A stretch of DNA of 49,958 bases, from positions 1-49,958 of the forward strand of contig PMLC01000074.1 in assembly GCA_003158745.1 (NCBI GenBank), given 5' to 3'. The position numbers and the translations under genes were made by a program. The notes beneath the pieces were generated by a model. That model made no database searches and was not told the DNA's origin. It saw nothing but the letters and a program-made list of their open reading frames with translations. Numbering within the stretch: position 1 is the stretch's first letter; each line of letters starts with the position of its first letter. This DNA comes from Acidobacteriota bacterium (lineage in GTDB: Bacteria; Acidobacteriota; Thermoanaerobaculia; Thermoanaerobaculales; Thermoanaerobaculaceae). Shown one piece after another: positions 1-49,958 of the stretch.

Positions 1-45
1 CACCAGAAGTCATGATGTCTAGGCGCAGCTAGGCATGGGGCTTTT

Positions 46-552
46 GTGACCACCGTTCGAATCGAGCGAGCCTCTGACGTTCAACGCATCAGAGAAGTCA
101 ATCGGGCCGCTTTTGAAACGTCGGCTGAAGCCTCCCTCGTTGATCTCTTGAGAGAACGTGGAAAGCTCGTCGTGTCTCTGGTCGCCGAGAGAGAAGGCCA
201 AATCATCGGTCATATTGCGTTCTCGCGCGTTTACCTTGCTTCGAACGCTGAACTACATGGGCTTGGGCTTGGGCCGATGGCCGTCATTCCATCCCATCAG
301 AGGCAAGGCATCGGTTCTCAGCTCGTTCGGGCTGGCCTTGACCGGTGCGCGGCACTCGGCACTCGGTTCGTCGTCGTCCTCGGCCATCGGGACTACTACC
401 CACGTTTCGGCTTTCTCCCAGCCTCGCACTTTCGGCTCTGGTGTTCGTGGCCAGTGCCGGAAGGTGTCTTCATGGCCACCGAACTCGTCTTAGGCGTCCT
501 CGCGAGCGCCGAAGGCCTGGTCTCGTACGAGATCGAGTTCAACGATGTCTGA
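46..552 (+). CDS. GNAT family N-acetyltransferase (YhbS-like)
   Basis: This predicted 168-residue cytosolic acetyl-CoA-dependent N-acetyltransferase has an unknown substrate. The start is GTG at 46. The GNAT core is visible. A central strand ending in GLGPMAVIP is followed by the acetyl-CoA pyrophosphate-binding loop HQRQGIGSQL (the Q/RxxGxG/A signature, about residues 86-95). After it comes the late-fold motif YYPRFGF, where the Y and F of the YxxxGF pattern typify the YhbS group. Length is normal for a single GNAT domain. It is followed 42 nt later by a small damaged gene on the same strand. The family assignment is firm; the substrate cannot be inferred from the context. Confidence 0.85.
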   Translation: MTTVRIERASDVQRIREVNRAAFETSAEASLVDLLRERGKLVVSLVAEREGQIIGHIAFSRVYLASNAELHGLGLGPMAVIPSHQRQGIGSQLVRAGLDRCAALGTRFVVVLGHRDYYPRFGFLPASHFRLWCSWPVPEGVFMATELVLGVLASAEGLVSYEIEFNDV

Positions 553-594
553 CGACTCAATCTGCGCTGCGGCTAAGCGCTTGCAGGTGGGTCT

Positions 595-965
595 GTGACC
601 AAGAGGTTTCTCCGCTGGTTTCGGGAGGCACGAGAGTGGCATTGGCGGCATATTGAGGAGTGGCGAGTGTTCCTTGTGCGGGACGCAGAGGGCTTCACCG
701 CGTTCCAACGTAAGTGCGAAGCCGCCGTAGACAATGCCATGCTCGCGCGTGGGAGGTCGCTGCTCTGGGAAACGCGACGAATGTCAGACCGCGAACGCTT
801 CCGCAATGCGAGGTGCCGGATTCTGGGGTCGAGCTGTGGATCTACACCAACACCGCCGAGGTGAAGGGCCGAAACGACGACACGGTGCTTGAGGACTGGG
901 ACTTTCTTACACCGGATCAGCTCGTGACGGAGTTCGTCCAGAAGGTCGAGGGCGTCATCTTGTGA
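595..965 (+). pseudogene. Small hypothetical gene interrupted by a frameshift
   Basis: Two overlapping frames read as one protein. The first frame starts at GTG 595 and gives a charged, Trp/Arg-rich N-terminus (MTKRFLRWFREAREWHW). It loses protein-like character at about 760-830, where it becomes Arg/Ser-rich. From about there the frame that ends at 965 gives a well-formed acidic end with VELWIYTNTAEV and FLTPDQLVTEFVQKVEG. Neither frame alone looks like a whole protein. The simplest reading is a single gene of about 120 residues carrying one indel, either a real mutation or a base-calling error. I do not recognise the family. Confidence 0.45.
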
Positions 966-1113
966 CCACAAGAGTCCAGGGACATAGGTAACACTTTTCG
1001 CAGTGGGCGTCGCGACCGTCGAAGGGTGAGTGCGCGGTGGAGGGGGCCAAAGCATCCGCCATATCTTTCGGTTCTTGATTCTGGACCAGTTCCGGGACCC
1101 CGGACGCCGGTCC

Positions 1114-1902
1114 CTATCCGTTCGCGAGGATGACGCCACGCTCGCTGGCCTTGATGAACTCGAGGAGGCGCATCGCGTCGGGCGCGTCGGAGAGGTCGGC
1201 GCTGATGCGCGACAGGGCTTCGCTCGTGGTCAGCTTGGAGCTGTGAAGGAAGCGCCACGCCGTCTTCAGGGCCCTGAGCCGCTCTTCCGAGAAACCGCGC
1301 CGCTCGAGCCCGACCGAGTTCGGCCCGAAGCAGCGGGCCGGGCGGCTGCCGACGGTCTTCATGAACGGCAGCACGTCCTTGGTGGCGATGGTGCCGCCAC
1401 CGATGAAGGCGTACTCGCCCACACTGCAGAACTGGTGGATCGCGGTCAAGGCGCCGACGGTCGCGTAGCTCCCGACGTGCACATGTCCGGCCAGGGTGCC
1501 GTTGTTGGCGAAGATGACCCAGTCGCCGACCTGGCAGTCGTGGGCGATGTGAGCGCCGATCATGTAGAGCCCGTGGGCGCCGAGCCTTGTCACTCCCCCA
1601 CCGCCCGGGGTTCCCCGGTGGATATTGACGAACTCCCGAAAGACGTTGCCCGGCCCGATCTCCAGACGCGTCGGGGCGCCCTTGAACTTGAGATCCTGCG
1701 GCGGCGCGCCGATCGAGGCGTGCGAAATGAACCGGTTCCCCCCGGCGATCGTCGTCGGTCCCTCGAACCGGCAGAACGGGCCGACCACGCACCCGGCCCC
1801 GAACTCGACCTCGCCTTCAATCACGACGTACGGGCCGATCTCGACGTCGTCCAAAAGCCGGGCTCGCGGATCGATCACGGCGGTCGCGTGGATCTTCGCC
1901 AT
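1114..1902 (-). CDS. lpxA: Acyl-[ACP]--UDP-N-acetylglucosamine O-acyltransferase LpxA
   Basis: LpxA is the first enzyme of lipid A synthesis. It moves a 3-hydroxyacyl chain from ACP to the 3-OH of UDP-GlcNAc in the cytosol. The 262 residues hold left-handed beta-helix hexapeptide repeats (about residues 5-190) and an alpha-helical C-terminal domain (from about 195). The catalytic His lies in MIGAHIAHDC and is followed by the family motif FANNGTLAGH. The open frame can be extended to a TTG at 1905, but the ATG at 1902 shares one base with the fabZ stop (TGATG), matches the family N-terminus and is preferred. It is the last gene of skp-lpxD-fabZ-lpxA. The usual next genes (lpxI or lpxB) are absent here. 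A 6-bp GC stem (1094-1099/1109-1114) touches the stop codon, without a T run. Confidence 0.96.
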   Translation of the reverse strand: MAKIHATAVIDPRARLLDDVEIGPYVVIEGEVEFGAGCVVGPFCRFEGPTTIAGGNRFISHASIGAPPQDLKFKGAPTRLEIGPGNVFREFVNIHRGTPGGGGVTRLGAHGLYMIGAHIAHDCQVGDWVIFANNGTLAGHVHVGSYATVGALTAIHQFCSVGEYAFIGGGTIATKDVLPFMKTVGSRPARCFGPNSVGLERRGFSEERLRALKTAWRFLHSSKLTTSEALSRISADLSDAPDAMRLLEFIKASERGVILANG

Positions 1903-2345
1903 CAACCCTCGCCTTTCGGGCGGTCCACCATCGCCGAGGAGAGGTCGGCCTCCGCGATGACCCTGTCGCCGACGCGCGCCACGCCGTGCAGCACCGCGTA
2001 GCGCTGGCGGCGCTTGGACACCGTCACCTCGAACACAATCTGGTCGCCGGGCACGACGGGGTGGCGGAATCGGCAGTTGTCGATGCCCGTGAACATGATG
2101 AGCTTCTCGTGCCGGTCCGGAACGTCGCGCAGCATCATCACCCCGCCGGCCTGCGCCATCGCCTCGACGATCAGGACGCCCGGCATCACCGGGACGCCCG
2201 GAAAGTGGCCCATGAACTGGGGCTCGTTGAAGGTGACGTTCTTGAGCGCAACGATGCGGTCGGGCCCGATCTCGAGAACCCGGTCGACGAGCAGGAACGG
2301 GTAGCGGTGCGGAAGGATGTCGAGGATCCCCTGAATGTCCATCAT
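1902..2345 (-). CDS. fabZ: 3-hydroxyacyl-[ACP] dehydratase FabZ
   Basis: FabZ dehydrates (3R)-hydroxyacyl-ACP to trans-2-enoyl-ACP in fatty-acid elongation. It competes with LpxA and LpxD for the same hydroxyacyl-ACP, which explains the shared operon. The 147-residue hot-dog fold carries the signature HFPGVPVMPGVL (catalytic His) followed by VEAMAQ (catalytic Glu), and the N-terminus ILPHRYPFLLVDRV is typical. Two ATG codons stand in tandem (2345 and 2342), both overlapping the lpxD stop, so the start is uncertain by one residue. The 3' end overlaps the lpxA start by one base, which suggests translational coupling. Confidence 0.96.
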   Translation of the reverse strand: MMDIQGILDILPHRYPFLLVDRVLEIGPDRIVALKNVTFNEPQFMGHFPGVPVMPGVLIVEAMAQAGGVMMLRDVPDRHEKLIMFTGIDNCRFRHPVVPGDQIVFEVTVSKRRQRYAVLHGVARVGDRVIAEADLSSAMVDRPKGEG

Positions 2346-3370
2346 GCCTTTTCCCCCAGCTGCCGGATCGCCTCCTCCAGAGCCTTGACGCGTCGCCGAA
2401 GCTCTTCGAGCGTGAATAGGTTGGCCATCGCGCGCAACCAGTCCTTGTGCGGCCGCGAGGGGAAACCGGAGACCATCGCCCCCGCCGGGACGTCTTCGGT
2501 GACCCCAGTCTTCGCCGTCACAACCGCCCCGTCGCCGATCGTGATGTGACCGACGGCGCCGCTCTGCCCCGCCATGACAACGTGATGCCCCAGACGAGTC
2601 GAGCCCGAGATGCCGGCCTGTGAGACCAGCAGCGAATGCTCGCCCACCTTCACGTTGTGGGCGATCTGTACCAGGTTGTCCACCTTAGTGCCACGGCCGA
2701 CGCGCGTCTCGCCGAGCGCCGCCCGGTCGATGCAGACGTTGGCCCCGAGCTCCACGTCGTCCTCGACTACCACGACCCCGACCTGCGGCACCTTGTGGTG
2801 AACGCCATCCACGGTCGCGAACCCGAAGCCGTCGGCTCCGAGCACGACCCCCGCATGAAGGATGCACCGCGCCCCCACTCGGCAGCGCGGCTCGATGGTG
2901 ACCTGCGGGCGGAGCACGGTGTCCTCGCCCACCTCGACGTCGTCTCCCAGGACACACCCCGGTCCGATCACCGCGCGGGCGCCAACAACGGCCCGCTCGC
3001 CCACAACGGCGTGCGGCCCGATCGAGGCCGAGCCTGCGATGCGGGCCGAGGCGGACACCACTGCGCTCGGATGGATGCCTGCCTGAGAGGGTTCACCCGG
3101 ATAGAAGAGCTCCAGGAGCTTGCCAAGCGCGGCGTAGGGGTCCCTGCACACCAGCAGGTTGCGGCCCGGGAAGGTGCTCGCGTCCGCGACGAGCAACGCG
3201 CCGGCGCGCGACACCCTCGCCGCCTGGAGGTAGCGCCGGTTGTGGTAGAAGGAGAGGTGCCCCGCTTCTGCGTCCTCGAGCGTGCGGACCCCCTCGATGC
3301 GCCGGCTCCCGTCCCCTACGACCTCGGCACCGACGTGCGCCGCCAGCTCGTCGAGGGTCAAGGTGGGCAT
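2342..3370 (-). CDS. lpxD: UDP-3-O-(3-hydroxyacyl)glucosamine N-acyltransferase LpxD
   Basis: LpxD carries out the third step of lipid A synthesis, N-acylating UDP-3-O-acyl-glucosamine with a second hydroxyacyl-ACP. The 342 residues show an N-terminal uridine-binding domain (residues 1-100, with LSFYHNRRYLQAA), then a long run of hexapeptide repeats, and a C-terminal helix with the KALEEAIRQL coil. The catalytic His lies in VDNLVQIAHNV, and the GISGSTRLGHHV and GQSGAVGH segments are typical. The ATG at 3370 has a GAGGCG element about 9 nt upstream. The gene follows skp by 62 nt and overlaps fabZ by 4 nt. Confidence 0.96.
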   Translation of the reverse strand: MPTLTLDELAAHVGAEVVGDGSRRIEGVRTLEDAEAGHLSFYHNRRYLQAARVSRAGALLVADASTFPGRNLLVCRDPYAALGKLLELFYPGEPSQAGIHPSAVVSASARIAGSASIGPHAVVGERAVVGARAVIGPGCVLGDDVEVGEDTVLRPQVTIEPRCRVGARCILHAGVVLGADGFGFATVDGVHHKVPQVGVVVVEDDVELGANVCIDRAALGETRVGRGTKVDNLVQIAHNVKVGEHSLLVSQAGISGSTRLGHHVVMAGQSGAVGHITIGDGAVVTAKTGVTEDVPAGAMVSGFPSRPHKDWLRAMANLFTLEELRRRVKALEEAIRQLGEKA

Positions 3371-3432
3371 GAGATCAACGCCTCATGGCCTCGACGGGGA
3401 CCGTCGCGACTCCAATGCGGGGCGAACTCGCC

Positions 3433-3963
3433 TCACTTGGTCACCTTGGTGTTGAAGCGCCTGAGCACCTGGTCGGTGATGTCGAGCGATTCGTCGGCAA
3501 ACACGAGGCCTGACTGGAACTTGTTGAAGATGAGTTGGAGCTTCATCTCGCGGCCGAGTTCCTGGATGATCGGCATGAGCTGCTTTTCCAGGGCGCCCAG
3601 CTCCTTGCGCTTTGCCTCCTCGAGCTGTTGCTGAGCGTCGTCGTCGAAGCGGCGGAGCGCGATCCCCCGATCCTCGATCTGCTTCTGGAGGTCGGCGACC
3701 TTCGCCTCCGAGAGCGTGGCGCGCTGCGCCTCAAGCTGCTTCTGGAGCGCCTGGAGATCTTCCGTCATCTTCTTGCGCTCGGCGACCTTCTCGTCCTGAA
3801 CCTTCTTGAGGCGGGTCATTGACTCCTTCCCAGCCGCTGAGTTCTGCACGAGCTGGTCGACATCGATCACCGCCACCGCCAGCTTGGGGGCTTCCTGCGC
3901 CATTGCGCGGCCCGCCGCAATCGCAGCGACGGCCACCATCACAACCGCCAGATTCGCTTTCAT
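3433..3963 (-). CDS. Skp/OmpH family periplasmic chaperone
   Basis: This is a periplasmic holdase for outer-membrane proteins, 176 residues long. [23 protein letters not shown] is a clear signal peptide with an AMA-Q cleavage site. A short strand ([12 protein letters not shown]) is followed by a long charged coiled coil (about residues 50-120, rich in K/E/Q) and a C-terminal strand segment ending near the stop. This is the normal Skp architecture. The ATG at 3963 was chosen because AAAAGGAG lies 7 nt upstream and the signal peptide begins there. The open frame runs another 3.7 kb upstream, but that is antisense of the next gene. It heads the lpxD-fabZ-lpxA operon. bamA, which often precedes skp, is replaced by a divergent transketolase fusion gene. 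Confidence 0.92.
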
Positions 3964-4083
3964 GCTCGGCTCCTTTTCGTCGTCTTTTCGACCCCCCGTC
4001 CCGGGGGCTCGCATTCTACCATCCGGGAACAGTTGCCCACGAAGCAAGGGTGCGCAACAATCCTGGCCTCGCAAGGAGGACCC

Positions 4084-7000
4084 ATGCGGCCGTTCGAGAA
4101 GCTGGACCAGCAGGTGGTAGCTGCGCTGCGGTTGCTGGCGGTGGACCAAGTGGAGAAAGCCAGGTCCGGGCACCCCGGGCTTCCGCTCGGTGCGGCGCCC
4201 ATGGCGTATGTACTGTGGAGCAGGTTTCTGCGCCACAACCCTGCGAACCCGCGCTGGCCGGACCGCGACCGATTCGTTCTCTCGGCGGGCCACGGCTCGG
4301 CGCTGCTCTACGCCCTCCTGCACCTGTTCGGGTACGACCTCCCGCTCGCAGATCTCGAACGCTTCCGGCAGTGGGGCTCCCTGACGCCGGGCCACCCCGA
4401 GGCGGGGCTCACGCCCGGCGTCGAGACGACGAGCGGTCCGCTGGGCCAGGGGTTCGCCGTGGCCGTCGGGATGGCGCTCGCGGAGCGCCACCTTGCTGCT
4501 CGCTTCAACCGTGACGGACTGCCGGTCATCGACCACCGTACGTGGGTGATCGCGAGCGACGGCGACCTCATGGAGGGAATCTCGCACGAGGCGGCCTCGT
4601 TCGCCGGGCATCTCCGGCTTGGACGCCTGGTGGTTCTCTACGACGATAATCACATCACCATCGAGGGTCCGACCGATCTCGCGTTCTCCGAGGATGTGGA
4701 TGCCCGCTTCGCCGCGTACGGCTGGCGCGTCCTCCACGTCGAGGACGGCAACGACCTCGACGCGATCGCCACGGCGCTCGCCCAGGCAGCTTCCAGCGAG
4801 GACGCTCCGGTCATGGTCCGCGTCCGGACGCACATCGGCTGGGGCAGCCCACGGCAAGACACCGCCAAGGCCCACGGCGAGCCGCTCGGTCCGGAAGGCG
4901 TGGCGGCCACGCGGTCGAAGCTCGGCTGGACGATCGGCGAGGCGTTCGCGATCCCTGAGGAGATCCGAAGGTATGCCCTCGCCCGGACCGAACCGGGCCG
5001 CAAGGCCCATAGGGCCTGGAACGCTCTGGTCGACACGTACAGGAACGCGCACCCCCAGGATGCGCAGGAGCTCGGTCGCCGCCTCTCCGGAGAGCTGCCC
5101 TCCGGTTGGGACGACTCTCTGCCGTCCTTTCCGGAGGGCTCGTCGCAAGCGACCCGCCAGGCATCCGGGTCGACGCTCAACGCCCTCGCACCCGTCGTAC
5201 CCGAGCTGCTCGGCGGGTCGGCCGACTTGGCGCCCTCCAACGACACCCTGCTGGCGGGCGAGGCGTCCGCGGCGCGCGGCTCGTACGGAGGACGGAACCT
5301 GCACTTCGGGATCCGCGAGCACGCGATGGCCGCCATCGCCAACGGGCTCGCGCTCCATGGGGGGCTGCGGCCCTACGTGGCGACGTTCCTCGTGTTCTCG
5401 GATTACCTCCGCCCCGCGCTCCGCCTCGCGGCGTTGATGAAGCTGCCTGTCACGTACGTTTTCACTCACGACTCGATAGCGGTAGGCGAGGACGGCCCCA
5501 CGCATCAGCCGATCGAGCACATCGTGGGGTTGAGGATCATCCCGAACGTGATCGTGCTGCGCCCCGCCGACGCCAACGAGACCAGCGAGGCGTGGCGCGT
5601 CGCTCTCGAGCGCCGCGACGGTCCCACCGCGCTCATCCTCACGAGGCAGAAGCTGCCGGTCCTGCCGCCGCCCGAGCCCGGCTCGGTCGGGCGCGGCGCA
5701 TTCGTCCGTGTAGAGGCCGGCACCGGGGCCCCCGAGGTTGTGCTCGTCGCCACGGGCTCGGAAGTTAGCCTCGCGTTGACCGTGCGCGACTCCCTGGAGA
5801 AGGGGGGCACCCCGACCCGCGTGGTGTCCGCACCCTCGCTCGAGCTGTTGGGACGCCAGCCTGCCGACTACCGGCGCGCGGTGCTCGGCCCCAGGCATGC
5901 GCTCAAGGTGGCGATCGAGATGGGCCGTGGCCAGGGGTGGCACAGGTGGGTCGGCGACGGCGAGATCGTGAGCCTCAACCGGTTCGGAGCCTCGGCGCCC
6001 GGTCCCGAGGTGACTGCCAGGCTCGGCTACTCCACGGAAGGCATCGCCGCGCGGGTCAGAGAGGTCCTCGCGTCCCGAGGGTGCTCGCCGATCGACTTCG
6101 TCGTTCCCACCCTCCTCGAGCCTGCGATCGAGTCCGCCCGCAAACGCCTGCAGAGCGCCTCGGCGATCCAGCGCCTCGCGGCGCGTGACGGAACGCTCTG
6201 GGGTGACGGCGCGGCCGCCAATGCGGCCCGGCGCCTCGGCTGGCTCGACCTGCCCTCGCGCACCCGCCAGGAGCTGCCGGCGCTGGAGGCACTCGCCGCA
6301 GCGCTCGCAACCGACGGCGCGCACACGCTGGTCCTGCTCGGGATGGGCGGATCGAGCCTCGCCCCCGAAGTGCTGAGGTCCGTCGGCGGGACCCCGGCCG
6401 GGCGCGAACTTGTCGTGCTCGATACCACCGATCCCGACCGTGTCGGCAACACGCTGGGTGCGCTCGACCCGGCGTCGATCGCGGTGGTGGCGATCAGCAA
6501 ATCTGGCACGACGGCGGAGACCTCCGCCTTGCTCGAAATCTCCTGGCAGACCGTCAGGACGGCTCTCGGCGACCGCGCGGGCGACCGCTTCGTGGCGGTC
6601 ACGGAGCCCGGCACGCCCCTCGCCCGTCTCGCCGTCGCTCGCGGCTTCCGCGCCGTGCTCGACCACCCCGTCGATGTCGGCGGGCGGTACTCGGCACTCT
6701 CGCTCGTGGGGATCTTCCCGGCGGTGTGGATGGGGCTCGACGCCGAGCAGTTGCTGGCCAGCGCCGAACGGGGCCTCGCCGAACCGGCGATCCGCCATCC
6801 GGCGGCCGATCTCGCGCTCCTGGTGGCGGGCGCTGCCGTCCACGGTTGGGGTAAGCTTGCGATTGTCGCCTCGCCCAGCCTCGCACTGCTCGGCGCATGG
6901 GCCGAACAGCTCGTCGCCGAGAGCACCGGCAAAGAAGGCCGGGGAATCCTTCCGGTGGTCCTGGCCCAGCCGCCGGCGGCGGACCAAGGCTGGCCGGACA

Positions 7001-7686
7001 CGGTCTACCTGTCGCCACGGTTTGCGGACGAGGACACGACCGCTCTCGATCTCGCCCTCGACGGACTGGCGCAATCCGGACACCCTGTGGCGCGCTGGCG
7101 TTTGCGCCGGGACGGACTCGGTGAAGCGTTTGCCGTTTTCGAGATCGCGACCGCACTCGCCGGTTTTCTCCTCGGCATGAACCCGTTCGACGAGCCCGAT
7201 GTGGTGCGAGCCAAGGACTGCGCCCGCGCGGCGCTCGCCGCCGGAGGATTCGCTGCGCCGGCACCGAGCGGCAAGCCGGGCCAGACCCTGCGGACCCACC
7301 TGCAAGACGTCGGGCCCGCTGTTGCGATCGCGTTGCTGGCGTACCTGCCGGAGGGACCTCCTGTTGCCAGCGCGCTCGCGAGCTTGGCGCGTGCCATCTC
7401 GCGCGCGGTACACGTGCCGGTCACCGCAGCATTCGGGCCTCGCTACCTGCACTCCACAGGGCAGCTCCACAAGGGTGGCCCTGCCCACATCGTCCCGGTC
7501 GTCTTGACCGGTGAGCCGTTGCACGACTTGGCAATCCCCGGCCAGACGCACACGCTTGGGCAGCTCCGCCTCGCGCAAGCGCTTGGCGACGCCGCGGCAC
7601 TGAAGGAGGTGGGTAAGAAGGTGCTGCACCTCCACCTCGGTGCAGACGCGCTCGGCGGGATCGAGGAACTCGCGCGGGGCTGGTAG
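4084..7686 (+). CDS. Fused transketolase - phosphoglucose isomerase
   Basis: A single 1200-residue frame encodes two complete cytosolic sugar-phosphate enzymes. Residues 1 to about 670 are transketolase, with the TPP motif opening at SDGDLMEG (about 157), the catalytic Glu in GIREHAM (about 411), [10 protein letters not shown] and a C-terminal domain with LVATGSEV. Residues about 680-1200 are phosphoglucose isomerase of the type usually found fused to transaldolase. They show [14 protein letters not shown], the phosphate loop SKSGTTAET (about 805), GGRYSALS, the catalytic Glu in AESTGKEG (about 946) and [11 protein letters not shown] (about 1123). No transaldolase domain is present. The start ATG has AAGGAGG 4 nt upstream; the reading frame upstream of it lacks this. 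The product of one half, fructose-6-phosphate, is the substrate of the other. The gene diverges from skp and is followed by a heptamer hairpin. Confidence 0.93.
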
Positions 7687-7816
7687 CCCGGACGGGGCCA
7701 AGGGAAGAGGGTAGAAGGCAGAAGTAAGAAGACAAGCGAACGCTCGGCCGCCTGCAATCCGTCGTCTTCCGTCTTCCCTCTTCCCTCTTCCCTCTTACCT
7801 CTTCCGTCTGTCCGGG
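7687..7816. repeat. Convergent-junction hairpin built from 7-nt repeats (copy 1)
   Basis: This fills the gap between two convergent genes. The outer ends pair exactly (CCCGGAC at 7687-7693, GTCCGGG at 7810-7816). The right arm is seven units in perfect 7-nt register at 7765-7813: TCTTCCG, three TCTTCCC, TCTTACC, TCTTCCG, TCTGTCC. The left arm (7702-7736) holds complementary purine units: GGGAAGA, GGGTAGA, AGGCAGA, AGTAAGA, AGACAAG. The RNA from either strand would fold into one long imperfect hairpin, so it may act as a bidirectional terminator or 3'-end protector. Similar structures lie at 18727 and 33934. Confidence 0.8.
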
Positions 7817-7826
7817 TTCTATTGGT

Positions 7827-8969
7827 CTAGTCGGGACCGAGCGCCACGGCGGCGAGCCTCTCGCATGCCCGTTCCCGCGAGTACTCGCGCTCCACCACGG
7901 CTCGCAGGCGCCGGCCCTGCGCAGCTGCGGCAGCCGGATCGGACAGCAGGCCGAGGACGCGCTCCGCCAGCGCCGACGGATCGCTCGCCACTACCGCCTC
8001 GGCCGCGATCGCGTCGAGCCCTCGCACCGCTTCGGGGGAAGCGACCAGGGCGCACGATGCCTCCGCAGCCTCGAGGACCTTGTTCGACTGACCCGTGCCG
8101 AAGCGCAGTGGGAAGAGAGCGACCCTGACGCGGCGGAGGAGGCGGCCTCGATCCTCCATCGGCGAGATCACGGTGACCCCGTCGCGACCGTGCGCACGGC
8201 GCATGAAGGAAGGCGCGTCGGCCCCGGCCAGCAGGAGCGTGGCACCCGGACGGGCCGCGCGAATGCGGGGCCAGATTTCGCCGAGGACCAGCGCCGCCGC
8301 ATCCCGATTTGCAAAGTACGCGAGCCGGCCCCAGAACCCGACGTCGAAATCCCGCTCACCCTCCGTCGCCGGCTGCAGGGTGACCCCGTGGAACACCGCC
8401 TCGGTTCGCTCCCCGAACGCCTCCTTCTCTGCGTCCGCGACGACGAGCACGCGATCGTAACGCCGGGCGACATCTCGCTCAAGACGAGCGGTCCGGTCCG
8501 CTTCAAGGCGCCAGAGGAACCGCGCCGGGCCGCGCGCCGCTTCCGCCCGGGCGTCCAGGTTCGCGGCGAGCGAGTCGATGGCGTCGAAGACGAGCCGACC
8601 AGCACGGAGACGGCCGAACGCCCAGGGGTCGAGACGCGCGAGCAGGAGCACGGCGGCGTCGAATGGACCCGAATCACGCTCCGCTTCGTCGAGAGCGCTC
8701 TCCCATGCATGCCCGGCCGCGAGGAGGGCTGTAGCCGGCAACCCCTCTGAGACCGTCCGCCAAGAGGCCGACATGACGGCCGCAAGAGACCGCGGCGCCG
8801 GCACGTGCCGGAACGCCGGGGCATCGGGTGGGGTCCGCCCCTCGGGCGCCACCAACGTCACGTTCGCGCGGGGCGCGAGGGCCTCCAGCCAGGCGAGCGC
8901 CCTGATCCTGTCGCCGGTGACGACGGGCCATGGGAACCGCGAGGAGACCACAAGGACGTTCCTATCCAT
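7827..8969 (-). CDS. Glycosyltransferase, GT4-like (exopolysaccharide type)
   Basis: This predicted 380-residue cytosolic GT-B fold enzyme adds a sugar to a polysaccharide or lipid-linked precursor. The N-terminus NVLVVSSRFPWPVVTGDRIRA is the classic GT4 opening with the GD(R) acceptor-side loop. A middle segment has FDAIDSLAANLDARA, and the C-terminal half has FWGRLAYFANRDAA, LLLAGAD and LFPLRFGTGQSNKVLEA. The last of these corresponds to the nucleotide-sugar binding region; Glu after KVL is the usual E. The pattern is close to the Stp1-like sugar transferases of exopolysaccharide clusters. The start overlaps the upstream glycosyltransferase by 8 nt, so the two are co-translated. Confidence 0.82.
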   Translation of the reverse strand: MDRNVLVVSSRFPWPVVTGDRIRALAWLEALAPRANVTLVAPEGRTPPDAPAFRHVPAPRSLAAVMSASWRTVSEGLPATALLAAGHAWESALDEAERDSGPFDAAVLLLARLDPWAFGRLRAGRLVFDAIDSLAANLDARAEAARGPARFLWRLEADRTARLERDVARRYDRVLVVADAEKEAFGERTEAVFHGVTLQPATEGERDFDVGFWGRLAYFANRDAAALVLGEIWPRIRAARPGATLLLAGADAPSFMRRAHGRDGVTVISPMEDRGRLLRRVRVALFPLRFGTGQSNKVLEAAEASCALVASPEAVRGLDAIAAEAVVASDPSALAERVLGLLSDPAAAAAQGRRLRAVVEREYSRERACERLAAVALGPD

Positions 8970-10119
8970 GGCTTTCCCCGGCGATTCCCGCTCCTGGTTC
9001 TGACACGCGACCGACGAGAGCCTCGAGCTCGGCCGAGTACCCGTCCCAGCTCCAGCGAGCGGCTCTCACCCGCGCTCCTCCCGCCAGACGTGAGCGAAGC
9101 GCCTCGTCGGCGAGCCTTGCCAGGGCCGATGCAAGCGCCTCAGGCTCTCCCGGCGGGACGAGCGTCCCGTTCACGCCGTCGTGCACGACGTCCGTGATCC
9201 CGCCCACAGCGCTCGCGACGATCGGCAGCCCCCAACCCAGGGCCTGAGCCGCCACGGCCGACCCGGTGGCGCTAAGGTACGGCAGCACCGCCACGTCGGC
9301 CGCCGCGAACCAGTCTGCGACCTCCGGCTCCGGCACCCACCCGAGGCGGGCCACTACGCGCCCTTCGAGATCGGACCTACGAAGCCGCTGCCTGAGGGTA
9401 CCTGCGATTCCGCCCCACGGTTCGCCCGCAAGCAGCAGCACGATCCGCGGTTCGCGCGGGAGACGCGCAACTGCCTCGAGCAGGACCTCAACGCCCTTGT
9501 AGGGTCGGATGAGGCCGAAGCAGAGCACTGCCAAGGCGTTGCTCTCTAGGCCCAGGCGTGTCCGCGCGCCTTCCCGGTCGACGGCCCCGGGCGACTCCGG
9601 AGGCAGCGGGTGAACCGTCAGCGGTGTGCCGGGAAAACGTTCCTGCAGCACCTGTGCGACCGAACGGCTGTGGCATAGGAACGCGCTGCAGCGGCCGAGC
9701 ACTGCCCCGGCGGCCTTTCGCGCCGGAAGCCCGGCGCCGTGATCCGCGGGGTTGTGGACGACCGCCACCACCGGAGCGTACCTGCGGCCGGTTAGGAACA
9801 ACTCCACCGGCGCCCATGCCGCGGTCCAGAAGGGGAGGATGATCGCGTCGGGCCTCGATGCCCGCAGACGAGCCGCCAGTCGCGGCCAGGTCCACGGCTC
9901 GAGTACGCCGAAGCAGGCCTGCGCGAAATCCAGGCGAGGACATGCATCCGGATCTACGTCGCCTCGCCCCGGATAAATGATCGATGGGTACTGCCGCAGG
10001 GGCACGAAAAAGCCTCCCAGGCTGCCGCGGGCGTCGAGGGCGGCAGCCAGAGCAGTGGTCGTCCGGGCAATCCCACCGCGCAGCGGCCACGATGGCCCAA
10101 TCAGCGCAAGCGAGCTCAC
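8962..10119 (-). CDS. Glycosyltransferase family 4 protein
   Basis: This is a 385-residue GT-B glycosyltransferase. The N-terminal Rossmann domain starts ALIGPSWPLRGGIA, a typical GT4 glycine loop. The C-terminal domain shows LCFGLIRPYKGVEVLLEA, the VARLGWVPEPEVADWFAAADV stretch, and PYLSATGSAVAAQALGWGLP followed by GGITDVVHDGVNGTLVPPG; this is the full GT4 donor-binding signature with the usual small substitutions. The frame extends to 10188, but its first 23 residues are Arg/Gly-rich. The GTG at 10119, where the fold begins, is preferred although no strong ribosome site is seen. First of two overlapping glycosyltransferase genes, divergent from the ybjN-like gene. Confidence 0.88.
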   Translation of the reverse strand: MSSLALIGPSWPLRGGIARTTTALAAALDARGSLGGFFVPLRQYPSIIYPGRGDVDPDACPRLDFAQACFGVLEPWTWPRLAARLRASRPDAIILPFWTAAWAPVELFLTGRRYAPVVAVVHNPADHGAGLPARKAAGAVLGRCSAFLCHSRSVAQVLQERFPGTPLTVHPLPPESPGAVDREGARTRLGLESNALAVLCFGLIRPYKGVEVLLEAVARLPREPRIVLLLAGEPWGGIAGTLRQRLRRSDLEGRVVARLGWVPEPEVADWFAAADVAVLPYLSATGSAVAAQALGWGLPIVASAVGGITDVVHDGVNGTLVPPGEPEALASALARLADEALRSRLAGGARVRAARWSWDGYSAELEALVGRVSEPGAGIAGESHG

Positions 10120-10223
10120 GGAACCGAGAGTAGCACCCCTCCCGCGGGGTCTGCGCCTCCGGTTGACACCACCGGGCCGACAGTCCACGCTACATATAGG
10201 ACGAGTGCTCTCCGGAGGGTAAC

Positions 10224-10676
10224 TTGGCTTCGCTCTTCGAGACCATCGAAGCGTACTTCGAGCAGGACGGCTGGGAGTTCCGGCGATTGCCCGGTCATCA
10301 GGCCCTCGAGATGGGCGCAGCCGGAGAGCACGGTAACTACCGCCTCATCGCTGTCGTTGAGCGCGACCACCCGATCGTCAGGTTTCTCACCTTCGTCGAG
10401 GGCAAGGTCCCCGAAGCAAGGCGTCGCGAGGTCCTGGAGTTCCTCACCCGGGCCAACTATGGCCTGCTGCTCGGGAACTTCGAGTTCGACGTCAACGACG
10501 GCGAAGTGCGGTTCAAGTGCTCGGCGGACCTCGAGGATGCCGATCTCCCGCATGCCCAGTTCGAGAACCTGCTGCTCATCGGGCTGTCGGTCATGGACCG
10601 CTACTTTCCCGGCCTCCAGCGCGTCATTCAGGGAACCGCGGACGCCGCCGCAGCGATCGAGGAAGCAGAGCTTTAG
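10224..10676 (+). CDS. YbjN domain-containing protein
   Basis: A 150-residue cytosolic protein of the YbjN family (PF10722), which resembles type III secretion chaperones in fold and has no agreed enzymatic role. Visible features are the N-terminal helix SLFETIEAYFEQDGW, central strands with GEHGNYRLIAVVERDHPIVRFLTF, and the helix RREVLEFLTRANYGLLLGNFEFD. The start is a TTG at 10224 with GGAGGGT 4-5 nt upstream, a strong site compensating for a weak start codon. TTGACA stands at 10163, but the spacing to any -10-like box (TACATA at 10191) is too long to call a promoter. The last 4 nt overlap the end of the convergent glycosyltransferase gene. Confidence 0.8.
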   Translation: MASLFETIEAYFEQDGWEFRRLPGHQALEMGAAGEHGNYRLIAVVERDHPIVRFLTFVEGKVPEARRREVLEFLTRANYGLLLGNFEFDVNDGEVRFKCSADLEDADLPHAQFENLLLIGLSVMDRYFPGLQRVIQGTADAAAAIEEAEL

Positions 10677-11638
10677 ACCGTGATCGGCGGCGGGGCGCTG
10701 CGCTGCCCGCCGATCATCCCGACCGTCTCCTGAACGAGGTACAGCGGACGGCCTCGCACCTCATCGAAGACGCGCCCCACATACTCGCCCAGCAGACCGA
10801 CAGCAATCAGCTGGATTCCTCCCAGAAGAGCCAGCCCGGAAGCAGCCACCCAGGTCCACGCCAGAGTAGAGCCGGTCGCCTTCAAGATGAGGACTGCCGC
10901 AAGCGCGACGACAGCCGCGGCACAGACGACCACTCCCAGCCAGCTCGCAAGCTGGAGCGGAAGGTATGAGAACGACGTGATCCCGTCGCTCGCGAGCCGC
11001 AGCATCTTGCCAAGCGGATACTTCGTTTCGCCCGCGTGCCGGGCCGCCCGAAGGTACGGAACGCCGATCTGGCGGAAGCCAAGCCACGAGACCATTCCAC
11101 GGGTGAACCGGTGGTGCTCCGAGAGCCTGCGGAATGCGTCCGCCGCCTTCCTGCTCATCAAGCGGAAGTCGCCGGTGTCGACGGGGATGGAGACGTTGGT
11201 CACTCGCTGCAACAGGCGGTAAAAAACGGCGGCCGTCACGAGCTTGAAAAACGTCTCGCCCTCGCGCTTGGCGCGCACGGCATACGCGACGTCGTACCCT
11301 TCGCGCCACCTCGCCACAAGCTCCGGAATCAGCTCGGGAGGGTCCTGGAGGTCCGCGTCCATGATCACCACGGCGTCCCCTTCCACGTGGTCGAGGCCGG
11401 CCGTGAACGCCATCTGGTGGCCGAAGTTGCGGGAGAAACTGACGCCCTTGACCCGGGCGTCCCGCGCGGCGAGGTCCTTGATCAGCGCCCACGAACGGTC
11501 TCGCGAACCATCGTCGACCAGCACGATTTCGTACGAGCGGACCGTGCCACTGAGTACCTCCGTGAGCCGGCGGTACAGTTCAGGCACGCTCTCTTCCTCG
11601 TTGTAGACGGGAACCACGACTGATAGCTCGACGCTCAC
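10673..11638 (-). CDS. Family 2 polyprenyl-phosphate glycosyltransferase (GtrB/ArnC/DPM1-like)
   Basis: This predicted 321-residue membrane enzyme transfers a sugar from a nucleotide donor to undecaprenyl phosphate. The GT-A domain is complete: VVVPVYNEEESVPELY, the metal-binding region IMDADLQDPPEL (DADLQDPP is diagnostic of DPM1-type GT2), DTGDFRLMSRKAADAFR, and HRFTRGMVSWLGF with the RG pair. Two transmembrane helices follow (about residues 228-252 and 262-288), then the usual EYVGRVFDEVRGRPLYLV tail. The start is GTG with AAAGGAT upstream. It lies 27 nt after the Agl23-like gene, and so probably makes the lipid-linked donor sugar for that GT-C protein. Confidence 0.9.
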   Translation of the reverse strand: MSVELSVVVPVYNEEESVPELYRRLTEVLSGTVRSYEIVLVDDGSRDRSWALIKDLAARDARVKGVSFSRNFGHQMAFTAGLDHVEGDAVVIMDADLQDPPELIPELVARWREGYDVAYAVRAKREGETFFKLVTAAVFYRLLQRVTNVSIPVDTGDFRLMSRKAADAFRRLSEHHRFTRGMVSWLGFRQIGVPYLRAARHAGETKYPLGKMLRLASDGITSFSYLPLQLASWLGVVVCAAAVVALAAVLILKATGSTLAWTWVAASGLALLGGIQLIAVGLLGEYVGRVFDEVRGRPLYLVQETVGMIGGQRSAPPPITV

Positions 11639-11665
11639 GGTGTATCCTTTCCCCGCGCTCCCGCG

Positions 11666-13183
11666 CTACTTCTTCCCGGATTCGAACACCAGGACGTCCG
11701 TGGCGCCGATCGGGGACCATGCCTGACGCGTAACAAACCACCGCGCGACGGCCGAAAGACCAACACCGGACGCATCCTCGACCCACCAGGCGCGCAGAGG
11801 AATTCGCCGGACCGTGTAGCCGTCGCCCAGTATCTGCCGGGTGGCGCCCTCCTTGTCGGGGTCGCAAACCACCAGTGGGGGGTGCATGCCGGCCTGAGGG
11901 GCCGCCCACCAGACCGGCACTTTCTTCAGCTGCCATGACAACGGCCAGCTCGCCTCGCCGTCGACCGCGGCCACCATGCCTTCTTTTTGCACCACGGCGA
12001 GCGCCTTCGCGTAGTTGGCCAGCGCCTGCTCCTCGGGTGTCGTTTGCACGAATACCATGAGCTCGGCATGAGGATCCGACGTCGTGATGGCCGGATAGAG
12101 AAAACTCGAAGCTGCTGCGCTCCACGCAGTGGCGGCGAGGCCCGCCGTCGCGAGCGCCCGCGACCACCAGCGCCCCTGCGGCGAGAACGTCCTCGAAAGC
12201 TGAGCCCCGGCGAGAGGGACGAACGGCAGCATCTGGTGAACCGCGAGCCATGGGACCTTCTCGCCCAGGTATGCGTATACCGCGATCGCCGATAACCCCC
12301 ACGCCAGACAGAACACCTCGAGCCGCTTCAGCCGGTGGCGCCGGCGAACAGCCCACACCAGCGCGGCCGCAATCGGGAGGAACTCGTACAGCGCGAGCCG
12401 CGGCAGGTGATAGAACCAGGGGCCGCCCACCCGCTGGATCTTGTGCTGGCCGTACCAGTAGATGACGGCCTTCACCGGAAACGCCCAGTCCTCAGGATGC
12501 ACGAAAAACACGGTAAACCCGGTCACCGTGATCACGAAGAACCACAGGATTGCGGTCCCAACGGCGACCCGATGGGCGTCGATCCACACGAAGCCCTTGC
12601 GGACGCTCACCCAGACTCCGTCCCGCAACGTCACGACATACGTGGAAAACGCCAGCAGCGGCACCGTAACGTAGAACGTCTCTTTCATCATGGCGTGCCC
12701 GGCCGCCGCGACACCGATCCACGGGATGAGCCTCCAGCCTTTCTTTCTCACCAGCAGGAACAGCGTCAGCGCCAGCGCTGTGAAGAAAGCCACGGGCACA
12801 TCCTCGCGGGCGAACCGAGAGTAGTAGAGCATGATCGGCGAGATCGCCAGAATGAGGCCGCTCCACCACGCCGCCCCGGCCCCGAGGCGGCGGCGCAGCA
12901 TGAGGGGGAGGGCCACCAGCGCCACACCGGCAAGCGCCGGGTACAGCCGGCCGACCGCGGTGCTCGCACCGAGGATGAGGAACAGCGGCGCCATGACGTA
13001 GTAGATGAGGGGTCCGTGATAGGTGGGGTCGTACCGGTACGTGCCCTGGTTGAGAAGGTTGTACGCAAAGTCGCAGTGGATGGCCTCGTCGTGATGCGGC
13101 GGCCGGTCGCCCAGCGCGACAAGGCGCAGCACCAGCGCGAAGGCGATCAGCGCGATCCAGGCAAGGCGTTCCTTCCGGCTCAT
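11666..13183 (-). CDS. Agl23-like GT-C family membrane glycosyltransferase (TIGR03663)
   Basis: A 505-residue polytopic membrane protein with about 10-12 hydrophobic helices and a soluble C-terminal part. After the first helix it carries PPHHDEAIHCDFAY, the acidic DE pair seen in GT-C lipid-linked sugar transferases. GTYRYDPTYHGPLIYYVMA and ISPIMLYYSRFAREDVPVAFF follow. This combination marks the family first called flippase activity-associated protein Agl23. The predicted job is transfer of a sugar from a polyprenyl-phosphate donor outside the membrane. The ATG at 13183 was chosen because it lies 10 nt after the stop of the preceding gene and the hydrophobic N-terminus begins there; the frame is open to 13225. 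It sits between the DUF2298 gene and the GT2 gene. Confidence 0.85.
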   Translation of the reverse strand: MSRKERLAWIALIAFALVLRLVALGDRPPHHDEAIHCDFAYNLLNQGTYRYDPTYHGPLIYYVMAPLFLILGASTAVGRLYPALAGVALVALPLMLRRRLGAGAAWWSGLILAISPIMLYYSRFAREDVPVAFFTALALTLFLLVRKKGWRLIPWIGVAAAGHAMMKETFYVTVPLLAFSTYVVTLRDGVWVSVRKGFVWIDAHRVAVGTAILWFFVITVTGFTVFFVHPEDWAFPVKAVIYWYGQHKIQRVGGPWFYHLPRLALYEFLPIAAALVWAVRRRHRLKRLEVFCLAWGLSAIAVYAYLGEKVPWLAVHQMLPFVPLAGAQLSRTFSPQGRWWSRALATAGLAATAWSAAASSFLYPAITTSDPHAELMVFVQTTPEEQALANYAKALAVVQKEGMVAAVDGEASWPLSWQLKKVPVWWAAPQAGMHPPLVVCDPDKEGATRQILGDGYTVRRIPLRAWWVEDASGVGLSAVARWFVTRQAWSPIGATDVLVFESGKK

Positions 13184-13193
13184 CCCCGCATCC

Positions 13194-15230
13194 TCACGGC
13201 CCCATCTCCACGATCGTGCACGCACCGTCCTTGAACGCCGCTCGACCGGCCTGCACCACCGCCTTCAGACCCTCCTCCGGGTAGAGTCTGGACTCGACGC
13301 TGCCTACCACCACATAGCGCGCGGCCAGCCCCTGCGCGATCTTTTGCACCTCACTCGGGTTTCCGCACCTGTACAGTTGCTCGATCTGCGCCTTTCGCCC
13401 GGCAGTCTCTCCGCCTATCGCCCCGCCGCGCCAGACACCCTCGTGGTTCTCCCAACCCAACACGGCGGGCACACCGGAGGCCGAGGACATACGCGCGGCA
13501 TCGGAGTAGGCGTTTCCGATCCCTTCGATCAAGACCGTCCCTCGAGGCTGTCCACGCAGCCAGGCGGCTGCGGCGGCCTCGCCTGGCGCCATCCAACCCA
13601 GGCCGCCCCAGCTCCCGGCGCTCGCCCCGAGTGCTCGTCCGGTGAGCGCCGCGAGCTGCGGCAGACCCGACAGCACGACCAGTGCGGCACCGATTACCGC
13701 TACCAGCGCGCGTCGCCGATGCAGCCATCCCAGAAGAACGGGTCCCACTACGGCGAGGAAAGTGAACGCCATGTGGGTCGCCTTGAAGACCGTATTCATC
13801 CGGTAGAACTCGGCTCCGTAGGGGTCCTTGAAGTACACGATCTCCATGATCGCAAGGAGCGCCAGTGGCACCAGGGTGAGGGCGAGCACGGGCCTGCCCC
13901 GCCGGTAGCTGCCCCGGAAGGCGGTGATGGCCAGGACGCCGCCGACGCCTGCGGTCAGAGCGAGCAGGGGCCGCTTCGTGATCACCACCAGCAACACCAG
14001 GCCGGCAAGCCAGACCGCACGGCTAAGTTGGCGTCGTGCCGTCTCCATGCCCCCCCAGCGCCACGAAAGTTCCCAACCCACCAGGACCGTCGGGATCAGG
14101 GCGCCAGCCAGGAGAAGCACGATCTCGTCCATTCGAGTCGGCGTCGTGACGACGCCGAAGCCCTCGGCAGGCGGATGAAACGCGAGCCAGAAAGGCGCAT
14201 AAAGCAGCCAGCCGGCCACGCCGACGGCCCCTACCCGTGCCCACAGCCACAGCCCAGCTCCAACGGGCCGAACAAACCCGGCCTCGTCCCCGACTGCGAC
14301 CATGAGCATCGCGAGGCCGAGAGGGATCGCGCACCATGGGTTGGCCGCGGCCGCCGCCCCGTAGACGAGCGACCCGATGCCAAGCGCAGGCAACCAATGA
14401 GACTTCGCCGTGCTCAGAGCTCGGGCAAGAAAAACGGCCACCAGGGCAAGCGGCACGCACAGTAGGTGGGGGTGGAGATCGCCCAGATGGAAGGTGAAGA
14501 GTGGGAACTCCGTGATCGTGCCCGTGATCGCGCGCGACGCCGGCCAGAGGTCGATTCCGGAGATGCCGTGTCCCGCGAGAAGCTGGCGCCACCCGTCGAA
14601 CGTGCCCATGAACACCACCAAGAAAGCGGCCAAGATGCCGGTGCGCCGGCTCCCGCCGAGCGCCCGGGCGAGAGCCCAGGCCCCTTGCGCGCTCACCGCT
14701 GCCAGCGTCACAACCAGCAAATTGAAAACGACATCCGGGGCGAACCCGAGCAGCTTGGCCGGCAACGTCCACGGCACGAAGCCGAAGTAGTAATACGGCA
14801 GGGTGTGGCCGGCCAGCCAGGGGTCGGCTGGAGGCATCGCGCCGGGACGAAGGAGAGTCGCGAGGATCGCGAGGTCCATGGGTTTTTCGGTGGCCGTGAC
14901 TGCCATCATCGGCAGCCTGAGGAAAGCAAGCAGGAGAAACGCACCGAGACCGACGAGTTCGGGTTCGAGAAGTGCTCGCAGGTTCAGGCCTGCAAAACCT
15001 CGCCACCCCCACCATGCGAAAAACGGCAGGACAACGAGGCCGAACCACCACCACGATGTCACTCCGAGCCAACCGAAAATCCAGGCCGCATAGCCGGTTA
15101 CGGTCCAGGCTGTAACCCGTGCGACGGCCCAGCTCGCGCCCGCGCCGACGCCTAGGCGCCGCAGCGCGCCGACCGCTACCGCCCCGCCCGCAGCAACCAC
15201 AACGTACCAGGCCAGCGCCTGCCAGATCAT
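13194..15230 (-). CDS. DUF2298 (chlor_Arch_YYY) polytopic membrane protein
   Basis: A 678-residue integral membrane protein with a dozen or more hydrophobic helices. It carries the DUF2298 signature (PF10060/TIGR03662): VTATEKPMDLAILATLLR, PADPWLAGHTLPYYYFGFV with the YYY motif, and TEFPLFTFHLGDLHPHLL (FxxGDLHPH). A C-terminal soluble segment includes AAAAWLRGQPRGTVLIEG and CGNPSEVQKIAQGLAARYVVVG, typical of this family and of GT-C proteins. Function is not established; the motifs resemble GT39/GT-C transferases. It directly precedes the Agl23-like gene, a pairing also seen in archaea and Chloroflexi, so the two probably act together on a lipid-linked glycan. First gene of a three-gene minus-strand operon. 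Confidence 0.88.
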   Translation of the reverse strand: MIWQALAWYVVVAAGGAVAVGALRRLGVGAGASWAVARVTAWTVTGYAAWIFGWLGVTSWWWFGLVVLPFFAWWGWRGFAGLNLRALLEPELVGLGAFLLLAFLRLPMMAVTATEKPMDLAILATLLRPGAMPPADPWLAGHTLPYYYFGFVPWTLPAKLLGFAPDVVFNLLVVTLAAVSAQGAWALARALGGSRRTGILAAFLVVFMGTFDGWRQLLAGHGISGIDLWPASRAITGTITEFPLFTFHLGDLHPHLLCVPLALVAVFLARALSTAKSHWLPALGIGSLVYGAAAAANPWCAIPLGLAMLMVAVGDEAGFVRPVGAGLWLWARVGAVGVAGWLLYAPFWLAFHPPAEGFGVVTTPTRMDEIVLLLAGALIPTVLVGWELSWRWGGMETARRQLSRAVWLAGLVLLVVITKRPLLALTAGVGGVLAITAFRGSYRRGRPVLALTLVPLALLAIMEIVYFKDPYGAEFYRMNTVFKATHMAFTFLAVVGPVLLGWLHRRRALVAVIGAALVVLSGLPQLAALTGRALGASAGSWGGLGWMAPGEAAAAAWLRGQPRGTVLIEGIGNAYSDAARMSSASGVPAVLGWENHEGVWRGGAIGGETAGRKAQIEQLYRCGNPSEVQKIAQGLAARYVVVGSVESRLYPEEGLKAVVQAGRAAFKDGACTIVEMGP

Positions 15231-15358
15231 GGATTTCTATTCTACCTGGTTTTTCCGTCCGTCTGCACGCAGACAGCGAGGTTCCGCCCATCTCGCCGGA
15301 ACCACACGCCTCGCGATCCGCGGTAAACTCAGGTGACGCTTACCGGAGGCCTGACACG

Positions 15359-17512
15359 ATGACGAACCTCGCACTCCCGCTTGTCGCTGCGGTGGCAGCT
15401 CTCTTCCCGGAGGTGCGCTCGTTCTGGGCAGTCGACACCGGGCCTCAACTTCAGCCGATCCAGATCGAGCTTCGCGCTCGTCTTGTCCGTGAGGGCCGCA
15501 CCATCGCGGTGTACCAGGAAGAGGGCTACCACTTCTCGACCATGGGCCAGGCGGACGAGACGCACCAGATCGAGGCAGCCGTGAGTGTATTCGACACCGT
15601 CATCTATCCCCGGGAGGTCGAGCTATTCGGTCCCTGCCCGGACCACGACGGCAACGGGAAGGTGATACTCTTTCTGACGCACGCAGCCGGTCCCTCCGGC
15701 CTCTTCTTTCCTTTCGACGAGGTCCCGGAGGACGAAGCGGTTCGCTCCGGATTTCACTCAAACGAGGGCGAGATCCTCTACCATGCCTTCGGGCGTCAAG
15801 GGAACCGCGCGTCCAGGAACATCGAAGAACTAGCCGAGACCTTCCACCGGTTACTGCACTACAGCCGGGATCCCGGCGAGACTTCCTGGAGCGAGTTGCT
15901 GGCCAACTACACCCCCTATCTCTGCGGCCTGGCGTCGGCCCGGCTGCTCTGGGGAGACATCGATCCCGAGAACCGCGCCCATGCGCCCGGCGACGCGTGG
16001 GCAGGGAGGGGTTGGTCCCTGCTCTTCGTCGAGTATCTGCGAGACAAGTTCGGTGACCAGGGGTTGCGCGATCTCGTCGCACGCCCCGAGAAGGGACTCG
16101 CCGGGATCGGCCGGATGCTTGCCGACCGGGGCGACAAGCGCACCCCGGCGGACTTGCTGGGCGACTTCGCGATGGCGTGCTGGCTGGACGATCCCGGCCT
16201 GGCGGACGGCCGGTTCTCCTTCGCGTCAGTCGTGCCTCCTCGCCCGCCCGCTACAGTACGGGCGACGGCGTCCCGTCCGACGTCGGGAGTCATCGAGGTC
16301 GGAGTAGGCGGAATCGCCTTCCTGACCGTCGAGGGAAGCGGCGAGCGGCCGTTCCCGCTCACACTTCAAGGCGACCCTTCGGTCCGCTGGGTCGGGCGGG
16401 CGGTCAAGCTGCATGTCCAGGGGCCGGATATAGAGCTGCCACTCGCCTTCTCGCCAGCGGGAACCGTCAAACTCGAGCTTCCCGCGCTCACACCAGCCGA
16501 GAGGGTCGTGGTGGCGGTCTCGCCGGTGCCGGTGGAATCTCCCCTTTTCGACAGCCGCACGCTCCTGCTGCGTTGGGGCGTCGGCTGGGTGCCCCACGCG
16601 CCGGCGGACCAGAGCCGGGAGACGCTGGGCACGCTTGTAGGGAAGGCTCTGCCCGACGCCGGAATGGCCGCGCGCTCGCGCCTGATGACGACCGTAGACC
16701 GACTCAGCGGCGCCCCCCGCGATGGCTCCGAGGGGCCGGTGGTAACGACCCGGTATGCATGGGCCCCGCAAGCCCGCGCGGTCGTCGAGGTGCTCCTGCA
16801 GGAAGCGACCCGGCGCGGCCTTCCCGTCCGTCCCTCCCCCTTCATCCGAAAGGTCCCTAACGGCGTGCAGCAGGAATGGAGCAACGTCGTCATCGAGCTT
16901 CCGGGCAAGGACCCCCGACGGTGGCCCGTCGTGCTTGCAGCGCACTGGGATGGCGCCCGGGGCAACCTGCGTGATTCCTATCTGCGCGCTCTCAACGTCA
17001 ACGACAACGCATCCGGCGTTGCCGTCGCGCTCGAAGCCGCGGCAGCGATGAGCCGCTCGCCCCACCGAGCTCCCATCATCGTGGCCTTCCTGGCGGGCGG
17101 ATTCCATGATGCTGCCGGTGCTCACGCGTTGCTCGAAGAGCTCGGCGGGAAGATCTCGGCTTGGGTGGAGCTCGATGGCGTCGGGGTCCCGGAGCGCTGG
17201 CCCCGTACACTCGACGTCCAACTCGAGGGCGGCAAGGACCTCGCGAGTTCCTCATGGAGCATCACACAGGCCTTCCGGCACGCGGGTTTCGCCCCCAAGG
17301 TCACGCCGGAGATTCAGGCCCCGCACACCGGCGGCAGCGTCGCGCTGGGGCGCGGCATACCTGCACTCGTCGTCCGCGTCGGACCCTACGGTCAGGAGGA
17401 CAGCCTGGACACGCCACCGGCCGTCGAACTCGACACGCTGTCGCCCGATTTCATGGTGCTGCTGGCCAAAGCGTTGGCTGGCGTCGGGCTGAACCTGGCC
17501 GGAGTGCCGTGA
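15359..17512 (+). CDS. Secreted two-domain protein: degenerate M30-like domain plus degenerate M28-like domain
   Basis: The protein is 717 residues long. The ATG at 15359 has GGAGG 9 nt upstream; the frame runs further upstream without protein-like sequence. A short hydrophobic N-terminus may be a signal peptide. Residues about 15-260 resemble M30 hyicolysin-type metallopeptidases: an FGPCPDHDGNGKVILFL calcium-loop-like segment and SNEGEILYHAF. Where the family has HExxH, this protein has LAETFHRLLHY. Residues about 500-710 resemble M28 aminopeptidases. The metal ligands His (LAAHWDG), Asp (NVNDNASG), Asp (VELDGVG) and His (PHTGGSVALGRGIPAL) remain, but the two Glu of the EEQGLLGS region are replaced (GGFHDAAGA). 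Both domains therefore look catalytically dead. It may be a binding or structural protein, and it is the first gene of a plus-strand run with the adenosine-specific kinase. Confidence 0.7.
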   Translation: MTNLALPLVAAVAALFPEVRSFWAVDTGPQLQPIQIELRARLVREGRTIAVYQEEGYHFSTMGQADETHQIEAAVSVFDTVIYPREVELFGPCPDHDGNGKVILFLTHAAGPSGLFFPFDEVPEDEAVRSGFHSNEGEILYHAFGRQGNRASRNIEELAETFHRLLHYSRDPGETSWSELLANYTPYLCGLASARLLWGDIDPENRAHAPGDAWAGRGWSLLFVEYLRDKFGDQGLRDLVARPEKGLAGIGRMLADRGDKRTPADLLGDFAMACWLDDPGLADGRFSFASVVPPRPPATVRATASRPTSGVIEVGVGGIAFLTVEGSGERPFPLTLQGDPSVRWVGRAVKLHVQGPDIELPLAFSPAGTVKLELPALTPAERVVVAVSPVPVESPLFDSRTLLLRWGVGWVPHAPADQSRETLGTLVGKALPDAGMAARSRLMTTVDRLSGAPRDGSEGPVVTTRYAWAPQARAVVEVLLQEATRRGLPVRPSPFIRKVPNGVQQEWSNVVIELPGKDPRRWPVVLAAHWDGARGNLRDSYLRALNVNDNASGVAVALEAAAAMSRSPHRAPIIVAFLAGGFHDAAGAHALLEELGGKISAWVELDGVGVPERWPRTLDVQLEGGKDLASSSWSITQAFRHAGFAPKVTPEIQAPHTGGSVALGRGIPALVVRVGPYGQEDSLDTPPAVELDTLSPDFMVLLAKALAGVGLNLAGVP

Positions 17513-17552
17513 CAGCGTTGCAGCCCCCGACGCCGAGAAGGAGAGCACGCCG

Positions 17553-18038
17553 ATGGATCTGAGCCTGGTCAAGATCGAGAAGCCGGAGGCTACCAACTTC
17601 ATCCTCGGGCAAGCCCATTTCATCAAGACGGTGGAGGACCTTCACGAGGCAATCGTGTCCTCGAACCCGCAGATCCGATTCGGCATCGCGTTCTGCGAGT
17701 CGTCGGGTCCCGCCCTGCTGCGCAGATCGGGAAACGACGAGACGCTGGTGGAACTCGCCACCCGCAACGCCCTCGCGGTCGGAGCCGGGCACTCCTTCTT
17801 CGTCTTCCTCGAGAACGGCTTTCCGGTCAACGTTCTCAACGCGATCAAGGCCATCCCCGAGGTGTGTCGGATCTACTGCGCCACGGCGAATCCGGCCGAG
17901 GTCGTCGTAGCGGAAAGCGAAACGGGGCGCGCAATCCTCGGTATCGTGGACGGCTGTCGGCCCAAGGGCGTGGAGGGTGAGCAGGACGTCCTCGCACGCC
18001 TGCGCTTCCTGCGCGAGATCGGGTACAAGCTCGGGTAG
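17553..18038 (+). CDS. Adenosine-specific kinase (PF04008 family)
   Basis: A 161-residue cytosolic protein of the small family typified by archaeal adenosine-specific kinases, thought to phosphorylate adenosine. Recognisable stretches are NFILGQAHFIKTVEDLHEA, FGIAFCESSGPALLRRSGND, AVGAGHSFFVFLENGFPVNV and CRIYCATANPAEVVVAE, followed by GILGIVDG-type sequence near 17935. Full length for the family. ATG 17553 has AAGGAGAG upstream. The gene follows the double pseudo-peptidase by 40 nt and precedes the LysE-type exporter by only 6 nt, so the three may share a transcript. Confidence 0.88.
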   Translation: MDLSLVKIEKPEATNFILGQAHFIKTVEDLHEAIVSSNPQIRFGIAFCESSGPALLRRSGNDETLVELATRNALAVGAGHSFFVFLENGFPVNVLNAIKAIPEVCRIYCATANPAEVVVAESETGRAILGIVDGCRPKGVEGEQDVLARLRFLREIGYKLG

Positions 18039-18044
18039 TCTGCC

Positions 18045-18719
18045 ATGTCCGACATCACAGTCCCGCTGTCGTTGCCGGCGCTGGTGGCTTCGGGGTTCGT
18101 CGTTTCGCTCGCGACGGTCGCGGTGCCCGGCCCGATCACGCTGGTTGCCACCCACCTCGCTCTCTCCCGCCACCTGTCGTCGGCGATCTGGTTCCTGATC
18201 GGTGTCACGACGCTCGACGTGACGCTCTTCACGGCCCTCGCATCGGGTGCCGGCCCCCTCCTCCGCACCTTTGGGGCGCTCCCGATGGTCGAGATCATCG
18301 GAGGGATCGCGCTCCTCTGGGGAGGGATAAGCTCGCTGCGGGCGGTGCCCACGCACCGCAATCCGCGGGTCAGCATCAACAACGTGGAGGAACGGAAGGC
18401 CTTCGGCAGCTTCCTCCTGGGCCTCCTGGTAGCGGCCGGGAACCCACACTACTGGATCTGGTGGGTCACGGCCGGCCTCGCCTTCGTGGAAGCGGCACGC
18501 GCCCACGGCGGCTCGGGCCTCTTGTGGATGCTCGGTGCCCTCGTGGGGGGCGTCGCGGCTTGGTACGCCCCTCTGCTTTGGGCGTTGAGCCACGGATCCT
18601 CGCTGCTCACGCCACGGGTGGAGCATGTGGTCATGAAGGGCATGGGAGCCGTGCTTCTCCTGTTGGGCGCCGGGCTCGCGGGCCTGGGGAGCTGGCGCTT
18701 CTGGATCGCCCACTTCTGA
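18045..18719 (+). CDS. LysE family translocator
   Basis: A 224-residue inner-membrane protein with six hydrophobic segments in the LysE pattern. The first helix ends in the PGP motif (ATVAVPGPITLVATHLAL) and the second half has the conserved AAGNPHYWIWWVT. LysE/RhtB proteins export amino acids or related small metabolites. Start ATG 18045 lies 6 nt after the adenosine-specific kinase stop, which suggests a coupled pair. An export role for a nucleoside-related compound is a guess from this neighbour only. Its stop is followed at once by the heptamer hairpin at 18727. Confidence 0.85.
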   Translation: MSDITVPLSLPALVASGFVVSLATVAVPGPITLVATHLALSRHLSSAIWFLIGVTTLDVTLFTALASGAGPLLRTFGALPMVEIIGGIALLWGGISSLRAVPTHRNPRVSINNVEERKAFGSFLLGLLVAAGNPHYWIWWVTAGLAFVEAARAHGGSGLLWMLGALVGGVAAWYAPLLWALSHGSSLLTPRVEHVVMKGMGAVLLLLGAGLAGLGSWRFWIAHF

Positions 18720-18726
18720 AGCGGCA

Positions 18727-18847
18727 GGTCAAAGGGTAGACGGAAGAAGGCGAAGGTCAAAAGTCAAACGGAAAACGTCAAAGGGACGACACAGACAATC
18801 GCCGCCTTCCCTTTGACCCTTTTACCTCTTCCCTTTTCCTACTTCCC
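18727..18847. repeat. Convergent-junction hairpin built from 7-nt repeats (copy 2)
   Basis: This lies between the ends of convergent lysE-like and HD-GYP genes. The left arm is nine units in unbroken 7-nt register at 18727-18789: GGTCAAA, GGGTAGA, CGGAAGA, AGGCGAA, GGTCAAA, AGTCAAA, CGGAAAA, CGTCAAA, GGGACGA. The right arm (18805-18846) is pyrimidine-rich with the same period and includes TTTGACC at 18812, the exact complement of GGTCAAA, then CTTTTAC, CTCTTCC, CTTTTCC, TACTTCC. The unit GGGTAGA also occurs in copy 1 (7709). Function is unknown; it probably ends transcripts in both directions. Confidence 0.78.
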
Positions 18848-18859
18848 TGAGTTCTCGCC

Positions 18860-20728
18860 CTACGGAACCGCGGCGTGGGGAAGCGCGAACACCCGAGCGT
18901 CGATGAACAGCCGCACCAGGTCCGCATCCAGGAAACCGCCCAGTACCTCATCCTCGAGGATCGCGAGGGCTCGCTCGGGAGCCACCGACCTCTTGTACGG
19001 CCGGTCCCCGACCGTGAGGGCGTCGAAGATGTCCGACACGGTCATCATCCGAACCTCGGTCGGGATCTGTTCCGTCATGAGACGGTTGGGGTACCCCTGC
19101 CCATTGAGCTTCTCGTGATGACCATATGCGATGGCAGGCACCGCCGCGAGCCGCTTGGGCCAGGGGATCGTGAGCAGGAACTGGTAGGAGTGCACCACGT
19201 GCGACTCCATCTCCCGCCGCTCGAGCTCGTCGAGAGAGCCCTTGGACACCGAGAGCGCCCTTGCTTCTTCCGGGCGCAGAAGGGGCAGCTCGCCCATGTC
19301 GGCGGGAAAGGTAGCCCGCTGGAGGTCCGTCACGAGATGGGCCGTCGCGGACTCGAGAACGGCCGGCTCGTTCGCCAACATCACGGCGGCGAGATTCGAC
19401 TCGAGCCCGCGCCTCATTCGGCTCACGGAAACCTCGAGATTGGCGAAGTCGTCGGCGGTGGGTGTCCTCCCCAGGTCTATGAGCCCCGTCAGAAACCGTC
19501 GCAGCAAAGCTACCTCGTGTGCCCGGGCGGCGTGCCGAAAGCGCTCCTCCACCAACGCGAGGTGGTCGGGGTAGAGCTTCTTCGCCTTCGTCAGCACGGC
19601 TTCTCGGACACCGACCTTCCCGAAGTCGTGGAGCAGCGCCGCGTATCGCAGCTGGATCATCTCGTCGCGCGAGAACCGAACCTCGCGATACGCAGCGGGC
19701 GGGTTCGCCTCGAGCGCCTGCGCCAGCGAGACCGTGTAGTTCGCGACACGGTGCGAGTGTCCCGAGGTCGCTGGGTCGCGCTGCTCGATCGTCAGCACCG
19801 CCGCCCGAACGAACCCCTCGAAGAGACTCTCGATTTCGTTCACCAGGCGCGTGTTTTCGATCGCCACGGCGGCCTGCGCGGCGAGAGCTCGGATCAGCCG
19901 CACCTCGCCCTGCCCGAACGGCCTGACCACGGCATCCGCAGCCTCCGACGAAAGGACCCTGGCCGCAGCGTCCGTCTTCCGATTGATGAGCTGGAGCACG
20001 CCGATGACCTGCCCACTCCTCGTGCTGATCGGAGCGGTGAGGGTGGATCGTGTATGGTAGCCGATCGCGAGGTCGAAGCTCTCATTGAAGCTGTAGGACA
20101 CGTCGGGCGGCAGATGGCGGACGTCGTCCACCGTCATCGGCTCGCCGGTCGTCGCAACGTACCCGGCAAGCGATCCTGTCGTAATCGGCATGGTGGTCGT
20201 GACCATGCTGGGCGGCACGGAGTCGTTCTGGGCCAACGCGAATCGCAGCATTCGCTTGCCGTCGCGCTCCTCGATGAGATACAGCGATCCCGCGTCCGCG
20301 CGGACGATCTCCCGCGAGGTGGACAGAATCAGCTGGAGCAGCTTGTCGAGATCACGCTCCGCGGTGAGCGCGATGCCCACGCGGACGAGGTCGAGTTGCT
20401 GGTCGTGCGCGAGCGCGGTCGCGCGTCGTTGCTCCTCGAGGCGTTCTCTCAGCCGTAGCATCTCAAGGGCTGCATCGATCGCGCGGTCGAGCTGCGAAAC
20501 CGAGCACCCCTCGGGCAGCGACAGGAATGGGGCCGGCGACCCCTCAGGCATCCGATCGCCCACGACGATCCAGAGGCTGTTCCCCGTTTCCGCGCCGTTC
20601 CAGGCGCCGAGCAGACCTGCGCTCGTGACCACGACGGCGTCCGAAACGGCCTCACCGGGACGGACGGCCCTCGCACTTCGCGCCGTGCGCTCCGCCATTT
20701 CGGGCGTGACAAGGACCTCGTGGGACAC
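18860..20728 (-). CDS. GAF and HD-GYP domain protein, putative c-di-GMP phosphodiesterase
   Basis: The protein is 622 residues long, with a response-regulator-like or unknown N-terminus (1-100), a short coil (LRERLEEQRRATALA), a GAF sensor domain (about 115-305) and a C-terminal HD-GYP domain. Catalytic features are HSHRVANYT, LLHDFGKVG (about 364), GHHEKLNGQGYP (about 534) and VSDIFDALTVGDRPYK. The HD and HHE motifs are about 170 residues apart, far more than in standard HD-GYP domains. The insert, containing MLANEP and LLRPEEARALSVSKGSL, defines a recurring subfamily known from other bacteria. The GTG start at 20728 lacks a clear ribosome site. Expected reaction: hydrolysis of c-di-GMP to pGpG/GMP, controlled by the GAF ligand. 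Confidence 0.88.
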   Translation of the reverse strand: MSHEVLVTPEMAERTARSARAVRPGEAVSDAVVVTSAGLLGAWNGAETGNSLWIVVGDRMPEGSPAPFLSLPEGCSVSQLDRAIDAALEMLRLRERLEEQRRATALAHDQQLDLVRVGIALTAERDLDKLLQLILSTSREIVRADAGSLYLIEERDGKRMLRFALAQNDSVPPSMVTTTMPITTGSLAGYVATTGEPMTVDDVRHLPPDVSYSFNESFDLAIGYHTRSTLTAPISTRSGQVIGVLQLINRKTDAAARVLSSEAADAVVRPFGQGEVRLIRALAAQAAVAIENTRLVNEIESLFEGFVRAAVLTIEQRDPATSGHSHRVANYTVSLAQALEANPPAAYREVRFSRDEMIQLRYAALLHDFGKVGVREAVLTKAKKLYPDHLALVEERFRHAARAHEVALLRRFLTGLIDLGRTPTADDFANLEVSVSRMRRGLESNLAAVMLANEPAVLESATAHLVTDLQRATFPADMGELPLLRPEEARALSVSKGSLDELERREMESHVVHSYQFLLTIPWPKRLAAVPAIAYGHHEKLNGQGYPNRLMTEQIPTEVRMMTVSDIFDALTVGDRPYKRSVAPERALAILEDEVLGGFLDADLVRLFIDARVFALPHAAVP

Positions 20729-20789
20729 CAGTTGAAGTATACCGCCGACAAAATGAGGTCAGCCGGCAGGCCCCCGCGAACGGCACCCT

Positions 20790-21083
20790 TCAGCGCCACA
20801 CACCCGGCACCCATCGCCAGCCGCCGGAGTGCCGGTACCACCGTCCCGGGATCCAAACCGCGCGAGCGCGCGGCGGTACAACCCACGAGCCTGGCATCCA
20901 GACCCAGCGTGAGCGCCACGCCCAGGAGCCGTCGATCCAGAGGAACGCGGGGCCGGGCGCAACGCCGCGAAGCTCCACGTTCGCACCCGGCGGCGGCCCG
21001 GGCACCGCGAGCCGCAAAGCGCAACCCCCGAACGCCGCCGCGCCTAACGTCACCGCCGCCACCAGCACCGCCAACCGTCTCAT
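20790..21083 (-). CDS. WXXGXW-repeat lipoprotein
   Basis: A 97-residue predicted lipoprotein. The signal MRRLAVLVAAVTLGAAAFGGC ends in an FGGC lipobox. The mature part is Trp-rich with repeats of the W(x)xGxW class: FLWIDGSWAW, WVWMPGSWV, VWIPGRWY, WRWVPGVW (PF12779-like). Such proteins occur in the envelope of Gram-negative bacteria and have no known activity; the repeats may bind surfaces or glycans. ATG 21083 has GGGAGGGAG upstream. Located between the VWFA gene (70 nt) and the HD-GYP gene (61 nt) on the same strand. Confidence 0.8.
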   Translation of the reverse strand: MRRLAVLVAAVTLGAAAFGGCALRLAVPGPPPGANVELRGVAPGPAFLWIDGSWAWRSRWVWMPGSWVVPPRARAVWIPGRWYRHSGGWRWVPGVWR

Positions 21084-21153
21084 GCCGACTCCCTCCCTGC
21101 CGAGAAAGACGGATGGCGGCGCCCCGCCGATGACACGACCGGGGTGAGCCCGG

Positions 21154-22908
21154 TCACTGGGAGGGGTAGTAGCCTGCGATGGTTCTGGTCGCCAGCCCCT
21201 GGCCTTTAACCTCGACGCGGATCGTCCTGAAGGTCTCGGGGCCCTTCGTGGACGTGGAGCGGAACGTGAGCTGGTACTGGGCCCGAAGCTCCTTGTCGAT
21301 GCGCTGGTACACGTCGTCGAGGGTTCCCTTCTTCTTGGGCGCGGAAAACACCTCGGCGCCGGTTGCGACCGCGAGGTTCTTCAGGTGCGCCTTGATCGAA
21401 AAGTCGAGAGCACCGATGCCGTAGCCGATGGTGAAGACGGGAACGCGCGCCGTGCGGACGTAGCGGAGCGCCGTGTCCCACGGCGTCCGGGAGGTGTTGT
21501 CGTCGCCGTCCGAGAGGAGGACCAGCGCGGAGCGCCCCCGCTTGCCTCGGAACATCTCGAGGGAGCGCACGAGCGCGTCGTAGAGGGACGTGCCCCCCTC
21601 CGGCATCGTCCGCTCGAGCGCACCGACCAGGCCCTCGGGGTCGCCGTTCCACTCGAGCCTCATTTTCGGCTCGAATGAAAAGGTCATGAGGAAGTAGTGG
21701 TCGCCCTCCCGCAGCAGTCGGCCGGCGAACCCGGCCACTGCCTTTCGGACCTCCGGAAATACCTCCAACATCGAACCCGAGGTGTCAACCAGAATGCCGA
21801 GCGACAGCGGGAGTTCCTCCGTCGTGGTAAACGCTTCCAGGGGCACCTCTGTGCCGTCCTCCAAAACCCGGAACGCATCGCGCGGCAGCCCCGTGACGAG
21901 CTTGCCGTCGTGGTCGACGACCGTCACCGAGAGCTCCACGATCTCGACCTTTACAACCTCCTGATAGCCGGTCGTCCCGAGGACCTTCACGGCCTCCCCG
22001 CGCAGCCCATCTGCGTTCGTGGCGTCGGCCGAGAGCACCTTGGTGTTGGCCAGGGTTTTGGCCGACAGCGTGGTCGCGCACGGACAGGCGGTCCAGCGAA
22101 CGAGCGGCTTGTCGTCCCCTCGCAGCACGATTGCCGTGAGCGGCGCACTCCCGGCGACCGACACCGTCACGAGTCGGCCCTCGCCGGCCGCTGGCTCCGG
22201 TCCGAGCAGGATCTCGACCGGCAGCTGATTGGATGCGCCGTTAAGGACCAGCGCGTCCTCGCCCAGGAACCTGCCGTCCTTGGCATAGGCGACAGCCCGC
22301 ACCGTCGTTCGCTTGGCCACCTGCCCGAGCGGGATCGCAGCCGTCCACGGCGGGCGCTGGCGCTGAAAGAGGAGCTGCCCGTCCTGGGAGAACTCCACCC
22401 TCGCGGTGCCCTCCGGCACCTCCACCTCGAGCTCGAGCGCTTCGATGCCGCCCGACCGAGCGGGCGCCTTGAAGTGGACGACCCCCTTCGCCGGCGCCGA
22501 GGGCGCGAGAGCGAGCGCGTCCGGCGCCGAGCCCGGTGCCGGCTCGAACGGCTTCTCCGCCACCGGGACCACAACTTTCCCCGACCACCCCCCGCGCGCC
22601 GTCCCGTCCAGGCTCTCGACGAAGAGCCGAACATCGCCCTCACCGGCAGGCCACTCCCGGTACAGAAGGGCGCTCCCGTCCAGCTGAAGGTTCACCACCG
22701 CTTGCCCGGAATCCACGGTCGCACCGCCCTGGACGAACGAGACCGAGACCCTCAGACGCTCGCCGGCACGCTTCAGGTCTTCGGGCGCAATCTGGATCGC
22801 CACGCCGACGACCGTGCCCTGCGGGCCTTTTCCGAGCGGCTGGACTTCGACGCGGAGGGCCAACGGGGTGCCGGCGGTGGCTGCAAGGGCCAGCAACGTT
22901 ACGAGCAT
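21154..22908 (-). CDS. Secreted VWFA-related protein (acidobacterial type, TIGR03436-like)
   Basis: A 584-residue exported protein with a short signal-like N-terminus (MLVTLLALAATAGTPLA). The first 300 residues are beta-rich, Ala/Val-rich and of no recognised family. Then VVDHDGKLVTGLPRDAFRVLEDG leads into a von Willebrand factor A domain (about residues 375-560). Its metal site MIDAS is complete: DTSGSM, then GGTSLYDAL and LLSDGDDNTSR. The pre-domain DFxVxEDG-type segment followed by DTSGSM is the hallmark of the VWFA family expanded in Acidobacteria. It probably acts in extracellular adhesion or protein binding. ATG 22908 has GGAGG 7 nt upstream. Confidence 0.88.
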   Translation of the reverse strand: MLVTLLALAATAGTPLALRVEVQPLGKGPQGTVVGVAIQIAPEDLKRAGERLRVSVSFVQGGATVDSGQAVVNLQLDGSALLYREWPAGEGDVRLFVESLDGTARGGWSGKVVVPVAEKPFEPAPGSAPDALALAPSAPAKGVVHFKAPARSGGIEALELEVEVPEGTARVEFSQDGQLLFQRQRPPWTAAIPLGQVAKRTTVRAVAYAKDGRFLGEDALVLNGASNQLPVEILLGPEPAAGEGRLVTVSVAGSAPLTAIVLRGDDKPLVRWTACPCATTLSAKTLANTKVLSADATNADGLRGEAVKVLGTTGYQEVVKVEIVELSVTVVDHDGKLVTGLPRDAFRVLEDGTEVPLEAFTTTEELPLSLGILVDTSGSMLEVFPEVRKAVAGFAGRLLREGDHYFLMTFSFEPKMRLEWNGDPEGLVGALERTMPEGGTSLYDALVRSLEMFRGKRGRSALVLLSDGDDNTSRTPWDTALRYVRTARVPVFTIGYGIGALDFSIKAHLKNLAVATGAEVFSAPKKKGTLDDVYQRIDKELRAQYQLTFRSTSTKGPETFRTIRVEVKGQGLATRTIAGYYPSQ

Positions 22909-23037
22909 GTTAGGGCCTCCGAACAGACAGCCTTCTTACGACATTGTGACATGCTCGCGAGTGACGCGCGGGGCGCGCACAGCACGACCGCTCCATGCTC
23001 CTCTTCCTGACTGACACCGCTCGACGGCGCAGACAAG

Positions 23038-23061
23038 GACGCGCCGGCTCCCCGGCGCGTC
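23038..23061 (-). terminator. GC hairpin after the acyl-CoA dehydrogenase gene
   Basis: A perfect 10-bp stem (GACGCGCCGG at 23038-23047, CCGGCGCGTC at 23052-23061) with a 4-nt loop lies 21 nt beyond the acd stop on the minus strand. Only a weak T stretch (CTTGTCTG) follows in the direction of transcription, so it may pause or protect the transcript rather than end it alone. Confidence 0.6.
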
Positions 23062-23082
23062 ATGCTCTCCGACCGGCGGCCC

Positions 23083-24243
23083 TCACATCGGCGCGGTCGT
23101 CTCCAGGTCGCGAAGTGCTCGGGCTATCACCATGCGCTGCACCTCGCTGGTGCCCTCGTAGATGGTGGTGACCCTGGCGTCGCGGTAGAGCCGCTCGACG
23201 GCGAACTCCCGCGAGAACCCGTACCCGCCGTGAACCTGGACCGCGTGGGCGACCACACGATTCGCCATCTCGCTGGCGACCAGCTTAGCCTGGGCGCTGG
23301 TCCGGCTCAATTTCCCCGCCCTCTCGGACAGCCATGCCGCCCTGTACGTCAGCCAACGCGCGGCCTCCAGCTCGGCGTCCATGTCCGCGAGCCGGAACCC
23401 CACCGCCTGGTGCTCGATGATCGCCTTGCCGAACTGTTGGCGCTGCTTGGCGTACGTCATCGCCTCGTCGAGGGCCGCCTGGGCGATCCCGAGCGCCTGC
23501 GCCGCGATCCCGAGCCGCGAATGGTCGAGCGTCGCGAGGGCGATCTTCATCCCCTCCCCCTCGCTCCCGAGCAGGTTGGCGGCAGGCACCTCCGCGTCCT
23601 CGAGGGTCACCGCGGCGGTCACCGAGGACCGCAGGCCCATCTTCTTCTCGGGAGGGTGCACGACGACCCCCGGCTGTCGAGCGTCGAGCACGAACGCCGA
23701 GATGCCGCGTGCCCGCAACGAGGGATCCTTCGTCGCCAGCACGACGAAGATCGCTCCAACGCTGGCACCGGTGATCCACGCCTTCGACCCGGACAGCAGG
23801 AACCGGTCGCGGTCGCGCCGGTACGTCGTGCGGAGCGCAGCGAGGTCGGAGCCCGCCGCCGGTTCCGTGAGCATGATGCCGCCGAGTACCTCTCCCCGTG
23901 CCAGCGGCGGGAGCACCCGCGCCTTGAGCTCGTCGCTCCCGAAGCGCGCGATCGGCCACTGGCAGACGGAGTTGGTCACGGACACGCCGACAGCGACGCT
24001 CGCATCCGCCCGCGCGATCTCCTCCACGGCGAGCAGGTACGAGAGTGCGTCCATGCCGGCGCCGCCGTAGGCCTCGGGCGTCATCATGCCGAGGAGTCCC
24101 AGCTCGCCGAGCTCCCTGAAGATGTCGGCCGGGAACTCCCCTCTCTCGTCCCTTGCGGCCGCCCCGGGCCTCAACCGATCGGCGGCGAACGCCCGCACCA
24201 TATCGCGCACCATCCGCTGTTGCTCCGAGAACTCGAAGTCCAC
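23083..24243 (-). CDS. Acyl-CoA dehydrogenase
   Basis: A 386-residue FAD enzyme forming the trans-2,3 double bond in an acyl-CoA, with electrons passed to ETF. All three ACAD domains are visible: the N-terminal helical domain (SEQQRMVRDMVRAFA), the middle beta domain (MLTEPAAGSDLAALRT, SKAWITGA) and the C-terminal helical domain (RQQFGKAIIEHQAV, VQVHGGYGFSREFAVERLYRDARV). The catalytic base is the Glu of TTIYEGTSEVQR near 375, the position used by short/medium-chain and butyryl-CoA type enzymes. GTG start at 24243. It stands alone, divergent from mutL, and no beta-oxidation partners are nearby. Confidence 0.94.
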   Translation of the reverse strand: MDFEFSEQQRMVRDMVRAFAADRLRPGAAARDERGEFPADIFRELGELGLLGMMTPEAYGGAGMDALSYLLAVEEIARADASVAVGVSVTNSVCQWPIARFGSDELKARVLPPLARGEVLGGIMLTEPAAGSDLAALRTTYRRDRDRFLLSGSKAWITGASVGAIFVVLATKDPSLRARGISAFVLDARQPGVVVHPPEKKMGLRSSVTAAVTLEDAEVPAANLLGSEGEGMKIALATLDHSRLGIAAQALGIAQAALDEAMTYAKQRQQFGKAIIEHQAVGFRLADMDAELEAARWLTYRAAWLSERAGKLSRTSAQAKLVASEMANRVVAHAVQVHGGYGFSREFAVERLYRDARVTTIYEGTSEVQRMVIARALRDLETTAPM

Positions 24244-24278
24244 GCTGACCCCCTGCGGCCATTCTACGCATCACCGGC

Positions 24279-24301
24279 GCCGGCCTTCCAACAAGGCCGG
24301 C
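24279..24301. promoter_or_regulatory. Perfect 9-bp hairpin at the mutL translation start
   Basis: GCCGGCCTT (24279-24287), loop CCAAC, AAGGCCGGC (24293-24301) form a perfect stem-loop in the 62-nt divergent gap between acd and mutL. Its 3' arm holds AAGG, the only ribosome-site-like sequence before the GTG at 24306. Folding of the mRNA would therefore hide the site and could limit MutL synthesis. Confidence 0.5.
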
Positions 24302-24305
24302 TCTC

Positions 24306-26027
24306 GTGTACCTTCGGGCCGTGGCTCGAATCCATCTTCTTCCGGACACCCTCATCAACCAGATCGCCGCGGGCGAGGTCGTCGAGCGGCCGGCCTCGGT
24401 CGTGAAGGAGCTGGTCGAGAACGCCCTCGATGCCGGCGCACGGAGCGTGAAGATCCGCCTGGTTGCGGGTGGCCGCGAACTCATCGAGGTTGAGGACGAC
24501 GGCAGTGGGATGGACTCCGACGACGCGCTTCTCGCGCTCGAGCGCCACGCCACCTCCAAGATCACAGACGCCGCAGATCTCGACCGGATCGCCACCCTCG
24601 GCTTCCGCGGCGAGGCTCTCCCCTCGATCGCGGCTGCCTCCCGCCTCACGCTCGAGACCGCGTCCGGCGACGGCGAGGGCACCCGCGTAGAGGTGGAGTT
24701 TGGCCGGGTCGTCCGCGTCGCGCCCTGCGCCCGCCCGCGCGGAACCAAGGTGACGGTCTGCGACCTCTTCCTCCGGCTGCCGGCACGCCTGAAGTTCATG
24801 CGCTCCGAGGCGACCGAGCTCCGCCACGCCGTGGGCGCCCTGACCGCGCTGGCATTCGTCAGGCCCGAGGTCGGCTTCGCCGTCGAGCACGGGCGCCGCA
24901 CGATCCTCCAGTTGCCGCCGGCGCGGGACCTCGGCCAGAGGCTGCCGGACCTCGTCGGCGCCGCCCGCGCCCGCCAGGCACGACCGGTCCGCCACGCCGC
25001 CGGCTCGGTCACGGTCACCGGCTTCCTCCTTCCGGCCAGCGGGTCGCGGGACCTGGTCCTGGCGGTCAACGGCCGGGCCGTGCGCGACCGCCTCCTCTCG
25101 GGCGCAGTCAACCGCGCGCTCAGGGGCCCGTCCGGGACCCTCGAAGCGGATGCCTACCTGCAGGTCCAGCTCCCGATGGGCGAGGTGGACGTCAACGTCC
25201 ACCCCGCGAAGGCCGAGGTGCGATTCGCGGACCCGGGGCGCGTTCTGAGCGCGCTCACCCAGGCGCTCGCGGCCGCCCGGCTCTCTCTTCACGGCCCGGT
25301 AGAGGTTCGGAGGGTCGTCTCGGTGTCCGGCCCCGCATCCCAGCCGACGCCGCTGCCGTTCGACCGGCCCGCGCCACTCCCCGAAGGGAGGTTCGAGCCG
25401 CCACGCGTGTACGAGGCGCCGCCGTCGGCACCCGTCGGCCCTCTGTCCCCCGCCGCGTCGACACGCTGGGGCCGCTACATCGGGCAGTACCGCGGCACCT
25501 ACCTTCTTCTGGAGGATGAAAACGGCCTGGTGCTCATCGACCAGCACGTGGCGCACGAGCGTGTGCTCTTCGAAGGCCTGCTCGACGAACAAACCGGGCC
25601 GATGGTCCAGCGCCTGTTGCTGCCAGAGATCGTGGATCTCCCGCCGGTTATGGCGGCCCTGGCGGCCGAGGCGGCGCCGGAGCTCGAGGCCCTTGGGTTC
25701 GAGCTCGAAGCGGCCTCGGGCGCGACCGTCCGCGTGATGGCCGTCCCCGCCCCGCTGCCGGCGGCGCGCGCGGCCGCCATGCTCCGCCAGCTCCTCACCG
25801 ACCTGGGCGAAGCCGCGGTTCCGGGCGGCAGCCTGCGAGAGCGCGCGGCCGCTTCGCTCGCGTGCCAGGCCGCGATCAAGAAGAACTGGTCCCTCTCGCC
25901 GGCCGAGGCCCAGGCACTGCTTGCCGACCTCGCCCGGGTCCGCGACCCACACCGCTGCCCCCATGGGAGGCCGATCGTCCTCCGCTTGCCGCACGACGAG
26001 ATCGAGCGTCGCATCGGCCGGCGTTGA
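24306..26027 (+). CDS. mutL: DNA mismatch repair protein MutL
   Basis: MutL couples MutS mismatch recognition to strand incision. The 573 residues start with a GHKL ATPase domain: NQIAAGEVVERPASVVKEL, ENALDAGA, DDGSGM, TSKI, TLGFRGEAL. A transducer domain with NVHPAKAEVRF, a Pro-rich linker (about 335-380) and a C-terminal endonuclease domain follow. The metal motif reads DQHVAHERVLFE (consensus DQHAxxExxxxE, with Val for Ala), and SLACQAAIKK and CPHGRP are also present, so it should be a nicking MutL, as expected for a bacterium without MutH. Start uncertain: GTG 24306 has AAGG upstream, while GTG 24321 matches the usual MARIHLLP beginning. It converges on the queC-nagZ-mutS operon. Confidence 0.95.
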   Translation: MYLRAVARIHLLPDTLINQIAAGEVVERPASVVKELVENALDAGARSVKIRLVAGGRELIEVEDDGSGMDSDDALLALERHATSKITDAADLDRIATLGFRGEALPSIAAASRLTLETASGDGEGTRVEVEFGRVVRVAPCARPRGTKVTVCDLFLRLPARLKFMRSEATELRHAVGALTALAFVRPEVGFAVEHGRRTILQLPPARDLGQRLPDLVGAARARQARPVRHAAGSVTVTGFLLPASGSRDLVLAVNGRAVRDRLLSGAVNRALRGPSGTLEADAYLQVQLPMGEVDVNVHPAKAEVRFADPGRVLSALTQALAAARLSLHGPVEVRRVVSVSGPASQPTPLPFDRPAPLPEGRFEPPRVYEAPPSAPVGPLSPAASTRWGRYIGQYRGTYLLLEDENGLVLIDQHVAHERVLFEGLLDEQTGPMVQRLLLPEIVDLPPVMAALAAEAAPELEALGFELEAASGATVRVMAVPAPLPAARAAAMLRQLLTDLGEAAVPGGSLRERAAASLACQAAIKKNWSLSPAEAQALLADLARVRDPHRCPHGRPIVLRLPHDEIERRIGRR

Positions 26028-26046
26028 CGAGAGCGGGCGACCGTAG

Positions 26047-26727
26047 TCAAGCGGCGTCGTAGGTCGTCGGATCGGGGACGAGCGCCTCGGCGAAGCCGGC
26101 CCGGCGCAGGCGACAGGCGTCACAGCGCCCGCAGTGGACGAACGCCGCGGGCGGGTCGTAGCAGGAGAGCGTGAGCGCGTAGTCGACGCCGAGGCTCGCG
26201 CCCAGCCGGACGATGCCTGCCTTTGAGAGGTGCAGGAGCGGCGCGTGCACCGCGAACCGCGTCCCCTCGGCGCCCGCACGCGTGCCCAGGCACGCCACCT
26301 CGGCGAACGCGCGCAGGAACTCGGGCCGGCAGTCCGGGTAGCCGGAGTAGTCCTGCACATTTGCGCCGATCACCAGATCGGAGGCGCCGACAACCTCTGC
26401 AAGACCTGTCAGCAGCGCCAGGAAGACCGTGTTGCGCGCCGGCACGTAGGTGACCGGGACGTCGCCGCCGATCTCCTCACGGTCCTTCGGCACGGTGATG
26501 TCGGCCGTCAGCGCCGAGCCGCCGATCGCCCGCAGGTCCACCGTAACGATCCTATGGTCGGAGATCCCGAGATGGGCGACGACGCGACGTGCGGCTTCGA
26601 GCTCCAAGCGGTGACGCTGGCCGTAGTCCACCGAGAGGGCGACCACCTCGAACCCGGCGCCCCGAGTCCATGCCGCGGCGGTCGCGGAGTCGAGCCCACC
26701 TGAGAGCAGCACGGCCGCCTTGCTCAC
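26047..26727 (-). CDS. queC: 7-cyano-7-deazaguanine synthase QueC
   Basis: QueC uses ATP and ammonia to turn 7-carboxy-7-deazaguanine into preQ0, the precursor of queuosine in tRNA. The 226 residues show the PP-loop SGGLDSATAA at the N-terminus, VDYGQRH, VPARNTVFLALL, IGANVQDYSGYPDCRPEF and the C-terminal zinc site, Cys of LSCYDP plus HCGRCDACRLR. The frame is open far upstream, but the GTG at 26727 overlaps the nagZ stop as GTGA and begins exactly at the conserved SKAAVLLSGG start. No other queuosine genes are in the window. Last gene of mutS-nagZ-queC. Confidence 0.95.
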   Translation of the reverse strand: MSKAAVLLSGGLDSATAAAWTRGAGFEVVALSVDYGQRHRLELEAARRVVAHLGISDHRIVTVDLRAIGGSALTADITVPKDREEIGGDVPVTYVPARNTVFLALLTGLAEVVGASDLVIGANVQDYSGYPDCRPEFLRAFAEVACLGTRAGAEGTRFAVHAPLLHLSKAGIVRLGASLGVDYALTLSCYDPPAAFVHCGRCDACRLRRAGFAEALVPDPTTYDAA

Positions 26728-27728
26728 GCCGAGCCTCCGCCCAGTGTTCGCGCAAGGTCCGCGACCTCGCGCACGCGATCCCAGCTCACATCGGGCCGCT
26801 CGCCGCAACCGAAACCGCTGACGCGCGCTTCGCTCGTGCGTAGCGCCACCGCGAGGGCCGGGTCCCGGCGCGCCGTTGACGCGATGCGGGCCGCCACCTC
26901 CTCGCGAGCATCCATCGCGTTGCACACCAACACCTGGTCGCACCCCGCGCCGAGTGCCGCCGCGGCCCTCTCGGGGATGCTGCCGAATTCCGCCAGCGCG
27001 CCCATCTCCAGGTCGTCGGCGATCACCGGGCCGGGATCGAACCGCTGCAACCGGCCGACGACGGTCCGCGAAAGCGAGGCCGGGCACGCGGCCTCTCCCA
27101 GAGCCGGGGCCAGGGCGTGTGCGACCACCACCGCCCTGCCCGGCGTCAGCAGGGCGTGGAACAGCTCCGACTCCGCCGCGGCGGAGTCGTCGAGCAGCGG
27201 GAGATCCTTGTGCGAGTCGACGCGGCCGCTGCCGAGTCCAGGGTAGTGCTTGAGGCAGCCGCGGACGCCGAACCGTTCGAGGCCCTCGAGGTACGCGGCG
27301 GCGGCGCTTTGCACCTCGACCTCGGTCGCGCCGAAGCAACGCGCCTCGGAGCGGAGCCACCCATCCGGCCTACCCACGTCCACGACGGGCGCGAAATCGA
27401 CCCCGATCCCGAAGTGCGCGCACGCGCCGCCCGCGGCTTCGCCGAGCGCCCGCACCGCAGCGAGGCCGGCGGCCGCCGCTTCAGCGGCCGACGGCAGCGG
27501 ACCGATCAGCGTCTCGAGCCGGTTCACCCGCCCGCCCTCGAGGTCGATCGCGAGGTACGGACGGGACGGCAGCGCCGCAAGCTGGGCCGTCAAATCCGCC
27601 AGCTGGCGGCGGTCGGCGACGTTGCGGGCGAAGATGACGATGCCTCCGGGGCGCAACTCCTCGAGCAGCGCACGTTCGGTGGCGTCGAGATCCTGACCCG
27701 AGACGCCGCAGACCAGGAACGCGCTCAC
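26724..27728 (-). CDS. nagZ: Glycoside hydrolase family 3 beta-N-acetylhexosaminidase (NagZ-like)
   Basis: This predicted 334-residue hydrolase removes N-acetylglucosamine from muropeptides, part of peptidoglycan recycling. A TIM barrel is visible: GGIVIFARNVADRRQL, AIDLEGGRVNRL, FGIGVDFAPVVDV and KHYPGLGSGRVDSHKDLP. The loop keeps the DSH catalytic acid/base pair, but the His of the usual KHFPGHG is Leu here. The nucleophile Asp is in VIADDLEMGAL. The start is GTG 27728, overlapping the mutS stop as GTGA; upstream sequence in this frame is antisense-like. No export signal, so the enzyme is cytoplasmic like NagZ. Sandwiched between mutS and queC with 4-nt overlaps on both sides. Confidence 0.88.
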   Translation of the reverse strand: MSAFLVCGVSGQDLDATERALLEELRPGGIVIFARNVADRRQLADLTAQLAALPSRPYLAIDLEGGRVNRLETLIGPLPSAAEAAAAGLAAVRALGEAAGGACAHFGIGVDFAPVVDVGRPDGWLRSEARCFGATEVEVQSAAAAYLEGLERFGVRGCLKHYPGLGSGRVDSHKDLPLLDDSAAAESELFHALLTPGRAVVVAHALAPALGEAACPASLSRTVVGRLQRFDPGPVIADDLEMGALAEFGSIPERAAAALGAGCDQVLVCNAMDAREEVAARIASTARRDPALAVALRTSEARVSGFGCGERPDVSWDRVREVADLARTLGGGSA

Positions 27729-30304
27729 CGATCGACCTCGCGCTTGAGCTCCGCGAGCAGGTTGAGCGCCTCGATCGGTGTGAGCCGGTCCGCGTCCAGC
27801 TTGCGCAGCCGTTGGAGGACCGCGTCTTCCGCCGGCGGGAAGAGCGCGAGCTGCACCGGCTGCGGGCCCGGTGCGGCCGCCTCCAGCACCTTGAGTTCCT
27901 GCCGCTCGAGCTGGCGGAGCACCTCGGTGGCCCGCCGGCAGACCGGCTCGGGGACACCCGCGAGCTTCGCGACGTGGATCCCGTACGAGCGGTCCGACGG
28001 ACCGGCAACGACCCGGTGGAGGAACAGCACGTTCCCCTGCCACTCCTTGACGGCCACCGACGCGTTCACGACGCGCCCAAGGCGGTCGGCCAGGTCGGTG
28101 AGCTCGTGGTAGTGGGTCGCGAAGAGCACGAGCGGTCCCGGGCCGCCCTCCGGAAGGTCGTGCAGCGCCTCGACCACGGCCCAGGCCAGCGACAGCCCGT
28201 CGAACGTCGCGGTCCCGCGTCCGACCTCGTCCAGCATCACGAGCGAGTTGCACGTGGCATTACGAAGGATGCTCGCGACCTCCGTCATCTCCACCATGAA
28301 CGTGGACTCGCCGCGGGCGAGGTCGTCCGAGGCGCCGACCCGGGTGAACACGCGGTCGATCTCACCGATCTCCGCTTCCTCGGCCGCCACGAACGACCCG
28401 GCTCGCGCCATGATCACCGCGAGCGCCACCTGGCGGAGGTAGGTGGACTTGCCGCCCATGTTGGGGCCCGTGAGCAGGACGATCTGCGAGCGCCCGGAGT
28501 CCAGATCCGCGTCGTTCGGCACGAACGCCACTCGCGAGAACTCTTCGACGACGGGGTGCCGCGAGCCCACGAGGCGGATTCGCGAACCCGAAACGAATCG
28601 CGGCCGGCGGTAGTCGAAGCGCCGCGCACGCTCCGCGAACGCGGCAAGAACGTCGACGGCCCCGAGCGCCCGCCCTGTCGCTGCAAGCCGGCCCGCCTTC
28701 TCGCCGCAGCGCTCGAGGAGCGCTGCGTAGAGCTCGCGCTCGCGTTCGCCGGCGCGCGTTTCGGCAGTGGTGATCCGCCGTTCGAGGTCTTCGAGCTCAG
28801 GGGTCACAAAGCGCTCAGCGCCGGCGAGCGTCTGCCTTCGCACCCAGCCCTCGGGCACGCGGTCCAGGTTCACACGCGAGACCTCGAAGGCGTACCCGAA
28901 CACCCGGCTGTAGCGAACGCGCAGGTTGGAGATCCCGGTGCGGGACCGCTCCCGGGCCTCGATCTCGCTCAGGATCTCCTTGGCGCCGTGCGCCAGGCTT
29001 CGCGCCTCATCCAGCTCGGCGTCGCACCCACGCCGGATCGTGCCCGGGCCGAGCAGCGCCGGTGGCTCTTCGGAGAGGGTGATCGCGAGGTCCCGGCGCA
29101 TGTCCTCCATCGGGTCAGCCTGTGCTCCCAGCGCCGCCAGGAGCTGGCTCGACGAAGCAGCGAGCTCTGCGCCCACCTCGGGAACCACCGCAAGCGCGGA
29201 ACGCAGACCCGCCAGCTCTCCGGGGCGGGCCTGCAGAAGGCCCACTCGCGCGGCCGCGCGCTCCAAGTCTCCGACCCGCCTCACCAGCTCTCTCAGCGTG
29301 CCGAGGCGTCCGGGATCGTCCGCCAGCGCCGCAACCGCGTCGTGGCGCGCCGCCGCGGCTACGGCGTCGCCCAGGGGCCGGACGAGCCAGTCTCGCAGGA
29401 GCCGCGAGCCCATCGGCGTCACCGTCTGGTCGAGCACGCGGGCGAGTGAACCCGTGCGCTCACCGGACGAATCACGGAGAATCTCAAGGTTTCGTACCGC
29501 CGCCCCGTCCAGCACGAGTTCGCCGCCGCGCCTGCGCCGGTCGAACGTACGCACGTGGCGCGGCAGCTCGCCCTGACTCGTCCGCACGTACTCGACGAGC
29601 GCGCCCGCGGCGCCAACGAGATGCTCCGTCGGCTCCAGATCGAACGCGCGCAGCGAGCCGACACCCAACACCTGCCTCAGCAGCCCCTCGCCACGGGCCG
29701 CCTCGAACCACGGTGCTGGCCTGACCGTCACGACCGGACTCCCGACGTCGGCGCCGGCGAACCCGTCAACCGGCGAACCTTGGGGAAGCAGGATCTCGCG
29801 CGGCCTGAGCTGGGCCAGGAGATCGCGGGCCTCGCGCCGCGACGCGCAACTCGATCCGCCGAAGTCACCGGACGCGGCCTCGAGGAACGCGACGGCCACC
29901 TCGCTGCCGACGTCGCACAGCGCCGCGATCCAGCGTCGCTCGCCGTCCCCAAGAAGCTCCGGTTCGGTCACGGTGCCTGGCGTCAGCACGCGAATCACCG
30001 CGCGCCGCACGAGCCCCCCCGCCTTGGCCGGGTCCTCCACCTGCTCGGCGATCGCCACCTTGAGGCCGGCGTCGAGCAGCTTGCCGACGTAGCTGGCCAC
30101 CGCATGGTGAGGGATGCCGCACATCGGAGAACTGACTTCTTCGTTGTGGCGCCGCTTGGTCAGCACGATGCCGAGGATCGGCGCGGCCAGCTCGGCGTCC
30201 TCGAAGAAGAGCTCGTAGAAATCTCCGAGCCTGTAGAGGAGCAGGGCGTCCTCGACCTGGCGCTTGAGCTCCAGGTACTGCTGCAGCATCGGCGTCTGCT
30301 TCAT
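27725..30304 (-). CDS. mutS: DNA mismatch repair protein MutS
   Basis: MutS recognises mismatches and small loops. The 859 residues include the mismatch-binding domain with the Phe-x-Glu wedge in YRLGDFYELFFEDA, followed by ILTKRRHN-like sequence and CGIPHHAV. The clamp and lever domains follow, then the ABC-type ATPase with Walker A GPNMGGKSTYLRQ (about 612), GESTFMVEM, the Walker B MLDEVGRGTATFDG and ATHYHEL. The C-terminal helix-turn-helix ends in LNLLAELKREVDR. ATG 30304. It is the head of a minus-strand operon and diverges from tsaB with 59 nt between starts. mutL lies 1.7 kb downstream in convergent orientation. Confidence 0.97.
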   Translation of the reverse strand: MKQTPMLQQYLELKRQVEDALLLYRLGDFYELFFEDAELAAPILGIVLTKRRHNEEVSSPMCGIPHHAVASYVGKLLDAGLKVAIAEQVEDPAKAGGLVRRAVIRVLTPGTVTEPELLGDGERRWIAALCDVGSEVAVAFLEAASGDFGGSSCASRREARDLLAQLRPREILLPQGSPVDGFAGADVGSPVVTVRPAPWFEAARGEGLLRQVLGVGSLRAFDLEPTEHLVGAAGALVEYVRTSQGELPRHVRTFDRRRRGGELVLDGAAVRNLEILRDSSGERTGSLARVLDQTVTPMGSRLLRDWLVRPLGDAVAAAARHDAVAALADDPGRLGTLRELVRRVGDLERAAARVGLLQARPGELAGLRSALAVVPEVGAELAASSSQLLAALGAQADPMEDMRRDLAITLSEEPPALLGPGTIRRGCDAELDEARSLAHGAKEILSEIEARERSRTGISNLRVRYSRVFGYAFEVSRVNLDRVPEGWVRRQTLAGAERFVTPELEDLERRITTAETRAGERERELYAALLERCGEKAGRLAATGRALGAVDVLAAFAERARRFDYRRPRFVSGSRIRLVGSRHPVVEEFSRVAFVPNDADLDSGRSQIVLLTGPNMGGKSTYLRQVALAVIMARAGSFVAAEEAEIGEIDRVFTRVGASDDLARGESTFMVEMTEVASILRNATCNSLVMLDEVGRGTATFDGLSLAWAVVEALHDLPEGGPGPLVLFATHYHELTDLADRLGRVVNASVAVKEWQGNVLFLHRVVAGPSDRSYGIHVAKLAGVPEPVCRRATEVLRQLERQELKVLEAAAPGPQPVQLALFPPAEDAVLQRLRKLDADRLTPIEALNLLAELKREVDR

Positions 30305-30363
30305 GCCTCCGTGATTGTAGCGTGGCGCTTGACGTCCCGCGCGCGGCGGGCAAGACTGGCGCG

Positions 30364-31026
30364 ATGAGAACGGCCCTGGCGGTCGCAGCCTGCGGTCCCC
30401 GCCTCGAGCTCGCCCTGGCGACGGGCCAGGGCGCCGTCGGGATCGTCGCTCTCGCCGGCCCGACGCCGCGCTCCGAACTAGTGATGGCCGCCGTCGACCT
30501 CCTGCTTCGCGCGGCCGGCCTCGAGCGCGGCGGGATCGAGGGCATCGCGGCGTCGCGCGGCCCAGGGTCTTTCACCGGCGTCCGGGTCGGGCTTGCGACC
30601 GCTCAGGGGCTTGCAATGGCCCTCGGGGTTCGGGCGCACGGTTTCCCCTCGCTCCTCGCTCAGGCGGCCCGCACTGAGGTGCCGGAGTGCCTGGCGATCC
30701 AGCCGGCCCGGCGCGGCTTCGCTTACGCCCAGCAGTTCTCCCGCTGCGGCGGCCACCTCGAAGCCACCGAGGAACCCCGGATTGTGGCGCTCGCTACCCT
30801 TGCCGACACGGTCGTGCCCGTGATCGCACCGGTGGGTTTAGAGCTCCCACCAGGAACGCCGCTTGCGCCAGCCATGACGACGACCGCCGAGGCGCTCCTC
30901 GCCCTGCTCGCCGCGGAGGAGAAACCTGACCCGTCGACTCTGACCCCCCTGTACCTCGAGCCAGCGCCGGCCACGCCGCCAGCCAGGAACATGCCGCTAT
31001 GTCCGCCCTCCCGCAAGGGTTCCTGA
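30364..31026 (+). CDS. tsaB: tRNA threonylcarbamoyladenosine biosynthesis protein TsaB
   Basis: TsaB is the partner of TsaD in forming t6A37 on tRNAs that read ANN codons. It is an actin-like fold protein of 220 residues without the metal site of TsaD. The family signature is RGPGSFTGVRVGLATAQGLA, followed by SLLAQAA and AIQPARRGFAYAQQF. The frame opens at 30322, but ATG 30364 aligns with the usual short N-terminus (M-x-x-L-A-V). It overlaps rimI by 28 nt in another frame. tsaB-rimI pairing is a common bacterial arrangement. Confidence 0.92.
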   Translation: MRTALAVAACGPRLELALATGQGAVGIVALAGPTPRSELVMAAVDLLLRAAGLERGGIEGIAASRGPGSFTGVRVGLATAQGLAMALGVRAHGFPSLLAQAARTEVPECLAIQPARRGFAYAQQFSRCGGHLEATEEPRIVALATLADTVVPVIAPVGLELPPGTPLAPAMTTTAEALLALLAAEEKPDPSTLTPLYLEPAPATPPARNMPLCPPSRKGS

Positions 31027-31472
31027 TCCGCCCGGCGCGCACCGAGGACATCCCGGCAGTGGCCGCCCTGGAGGCAGAGGTCTTTCCCGACCCCTGGCCG
31101 CAACACCTTTACCTCCAGGAAGTCGGGCAGCCGCTGCGCTTTCAGCGCGTCGTGCACACGGATCTCGGCTACCTCGCCGCCTACCTCTTCGCTTGCTGGC
31201 AGCTGGACGAACTGCACGTCCTGAAGGTGGCGACCCACCCGCTGTACGAGGGCCGCGGCCTGGGGAGCACCCTCATGGACGAGGCAAAGTCCGAGGGCGA
31301 GCGCTCGGGAGCCCGCGGGCTGGTTCTCGAGGTCCGCCCCTCCAACCGGCGGGCCTTCCGTCTCTATCGCTACCTCGGGTACGACGTGCTGGGCCGCCGG
31401 CCCCGCTACTACGCGGACGGCGAGGATGCCCTCGTCATGTGCCTGGCGCTCGTAGCGCCGGCGGGCTCATGA
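30999..31472 (+). CDS. rimI: Ribosomal-protein-alanine N-acetyltransferase RimI
   Basis: A 157-residue GNAT enzyme, by context and motifs RimI, which acetylates the N-terminal Ala of ribosomal protein S18. It begins LIRPARTEDIPAVAALEAEVFPDPWP, in which the FPDPW segment is typical of RimI. It has the acetyl-CoA loop HPLYEGRGLGSTLM and the RimI C-terminal part LEVRPSNRRAFRLYRYLGYDVLGRRPRYY with the catalytic Tyr region and YYxDGEDA. ATG 30999 sits inside the end of tsaB, indicating translational coupling. Confidence 0.92.
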   Translation: MSALPQGFLIRPARTEDIPAVAALEAEVFPDPWPQHLYLQEVGQPLRFQRVVHTDLGYLAAYLFACWQLDELHVLKVATHPLYEGRGLGSTLMDEAKSEGERSGARGLVLEVRPSNRRAFRLYRYLGYDVLGRRPRYYADGEDALVMCLALVAPAGS

Positions 31473-31514
31473 GCATCGGCACGGCCTGCTCCCGAGCGGG
31501 CACGCGGCTATACT

Positions 31515-31529
31515 AACGCTCGGAGCGTT
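31515..31529. promoter_or_regulatory. Short perfect palindrome over the ribosome site of the MshEN gene
   Basis: AACGCT, CGG, AGCGTT form a 6-bp stem with a 3-nt loop that ends 3 nt before the GTG start at 31533. The likely ribosome site GGAG (31522-31525) lies inside it. It could limit translation or be a protein-binding site; with only 6 bp, chance is possible. Confidence 0.35.
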
Positions 31530-31532
31530 CCG

Positions 31533-32678
31533 GTGGCGAAACGGCTCGGCGAGATCCTTATTGAGATGGGTGTTCTGTCGCCCGACGGCTTGCGCAGCGG
31601 CTTGGAGGCGTGCAAACGCCACGGCGACCGGCTGGGGACCTGGCTCGTCAGGCTCGGCCTCATCAACGAGGCGAGGCTACTCGAGGCCCTGTCGCGCCAA
31701 AGCGGGTGCCCGCCCGCGGGGACGCTCCAGCTCGCCACCGCCCCATCCGACGTGCGCGCACTCATTCCGTCGGCGTTCGCCAGGCGCAACCTCGTCGTCT
31801 CGTTCGGGCGCCAGGGCCGCAACCTCGACGTGGCGATGGCCACACCCAACGACCTCGTCCTCCTGGACGAGATATCCAGCCTGACGGGTCTGGTGCCGCG
31901 CCCACACGTGGCTACCGAGGCGGCACTCGCCGCGGCGCTCGCGATCCCGGGCGTCTCGAGCGACACCGTAACGACCGCGCCGTCGCCGGGGCCGCCGCGG
32001 GGGACGGCCCGCGAGTGGCGACAGTTCTGGAAGTTGGAATCGGCGCCAACGGAGCTCATGCCAGGGCTCGAGGCTTCGGCGCCGAACCCCCCCTCCGTTC
32101 TTGTTGCGTCGTTTCCAAATCTCGTTCCGCTTGGATCGGCGCCTGGATCGGCCTCGCCCGGCGGGACGGCCAGCCTCGCCGATGCACTGTCCGGCGCCAC
32201 CCATCGCGACCAGGTCGCCACCCTTGTGCTCGACTATCTCGCCGGGAACGCGTCGAGGGTCGCCCTGTTCTCGCTCCAACAGGGACGAGTCATGGGATGG
32301 GAAGCGCGGGGACCGGCGGTAGTGCCCGAGGGCTTCCACACCCTCATCCTGCCTCTCGACCGCCCCTCGCTCTTCCTGAACCTGACGAAAGGGGTCGACC
32401 TACACGCGGGAGCGCTCGGCGGAGGGGAAGGCAACGACCTCCTCCTCGAGGCGCTCGGTCCGCCCGAACCCTGCGAGACGGTCGTGGTCCCGATCAAGGT
32501 CCGCGGAAAGGCGGCGGGGTTCCTGTGGCTCGACAACGGGGACGAGTCCGTCTCCGACGTCTCGATTCCGCTCGTCCAAGAGGTCGCGCGCCTCACTGGG
32601 CTCGCCCTCGAGATCCTGGTCCTGCGCCAGAAGGTGCGGGCAGGCGCCCGCTTGACAGAGGCCCCGTCGCCGGACTAG
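31533..32678 (+). CDS. MshEN-domain protein without ATPase (possible c-di-GMP receptor)
   Basis: A 381-residue cytosolic protein. Residues 1-60 carry two tandem MshEN motifs: RLGEILIEMGVL...LRSGLEACK, then RLGTWLVRLGLI...LLEALSRQ. The second fits the published c-di-GMP-binding pattern RLGxxLxxxGxxxxxxLxxxLxxQ exactly; the first lacks the final Gln. Residues up to about 135 complete a GspE/PilB N-terminal domain (PF05157-like). A Pro/Ser-rich linker follows (about 145-230), then a C-terminal region of about 150 residues with a GAF-like strand pattern (VALFSLQQGRVMGWEARG). No Walker motifs exist, so it is not a secretion ATPase. It follows rimI and precedes the HU gene. Binding of c-di-GMP is inferred from the motif only. 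Confidence 0.72.
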   Translation: MAKRLGEILIEMGVLSPDGLRSGLEACKRHGDRLGTWLVRLGLINEARLLEALSRQSGCPPAGTLQLATAPSDVRALIPSAFARRNLVVSFGRQGRNLDVAMATPNDLVLLDEISSLTGLVPRPHVATEAALAAALAIPGVSSDTVTTAPSPGPPRGTAREWRQFWKLESAPTELMPGLEASAPNPPSVLVASFPNLVPLGSAPGSASPGGTASLADALSGATHRDQVATLVLDYLAGNASRVALFSLQQGRVMGWEARGPAVVPEGFHTLILPLDRPSLFLNLTKGVDLHAGALGGGEGNDLLLEALGPPEPCETVVVPIKVRGKAAGFLWLDNGDESVSDVSIPLVQEVARLTGLALEILVLRQKVRAGARLTEAPSPD

Positions 32679-32706
32679 GTTGGCGCGGCTGAAGGTGGAG
32701 GGGTGC

Positions 32707-32976
32707 ATGATCAAGGCCGATTTGGTCCGGAAGGTGATGGCGTCCGTGGATCTCCCGCAGTCGAAGGCGAACGATGCCGTCAACGCGGTCTTTGACGCCA
32801 TGCGCGACGCGCTCACGGAGGGCGAGCGCATCGAGCTGCGCGGCTTCGGTGTTTTCCTGGTCAAGAACCGCAAGCGAGGTATCGGCCGCAACCCCAAGAC
32901 CGGCGTAGAGGTTGCCATCCCTCCCGGCAAGACCATTCGCTTCAAGCCAGGTAAGGCCCTCCGGGTGATCGGCTAA
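32707..32976 (+). CDS. HU/IHF family DNA-binding protein
   Basis: An 89-residue dimeric nucleoid protein. It shows the two-helix dimer base (MIKADLVRKVMASVDLPQSKA), IELRGFGVFLVKNRKRGIGRNPKTG, which includes the RNPxTG tip Pro that inserts into DNA, and a C-terminal IRFKPGKALR. The frame opens at a TTG at 32680, but ATG 32707 has GGAGGGG 3-4 nt upstream and matches the family start. The C-terminus ends with LRVIG and the next gene starts on the following base, so HU and the M50 protease are probably co-translated. HU and IHF subunits cannot be told apart with certainty here. Confidence 0.92.
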   Translation: MIKADLVRKVMASVDLPQSKANDAVNAVFDAMRDALTEGERIELRGFGVFLVKNRKRGIGRNPKTGVEVAIPPGKTIRFKPGKALRVIG

Positions 32977-33921
32977 GTGCCGGGCTCCGATCTGGAGCTG
33001 GAGATAATCGGCCCCGACGGCATTCCCGTCGGGGTCGTTCGTCGTCCACCCCCACCGCCGCAGCGCGTCTGGCTCCACATCCTGCTCTTGGTTCTCACCT
33101 TGGCCTCGACGACGCTCGTCGGCGGAATCGCGTTCGGTGACCTGCCGCAAGGTTTCAAGGCGCACTCAATCTGGGACCTGCTCTTCCACCCCGCCGTCGT
33201 GAGGGCGGGTTTCGAGTTCTCGCTGCCCCTCATCGTGATCCTGCTCGCACACGAGATGGGCCACTACCTCGCCTGCAGGTACCACCGCTTGGACGCGACC
33301 TTGCCTTTCTTCCTGCCGGTTCCGTTCGGGATCGGCACGCTTGGCGCATTCATCCGGATCCGTTCTCCTTTCTTGACCAAGCGGGAGCTGTTCGACGTCG
33401 GCGCTGCGGGGCCGCTGGCCGGGTTTGTGGTCGCGCTTCCCGTTCTGTTTGCAGGCATTGGGCTCTCGGCGCCTGTCGCCGTTCTCCCGAAGGGCGGCGT
33501 GATGATCTTCGGAGAGCCGCTCGCCTTTAAGGCATTGGCGTGGCTGGTTCACCCCGACGTGCCCCCAGGCGGCGATCTCATGCTGCACCCCACAGGCTTC
33601 GCGGCCTGGTTTGGGCTGCTGGTCACGGCACTCAACTTGCTACCGTTCGGGCAGCTCGACGGCGGGCACATCACCTATGCGCTGTTCGGGCGCTGGCAGC
33701 GCCGAGTCGCCTGGCCGCTGCTGGTCGTGTTGATCGTGCTGGGCTTCTGGTGGGCGGGGTGGTGGGTCTGGGCCGTCATCGCGCTCGTCATGCGGGTGCG
33801 GCACCCGTGGATCCCCGATGAGGCGGCCGAACTCGATCCGCGCCGCCGTCTCCTCGGCTGGATCTGCGTCGTCGTCTTTATCCTCTGCTTCACTCCGGAG
33901 CCGATCAAGATCCTCCCCTGA
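32977..33921 (+). CDS. Site-2 protease family (M50) membrane metallopeptidase
   Basis: A 314-residue polytopic inner-membrane zinc protease. The zinc-binding HEMGH (about residues 91-95) lies in a helix followed by YLACRYHRLDATLPFFLPVPF. The third ligand Asp is in NLLPFGQLDGGHI. Six or so transmembrane helices are visible and no PDZ domain is present, as in the compact M50 group. The start is GTG 32977, directly abutting the HU stop codon. The substrate is unknown; such enzymes cut transmembrane segments of regulatory proteins. Its end is followed by the longest of the heptamer hairpins. Confidence 0.88.
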   Translation: MPGSDLELEIIGPDGIPVGVVRRPPPPPQRVWLHILLLVLTLASTTLVGGIAFGDLPQGFKAHSIWDLLFHPAVVRAGFEFSLPLIVILLAHEMGHYLACRYHRLDATLPFFLPVPFGIGTLGAFIRIRSPFLTKRELFDVGAAGPLAGFVVALPVLFAGIGLSAPVAVLPKGGVMIFGEPLAFKALAWLVHPDVPPGGDLMLHPTGFAAWFGLLVTALNLLPFGQLDGGHITYALFGRWQRRVAWPLLVVLIVLGFWWAGWWVWAVIALVMRVRHPWIPDEAAELDPRRRLLGWICVVVFILCFTPEPIKILP

Positions 33922-33933
33922 GCGACGTTTTCC

Positions 33934-34140
33934 CCCACCCTCCCACCCAGTTGACAGTTCACGGTTCACAGTTGACAGTCAAGAACTCCCACCCTCCCAC
34001 CCAGTTGACAGTTGACAGTCCCCCGCCCGCCCGAGGAACCCAAGAGGAAATGTGGCTGTTGGCTTCGGACTGTCAACTGTCGACTGTTGGCCGTTGGCTG
34101 CTGCTTCTGACTATCAACTGTCAACTGTCAACTGTCGACT
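33934..34140. repeat. Convergent-junction hairpin built from 7-nt repeats (copy 3)
   Basis: Left arm: units AGTTGAC, AGTTCAC, GGTTCAC, AGTTGAC, AGTCAAG at 33949-33983, then AGTTGAC twice at 34003-34016. A 26-nt direct repeat, C-rich and ending in CAGTTGACAGTT, precedes each block (33934-33959 and 33988-34013). Right arm: ACTGTCA, ACTGTCG, ACTGTTG, GCCGTTG, GCTGCTG at 34069-34103 and GACTATC followed by three AACTGTC units at 34109-34136. The arms are exact complements over two or more units. The structure runs into the 3' end of dtd and supplies its stop codon at 34128-34130. Confidence 0.88.
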
Positions 34141-34589
34141 TGCTTCTCGGGGCGGTCTTCCCATACGAACGTCACTGGCCCGTCGTTGACGAGTTCGACC
34201 TGCATGTCGGCCCGGAACACACCGGTCGCGACTGCCGCGCCGCGGGCGCGCAACGCCGACACCAGAGCGTCCACGAGAGGCTCCGCCTCCTCGGGGCGCG
34301 CCGCCCCGACGAAGTCCGGCCGGCGGCCGCGGCGGATCGAACCCGCGAGGGTGAACTGCGAGACGACCAGTATCTCGCCGCCGATTTCGTCGAGGCCGCG
34401 GTTCATCGCGCCACGCTCGTCCGAGAACACCCGCAGCGTCGAGAAGCGGTGAGTCGCCCGCTCCACCTGCTCCACTCCATCGCCGGTCTCAACGCCGACG
34501 AGCAACACGAGGCCGCGGCCGATCGCTCCGACGACCCTGCCGTCTACGGTCACCGAGGCGCGGAGGACCCGCTGCACGACGATCCTCAT
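34128..34589 (-). CDS. dtd: D-aminoacyl-tRNA deacylase Dtd
   Basis: Dtd frees tRNAs wrongly charged with D-amino acids or glycine. The 153 residues contain the two active-site cross-subunit motifs: SQFTL in GGEILVVSQFTLAGS and GPVTF in ELVNDGPVTFVWED. The N-terminus MRIVVQRVLRASVTVDG is typical. The start ATG 34589 overlaps the murJ stop as ATGA. The end is odd: after the normal family end (about FVWEDRP) the frame continues through EKQVDS into the heptamer repeats, and the stop TGA lies within an AGTTGAC unit. The tail therefore looks acquired from the repeat. Confidence 0.94.
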   Translation of the reverse strand: MRIVVQRVLRASVTVDGRVVGAIGRGLVLLVGVETGDGVEQVERATHRFSTLRVFSDERGAMNRGLDEIGGEILVVSQFTLAGSIRRGRRPDFVGAARPEEAEPLVDALVSALRARGAAVATGVFRADMQVELVNDGPVTFVWEDRPEKQVDS

Positions 34590-36151
34590 GCCGACCGTCT
34601 CCTGCGCCGCAGGAACTCGCGCGCCTCCCGCCACTCCTCGGAACCCAGCGCCACCAGGATGCCCAGGTAGACCGAACCGCAGAGCAAGGCATAGCTCGAG
34701 AGCTGTGCGAGCGAGCGCGCACTGGTGTGGAGCGGCACGGGCGCGATGCGATTCAGGCAGAAGGCCGCCGCTGCGAGGCCGATCGCGGCGATGACGTGGC
34801 GTGCAATCGCCGGCAGCACCTCCAGGAACCGCGGCAGCCGCTTGTGGCGCGCATCCAGCCACAGGAGCGTCGCGGCGTTGGCGAGCTGGCCACCAGAGGT
34901 TGCCGCCGCCACGCCCTGCACTCCGAACGGTCCCGTCAGCGTCACGCCGAGCGCGAAGAACACAACCAGGTTAACGATCGACGCGATCACCGGCGAGCGC
35001 GTGTCGTTCCACGCGAATGAGGCGCTCGCGAGCAGCTTGGTCAGGCCGAGGAACGGCATCCCGAGGGAGTACATCACGAGCGCGGCGGCCGTCGTATGGA
35101 CCGCCGATACCCCGTACTTTCCGCCGCCGAAGAACGCCCCCGCCATGGCCAGCGCGAGTACAACGCTGAACGCGGTGCTTGGCAGCGCGACCGCGGAGAG
35201 CAGGCGCATCGCGAACCCCAGCGTTCCGCGGGCCGCCGCCTCACTCGCGAGCTTCTCGGCCGCAAGCATCGGCAGCACCGCGGTCGTGAGCTGGACGATC
35301 ACGACGCCGTAGACCAGCTCGTTGAGCCGCGACGCGTTGTAAATGCATGTGACCGCCCCCTCCCCCACCTCGGATGCGAAGCGGGTGGAGAGCAGGATCG
35401 TGAGCGGGTAGATGCCGAGGGTGGTGATGGTCGGCGCCATCTTGCCGAGGACCCTGCGGATCTCGGGGATGGTGAGCACGCCCGGCCCCGGCAGCAACGG
35501 CAGGCCGACGCGACCGCACGCCATCCACTGGACGGCGAACTGGGAGAACCCGCCGGCCAGCACGCCGACCGCCATCCACTCCGGACGGCCGCCGAGGACG
35601 ACGACGGCGGTGACGGTCCCAGCCACGATGCAGAGGTTCAGGCCAATCGGCGTCGATGCCGGCAGCAGGAAGCGGTCCGAGGCGTTGAGCACGCCCTGGG
35701 CGAGCGCAGCCAGCGAGATCAGGCCGAGGTATGGGAACATCAGTCGCGTCAGGCGCACGGTGAGAGCGAATTTCTCGGGGTTCGCCGCGAACTTCGCCGC
35801 GAACAGGTGCACCAGCCACGGTGCCGCGAGGACACCGACGGCGACCACGACCGGCAAAGCCAGGAGAAGGAGCGAGGTCATCGCCCGCACGAACGCCCGC
35901 GACCTGTTCTCGTCGCCACGGGACTTGAGCTCCGCGAGGGTCGGGATGAACGCCGCGTGGAGAGCACCCTCGGCGAGCAGCTGCCGGAACATGTTGGGGA
36001 TTCGGAAGGCCGTGTAGAACGCGTCGGCGACCAGGCCGGCCCCAAGCAGGTAGGCCACCACTTTGTCGCGGATCAGACCCGAGATCCGGCTCGCGAGCGT
36101 CACCGCCGCCATACCGCCGGTGGCCGTCAGGAGGCGCCTCTTGGTCGACAT
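34586..36151 (-). CDS. murJ: Lipid II flippase MurJ
   Basis: MurJ carries lipid II across the inner membrane for peptidoglycan synthesis. It has about 521 residues and 13-14 hydrophobic helices. MurJ/MVF hallmarks are TLASRISGLIRDKVVAYLLGAG, ADAFYTAFRIPNMFRQLLAEGALHAAFIPT and LASASFAWNDTRSPV. The ATG at 36151 (MSTKRRLL) is preferred to the in-frame codon at 36172, as the conserved fold begins right after it. It overlaps dtd by 4 nt; a murJ-dtd pair suggests an operon. It is divergent from a small secreted protein gene 67 nt away. Confidence 0.95.
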   Translation of the reverse strand: MSTKRRLLTATGGMAAVTLASRISGLIRDKVVAYLLGAGLVADAFYTAFRIPNMFRQLLAEGALHAAFIPTLAELKSRGDENRSRAFVRAMTSLLLLALPVVVAVGVLAAPWLVHLFAAKFAANPEKFALTVRLTRLMFPYLGLISLAALAQGVLNASDRFLLPASTPIGLNLCIVAGTVTAVVVLGGRPEWMAVGVLAGGFSQFAVQWMACGRVGLPLLPGPGVLTIPEIRRVLGKMAPTITTLGIYPLTILLSTRFASEVGEGAVTCIYNASRLNELVYGVVIVQLTTAVLPMLAAEKLASEAAARGTLGFAMRLLSAVALPSTAFSVVLALAMAGAFFGGGKYGVSAVHTTAAALVMYSLGMPFLGLTKLLASASFAWNDTRSPVIASIVNLVVFFALGVTLTGPFGVQGVAAATSGGQLANAATLLWLDARHKRLPRFLEVLPAIARHVIAAIGLAAAAFCLNRIAPVPLHTSARSLAQLSSYALLCGSVYLGILVALGSEEWREAREFLRRRRRSA

Positions 36152-36218
36152 CCCGAGAACTCTAGCAAACACCGTCCAAGGGACCTAGATTGACAGTGAT
36201 GGCAGCCTGGAGGGGACG

Positions 36219-36671
36219 ATGAGACCGGCGATTGCCTTCCTCACGTGCGCGTTGGTCGCGGCCGCCGTGGGGGCCGACCCACCGCCGACACCGACGCCTG
36301 CCCCGGACGTCGCGAGGCGTCCGCTGACGCTCGACCTGGATCGGGTGGTCGGCTTCGGCCCCGACCGCGGGCACGCCGAGTTCGACTCCACCCTGCGGCG
36401 CGAGATGTGGGCCGACCCCATGGTGCGGCTGGGCGTTGCCGTCGGGCGGGAAGAGGCGGCGGCACGCGCCGGTCGCGGGATCACCTTTCCCCCGTCGTAC
36501 TCGGCCGGTTACCTCCTCGTCACCATGCCTGGTCCCGACCCGCGGCTCGTCCTGAAAGGGCCATGGGCCGCAGACTGGCACGACCTCTCCACCCAGGAGA
36601 AGATCGGGCGGCTCGCGGAGGGCGCCGCATACGCGGGACTCATCATCGGCATCCTGCACGGGTTGCGATGA
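36219..36671 (+). CDS. Hypothetical exported protein
   Basis: A 150-residue protein of no family I recognise. MRPAIAFLTCALVAAAVGADPPP is a signal peptide, followed by a Pro/Thr stretch (TPTPAPD). The mature part has VVGFGPDRGHAEFDSTLRREM, and the sequence ends in a short hydrophobic helix (GAAYAGLIIGILHGLR). ATG 36219 has TGGAGGGG upstream. It stands 140 nt before ssb on the same strand and is divergent from murJ. Periplasmic location is inferred from the signal only. Confidence 0.7.
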   Translation: MRPAIAFLTCALVAAAVGADPPPTPTPAPDVARRPLTLDLDRVVGFGPDRGHAEFDSTLRREMWADPMVRLGVAVGREEAAARAGRGITFPPSYSAGYLLVTMPGPDPRLVLKGPWAADWHDLSTQEKIGRLAEGAAYAGLIIGILHGLR

Positions 36672-36810
36672 AACCCACTCCGCCTGTCGAGTGCCTGCGG
36701 GGTCCGGTCACGCCCGCCGGTCCGGCGCCTCCCTCGGGTTTGCGCGGACCTCTCGTCTTTGCGCCGCCGATCTGGTACGCTCAAACACCGTCCACGCCGG
36801 GAGGCGAACG

Positions 36811-37233
36811 ATGAGCGTTAACAAGGCGATCCTGATTGGCAACATAGGCCGTGATGTGGAGCTGAGGCACAGCACCAGTGGCATGGCCGTGGCCAAGTTC
36901 GCGCTGGCGACCAACGAACGGCGAAAGGACAAGGAAGGCAAGTGGCAGGACCAGACAGAGTGGCACAACATCGTGGCGTTCGGAAAGCTCGCCGAGTTCT
37001 GCGGACAGTACCTCGGCAAGGGCCGAGCCGTCTACGTTGAGGGTTCGATCCGCACCCGCACCTACGATGATGACAAGGGCAACCGGCGCTACTTCACAGA
37101 GATCATCGCGCAGACGATTCGGTTCGTGGGACCCAAACCGCAGGGCGTCGAAGCCGGCGGTAGCGGCGGCGCCGGCGGCGGCGGCGAGTCACCGGAGTTC
37201 CCGCCCGAGAGCGAGGACGAGATCCCGTTCTGA
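36811..37233 (+). CDS. ssb: Single-stranded DNA-binding protein
   Basis: A 140-residue SSB that coats single-stranded DNA and recruits repair and replication proteins. The OB fold runs from MSVNKAILIGNIGRDVELRH through WHNIVAFGKLAEFCGQYLGKGRAVYVEGSI to RYFTEIIAQTIRFVG. A Gly-rich linker follows (about 110-125), and the acidic tail SEDEIPF matches the DDDIPF partner-docking tip. ATG 36811 has GGGAGG 7 nt upstream; the frame is open further upstream but not protein-like. It is followed by a structured leader. Confidence 0.95.
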   Translation: MSVNKAILIGNIGRDVELRHSTSGMAVAKFALATNERRKDKEGKWQDQTEWHNIVAFGKLAEFCGQYLGKGRAVYVEGSIRTRTYDDDKGNRRYFTEIIAQTIRFVGPKPQGVEAGGSGGAGGGGESPEFPPESEDEIPF

Positions 37234-37263
37234 GTTCAGGCGGCAACCGAAGGTGGTTTGACT

Positions 37264-37379
37264 GCAGGGACAGACCCCTGCTCGGCATAACGTACCGGGG
37301 GACCTGAAGCCATGAAGGTCCCCCGGGTCGAGTCGGTGACGTCAGGGCTTTGCTCCACCCCCGCGTCCCTCGGCGCGGG
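37264..37379 (+). promoter_or_regulatory. Three-stem structured leader before the CxxC protein / asnB pair
   Basis: The 174-nt gap after ssb holds three consecutive perfect stems. First, GCAGGG/CCCTGC (37264-37269 with 37276-37281). Second, an 11-bp stem CCGGGGGACCT/AGGTCCCCCGG (37295-37305 with 37316-37326) with a 10-nt loop. Third, CCCGCG/CGCGGG (37360-37365 with 37374-37379). There is no T run, so it is not a standard terminator. It ends 18 nt before the GGAGG of the next gene. It may be a cis-acting RNA element or the ssb 3' end. No known riboswitch class is recognised. Confidence 0.5.
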
Positions 37380-37407
37380 CCCAAGGGTATTCCCCTGGAG
37401 GATGGCG

Positions 37408-37635
37408 ATGGCCGGACCGGTTTGGCGCTTCATGAAAGACATGGCAGGCTCCTGCGACGCCTGCCTCCGCAGGTGTAAGGGCATGTACGTCGAGGGTGAG
37501 GTTGTGGACAACGAGCTGAGTGCCGTGCGCGCCGTCTGCCCAAACTGTGCGGAGAACATCAACGGCCTGGTGGTCTCGGGCGAAGCCGGTGGCCGAGGCG
37601 TGGCGCCGGCCTACGCGCACAACGCCGTAGAGTAG
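37408..37635 (+). CDS. Small CxxC / CxxC protein, possible zinc ribbon
   Basis: A 75-residue protein with Cys at 16, 19, 23, 44 and 47: CDACLRRC and CPNC separated by a strand-rich segment (GMYVEGEVVDNELSAVRAV), the spacing of a small zinc ribbon. The start was set at ATG 37408 because GGAGG (37397-37401) is 6 nt upstream; the ATG at 37402 would abut it. It precedes the AsnB-like gene by 15 nt. Family unknown. It could be a metal-bound regulator or accessory factor for the amidotransferase, but only the position suggests this. Confidence 0.6.
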   Translation: MAGPVWRFMKDMAGSCDACLRRCKGMYVEGEVVDNELSAVRAVCPNCAENINGLVVSGEAGGRGVAPAYAHNAVE

Positions 37636-37650
37636 CGAGGAGCGTTCATC

Positions 37651-39480
37651 ATGTGCGGCATTGCGGGGATCTTCGCATTCGACCCGCGGGCCGGTCAGGT
37701 CGACCGCGAGGAGCTGCTGACCATCCGGGACGCCATGAGCCCGCGGGGCCCGGACGGATTCGGCGAGTGGATCTCCGGTGACGGTCGGGTGGGACTCGCA
37801 CATCGCCGTCTCTCCATCATCGACCTCTCCGACGCAGCAGCCCAGCCGATGCTGGCGAGCGATGGCGACCGCGTCATCGCGTTCAACGGCGAGATCTACA
37901 ACTTTCGCGACCTCCGACGGGGGCTCGAAGCCGAAGGTCACCGCTTCCGCACGACGTCCGACACCGAGGTGCTCCTCGAACTCTATAAGGCCAGAGGCAC
38001 CGGGATGCTGGCCCAGCTGCGGGGGATGTTCGCGTTCGCGCTCTGGGACGGCCCAAACCGCCGGATGCTGCTCGCTCGGGACCTCTATGGTATCAAGCCC
38101 CTCTACATCGCCGAGGACCGCGGCACCGTGCGCGTTGCTTCTCAAGTCAAGGCTCTGCTCGCGGGAGGAGGCGTGCCCAGGCGACAGGACACGGCCGGCG
38201 TCGCAGGGTTCTTCCTGCGCGGCTACGTTCCCGAGCCGTTCACCCTCTACCGCGCCGTCCGCTCTCTACCCGCCGGCTCCTTCGCCTGGGTGGGCGAGCG
38301 CGGCGTCAGTGAACCGCAGCCGTTCGCCTCGGTACCCCAGATCCTCGCCGACGCGGTCGAGCACGCCACGCCGATGTCGGACGAGGAACTGCAGGCAGGG
38401 TTCCGACACGCCTTTCTCGAGTCGGTCCGCTACCACCTGGTGGCGGACGTGCGGGTCGGGGTCTTCCTCTCATCCGGGCGCGATTCGACCTCCACGCTGG
38501 CGCTTGCGCGCGAAGCCGGTGCGACCGACCTCAAGACCGTCACTCTCTCGTTCGCGAACTACCAGGGGACTCATCGCGACGAGGCTCCGCTCGCGGAGGA
38601 AGTGGCCAGGCACTACCACACGGACCACTCGACCGTCACCATCTCGAAGGAGCAGTTTCTGGTCGAGTTCGACCGCATTATCGAAGCGATGGACCAGCCG
38701 ACCACGGATGCGATCAACTCGTACCTCGTCAGCTGGGCGGCTGCACAGTGCGGACTCAAGGTCGCACTGTCCGGCACCGGCGGCGACGAGCTGCTCGGCG
38801 GCTACGGGACGTACCGCAAAGTTCCCCTCATGGTGAAGTACTCGCGGCTCCCGTCGAAGGTTCCGCTGCTCCCAGAAGCGCTCCATCGCGCCTACCTCGC
38901 GCTCACGCCGAAGAGGAGCACGCACATCAGCCAGAAGCACGGGGCCGTGCTGAAGTACGGAGGAACCTACGCCGGCGCCTACTTCCTGAAGCGCGCGGTA
39001 TTCATGCCGTGGGACCTACCCGAGATCATGGGCGCAGACGCAGCGCGCGACGGCCTCGAACGCCTCGACATGAACGGCCTCATTGAGCAGGCCCTGTCGC
39101 CCGACCCGACGCAGCCGTTCCTGCGGATGGTCGCGCTCGAGTCGTGCCTGTACATGCGCGACCAGCTGCTGCGCGACATCGACTGGGCGAGCATGGCCCA
39201 CTCAATCGAGGTCCGCGTGCCGCTCGTCGAGCACCACCTCTTGCGCGAGGCCGCCCCGCTCCTCGTGCACTCCCGCGGAAACCGCAAGCTCTACCTCGCC
39301 AGGAGCCCGACCGGCGGGTTGCCTCCGGCAGTGTACACGCGGGGAAAGACCGGATTTTCCGTGCCGGTGCGCGAGTGGATGCTTGGCGGCGAGCGAGGCG
39401 GCAAGGGCAAGGAGTTTGGGCGGCGAGGGTGGGCGCGTCATCTCTACAACACGGCCTTCCGGCCCGAGGGCGGAATCTGA
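37651..39480 (+). CDS. asnB: Asparagine synthase-like glutamine amidotransferase
   Basis: A 609-residue two-domain enzyme. The N-terminal class II glutaminase begins MCGIAGIFAFD with the catalytic Cys at position 2, then RGPDGFGEW, AHRRLSIIDLS, FNGEIYNFRDL and RDLYGIKPLY. The C-terminal synthetase domain has an ATP pyrophosphatase loop reading LSSGRDST, where most AsnB have SGGxDS. LSGTGGDELLGGYGTY and EVRVPLVEHHLL follow. Start ATG 37651 has GAGGAG upstream. It follows the CxxC protein closely and ends 99 nt from a convergent glycosyltransferase. It may make asparagine, or amidate a surface polysaccharide sugar as many AsnB relatives in glycan loci do. Confidence 0.88.
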   Translation: MCGIAGIFAFDPRAGQVDREELLTIRDAMSPRGPDGFGEWISGDGRVGLAHRRLSIIDLSDAAAQPMLASDGDRVIAFNGEIYNFRDLRRGLEAEGHRFRTTSDTEVLLELYKARGTGMLAQLRGMFAFALWDGPNRRMLLARDLYGIKPLYIAEDRGTVRVASQVKALLAGGGVPRRQDTAGVAGFFLRGYVPEPFTLYRAVRSLPAGSFAWVGERGVSEPQPFASVPQILADAVEHATPMSDEELQAGFRHAFLESVRYHLVADVRVGVFLSSGRDSTSTLALAREAGATDLKTVTLSFANYQGTHRDEAPLAEEVARHYHTDHSTVTISKEQFLVEFDRIIEAMDQPTTDAINSYLVSWAAAQCGLKVALSGTGGDELLGGYGTYRKVPLMVKYSRLPSKVPLLPEALHRAYLALTPKRSTHISQKHGAVLKYGGTYAGAYFLKRAVFMPWDLPEIMGADAARDGLERLDMNGLIEQALSPDPTQPFLRMVALESCLYMRDQLLRDIDWASMAHSIEVRVPLVEHHLLREAAPLLVHSRGNRKLYLARSPTGGLPPAVYTRGKTGFSVPVREWMLGGERGGKGKEFGRRGWARHLYNTAFRPEGGI

Positions 39481-39578
39481 TCCCGAGCGCCGTCGCATCG
39501 GACCCATCGGATTCCGGGTGGGCGGTGGCGGTCACAGCGCCCACCACTTTCAAGGCGCCAGGACCGGTTACTTCCGCC

Positions 39579-40712
39579 TCACCGCACCGACTGTCGGCGC
39601 AAACCGATCGTTGAACTGATCAGCCGGATGTATCGCCGGCCGTAGTAGGAGAGTTCGAAGCGACTCGCCCTAAGGCGAGCGGCCGTCCCCAGGAGTTCTC
39701 GAAGATGAGCGTCGCTGCAAAGCCGGAGGAGCGCAGAGTGCCATTCGTCGTGCGACCCGGCCCAGATCCCCGTTTCGCCGTCGAACACCACTTCGCGGTT
39801 TGCCCCGACCGGCGAGGCCACCGCCGGCAGACCGGCGGCTGCGTATTGAATACACCGATAGCCGGCCTTGCCCCTCGTCCAGAGGTCGTCCGCGAGCGGT
39901 GCCAACCCGACGTCACAGGAGGCAAGGGCGGTGCCCTCTCCCGACGCCGACCACGGCACGTGCACGCACGGTATGCCGTTCATCTGCGGGAGACGGTCGG
40001 AGATCACTCGCAGTTCGAAGTCGACCCCATCGGAATGGAGACGGCGCAGAACCGGTTCGAGGCTCTCCAGGTAGCAGAGGTTGCTCGCCAACCCGATCCA
40101 CGCGAGCCTGACCCGCTCCCTCCGTGGTAAGGCGGCCAACGGGTATGCCGCAAGGTCGACCGGCGTGTGAAGCACCTCGATGCGTCTTGCCTCTGGCCCG
40201 ATCATGCCGGCAAGCGACCGGGAGCCCGCGACCGCGATTTGACACCGCTCGGCCATCCTCCGAAAGCGGCGCCGGCGCCATCCAGCCTGGGAGGGCGTCT
40301 CCCTGGGCCGGCGCGGGCGCCGGAACATAATGGCGTCGTCGACATCGAAGATCCACGACCCGCAGAGCCGGTCTACGTACACGCGCTCGCCGGCCAGCAG
40401 CTTGACCTGTTGGAAGATCAGCAGGTCGCAGGAACGCAGTTCGCTCGCGAGTCGGATGACGCGGAGCCACTCGTGTCCCCGGCCGAGGGCGACGGTGCGC
40501 ACCTCGATCCCGCTGCGCTCCATCAGTGGCCGCATCGCTGCCATGCGCAGGCGGAACGAAGGCATCGAGGGGTCGTACGTCACCAGCCCGACTATCGGGT
40601 TCCGGCCACGGACAAGCGCCAGCGGGCGGTCGGTTGCAACAGTCGGCGGAACCGTCGCGGGAGAATGCCGCCTGTTTGTCAGGTGCCCGTCAGGTCGCGC
40701 CATACCATCCAT
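39579..40712 (-). CDS. Glycosyltransferase, GT4-like
   Basis: A 377-residue predicted GT-B glycosyltransferase. Recognisable parts: VGLVTYDPSMPSFRLRM, CDLLIFQQVKLLAGERVYVD, WIFDVDDAIMFR (the DVDDA motif seen in this group) and the C-terminal RLAWIGLASNLCYLESL. DLWTRGKAGYRCIQYAAAGLPAVASPVGANREVV follows, the donor-binding region with the usual K-x-x-E-like helix altered to KAGYRCIQY. ATG 40712; the first 30 residues are polar and a later start near 40640 is possible. TTACAT occurs twice (40734 and 40744) in the upstream region. It is isolated from the other glycan genes, next to the asnB-like gene. Confidence 0.78.
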   Translation of the reverse strand: MDGMARPDGHLTNRRHSPATVPPTVATDRPLALVRGRNPIVGLVTYDPSMPSFRLRMAAMRPLMERSGIEVRTVALGRGHEWLRVIRLASELRSCDLLIFQQVKLLAGERVYVDRLCGSWIFDVDDAIMFRRPRRPRETPSQAGWRRRRFRRMAERCQIAVAGSRSLAGMIGPEARRIEVLHTPVDLAAYPLAALPRRERVRLAWIGLASNLCYLESLEPVLRRLHSDGVDFELRVISDRLPQMNGIPCVHVPWSASGEGTALASCDVGLAPLADDLWTRGKAGYRCIQYAAAGLPAVASPVGANREVVFDGETGIWAGSHDEWHSALLRLCSDAHLRELLGTAARLRASRFELSYYGRRYIRLISSTIGLRRQSVR

Positions 40713-40976
40713 ATGTAACGAGACTGCCAGACCTTACATTCGGTTACATCGGCACCCCACAGCGAGTCCCGCGCGCCCGCGAGCGACGTCGCGCCTCTCG
40801 CCGGAAAGCTCGCCGGATCGGGGCGACGCGGGCAGTGATCGAGGCCCTCGCCCGACCTCCAGCCACCGCCGCGATCGATGGCTACGTCTGGCTCCGGGAG
40901 CACCGCCCCTCTCTCTCCCCCACCCTACACCGCTGCCGCCCCACCTCAGCGCGTTCGCGATGTCGGTCCTATCAGG

Positions 40977-41024
40977 TGATTCGTAATCAGCAGGTTCGCG
41001 GTTCGATCCCGCGCGTTGGCTCCA
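40977..41024 (+). pseudogene. 3' fragment of tRNA-Thr(CGU), likely att site scar
   Basis: 48 nt match the second half of a threonine tRNA: the anticodon loop TTCGTAA with its 3' stem, a variable loop, and a perfect T arm (CGCGG, loop TTCGATC, CCGCG at 40997-41013). The acceptor strand CGTTGGC, a T and an encoded CCA (41022-41024) follow. The 5' half (acceptor GCCAACG and D arm) is absent upstream, and similarity begins at TGATTCG. Integrases that target tRNA genes leave exactly such a 3' duplicate at one end of the island. No intact tRNA-Thr lies in the window. Confidence 0.68.
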
Positions 41025-41071
41025 ACAGAATCAATTGTTTACGCATACCACACCAACGCGCTAGGTGGTTT

Positions 41072-41090
41072 GTTGCAACCGGGTTGCAAC
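41072..41090. repeat. Palindrome next to the tRNA fragment
   Basis: GTTGCAACC, one central base, GGTTGCAAC: a perfect inverted repeat with 9-bp arms, 48 nt after the tRNA fragment. It may be a binding site for a recombinase or regulator. A terminator is less likely because no T run follows. Confidence 0.5.
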
Positions 41091-41194
41091 CGCGGCACAG
41101 GATCACCCACCTTTCTCGCCCGTCCGCGCGGCCGCACACGAACCGACGACGAAACGTCCGGGGCAAACCCGCAACAAGGTACCTGCTCTGAGGC

Positions 41195-41222
41195 GCGCGG
41201 CTCGACTCCCTCCCCGGGCACC
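41195..41222 (+). pseudogene. Possible second tRNA 3' relic
   Basis: GCGCGGCTCGACTCC followed by CTCCCCGGGCACC resembles a T arm, an acceptor strand and a damaged CCA end (ACCG). The T stem does not pair well, and no 5' half is seen. Antisense of this spot gives the GVEPRA-type peptide often produced by tRNA 3' ends. Weak evidence. Confidence 0.25.
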
Positions 41223-41626
41223 GTAGCTTACGAGCCAGCAACGAATCCGCGAAGGGACGCGAGGTAACGCCGAGGCAACTTCTCGAAGGGTTCGGGCCAC
41301 GCACCCGCGCGCCGCCGCCGCGGCTGCGAGTAGAGGACGAGGCCGGCCTTGATTCCGATCTCTGCCCTTGAGCCTCGTAGTACTGGGTCAGAAAGCAGGT
41401 CGTCCTGGAGTCCATCCTGCCACCCGCTCGCGCGCCCACGCTGCGTCTTACACGCGCAGTACAACTTCAACAAGGAGACACCCGACACGTGAAGCCGGGC
41501 ACCCGCCTCGGCCCAAACCGTTTCCGGCCCGAGCTGCAGGTCATCGGAACGCCGGCCCGCCTCGAGACTCGCTCCCCGACGCGCGGCGCCCGGAACGCAC
41601 AGAGCCGGGGCGCACGCGGCGGAACG

Positions 41627-43771
41627 TCACTTGAGTAGGCCGCGGACCTTGAGCATCGGCTCGATCTTCGGCTCGCGTCCGCGGAACTCGCGGTACATCG
41701 TCGCGAGGTCCTCCGTGTTGCCGCGCGACAGGATCATGGCGCGGAAGCGATCGCCGTTCGCGCGGGTCAGGCCGCCGTTTTCCTCGAACCAGGCGAAGGC
41801 GTCGTCGTCGAGCATCTCCGCCCACAGATACGCGTAGTAGCCGGCGGCGTAGCCGTTGCTCCAGATGTGGAGGAAGTAGCTCGAGCGGTAGCGCGACGGC
41901 ACCTGCGGCAAGTCCACGCCGGTCCGCTTCAGCGCCTCGGCTTCGAACTGGTCTACCGCCTGCGGCGGCGCATCTGCGGGGAGCGTGTGCCACTGCATGT
42001 CGAGCTGGGCTGCCGCCAGGATCTCGGTCAGGTCGTACCCCTGGTTGAACGTGGCCGCCTTGCGGATCTTGTCCGCCAGCTCCTGCGGCATCGGTTTGCC
42101 CGTCGCGCCGTTGATGGCGTAGTGCGCCATAACTTTCGGGTCGAGCGCCCAGTGCTCGTTGATCTGCGACGGGAACTCGACGAAGTCGCGTGCCACGCTG
42201 GTGCCGGACAGGCTCGGGTACCGCGCGTCGGCGAACATGCCGTGCAGGCCGTGCCCGAACTCGTGGAACATCGTGCTGACATCGTCCCAGCTCAGCAGGG
42301 CGGGCTGACCCGGCGCAGGCTTGGTGAAGTTGGCGACGTTGAACACGACGGGCTTCGTGCCGAAGAGCTTCGACTGGCCAACGAAGTTGTCCATCCAGGC
42401 GCCGCCCGACTTGTTGTCGCGCTTGAAGTAGTCGCAGTAGAAGAGCGCCATCGGTGAGCCGTCCCGGTCGAACACCTCGAACACCCGCACGTCGGGGTTG
42501 TACACGGGGATGTCCTGGCGCTCCTTGAACGTCACCCCGTAGAGCTCGTGCGCGGCGTAGAAGACGCCGTCCTGGAGAACGCGGTTCAGCGCGAAGTACG
42601 GCTTGATCTCCGCCTCGTCGAGGTCGTACTTCGCCTTGCGCACCTGGTCGGCGTAGAACTCCCAGTCCCAGGGCTCGAGCTTGAAGCCGCCGTGCTGCGT
42701 GTCAATCAAAGACTGGATCTCCCCGGCCTCGTTGCGCGCGTTCGCGGTCGCCACCGGGACGAGCTTGCCGACGAAGTCCTGCACTGCGGCCGGCGTCTTC
42801 GCCATCTGGTCCTCGAGCCTCCATGCCCCGTAGCTCGGGTAGCCGAGGAGCTTGGCCTTCTCGGCGCGGAGCGCGGCCAGCTCAGAGATCGTGGCGCGCG
42901 TGTCGTACGCGTCACCGCGCTCGGCGCGCAGCCATGACGCCCGGAAGAGCTTCTCGCGCGTGCCGCGGTCGGTCAGCGACGACAACGGCGGCTGTTGCGT
43001 CGTGTTCTGCAGCGGGATCAGCCACTTGCCCTCAAGACCCCGGGCCTTCGCCGCCTGCGCCGCCGCGTCGAGCTCCCCCGGTCCGAACCCGGCCAGCTCG
43101 GCCTTATCGGTGACCACCAGCGCCCCCGCCTTGGCCGCGGCGAGCAGCTGGTTGGTGAACTTGGCGGAAAGCACCGCGTCCCGCTCGTTGAGCTGCCTGA
43201 GCGTCGCCTTGTCGGCGTCGGAGAGCCGGGCGCCCGCATGCACGAACTGCTGGTGGTAGTAGTCGACGAGGCGCAGCGACTCGGGGTCGAGCTTGAGCGT
43301 CGCGCGCGCGTCATAGATCACCTCGACGCGATTGAACAGCTTGGAATTAAGGAAGATCGCGTCCTGCAGCGCAGCGAACTTCGGCGCCACCTCCTCCTGC
43401 AGCTTCTGGAGGTTCGGGTTGGTGTTGGAGGACGACAGCCCGTTGAACACCAAGCCCACGCGGGCCAGCAGCTGGCCGCTCCTCTCCAGGGCCACCAGGG
43501 TGTTCTCGAAGGTGGCCGGCGCCGGGTCGTCTGCGATCCGCTCCGCCTCGAGACGGTTCAGCCTGATCCCCTCCTCGAGCGCCGGCTTGAAGTCCTCATC
43601 CCGGATCTTGTCGAAGGGAGGCGCCTGGAACGGCAGCGGGCTCGGAGTCAGGAACGGGTTGGTCCGCACGGCAGCTGCCTCTGTCGCGGGCTTGTTCTGG
43701 TCGGCCGCGGCGGCCCACAGCCCGACCAGCATCATCACGCCGAAGAAGCTGAGCGTCGAGGTTCGAAACAT
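41627..43771 (-). CDS. dcp: M3 family peptidyl-dipeptidase (Dcp-like), exported
   Basis: A 714-residue zinc metallopeptidase that releases dipeptides from the C-terminus of oligopeptides. The long helical N-terminal part holds TFENTLVALERSG and FNGLSSSNTNPNLQKLQEE. The catalytic domain has the zinc motif in DVSTMFHEFGHGLHGMF (HEFGH at about 501-505) and the substrate-binding region FVEFPSQINEHWA. YRSSYFLHIWSNGYAAGYYAYLWAEML follows, typical of Dcp. MFRTSTLSFFGVMMLVGLWAAAADQ is a signal peptide, so it works in the periplasm. The start ATG 43771 has GGAGGG upstream. It is divergent from the tricorn protease gene, another peptidase. Confidence 0.94.
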   Translation of the reverse strand: MFRTSTLSFFGVMMLVGLWAAAADQNKPATEAAAVRTNPFLTPSPLPFQAPPFDKIRDEDFKPALEEGIRLNRLEAERIADDPAPATFENTLVALERSGQLLARVGLVFNGLSSSNTNPNLQKLQEEVAPKFAALQDAIFLNSKLFNRVEVIYDARATLKLDPESLRLVDYYHQQFVHAGARLSDADKATLRQLNERDAVLSAKFTNQLLAAAKAGALVVTDKAELAGFGPGELDAAAQAAKARGLEGKWLIPLQNTTQQPPLSSLTDRGTREKLFRASWLRAERGDAYDTRATISELAALRAEKAKLLGYPSYGAWRLEDQMAKTPAAVQDFVGKLVPVATANARNEAGEIQSLIDTQHGGFKLEPWDWEFYADQVRKAKYDLDEAEIKPYFALNRVLQDGVFYAAHELYGVTFKERQDIPVYNPDVRVFEVFDRDGSPMALFYCDYFKRDNKSGGAWMDNFVGQSKLFGTKPVVFNVANFTKPAPGQPALLSWDDVSTMFHEFGHGLHGMFADARYPSLSGTSVARDFVEFPSQINEHWALDPKVMAHYAINGATGKPMPQELADKIRKAATFNQGYDLTEILAAAQLDMQWHTLPADAPPQAVDQFEAEALKRTGVDLPQVPSRYRSSYFLHIWSNGYAAGYYAYLWAEMLDDDAFAWFEENGGLTRANGDRFRAMILSRGNTEDLATMYREFRGREPKIEPMLKVRGLLK

Positions 43772-44059
43772 TGGTTGTGCCCTCCGATTTTTCTGCCGTG
43801 GCCGCCCGAACGGCGGCACGATGGTCCAGAGGAAACCTTACTCGTACGGACGCCCAACCGTCAAGCGGTAGCGACGGTCCGGCTGACCTGCCACCTGTAG
43901 CGGTACCAGATCTTATGTCAGTCCTCCCCTCCACCCAGCCGGAAACGCATTCATCGCGGCCAATCAATCTCGCAGCGAAAGCAGAGATGGCCTATGATGC
44001 GGGGCCTGATGCGAAACGTGGCCGAAGGACCTGGGACTCGAATCCGAAGGGAGACTTCG

Positions 44060-47000
44060 ATGCACCAAGAACTGCGTGGATCTTCTGGCAGCGACCTCCC
44101 CGCGACGGCGTGGACCGGTTTGATGAAGCTCCTCGTTCTTGGGGTCGCGCTGCTCGGAATGCCGCTCGCAGTCGGCGCTGCGCAGCGCGCTCTCATGCGC
44201 TTCCCGACCCTCCACGGCGCCACAATTGTCTTCGAGGCGGGCGGAAACCTCTGGCGGGTTGACCGCCAGGGCGGCGCGGCCCAGCGCCTCACCACCGACC
44301 CCGACATGGACCTCATGCCGCGATTCTCCCCGGATGGCAAGGAGATCGCCTTCACGGGCGACTACGACGGCAACAGAGACGTTTACGTGATCCCCGCCGA
44401 GGGCGGCCTGGCGCGGCGGCTGACGTTCCACTCCGATGTGGTGCCGGACGCGCCCCTGCGCTGGGGGCCCGACAACATGGTCGTAACCTGGACCCCCGAC
44501 GGGAAGAGCATCATCTTCCTGTCGCGTCGGACGACCTATAACGACTGGTTCGGCCAGATGTTCCTGGTCCCCAGGGAGGGCGGCGCCCCATCGCAGTTCC
44601 CTGTGCCCGTGGGGGGCGTGACCTCTTTCAGCCCGGACGGCAGCAAGATCGCCTACAACCGAATCTTCCGCAACTTCCGCACCTGGAAGCGGTACTACGG
44701 TGGCTTGGCCCAGGACATCTGGATCTACGACCTCGCAAGCCACGAGATCCAGAGGGTCACCGATTGGAAGGGCACCGACACCTTCCCGATGTGGTACCAC
44801 GACACCGTATACTTCGCCTCCGACCGGGGCCCGGAGAAGCGCCTCAACATCTGGGCTTACGACCTCAAGACAAAGCAGTTCCGGCAGGTCACCGGCTTCA
44901 AGGATTACGACGTGGACTGGCCGAGCCTAGGGGACACGGGGATCGTGCTCGCCTGCGGCGGCGAGCTGTACGTCCTCGATCTTCCCTCCGAAAAGCTCAA
45001 CAGGATCGAGGTCGCGATCCCCTCGGATGTGGTGCGCACGAGGGGGCGCTGGGTCGACGCCGGCAAGACCATCCAGTCGTTCGACATCGCCCCCAACGGC
45101 AAGCGCGCCCTCTTCGAGGCCCGTGGAGAGGTATTCACCGTGCCCGCCGAGCACGGCAACACGCGCAACCTGACCCAGACCTCCGGCGTCCGCGAGCAGT
45201 ACCCCGCGTGGTCCCCCGACGGCAAGTGGGTCGCGTACGTGACCGATCGCACCGGCGAGGCAGAGATCGCGGTCCGGCCCGCAGACGGAACGGGCACCGA
45301 GCAAGCCCTCACCGACCGCCGCAAGGGGTACCTGTTCGACCCGGCGTGGGCTCCGGACAGCAAGAAGATCGCCTTCTCCGACAGCGAGCACGCCCTCTGG
45401 ATCCTGAACGTCCCGGACCGGCAACTGACCAACGTGGACTCCAACCCTCGCGCCGAGATGCACGACTTCGCCTGGTCTCCCGACGCGCTCTGGCTGGCGT
45501 ACAGCAAAGCGGCCGACAACGACCTGCGCCAGATCTACCTTTACAGCGTGGCCTCGGCTCGCGCGACTCAGGTGACCGCGGCCCAGACCAACGACTTCGG
45601 GCCGGTGTTCGACCCTCAGGGGAAGTACCTGTACTACATCGGCCTCAAGCACGAGAACCCGGTGTTCAGCGGAAGCGAGTTCAACGTCGCGACGGTCAGC
45701 ATGGCCGGCATCTACGTTGCAACACTCCAGGCGAACGAGCCTTCACCGTTCGCGCCGCGCTCCGACGAAGGAACACCGAAAGAAGAGAAGAAGGACGGCG
45801 AACCCAATGCCGAAGCGTGGAAGCCCGGCGCCAGTGCGCCCATCAAAATCGATCTCGAGGACCTCGCCGACCGCGTCGTTCCGCTGCCCGTTCCTCCCGG
45901 CGAGATCGATCACCTGAGCGCCGCGCGCGGACGCCTTTTCTACCTCACCACGCCGATCAGGAGCTTCGAGACCGTGCTGCACGGCGAGGAGCCCGCGCTT
46001 CACGCCTTCGACATGGAGAAGCGCAAGGACACGGTGCTGCGGAGCCCCGTTGACGGGTACTCGCTCAGCGCCGACGCGACGGCGGTCATCACGAAGAGCA
46101 AGGACGCGTACGCGATAATCAGCACGGCCGCCGAGGCCAAGTCGGAGGGCGACGCGAAGCCCAAGGATCTCGACGTCTCGCACATGCAGGCACTCATCGA
46201 TCCGGTGGCCGAGTGGAACGAGATGTTCCACCAGGCGTGGCGGCTCGAGCGTGACTTCTTCTACAGCCCCGAGATGAACGGCGTGGACTGGCCGCGAGTG
46301 CGTGATGCATACGCGAAGCTGCTGCCGCAGGTCACCTCTCGCGAGGACCTCAACTACGTCATCGGCGAGATGATCGGTGAGCTCGGGAATTCCCACACCT
46401 ACGTCGGCGGCGGCGACGAGCCCCGCGCAAAGCGCGTGCCGACCGGGCTGCTCGGCGTGGACTTCGGCGTCGACGAGAAAGCGGGCCGTTACTTCATCAA
46501 GAGGATCTACCCGGGCGACAATGCCCGCGAGAGCTACCGGTCGCCGCTCACCGAGCCCGGGATCAACGTCAAGGAAGGCCACTATCTGCTGGCGGTCGAC
46601 GGCCGCGAACTGCGCGTGCCGACCGACCCGGACAGCCTTTTCGTCAACACGCTCGACCGCACGGTCACGCTCACCGTGGCGGACGATCCCGCCGGGAAGA
46701 ACCGCCGCAACGTTACCGTGAAACCGATCACCGACGAGCTGAACCTGCGCATGAAGGCCTGGATCGATCACAACCGCGAAAAGGTGGACAAGGCATCCGG
46801 CGGGAAGATCGGCTATCTGTATCTCGTCGACATGGACGAACAGGGGATGAACCAGTTCATCAGCCAGTTCTACCCGCAGGTCCGTATGCAGGGGCTGATC
46901 GTCGACGTGCGGTACAACCACGGCGGCTTCATCGATCAGATCGTTCTCGAGCGCCTGCGCCGCGTGCTCGTGGGCATGGGCGTCAACCGCCAGGGCGTGC

Positions 47001-47419
47001 CGTCTCCGATCCCGCAGCAGATGCTGCACGGGCACATGGCATGCCTGCTCAACCACTATTCGGCCTCCGACGGCGACATCTTCCCGTACTACTTCAAGAA
47101 GTACGGCCTAGGTCCCCTGATCGGGGAGCGGACGTGGGGTGGCGTGCGAGGCATCCGCGGCTATTGGCCGCTCTCCGACAGCGGCTATGTCACCATCCCC
47201 GAGGACAGCCTGTACGGCCTCGACTCTCAGTGGGTCATCGAGAACCACGGAGTGGACCCGGATATCGAGGTGGACAACCTCCCCGGCGACGAGATGGCGG
47301 GCAGGGACGCCCAGCTCGAAACGGCGATCAAGTTCGTCATGGACAAGATCACCTCCAACCCGATGACGCTCCCGCCGCCACCGCCGTTGCAGCCGCCCTA
47401 TCCACCGAACGGCCGGTAG
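44060..47419 (+). CDS. Tricorn protease homologue (S41), exported
   Basis: A 1119-residue serine protease that trims peptides. An N-terminal hydrophobic segment (LMKLLVLGVALLGMPLAVGAA) is a signal or anchor. Beta-propeller repeats follow (many FSPDGKEIAF, WSPDGKWVAY-like blades, residues about 45-600). A linker rich in K/E (about 560-600) leads to the C1 domain with EMIGELGNSHTYVGGG (catalytic His), a PDZ-like domain (about 800-900) and the C2 domain with NHYSASDGDIFPYYF (nucleophile Ser). ENHGVDPDIEVDN carries the charge-relay Glu. ATG 44060 has AAGGGAG upstream; ATG 44123, just before the hydrophobic segment, is the alternative. The neighbouring Dcp-like enzyme suggests a shared peptide-scavenging role. 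Confidence 0.95.
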   Translation: MHQELRGSSGSDLPATAWTGLMKLLVLGVALLGMPLAVGAAQRALMRFPTLHGATIVFEAGGNLWRVDRQGGAAQRLTTDPDMDLMPRFSPDGKEIAFTGDYDGNRDVYVIPAEGGLARRLTFHSDVVPDAPLRWGPDNMVVTWTPDGKSIIFLSRRTTYNDWFGQMFLVPREGGAPSQFPVPVGGVTSFSPDGSKIAYNRIFRNFRTWKRYYGGLAQDIWIYDLASHEIQRVTDWKGTDTFPMWYHDTVYFASDRGPEKRLNIWAYDLKTKQFRQVTGFKDYDVDWPSLGDTGIVLACGGELYVLDLPSEKLNRIEVAIPSDVVRTRGRWVDAGKTIQSFDIAPNGKRALFEARGEVFTVPAEHGNTRNLTQTSGVREQYPAWSPDGKWVAYVTDRTGEAEIAVRPADGTGTEQALTDRRKGYLFDPAWAPDSKKIAFSDSEHALWILNVPDRQLTNVDSNPRAEMHDFAWSPDALWLAYSKAADNDLRQIYLYSVASARATQVTAAQTNDFGPVFDPQGKYLYYIGLKHENPVFSGSEFNVATVSMAGIYVATLQANEPSPFAPRSDEGTPKEEKKDGEPNAEAWKPGASAPIKIDLEDLADRVVPLPVPPGEIDHLSAARGRLFYLTTPIRSFETVLHGEEPALHAFDMEKRKDTVLRSPVDGYSLSADATAVITKSKDAYAIISTAAEAKSEGDAKPKDLDVSHMQALIDPVAEWNEMFHQAWRLERDFFYSPEMNGVDWPRVRDAYAKLLPQVTSREDLNYVIGEMIGELGNSHTYVGGGDEPRAKRVPTGLLGVDFGVDEKAGRYFIKRIYPGDNARESYRSPLTEPGINVKEGHYLLAVDGRELRVPTDPDSLFVNTLDRTVTLTVADDPAGKNRRNVTVKPITDELNLRMKAWIDHNREKVDKASGGKIGYLYLVDMDEQGMNQFISQFYPQVRMQGLIVDVRYNHGGFIDQIVLERLRRVLVGMGVNRQGVPSPIPQQMLHGHMACLLNHYSASDGDIFPYYFKKYGLGPLIGERTWGGVRGIRGYWPLSDSGYVTIPEDSLYGLDSQWVIENHGVDPDIEVDNLPGDEMAGRDAQLETAIKFVMDKITSNPMTLPPPPPLQPPYPPNGR

Positions 47420-47578
47420 TGCAGCGCTCCTCAGTGCAGCCAGGGCCGGGCGGGTGCCCCGCCGAAGCAGCAGGCGCAGATCAGCGACCAGGCAAAGACA
47501 ATCCAGGCGCAGCGGACAGCGATCGAGGCGCTCAAGGGCACGGCGGCGAAGCTAGAAGCGCACCTAGCGGGCAGGTAG
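47420..47578 (+). pseudogene. C-terminal coiled-coil remnant without a start codon
   Basis: Right after the tricorn stop, one frame reads PPKQQAQISDQAKTIQAQRT, then a short Ala/Leu/Lys helix ending LAGR and a TAG stop (47576-47578). The heptad-like pattern resembles the C-terminal coil of tail-fibre or beta-helix trimeric proteins. No ATG, GTG or TTG in that frame has a ribosome site, so this is at best a remnant of a lost gene whose terminator (47620) survives. Confidence 0.35.
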
Positions 47579-47619
47579 CGCCACCAAGAACTGAGCGGAA
47601 GGCGAATTGAAACGAGCAG

Positions 47620-47645
47620 GGCGCCTTCGGGCGCCGTTTCTTTTG
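47620..47645 (+). terminator. Rho-independent terminator with UUCG tetraloop
   Basis: GGCGCC (47620-47625), TTCG, GGCGCC (47630-47635) followed by GTTTCTTTTG: a 6-bp GC stem closed by the very stable UUCG loop and a T-rich tail. It ends transcripts coming from the tricorn gene and the coiled-coil remnant. It is the clearest intrinsic terminator in the window. Confidence 0.85.
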
Positions 47646-47959
47646 CTGTGAGGCTCCAGGACGGGCGATCTCCCGCTCCCGGGGTAGAGACTACCGACGT
47701 CGAGCCTTCATGAACTAGCCGGACCGTCTTCACGTGGCCTTCGATCCTGAAGGGGACGATGAGTTCACTCGCCGCACGGTCAGCCCCCGTGCCCCCCGCG
47801 TTCCTGTGATCTCCCCGGGAGCGCGGGTTCTTTTCAGTGCGGCCCAGGCGCCGGCCGCCTAGTCGAGCGAAAAAAGACCTATTGACAAGAGCCGCCGCCG
47901 GCCTAAGCTTGTCTCAATGTTGCAGGCCAGGATGTGAACAGCACAAAGGGAGGGACTCC
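47646..47959. promoter_or_regulatory. Intergenic region with a candidate sigma70 promoter
   Basis: There is no gene in this 314-nt gap. TTGACA at 47882-47887 and TAAGCT at 47904-47909, 16 nt apart, form a plausible promoter for the secreted protein gene at 47960. GGGAGGG (about 47948-47954) is the ribosome site. The rest (47646-47880) shows no clear feature. A minus-strand frame ending near 47431 starts with a protein-like decapeptide but is not supported. Confidence 0.5.
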
Positions 47960-49162
47960 ATGCGATCCGCCTACCGTTGGCTCTTGTGCATTGCGCTTCT
48001 GCTCGGTCTCGCCTCGCCGGCCCTTGGTGCCGGGGGCTATGGCCTCTGGAAATGGTACCTCATCCCAGCGGCCGGGAGCCTTCCGGGCGCAAACGGGACG
48101 TACTGGCGTCTCGACCTGGCCGTGCTGAACCCGTATTCGTGGCGCTCAATCACCGTGAGGATCGCGTTCCTCCAGGAGAAGACCGATAACACCACCGCCC
48201 CTTACCGCGATTTCACCATCAACCCGGGTGGGCAGCTCAACCTTGCTGACGTTGTGGGAACACAGTTCGGGGTTACGGGCAAGGGCGCCCTCGAACTGTG
48301 GACGCAGGACGGGTCCTACTTCACGACGAATGCGCGCTCCTACACGGCCAGTCCAGGGGGGACCTACGGGCAAGGAATCTCCGGGCAGGACTACACGGTC
48401 GGGGACAATGGCCAAGCCTTCACCCCTGGCATTCGCGTGGATGCCAACTTCAGAACCAACATTGGGGCGGTGAGCGTGTCGTCGGTACCGATTTCGGTGC
48501 TGGCAAGGGTCTTCGACATGAACGGTGCGTTTCAGGGTTCCTATACCTTCAACCTCTTGCCATTCAGTAACGAGCAGGTGGCGGTGTCCAGCTTCGCTCC
48601 GGCATTCGGCCCCGGCTCAGTCCAGTGGTCATGTCTCACAACAGGAGACAGCATCGAATGGGTGGCGTACGCCACTCCGATTGACAACACGAGCGGTGAC
48701 GGCATTTATCTCGAAGAGCGAGTGGATGATCAATACACAACGGCCCAACCGGCGTGGAACCTCTCGGGTGTTTGGGTCGGGACGCTCTCAATCGTTGGTG
48801 TTGGCAGTGAACAAGTCACTTTAGAAATCACCCAGGATCTGGCAACCGTGACAGGGGATGTCTACGACACGTCAACTGGCTTCCACGTCATGTACCTGTC
48901 CGGCTACGAAGACCAGGGCACTATCTCCTTCAACGGCTACCCCTACGTCCTTCAGTACAAGGACGACAGCCTGTGGGGCACGGCCACCGTCATGTCCTCG
49001 ACCAGCATGGCCGGGACTTTCTCGGGTACTGACTATTACTCTGGCGGGGGCAGCTTCGAACTGTCCTATAGCTACTCGCTTGCCCCGAAGACTGAGGCGT
49101 CAAGACCAACCGTCCGGCGCGGCCATCGCGCGGTCGGTGCCCTGAGGGAGAAAGGCCGATGA
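47960..49162 (+). CDS. Secreted beta-rich protein of unknown function
   Basis: A 400-residue exported protein. The signal peptide MRSAYRWLLCIALLLGLASP ends near ALG-AGG. Residues about 25-260 form a beta-rich domain with LIPAAGSLPGANGTYWRLDL and AVLNPYSW, a sequence style common in secreted acidobacterial proteins of unknown role. Residues about 265-375 form a second beta domain with WNLSGVWVGTLSIVGVGSEQ, ITQDLATVTGDVYD and AGTFSGTDYYSGGGSF, resembling small lipocalin-like barrels. The tail is basic. ATG 47960 has GGGAGGG upstream. Codon use is less GC-biased than in the housekeeping genes, hinting at transfer. It overlaps the next gene by 4 nt. Confidence 0.8.
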   Translation: MRSAYRWLLCIALLLGLASPALGAGGYGLWKWYLIPAAGSLPGANGTYWRLDLAVLNPYSWRSITVRIAFLQEKTDNTTAPYRDFTINPGGQLNLADVVGTQFGVTGKGALELWTQDGSYFTTNARSYTASPGGTYGQGISGQDYTVGDNGQAFTPGIRVDANFRTNIGAVSVSSVPISVLARVFDMNGAFQGSYTFNLLPFSNEQVAVSSFAPAFGPGSVQWSCLTTGDSIEWVAYATPIDNTSGDGIYLEERVDDQYTTAQPAWNLSGVWVGTLSIVGVGSEQVTLEITQDLATVTGDVYDTSTGFHVMYLSGYEDQGTISFNGYPYVLQYKDDSLWGTATVMSSTSMAGTFSGTDYYSGGGSFELSYSYSLAPKTEASRPTVRRGHRAVGALREKGR

Positions 49163-49377
49163 CGCCTGGCAAACCAGAGCCACCCTCACCTTCAAAGGAA
49201 AAGCCAGAGCAAGAGCGGGAAGCCGCGCCGCCCAGGCAGCCGACGGATCACGGGATGTCTCTCCTCAACTTCGTCAACCTGGTCCCTGGGAGCAGGATCT
49301 CGGCGGTAACGTTCCCTAGCGGCCTCCGGTGGGAGTTGGACGAGCAGGGGAACAAAACCGAGTACAAGCCACAGTAG
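49159..49377 (+). CDS. Small hypothetical protein, coupled to the secreted protein
   Basis: A 72-residue protein with a Pro/Glu/Lys-rich, disordered first half and a folded-looking second half (MSLLNFVNLVPGSRISAVTF, ending NKTEYKPQ). No signal or membrane segment. ATG 49159 overlaps the preceding stop as ATGA, which supports real expression. Family unknown. Confidence 0.6.
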   Translation: MTPGKPEPPSPSKEKPEQEREAAPPRQPTDHGMSLLNFVNLVPGSRISAVTFPSGLRWELDEQGNKTEYKPQ

Positions 49378-49396
49378 GGAGCGTGGGGGTGTTGGG

Positions 49397-49477
49397 GTGC
49401 TGGCCAAGTACGAGCGCGAGGTTGTTCCGTTCCTACTGATCGGCATTGCGGTTTTGGCCTTGGCGGGAACGGTGTGA
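49397..49477 (+). CDS. 26-residue single-helix membrane peptide
   Basis: From GTG 49397 the frame reads MLAKYEREVVP followed by a hydrophobic helix FLLIGIAVLALAGTV and a stop. It lies 20 nt after the previous stop, with a purine-rich GGGAGCG about 12-18 nt upstream. Short leader-like or toxin-like membrane peptides look like this, but chance cannot be excluded. Confidence 0.35.
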   Translation: MLAKYEREVVPFLLIGIAVLALAGTV

Positions 49478-49539
49478 AGTGAGGCCACCGCCGATGGAAC
49501 ATCGCCACTCTTTGCCGTGGGGCTGGTGGGGATCTCCTC

Positions 49540-49713
49540 ATGAGCATTGGCCTTTGCTACTGGTGGGCTGTGGTCAAGGGATATTCCTCACCGTGGATTT
49601 TCCTGCTTGCGTGCTGGCCCCTGATGGGTTTCATTGTAGTGGCGTTGTTACCGGCCACGTACAAGGATGCTCCACCCCATGGAGCCAACGAAACCGAGAC
49701 GGGAAAGAAGTGA
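49540..49713 (+). CDS. 57-residue small membrane protein
   Basis: From ATG 49540: MSIGLCYWWAVVKGYSSPW, then a hydrophobic helix (IFLLACWPLMGFIVVALLP) and a polar tail ending GKK. The basic-Gly-x-Ser-Pro-x-hydrophobic-LLP layout is widespread among small bacterial membrane proteins. GGGGA lies 9-13 nt upstream. Its stop overlaps the first codon (GTG 49710) of the recombinase remnant. Function unknown. Confidence 0.55.
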   Translation: MSIGLCYWWAVVKGYSSPWIFLLACWPLMGFIVVALLPATYKDAPPHGANETETGKK

Positions 49714-49958
49714 AGATCAAACGGATGACGCTTCACCCGCTGGTCCGCTTTCAAGATCTTAGGCACTCCACCGCCATGATGCTCCGGAAGGACGGCGAAC
49801 CCATCAGCATTGGGAGCGCGATGCTCGGCCACGCTCGCACCCGCACGACCACCGACGCCTACGGGCACGTCATCGAGGAGAGCTGACGGGTTCAGCGGCC
49901 GATCGGCTGCAGGAATTGTTCGGCGGCGACAAACCCAAGAGCTCAGGCGGGGAAAAAC
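49710..49958 (+). pseudogene. Tyrosine recombinase/integrase C-terminal remnant, frameshifted
   Basis: From 49710 a frame reads VKIKRM, then FQDLRHSTAMMLRKDGEP, MLGHARTRTTTDAYGHV: box II of the tyrosine recombinases, with the R-H of LRH, the LGH and the catalytic Tyr in the DAYGHV position. It stops at 49886. The normal C-terminal tail then continues in another frame as SAADRLQELFGGDKPK to the window edge, so there is a frameshift around 49884-49896. The N-terminal core-binding domain and the first catalytic Arg are absent upstream. It is a decayed integrase, cut by the window end. Confidence 0.78.

Follow-up and report, generated by a model that had tools for sequence, protein, structure and literature searches.

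The junction between the convergent genes for an M50 protease and dtd raises the question of why a gap of some 200 nt should be built almost entirely of 7-nt units that face each other as the arms of a large hairpin, and what such an element does there. We analyzed it in a window of 49,958 nt (the whole stretch of DNA under study), which comes from a 3.7-Mb MAG of the Thermoanaerobaculia (Acidobacteriota). Our main reading, to which we assign a probability of roughly 0.55, is that the element belongs to a class of hairpins that occur throughout the genome and cap the 3' ends of genes. The parts of the locus, together with two other hairpins of this kind in the window, are as follows; the product of the first gene is presumably a site-2-type protease, judging from the earlier note on this DNA and from knowledge of the family.

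32977..33921, plus strand: gene for the M50 site-2-type protease (ORF list; orthologues in 11 relatives)
33934..33948, plus strand: C-rich block 1, CCCACCCTCCCACCC; its complement GGGTGGGAGGGTGGG is a quadruplex motif of four G runs (sequence)
33949..33981, plus strand: outer left arm, about four heptads of type GTYVACA (sequence, inverted-repeat search, fold)
33988..34002, plus strand: C-rich block 2, same letters as block 1 (sequence, inverted-repeat search)
34003..34021, plus strand: inner left arm, 2.5 heptads (inverted-repeat search, fold)
34022..34066, plus strand: loop of the inner stem (fold)
34067..34087, minus strand: inner right arm, 95% complementary to the inner left arm
34108..34141, minus strand: outer right arm, minus-strand heptads of type GTYVACA, including the dtd stop codon
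34128..34589, minus strand: dtd, D-aminoacyl-tRNA deacylase, its C-terminal ...VDS and stop encoded within the array
7700..7812, no strand: second heptad hairpin, family GGAAGAG/GGTAGAA, filling the convergent gap 7687-7826
about 18727..18850, no strand: third heptad hairpin, family GGTCAAA/GGAAGAC, filling the convergent gap 18720-18859

Both arms of the focal element (33934-34141) read as (GTTGACA)n heptamers in opposite orientation, and the gap that they occupy consists of two C-rich blocks and two nested arm pairs of GTYVACA units, with the right side inverted. The left-arm units (33949-33981 and 34003-34021) are GTTGACA, GTTCACA and variants; those of the right arm lie on the complement at 34067-34087 and 34108-34141. 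The earlier note had read AGTTGAC on the left and AACTGTC on the right; the 7-nt units hold, and the two words are one unit read on opposite strands. Its arms were also said to be exact complements: complementarity is high, at 83-100% over inverted repeats of 18-25 nt, and falls short of perfect because the units are degenerate. The 26-nt C-rich block CCCACCCTCCCACCCAGTTGACAGTT is an exact duplicate, as had been noted (33934-33959 and 33988-34013), and all five copies of CAACTGTC in the window (1.2 expected) are within the focal hairpin. The hairpin itself is real: besides the inverted repeats, the RNA fold (-90.7 kcal/mol, z of -7.4) and the DNA fold (z of -5.0) were equalled by no shuffle. 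A search of the window against Rfam gave no match to a known RNA family. The M50 stop codon (33919-33921) is just 5' of the element and the dtd stop codon (34128-34130) falls within the outer right arm; the latter stop comes from the array, and thus the Dtd protein ends in ...VDS out of heptad letters. In the relative G015, the Dtd tail ...VESRELRVES is likewise encoded by an array.

This genome has dozens of hairpins like the focal one; AGTTGACAGT is found in it at 174 sites, mostly as a plus copy followed by a minus copy. In a search that is independent of any word, we compared autocorrelation at lags 4-12 and checked each array for an inverted partner. In 372 kb of this genome, a main sample picked around family A sites, there were 62 lag-7 arrays, compared to 0-12 at other lags, and an inverted partner was present for 49 of the 62 versus 10 in the mirror control. 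The sister genome G001, sampled blindly except for two regions, agrees (13 arrays, 10 of them paired, none in the mirror control); genome statistics rest on sampled stretches. Similar structures elsewhere, on which the earlier note had staked its reading, are thus plentiful, and the autocorrelation and inverted-repeat check that it proposed is borne out on these stretches. Among the printed arrays, at least six unit families of a single genome build a like hairpin:

Family A: GTTGACA
Family B: GTTGAGA/GTGAAGA/GTTAAGA
Family C: GGTAAGA/GGAAGAC
Family D: GGTCAAA
Family E: GGACCAC or GGTCCGG
Family F: GCTCACA/GCTGACA

Four genomes belonging to other families of this class, sampled over 200 kb in total, gave no heptad arrays. 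Hairpins of 8-nt period (GGTTCGAA; GAGGAGCG) were also seen, at L110:5876-5914, at L103 ~19613 and in the G001 orthologue of L107:12932-13126, and at times they surround a heptad hairpin concentrically; lag-8 arrays numbered 12 in 372 kb, six of them paired.

The median arm of these elements is 29 nt, about four units, and loops measure about 55-65 nt. Arm orientation was fixed at 32:0 for family A in a first set, and in all 40 elements of a second, overlapping set (A 22:0, B 12:0, D 6:0); the 5' arm was the purine-rich one in 49 of 61 stems, with the reverse in 7. The two arms belonged to the same family in 55 of 58 hairpins compared to 26 expected, a figure that is biased upward because stems were selected by complementarity. 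Within a family, partner arms were no closer to each other than arms of different elements, which weakens the case for selection on exact pairing and for copying from arm to arm. Although template switching is able to create and maintain hairpins (PMC8794818), we reject arm-to-arm template switching as the main upkeep on these grounds. The suggestion that the element grows while keeping its hairpin therefore stands at the level of architecture, with no trace of hairpin-templated copying. The inner loops of family A copies were unrelated to each other, at the level of shuffles. In a 422-kb sample, all nine four-run C motifs (a quadruplex on the opposite strand) were followed immediately by a heptad of family A or F.

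The position of the arrays was analyzed for gaps of at least 60 nt pooled over ten genomes, with gap classes taken from a home-made codon-based gene caller. Heptad arrays were present in 40 of 116 convergent gaps (34%), 50 of 359 tandem gaps (14%) and 4 of 130 divergent gaps (3%). In tandem gaps, the median distance from the upstream stop to the array is 4.5 nt and that from the array's end to the next start codon is 100 nt, and 39 of the 50 arrays are closer to the upstream stop. The median z of the RNA fold at heptad 3' ends was -2.5 in convergent and -1.5 in tandem gaps, compared to -0.05 at 5' sides; just past the stop, structure was most pronounced at 3' ends with heptads and less so at the remaining 3' ends, and 5' sides had none. 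Stop triplets recurred at +7 or +14 in 14% of array-adjacent stops versus 2% elsewhere, as might be expected if units were chosen for the stop codons that they carry, but purine skew may explain the recurrence in part; those in 5' arms showed a sense excess in 43 elements versus an antisense excess in 14. The tie of the arrays to stop codons argues against a nucleoid or replication landmark, one of the functions that had been suggested.

The other suggested function was a bidirectional terminator, and a 3'-end hairpin fits the position data; a U-tract is what is missing. The focal element has no U-tract terminator site and a T-rich tail lies behind only 5 of 86 stems, so that we reject a canonical intrinsic terminator; simple U-tract terminators are scarce at all gene 3' ends of this group. 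A promoter was rejected, as well: the unit includes TTGACA, yet only one -35/-10 match, a weak one, is present, and divergent gaps are poor in arrays.

Comparison of orthologous junctions separates the word from the architecture. Family letters were assigned by eye from printed sequences. At the dtd/M50 junction, this genome (G000) has family A, G001 and G006 have family C (GGAAGAC type), G005 and G007 have family F (GCTCACA type), and G010 has GGCTTGA, whereas G002 has a gap of 2 nt without an element; G015 has GTCGAGA after dtd. Each heptad-bearing orthologous dtd junction shows a lag-7 peak, with z of 4.3-8.2. Similarly, two adjacent gaps in the 20-kb segment L107 have families B, D and C in G000, G001 and G006, and another gap there has A, A, none, F and F in G000, G001, G006, G007 and G005. 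A junction without heptads may hold a plain GC-rich palindrome at the stop codon, for example in G007. Unit families thus differ at orthologous junctions, while the 7-nt period and the inverted arms are kept: related bacteria have a hairpin at the same gene ends built of a different word, and therefore the architecture outlives the sequence. The lack of a gap and element in some relatives, such as G002, indicates that no single copy is needed. In the same segment, a palindrome GGCCAGGAAGCGC...CCCCTGGCC in a downstream gene's leader (L107:5177-5314 and orthologues) is kept in all five genomes compared.

We propose the following account of the class. A hairpin adjoins the stop codon and sometimes overlies it, and between convergent genes one hairpin would serve both. 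Its RNA copy would fold past the stop codon and mark the transcript end in both directions, through termination without a U-tract, as a barrier to 3' exonucleases, or as insulation behind the terminating ribosome. The likeliest function is thus a bidirectional RNA 3'-end hairpin without a U-tract, which would serve as transcript end or post-stop insulator. Arrays would originate and alter their length through 7-nt slippage, and the growth by slippage assumed in the earlier note is plausible given that the period is exclusively 7 nt and that the number of units varies; unit types might move between loci through short-patch exchange. Given slippage and exchange, selection would preserve a hairpin at the site and not its letters, and the hairpins may be made of heptads simply because 7-nt arrays form easily.

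The arrays could also be a neutral by-product of slippage in 7-nt steps and inversion in unconstrained 3' flanks, with divergent gaps array-poor only through their promoters. We consider this possible, if doubtful: in most genomes, long simple repeats are most often heptamers, for which polymerase slippage has been proposed (Mrazek et al. 2007, as cited in PMC4679880 and PMC4692102), arms are not matched to their partners, and amplification is patchy, with family A in 11 of 396 genomes; however, arrays stay near the stop codon even where gaps are long, random inversion would yield the other order too instead of 40:0, and orthologous sites share the hairpin architecture despite changed units. 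That the hairpin is a ribosome termination structure, which insulates behind the stop and blocks re-initiation of translation and does not end transcription, appears unlikely to us. Across 128 bacteria, 18-65% of genes are known to have such a structure just after the stop (PMC7518266), and stable RNA structure directly behind the stop codon is indeed what we found, together with arrays that begin shortly past it and the sense excess of stop triplets in 5' arms. Conversely, the favored sites are convergent gaps, in which there is no gene for re-initiation, and 26-bp stems with 67-nt loops seem larger than required.

A miniature transposable element (MITE or REPIN) with heptad arms as terminal repeats would account for many dispersed copies with inverted ends, and for matches in a sister species that cover a family B copy from end to end at 75-78% identity. 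This reading is improbable, since inner loops and flanks are little or no closer than shuffles, with no conserved interior between terminal inverted repeats, and different units stand at orthologous sites. We also reject a REP/RAYT link: Y1/RAYT transposases were present in 16 of 16 genomes whether or not heptads were, and 15 of 20 sampled transposase flanks had no array at all. A tandem-repeat assembly artefact, which the earlier note had named as a refuting outcome, has almost no chance of being the explanation; NN does occur inside the repeat in a few copies of this MAG, but the focal copy is free of N, and independent assemblies carry heptad hairpins with other units at the same junctions. 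The interpretation offered in that note is thus partly supported.

The class of hairpins at gene 3' ends can be compared to several known systems. The STRR heptanucleotide repeats of heterocystous cyanobacteria were reportedly described by Mazel et al. in 1990 as direct tandem arrays. Our elements share with them dispersed tandem heptamers with several units per genome, and differ in being mostly inverted pairs, an arrangement that is not known to have been described for the STRR; PMC4692102 mentions three heptamers from Calothrix. The TAACTGA repeats of Beggiatoaceae (MacGregor 2015, PMC4679880) are similarly dispersed intergenic heptamers, patchy across phyla, but are direct repeats just 5' of start codons with one inverted case. 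Like intrinsic terminators whose U trail is reported to be dispensable (PMC8355165), the present elements place a hairpin past the stop codon; unlike those, they have a long stem and a long loop, and termination would be a presumed property here.

The closest match is with the GGGAATC heptamers of Xanthomonas (Rehm et al. 2015, PMC4692102). These have a degenerate 7-nt unit, mostly in four copies, with ~185 intergenic arrays per genome that lie ~28 nt from the upstream ORF, are rare between divergent genes and include about 70-75 inverted convergent pairs; in the sister species, most occupy the corresponding gene junctions but differ in length and sequence, and transcript starts and stops are commoner at quadruplex-forming heptamer arrays (PMC4692102). 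The tandem degenerate units of about four per array (lag-7 excess, median arm of 29 nt), the convergent orientation of two nearby arrays (32:0 and 40:0) and the intergenic position close past the upstream ORF with few arrays in divergent gaps all recur here, and our elements are the same kind as the inverted heptamer arrays of Xanthomonas. However, the quadruplex potential of GGGAATC is within the unit, whereas GTYVACA has its G-run motif in an added C-rich block; Xanthomonas has one unit type per genome compared to at least six families here; and here most arrays are paired and the unit family differs at orthologous sites. New are the phylum, the presence of several unit families in one genome, and a change of unit between orthologous junctions while the architecture stays constant. 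For Thermoanaerobaculia, a search of the open-access literature turned up no work on tandem repeats.

Since 2007, the statistics of bacterial repeats have shown a peak at heptamers that lacks an explanation. Orthologous gene ends separate what is kept (a hairpin past the stop, arm polarity, period) from what drifts (the word), so that slippage, exchange and selection become testable through strain comparison. The class also hints at a way in which transcripts may end in GC-rich bacteria where U-tract terminators are few.

Three consecutive family A units were found in 11 of 396 Acidobacteriota genomes, with high counts in G000 (116), G166 (211) and G168 (67), the latter two belonging to families other than that of G000; family B was found in 19 of 396, with high counts in G047 (254), G322 (162) and G342 (90). 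The degenerate word set of family A, i.e., ACAGT followed by TG, CG, TC, CA or TA, is common to G000, G166 and G168 and thus recurs in distant acidobacterial families. Heptad arrays were also seen in 20-kb pieces around dtd from Bacteroidota, Armatimonadota and others. The patchy spread looks like independent amplification or transfer. We regard as tentative the broader reading of a gene-end hairpin class across several phyla, with period and arms kept and the word rewritten genome-wide, which would imply a process that writes and spreads 7-nt units.

Other phyla have words near those of families B and F (AGTGAAG/AGTTAAG; AGCTGAC/AGCTGAA), some of them in hairpins, and the sources are L203 (Bacteroidetes CTSoil_022), L184 (SM23_31) and L221 (Armatimonadetes). 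A separate dispersed repeat of ~155 nt (GTAGCCGCGCCGCCGAGAGTGGGCC...GGTCCGCTATCGGCGGCGCC; L107:18117-18272 and L319-L325), without a match in an Rfam search, has many copies in each of four genus members searched, and its hairpin varies on both sides (TAGCC-GGA-GGCTA, TACCC-GGA-GGGTA, TGCCT-GGA-AGGCA). Finally, L265 (G001:C33) contains an inverted repeat CTGTCATTGCGAGGAG...CGAAGCAATCTCG, which we take to resemble a palindromic repeat of many unrelated bacteria.
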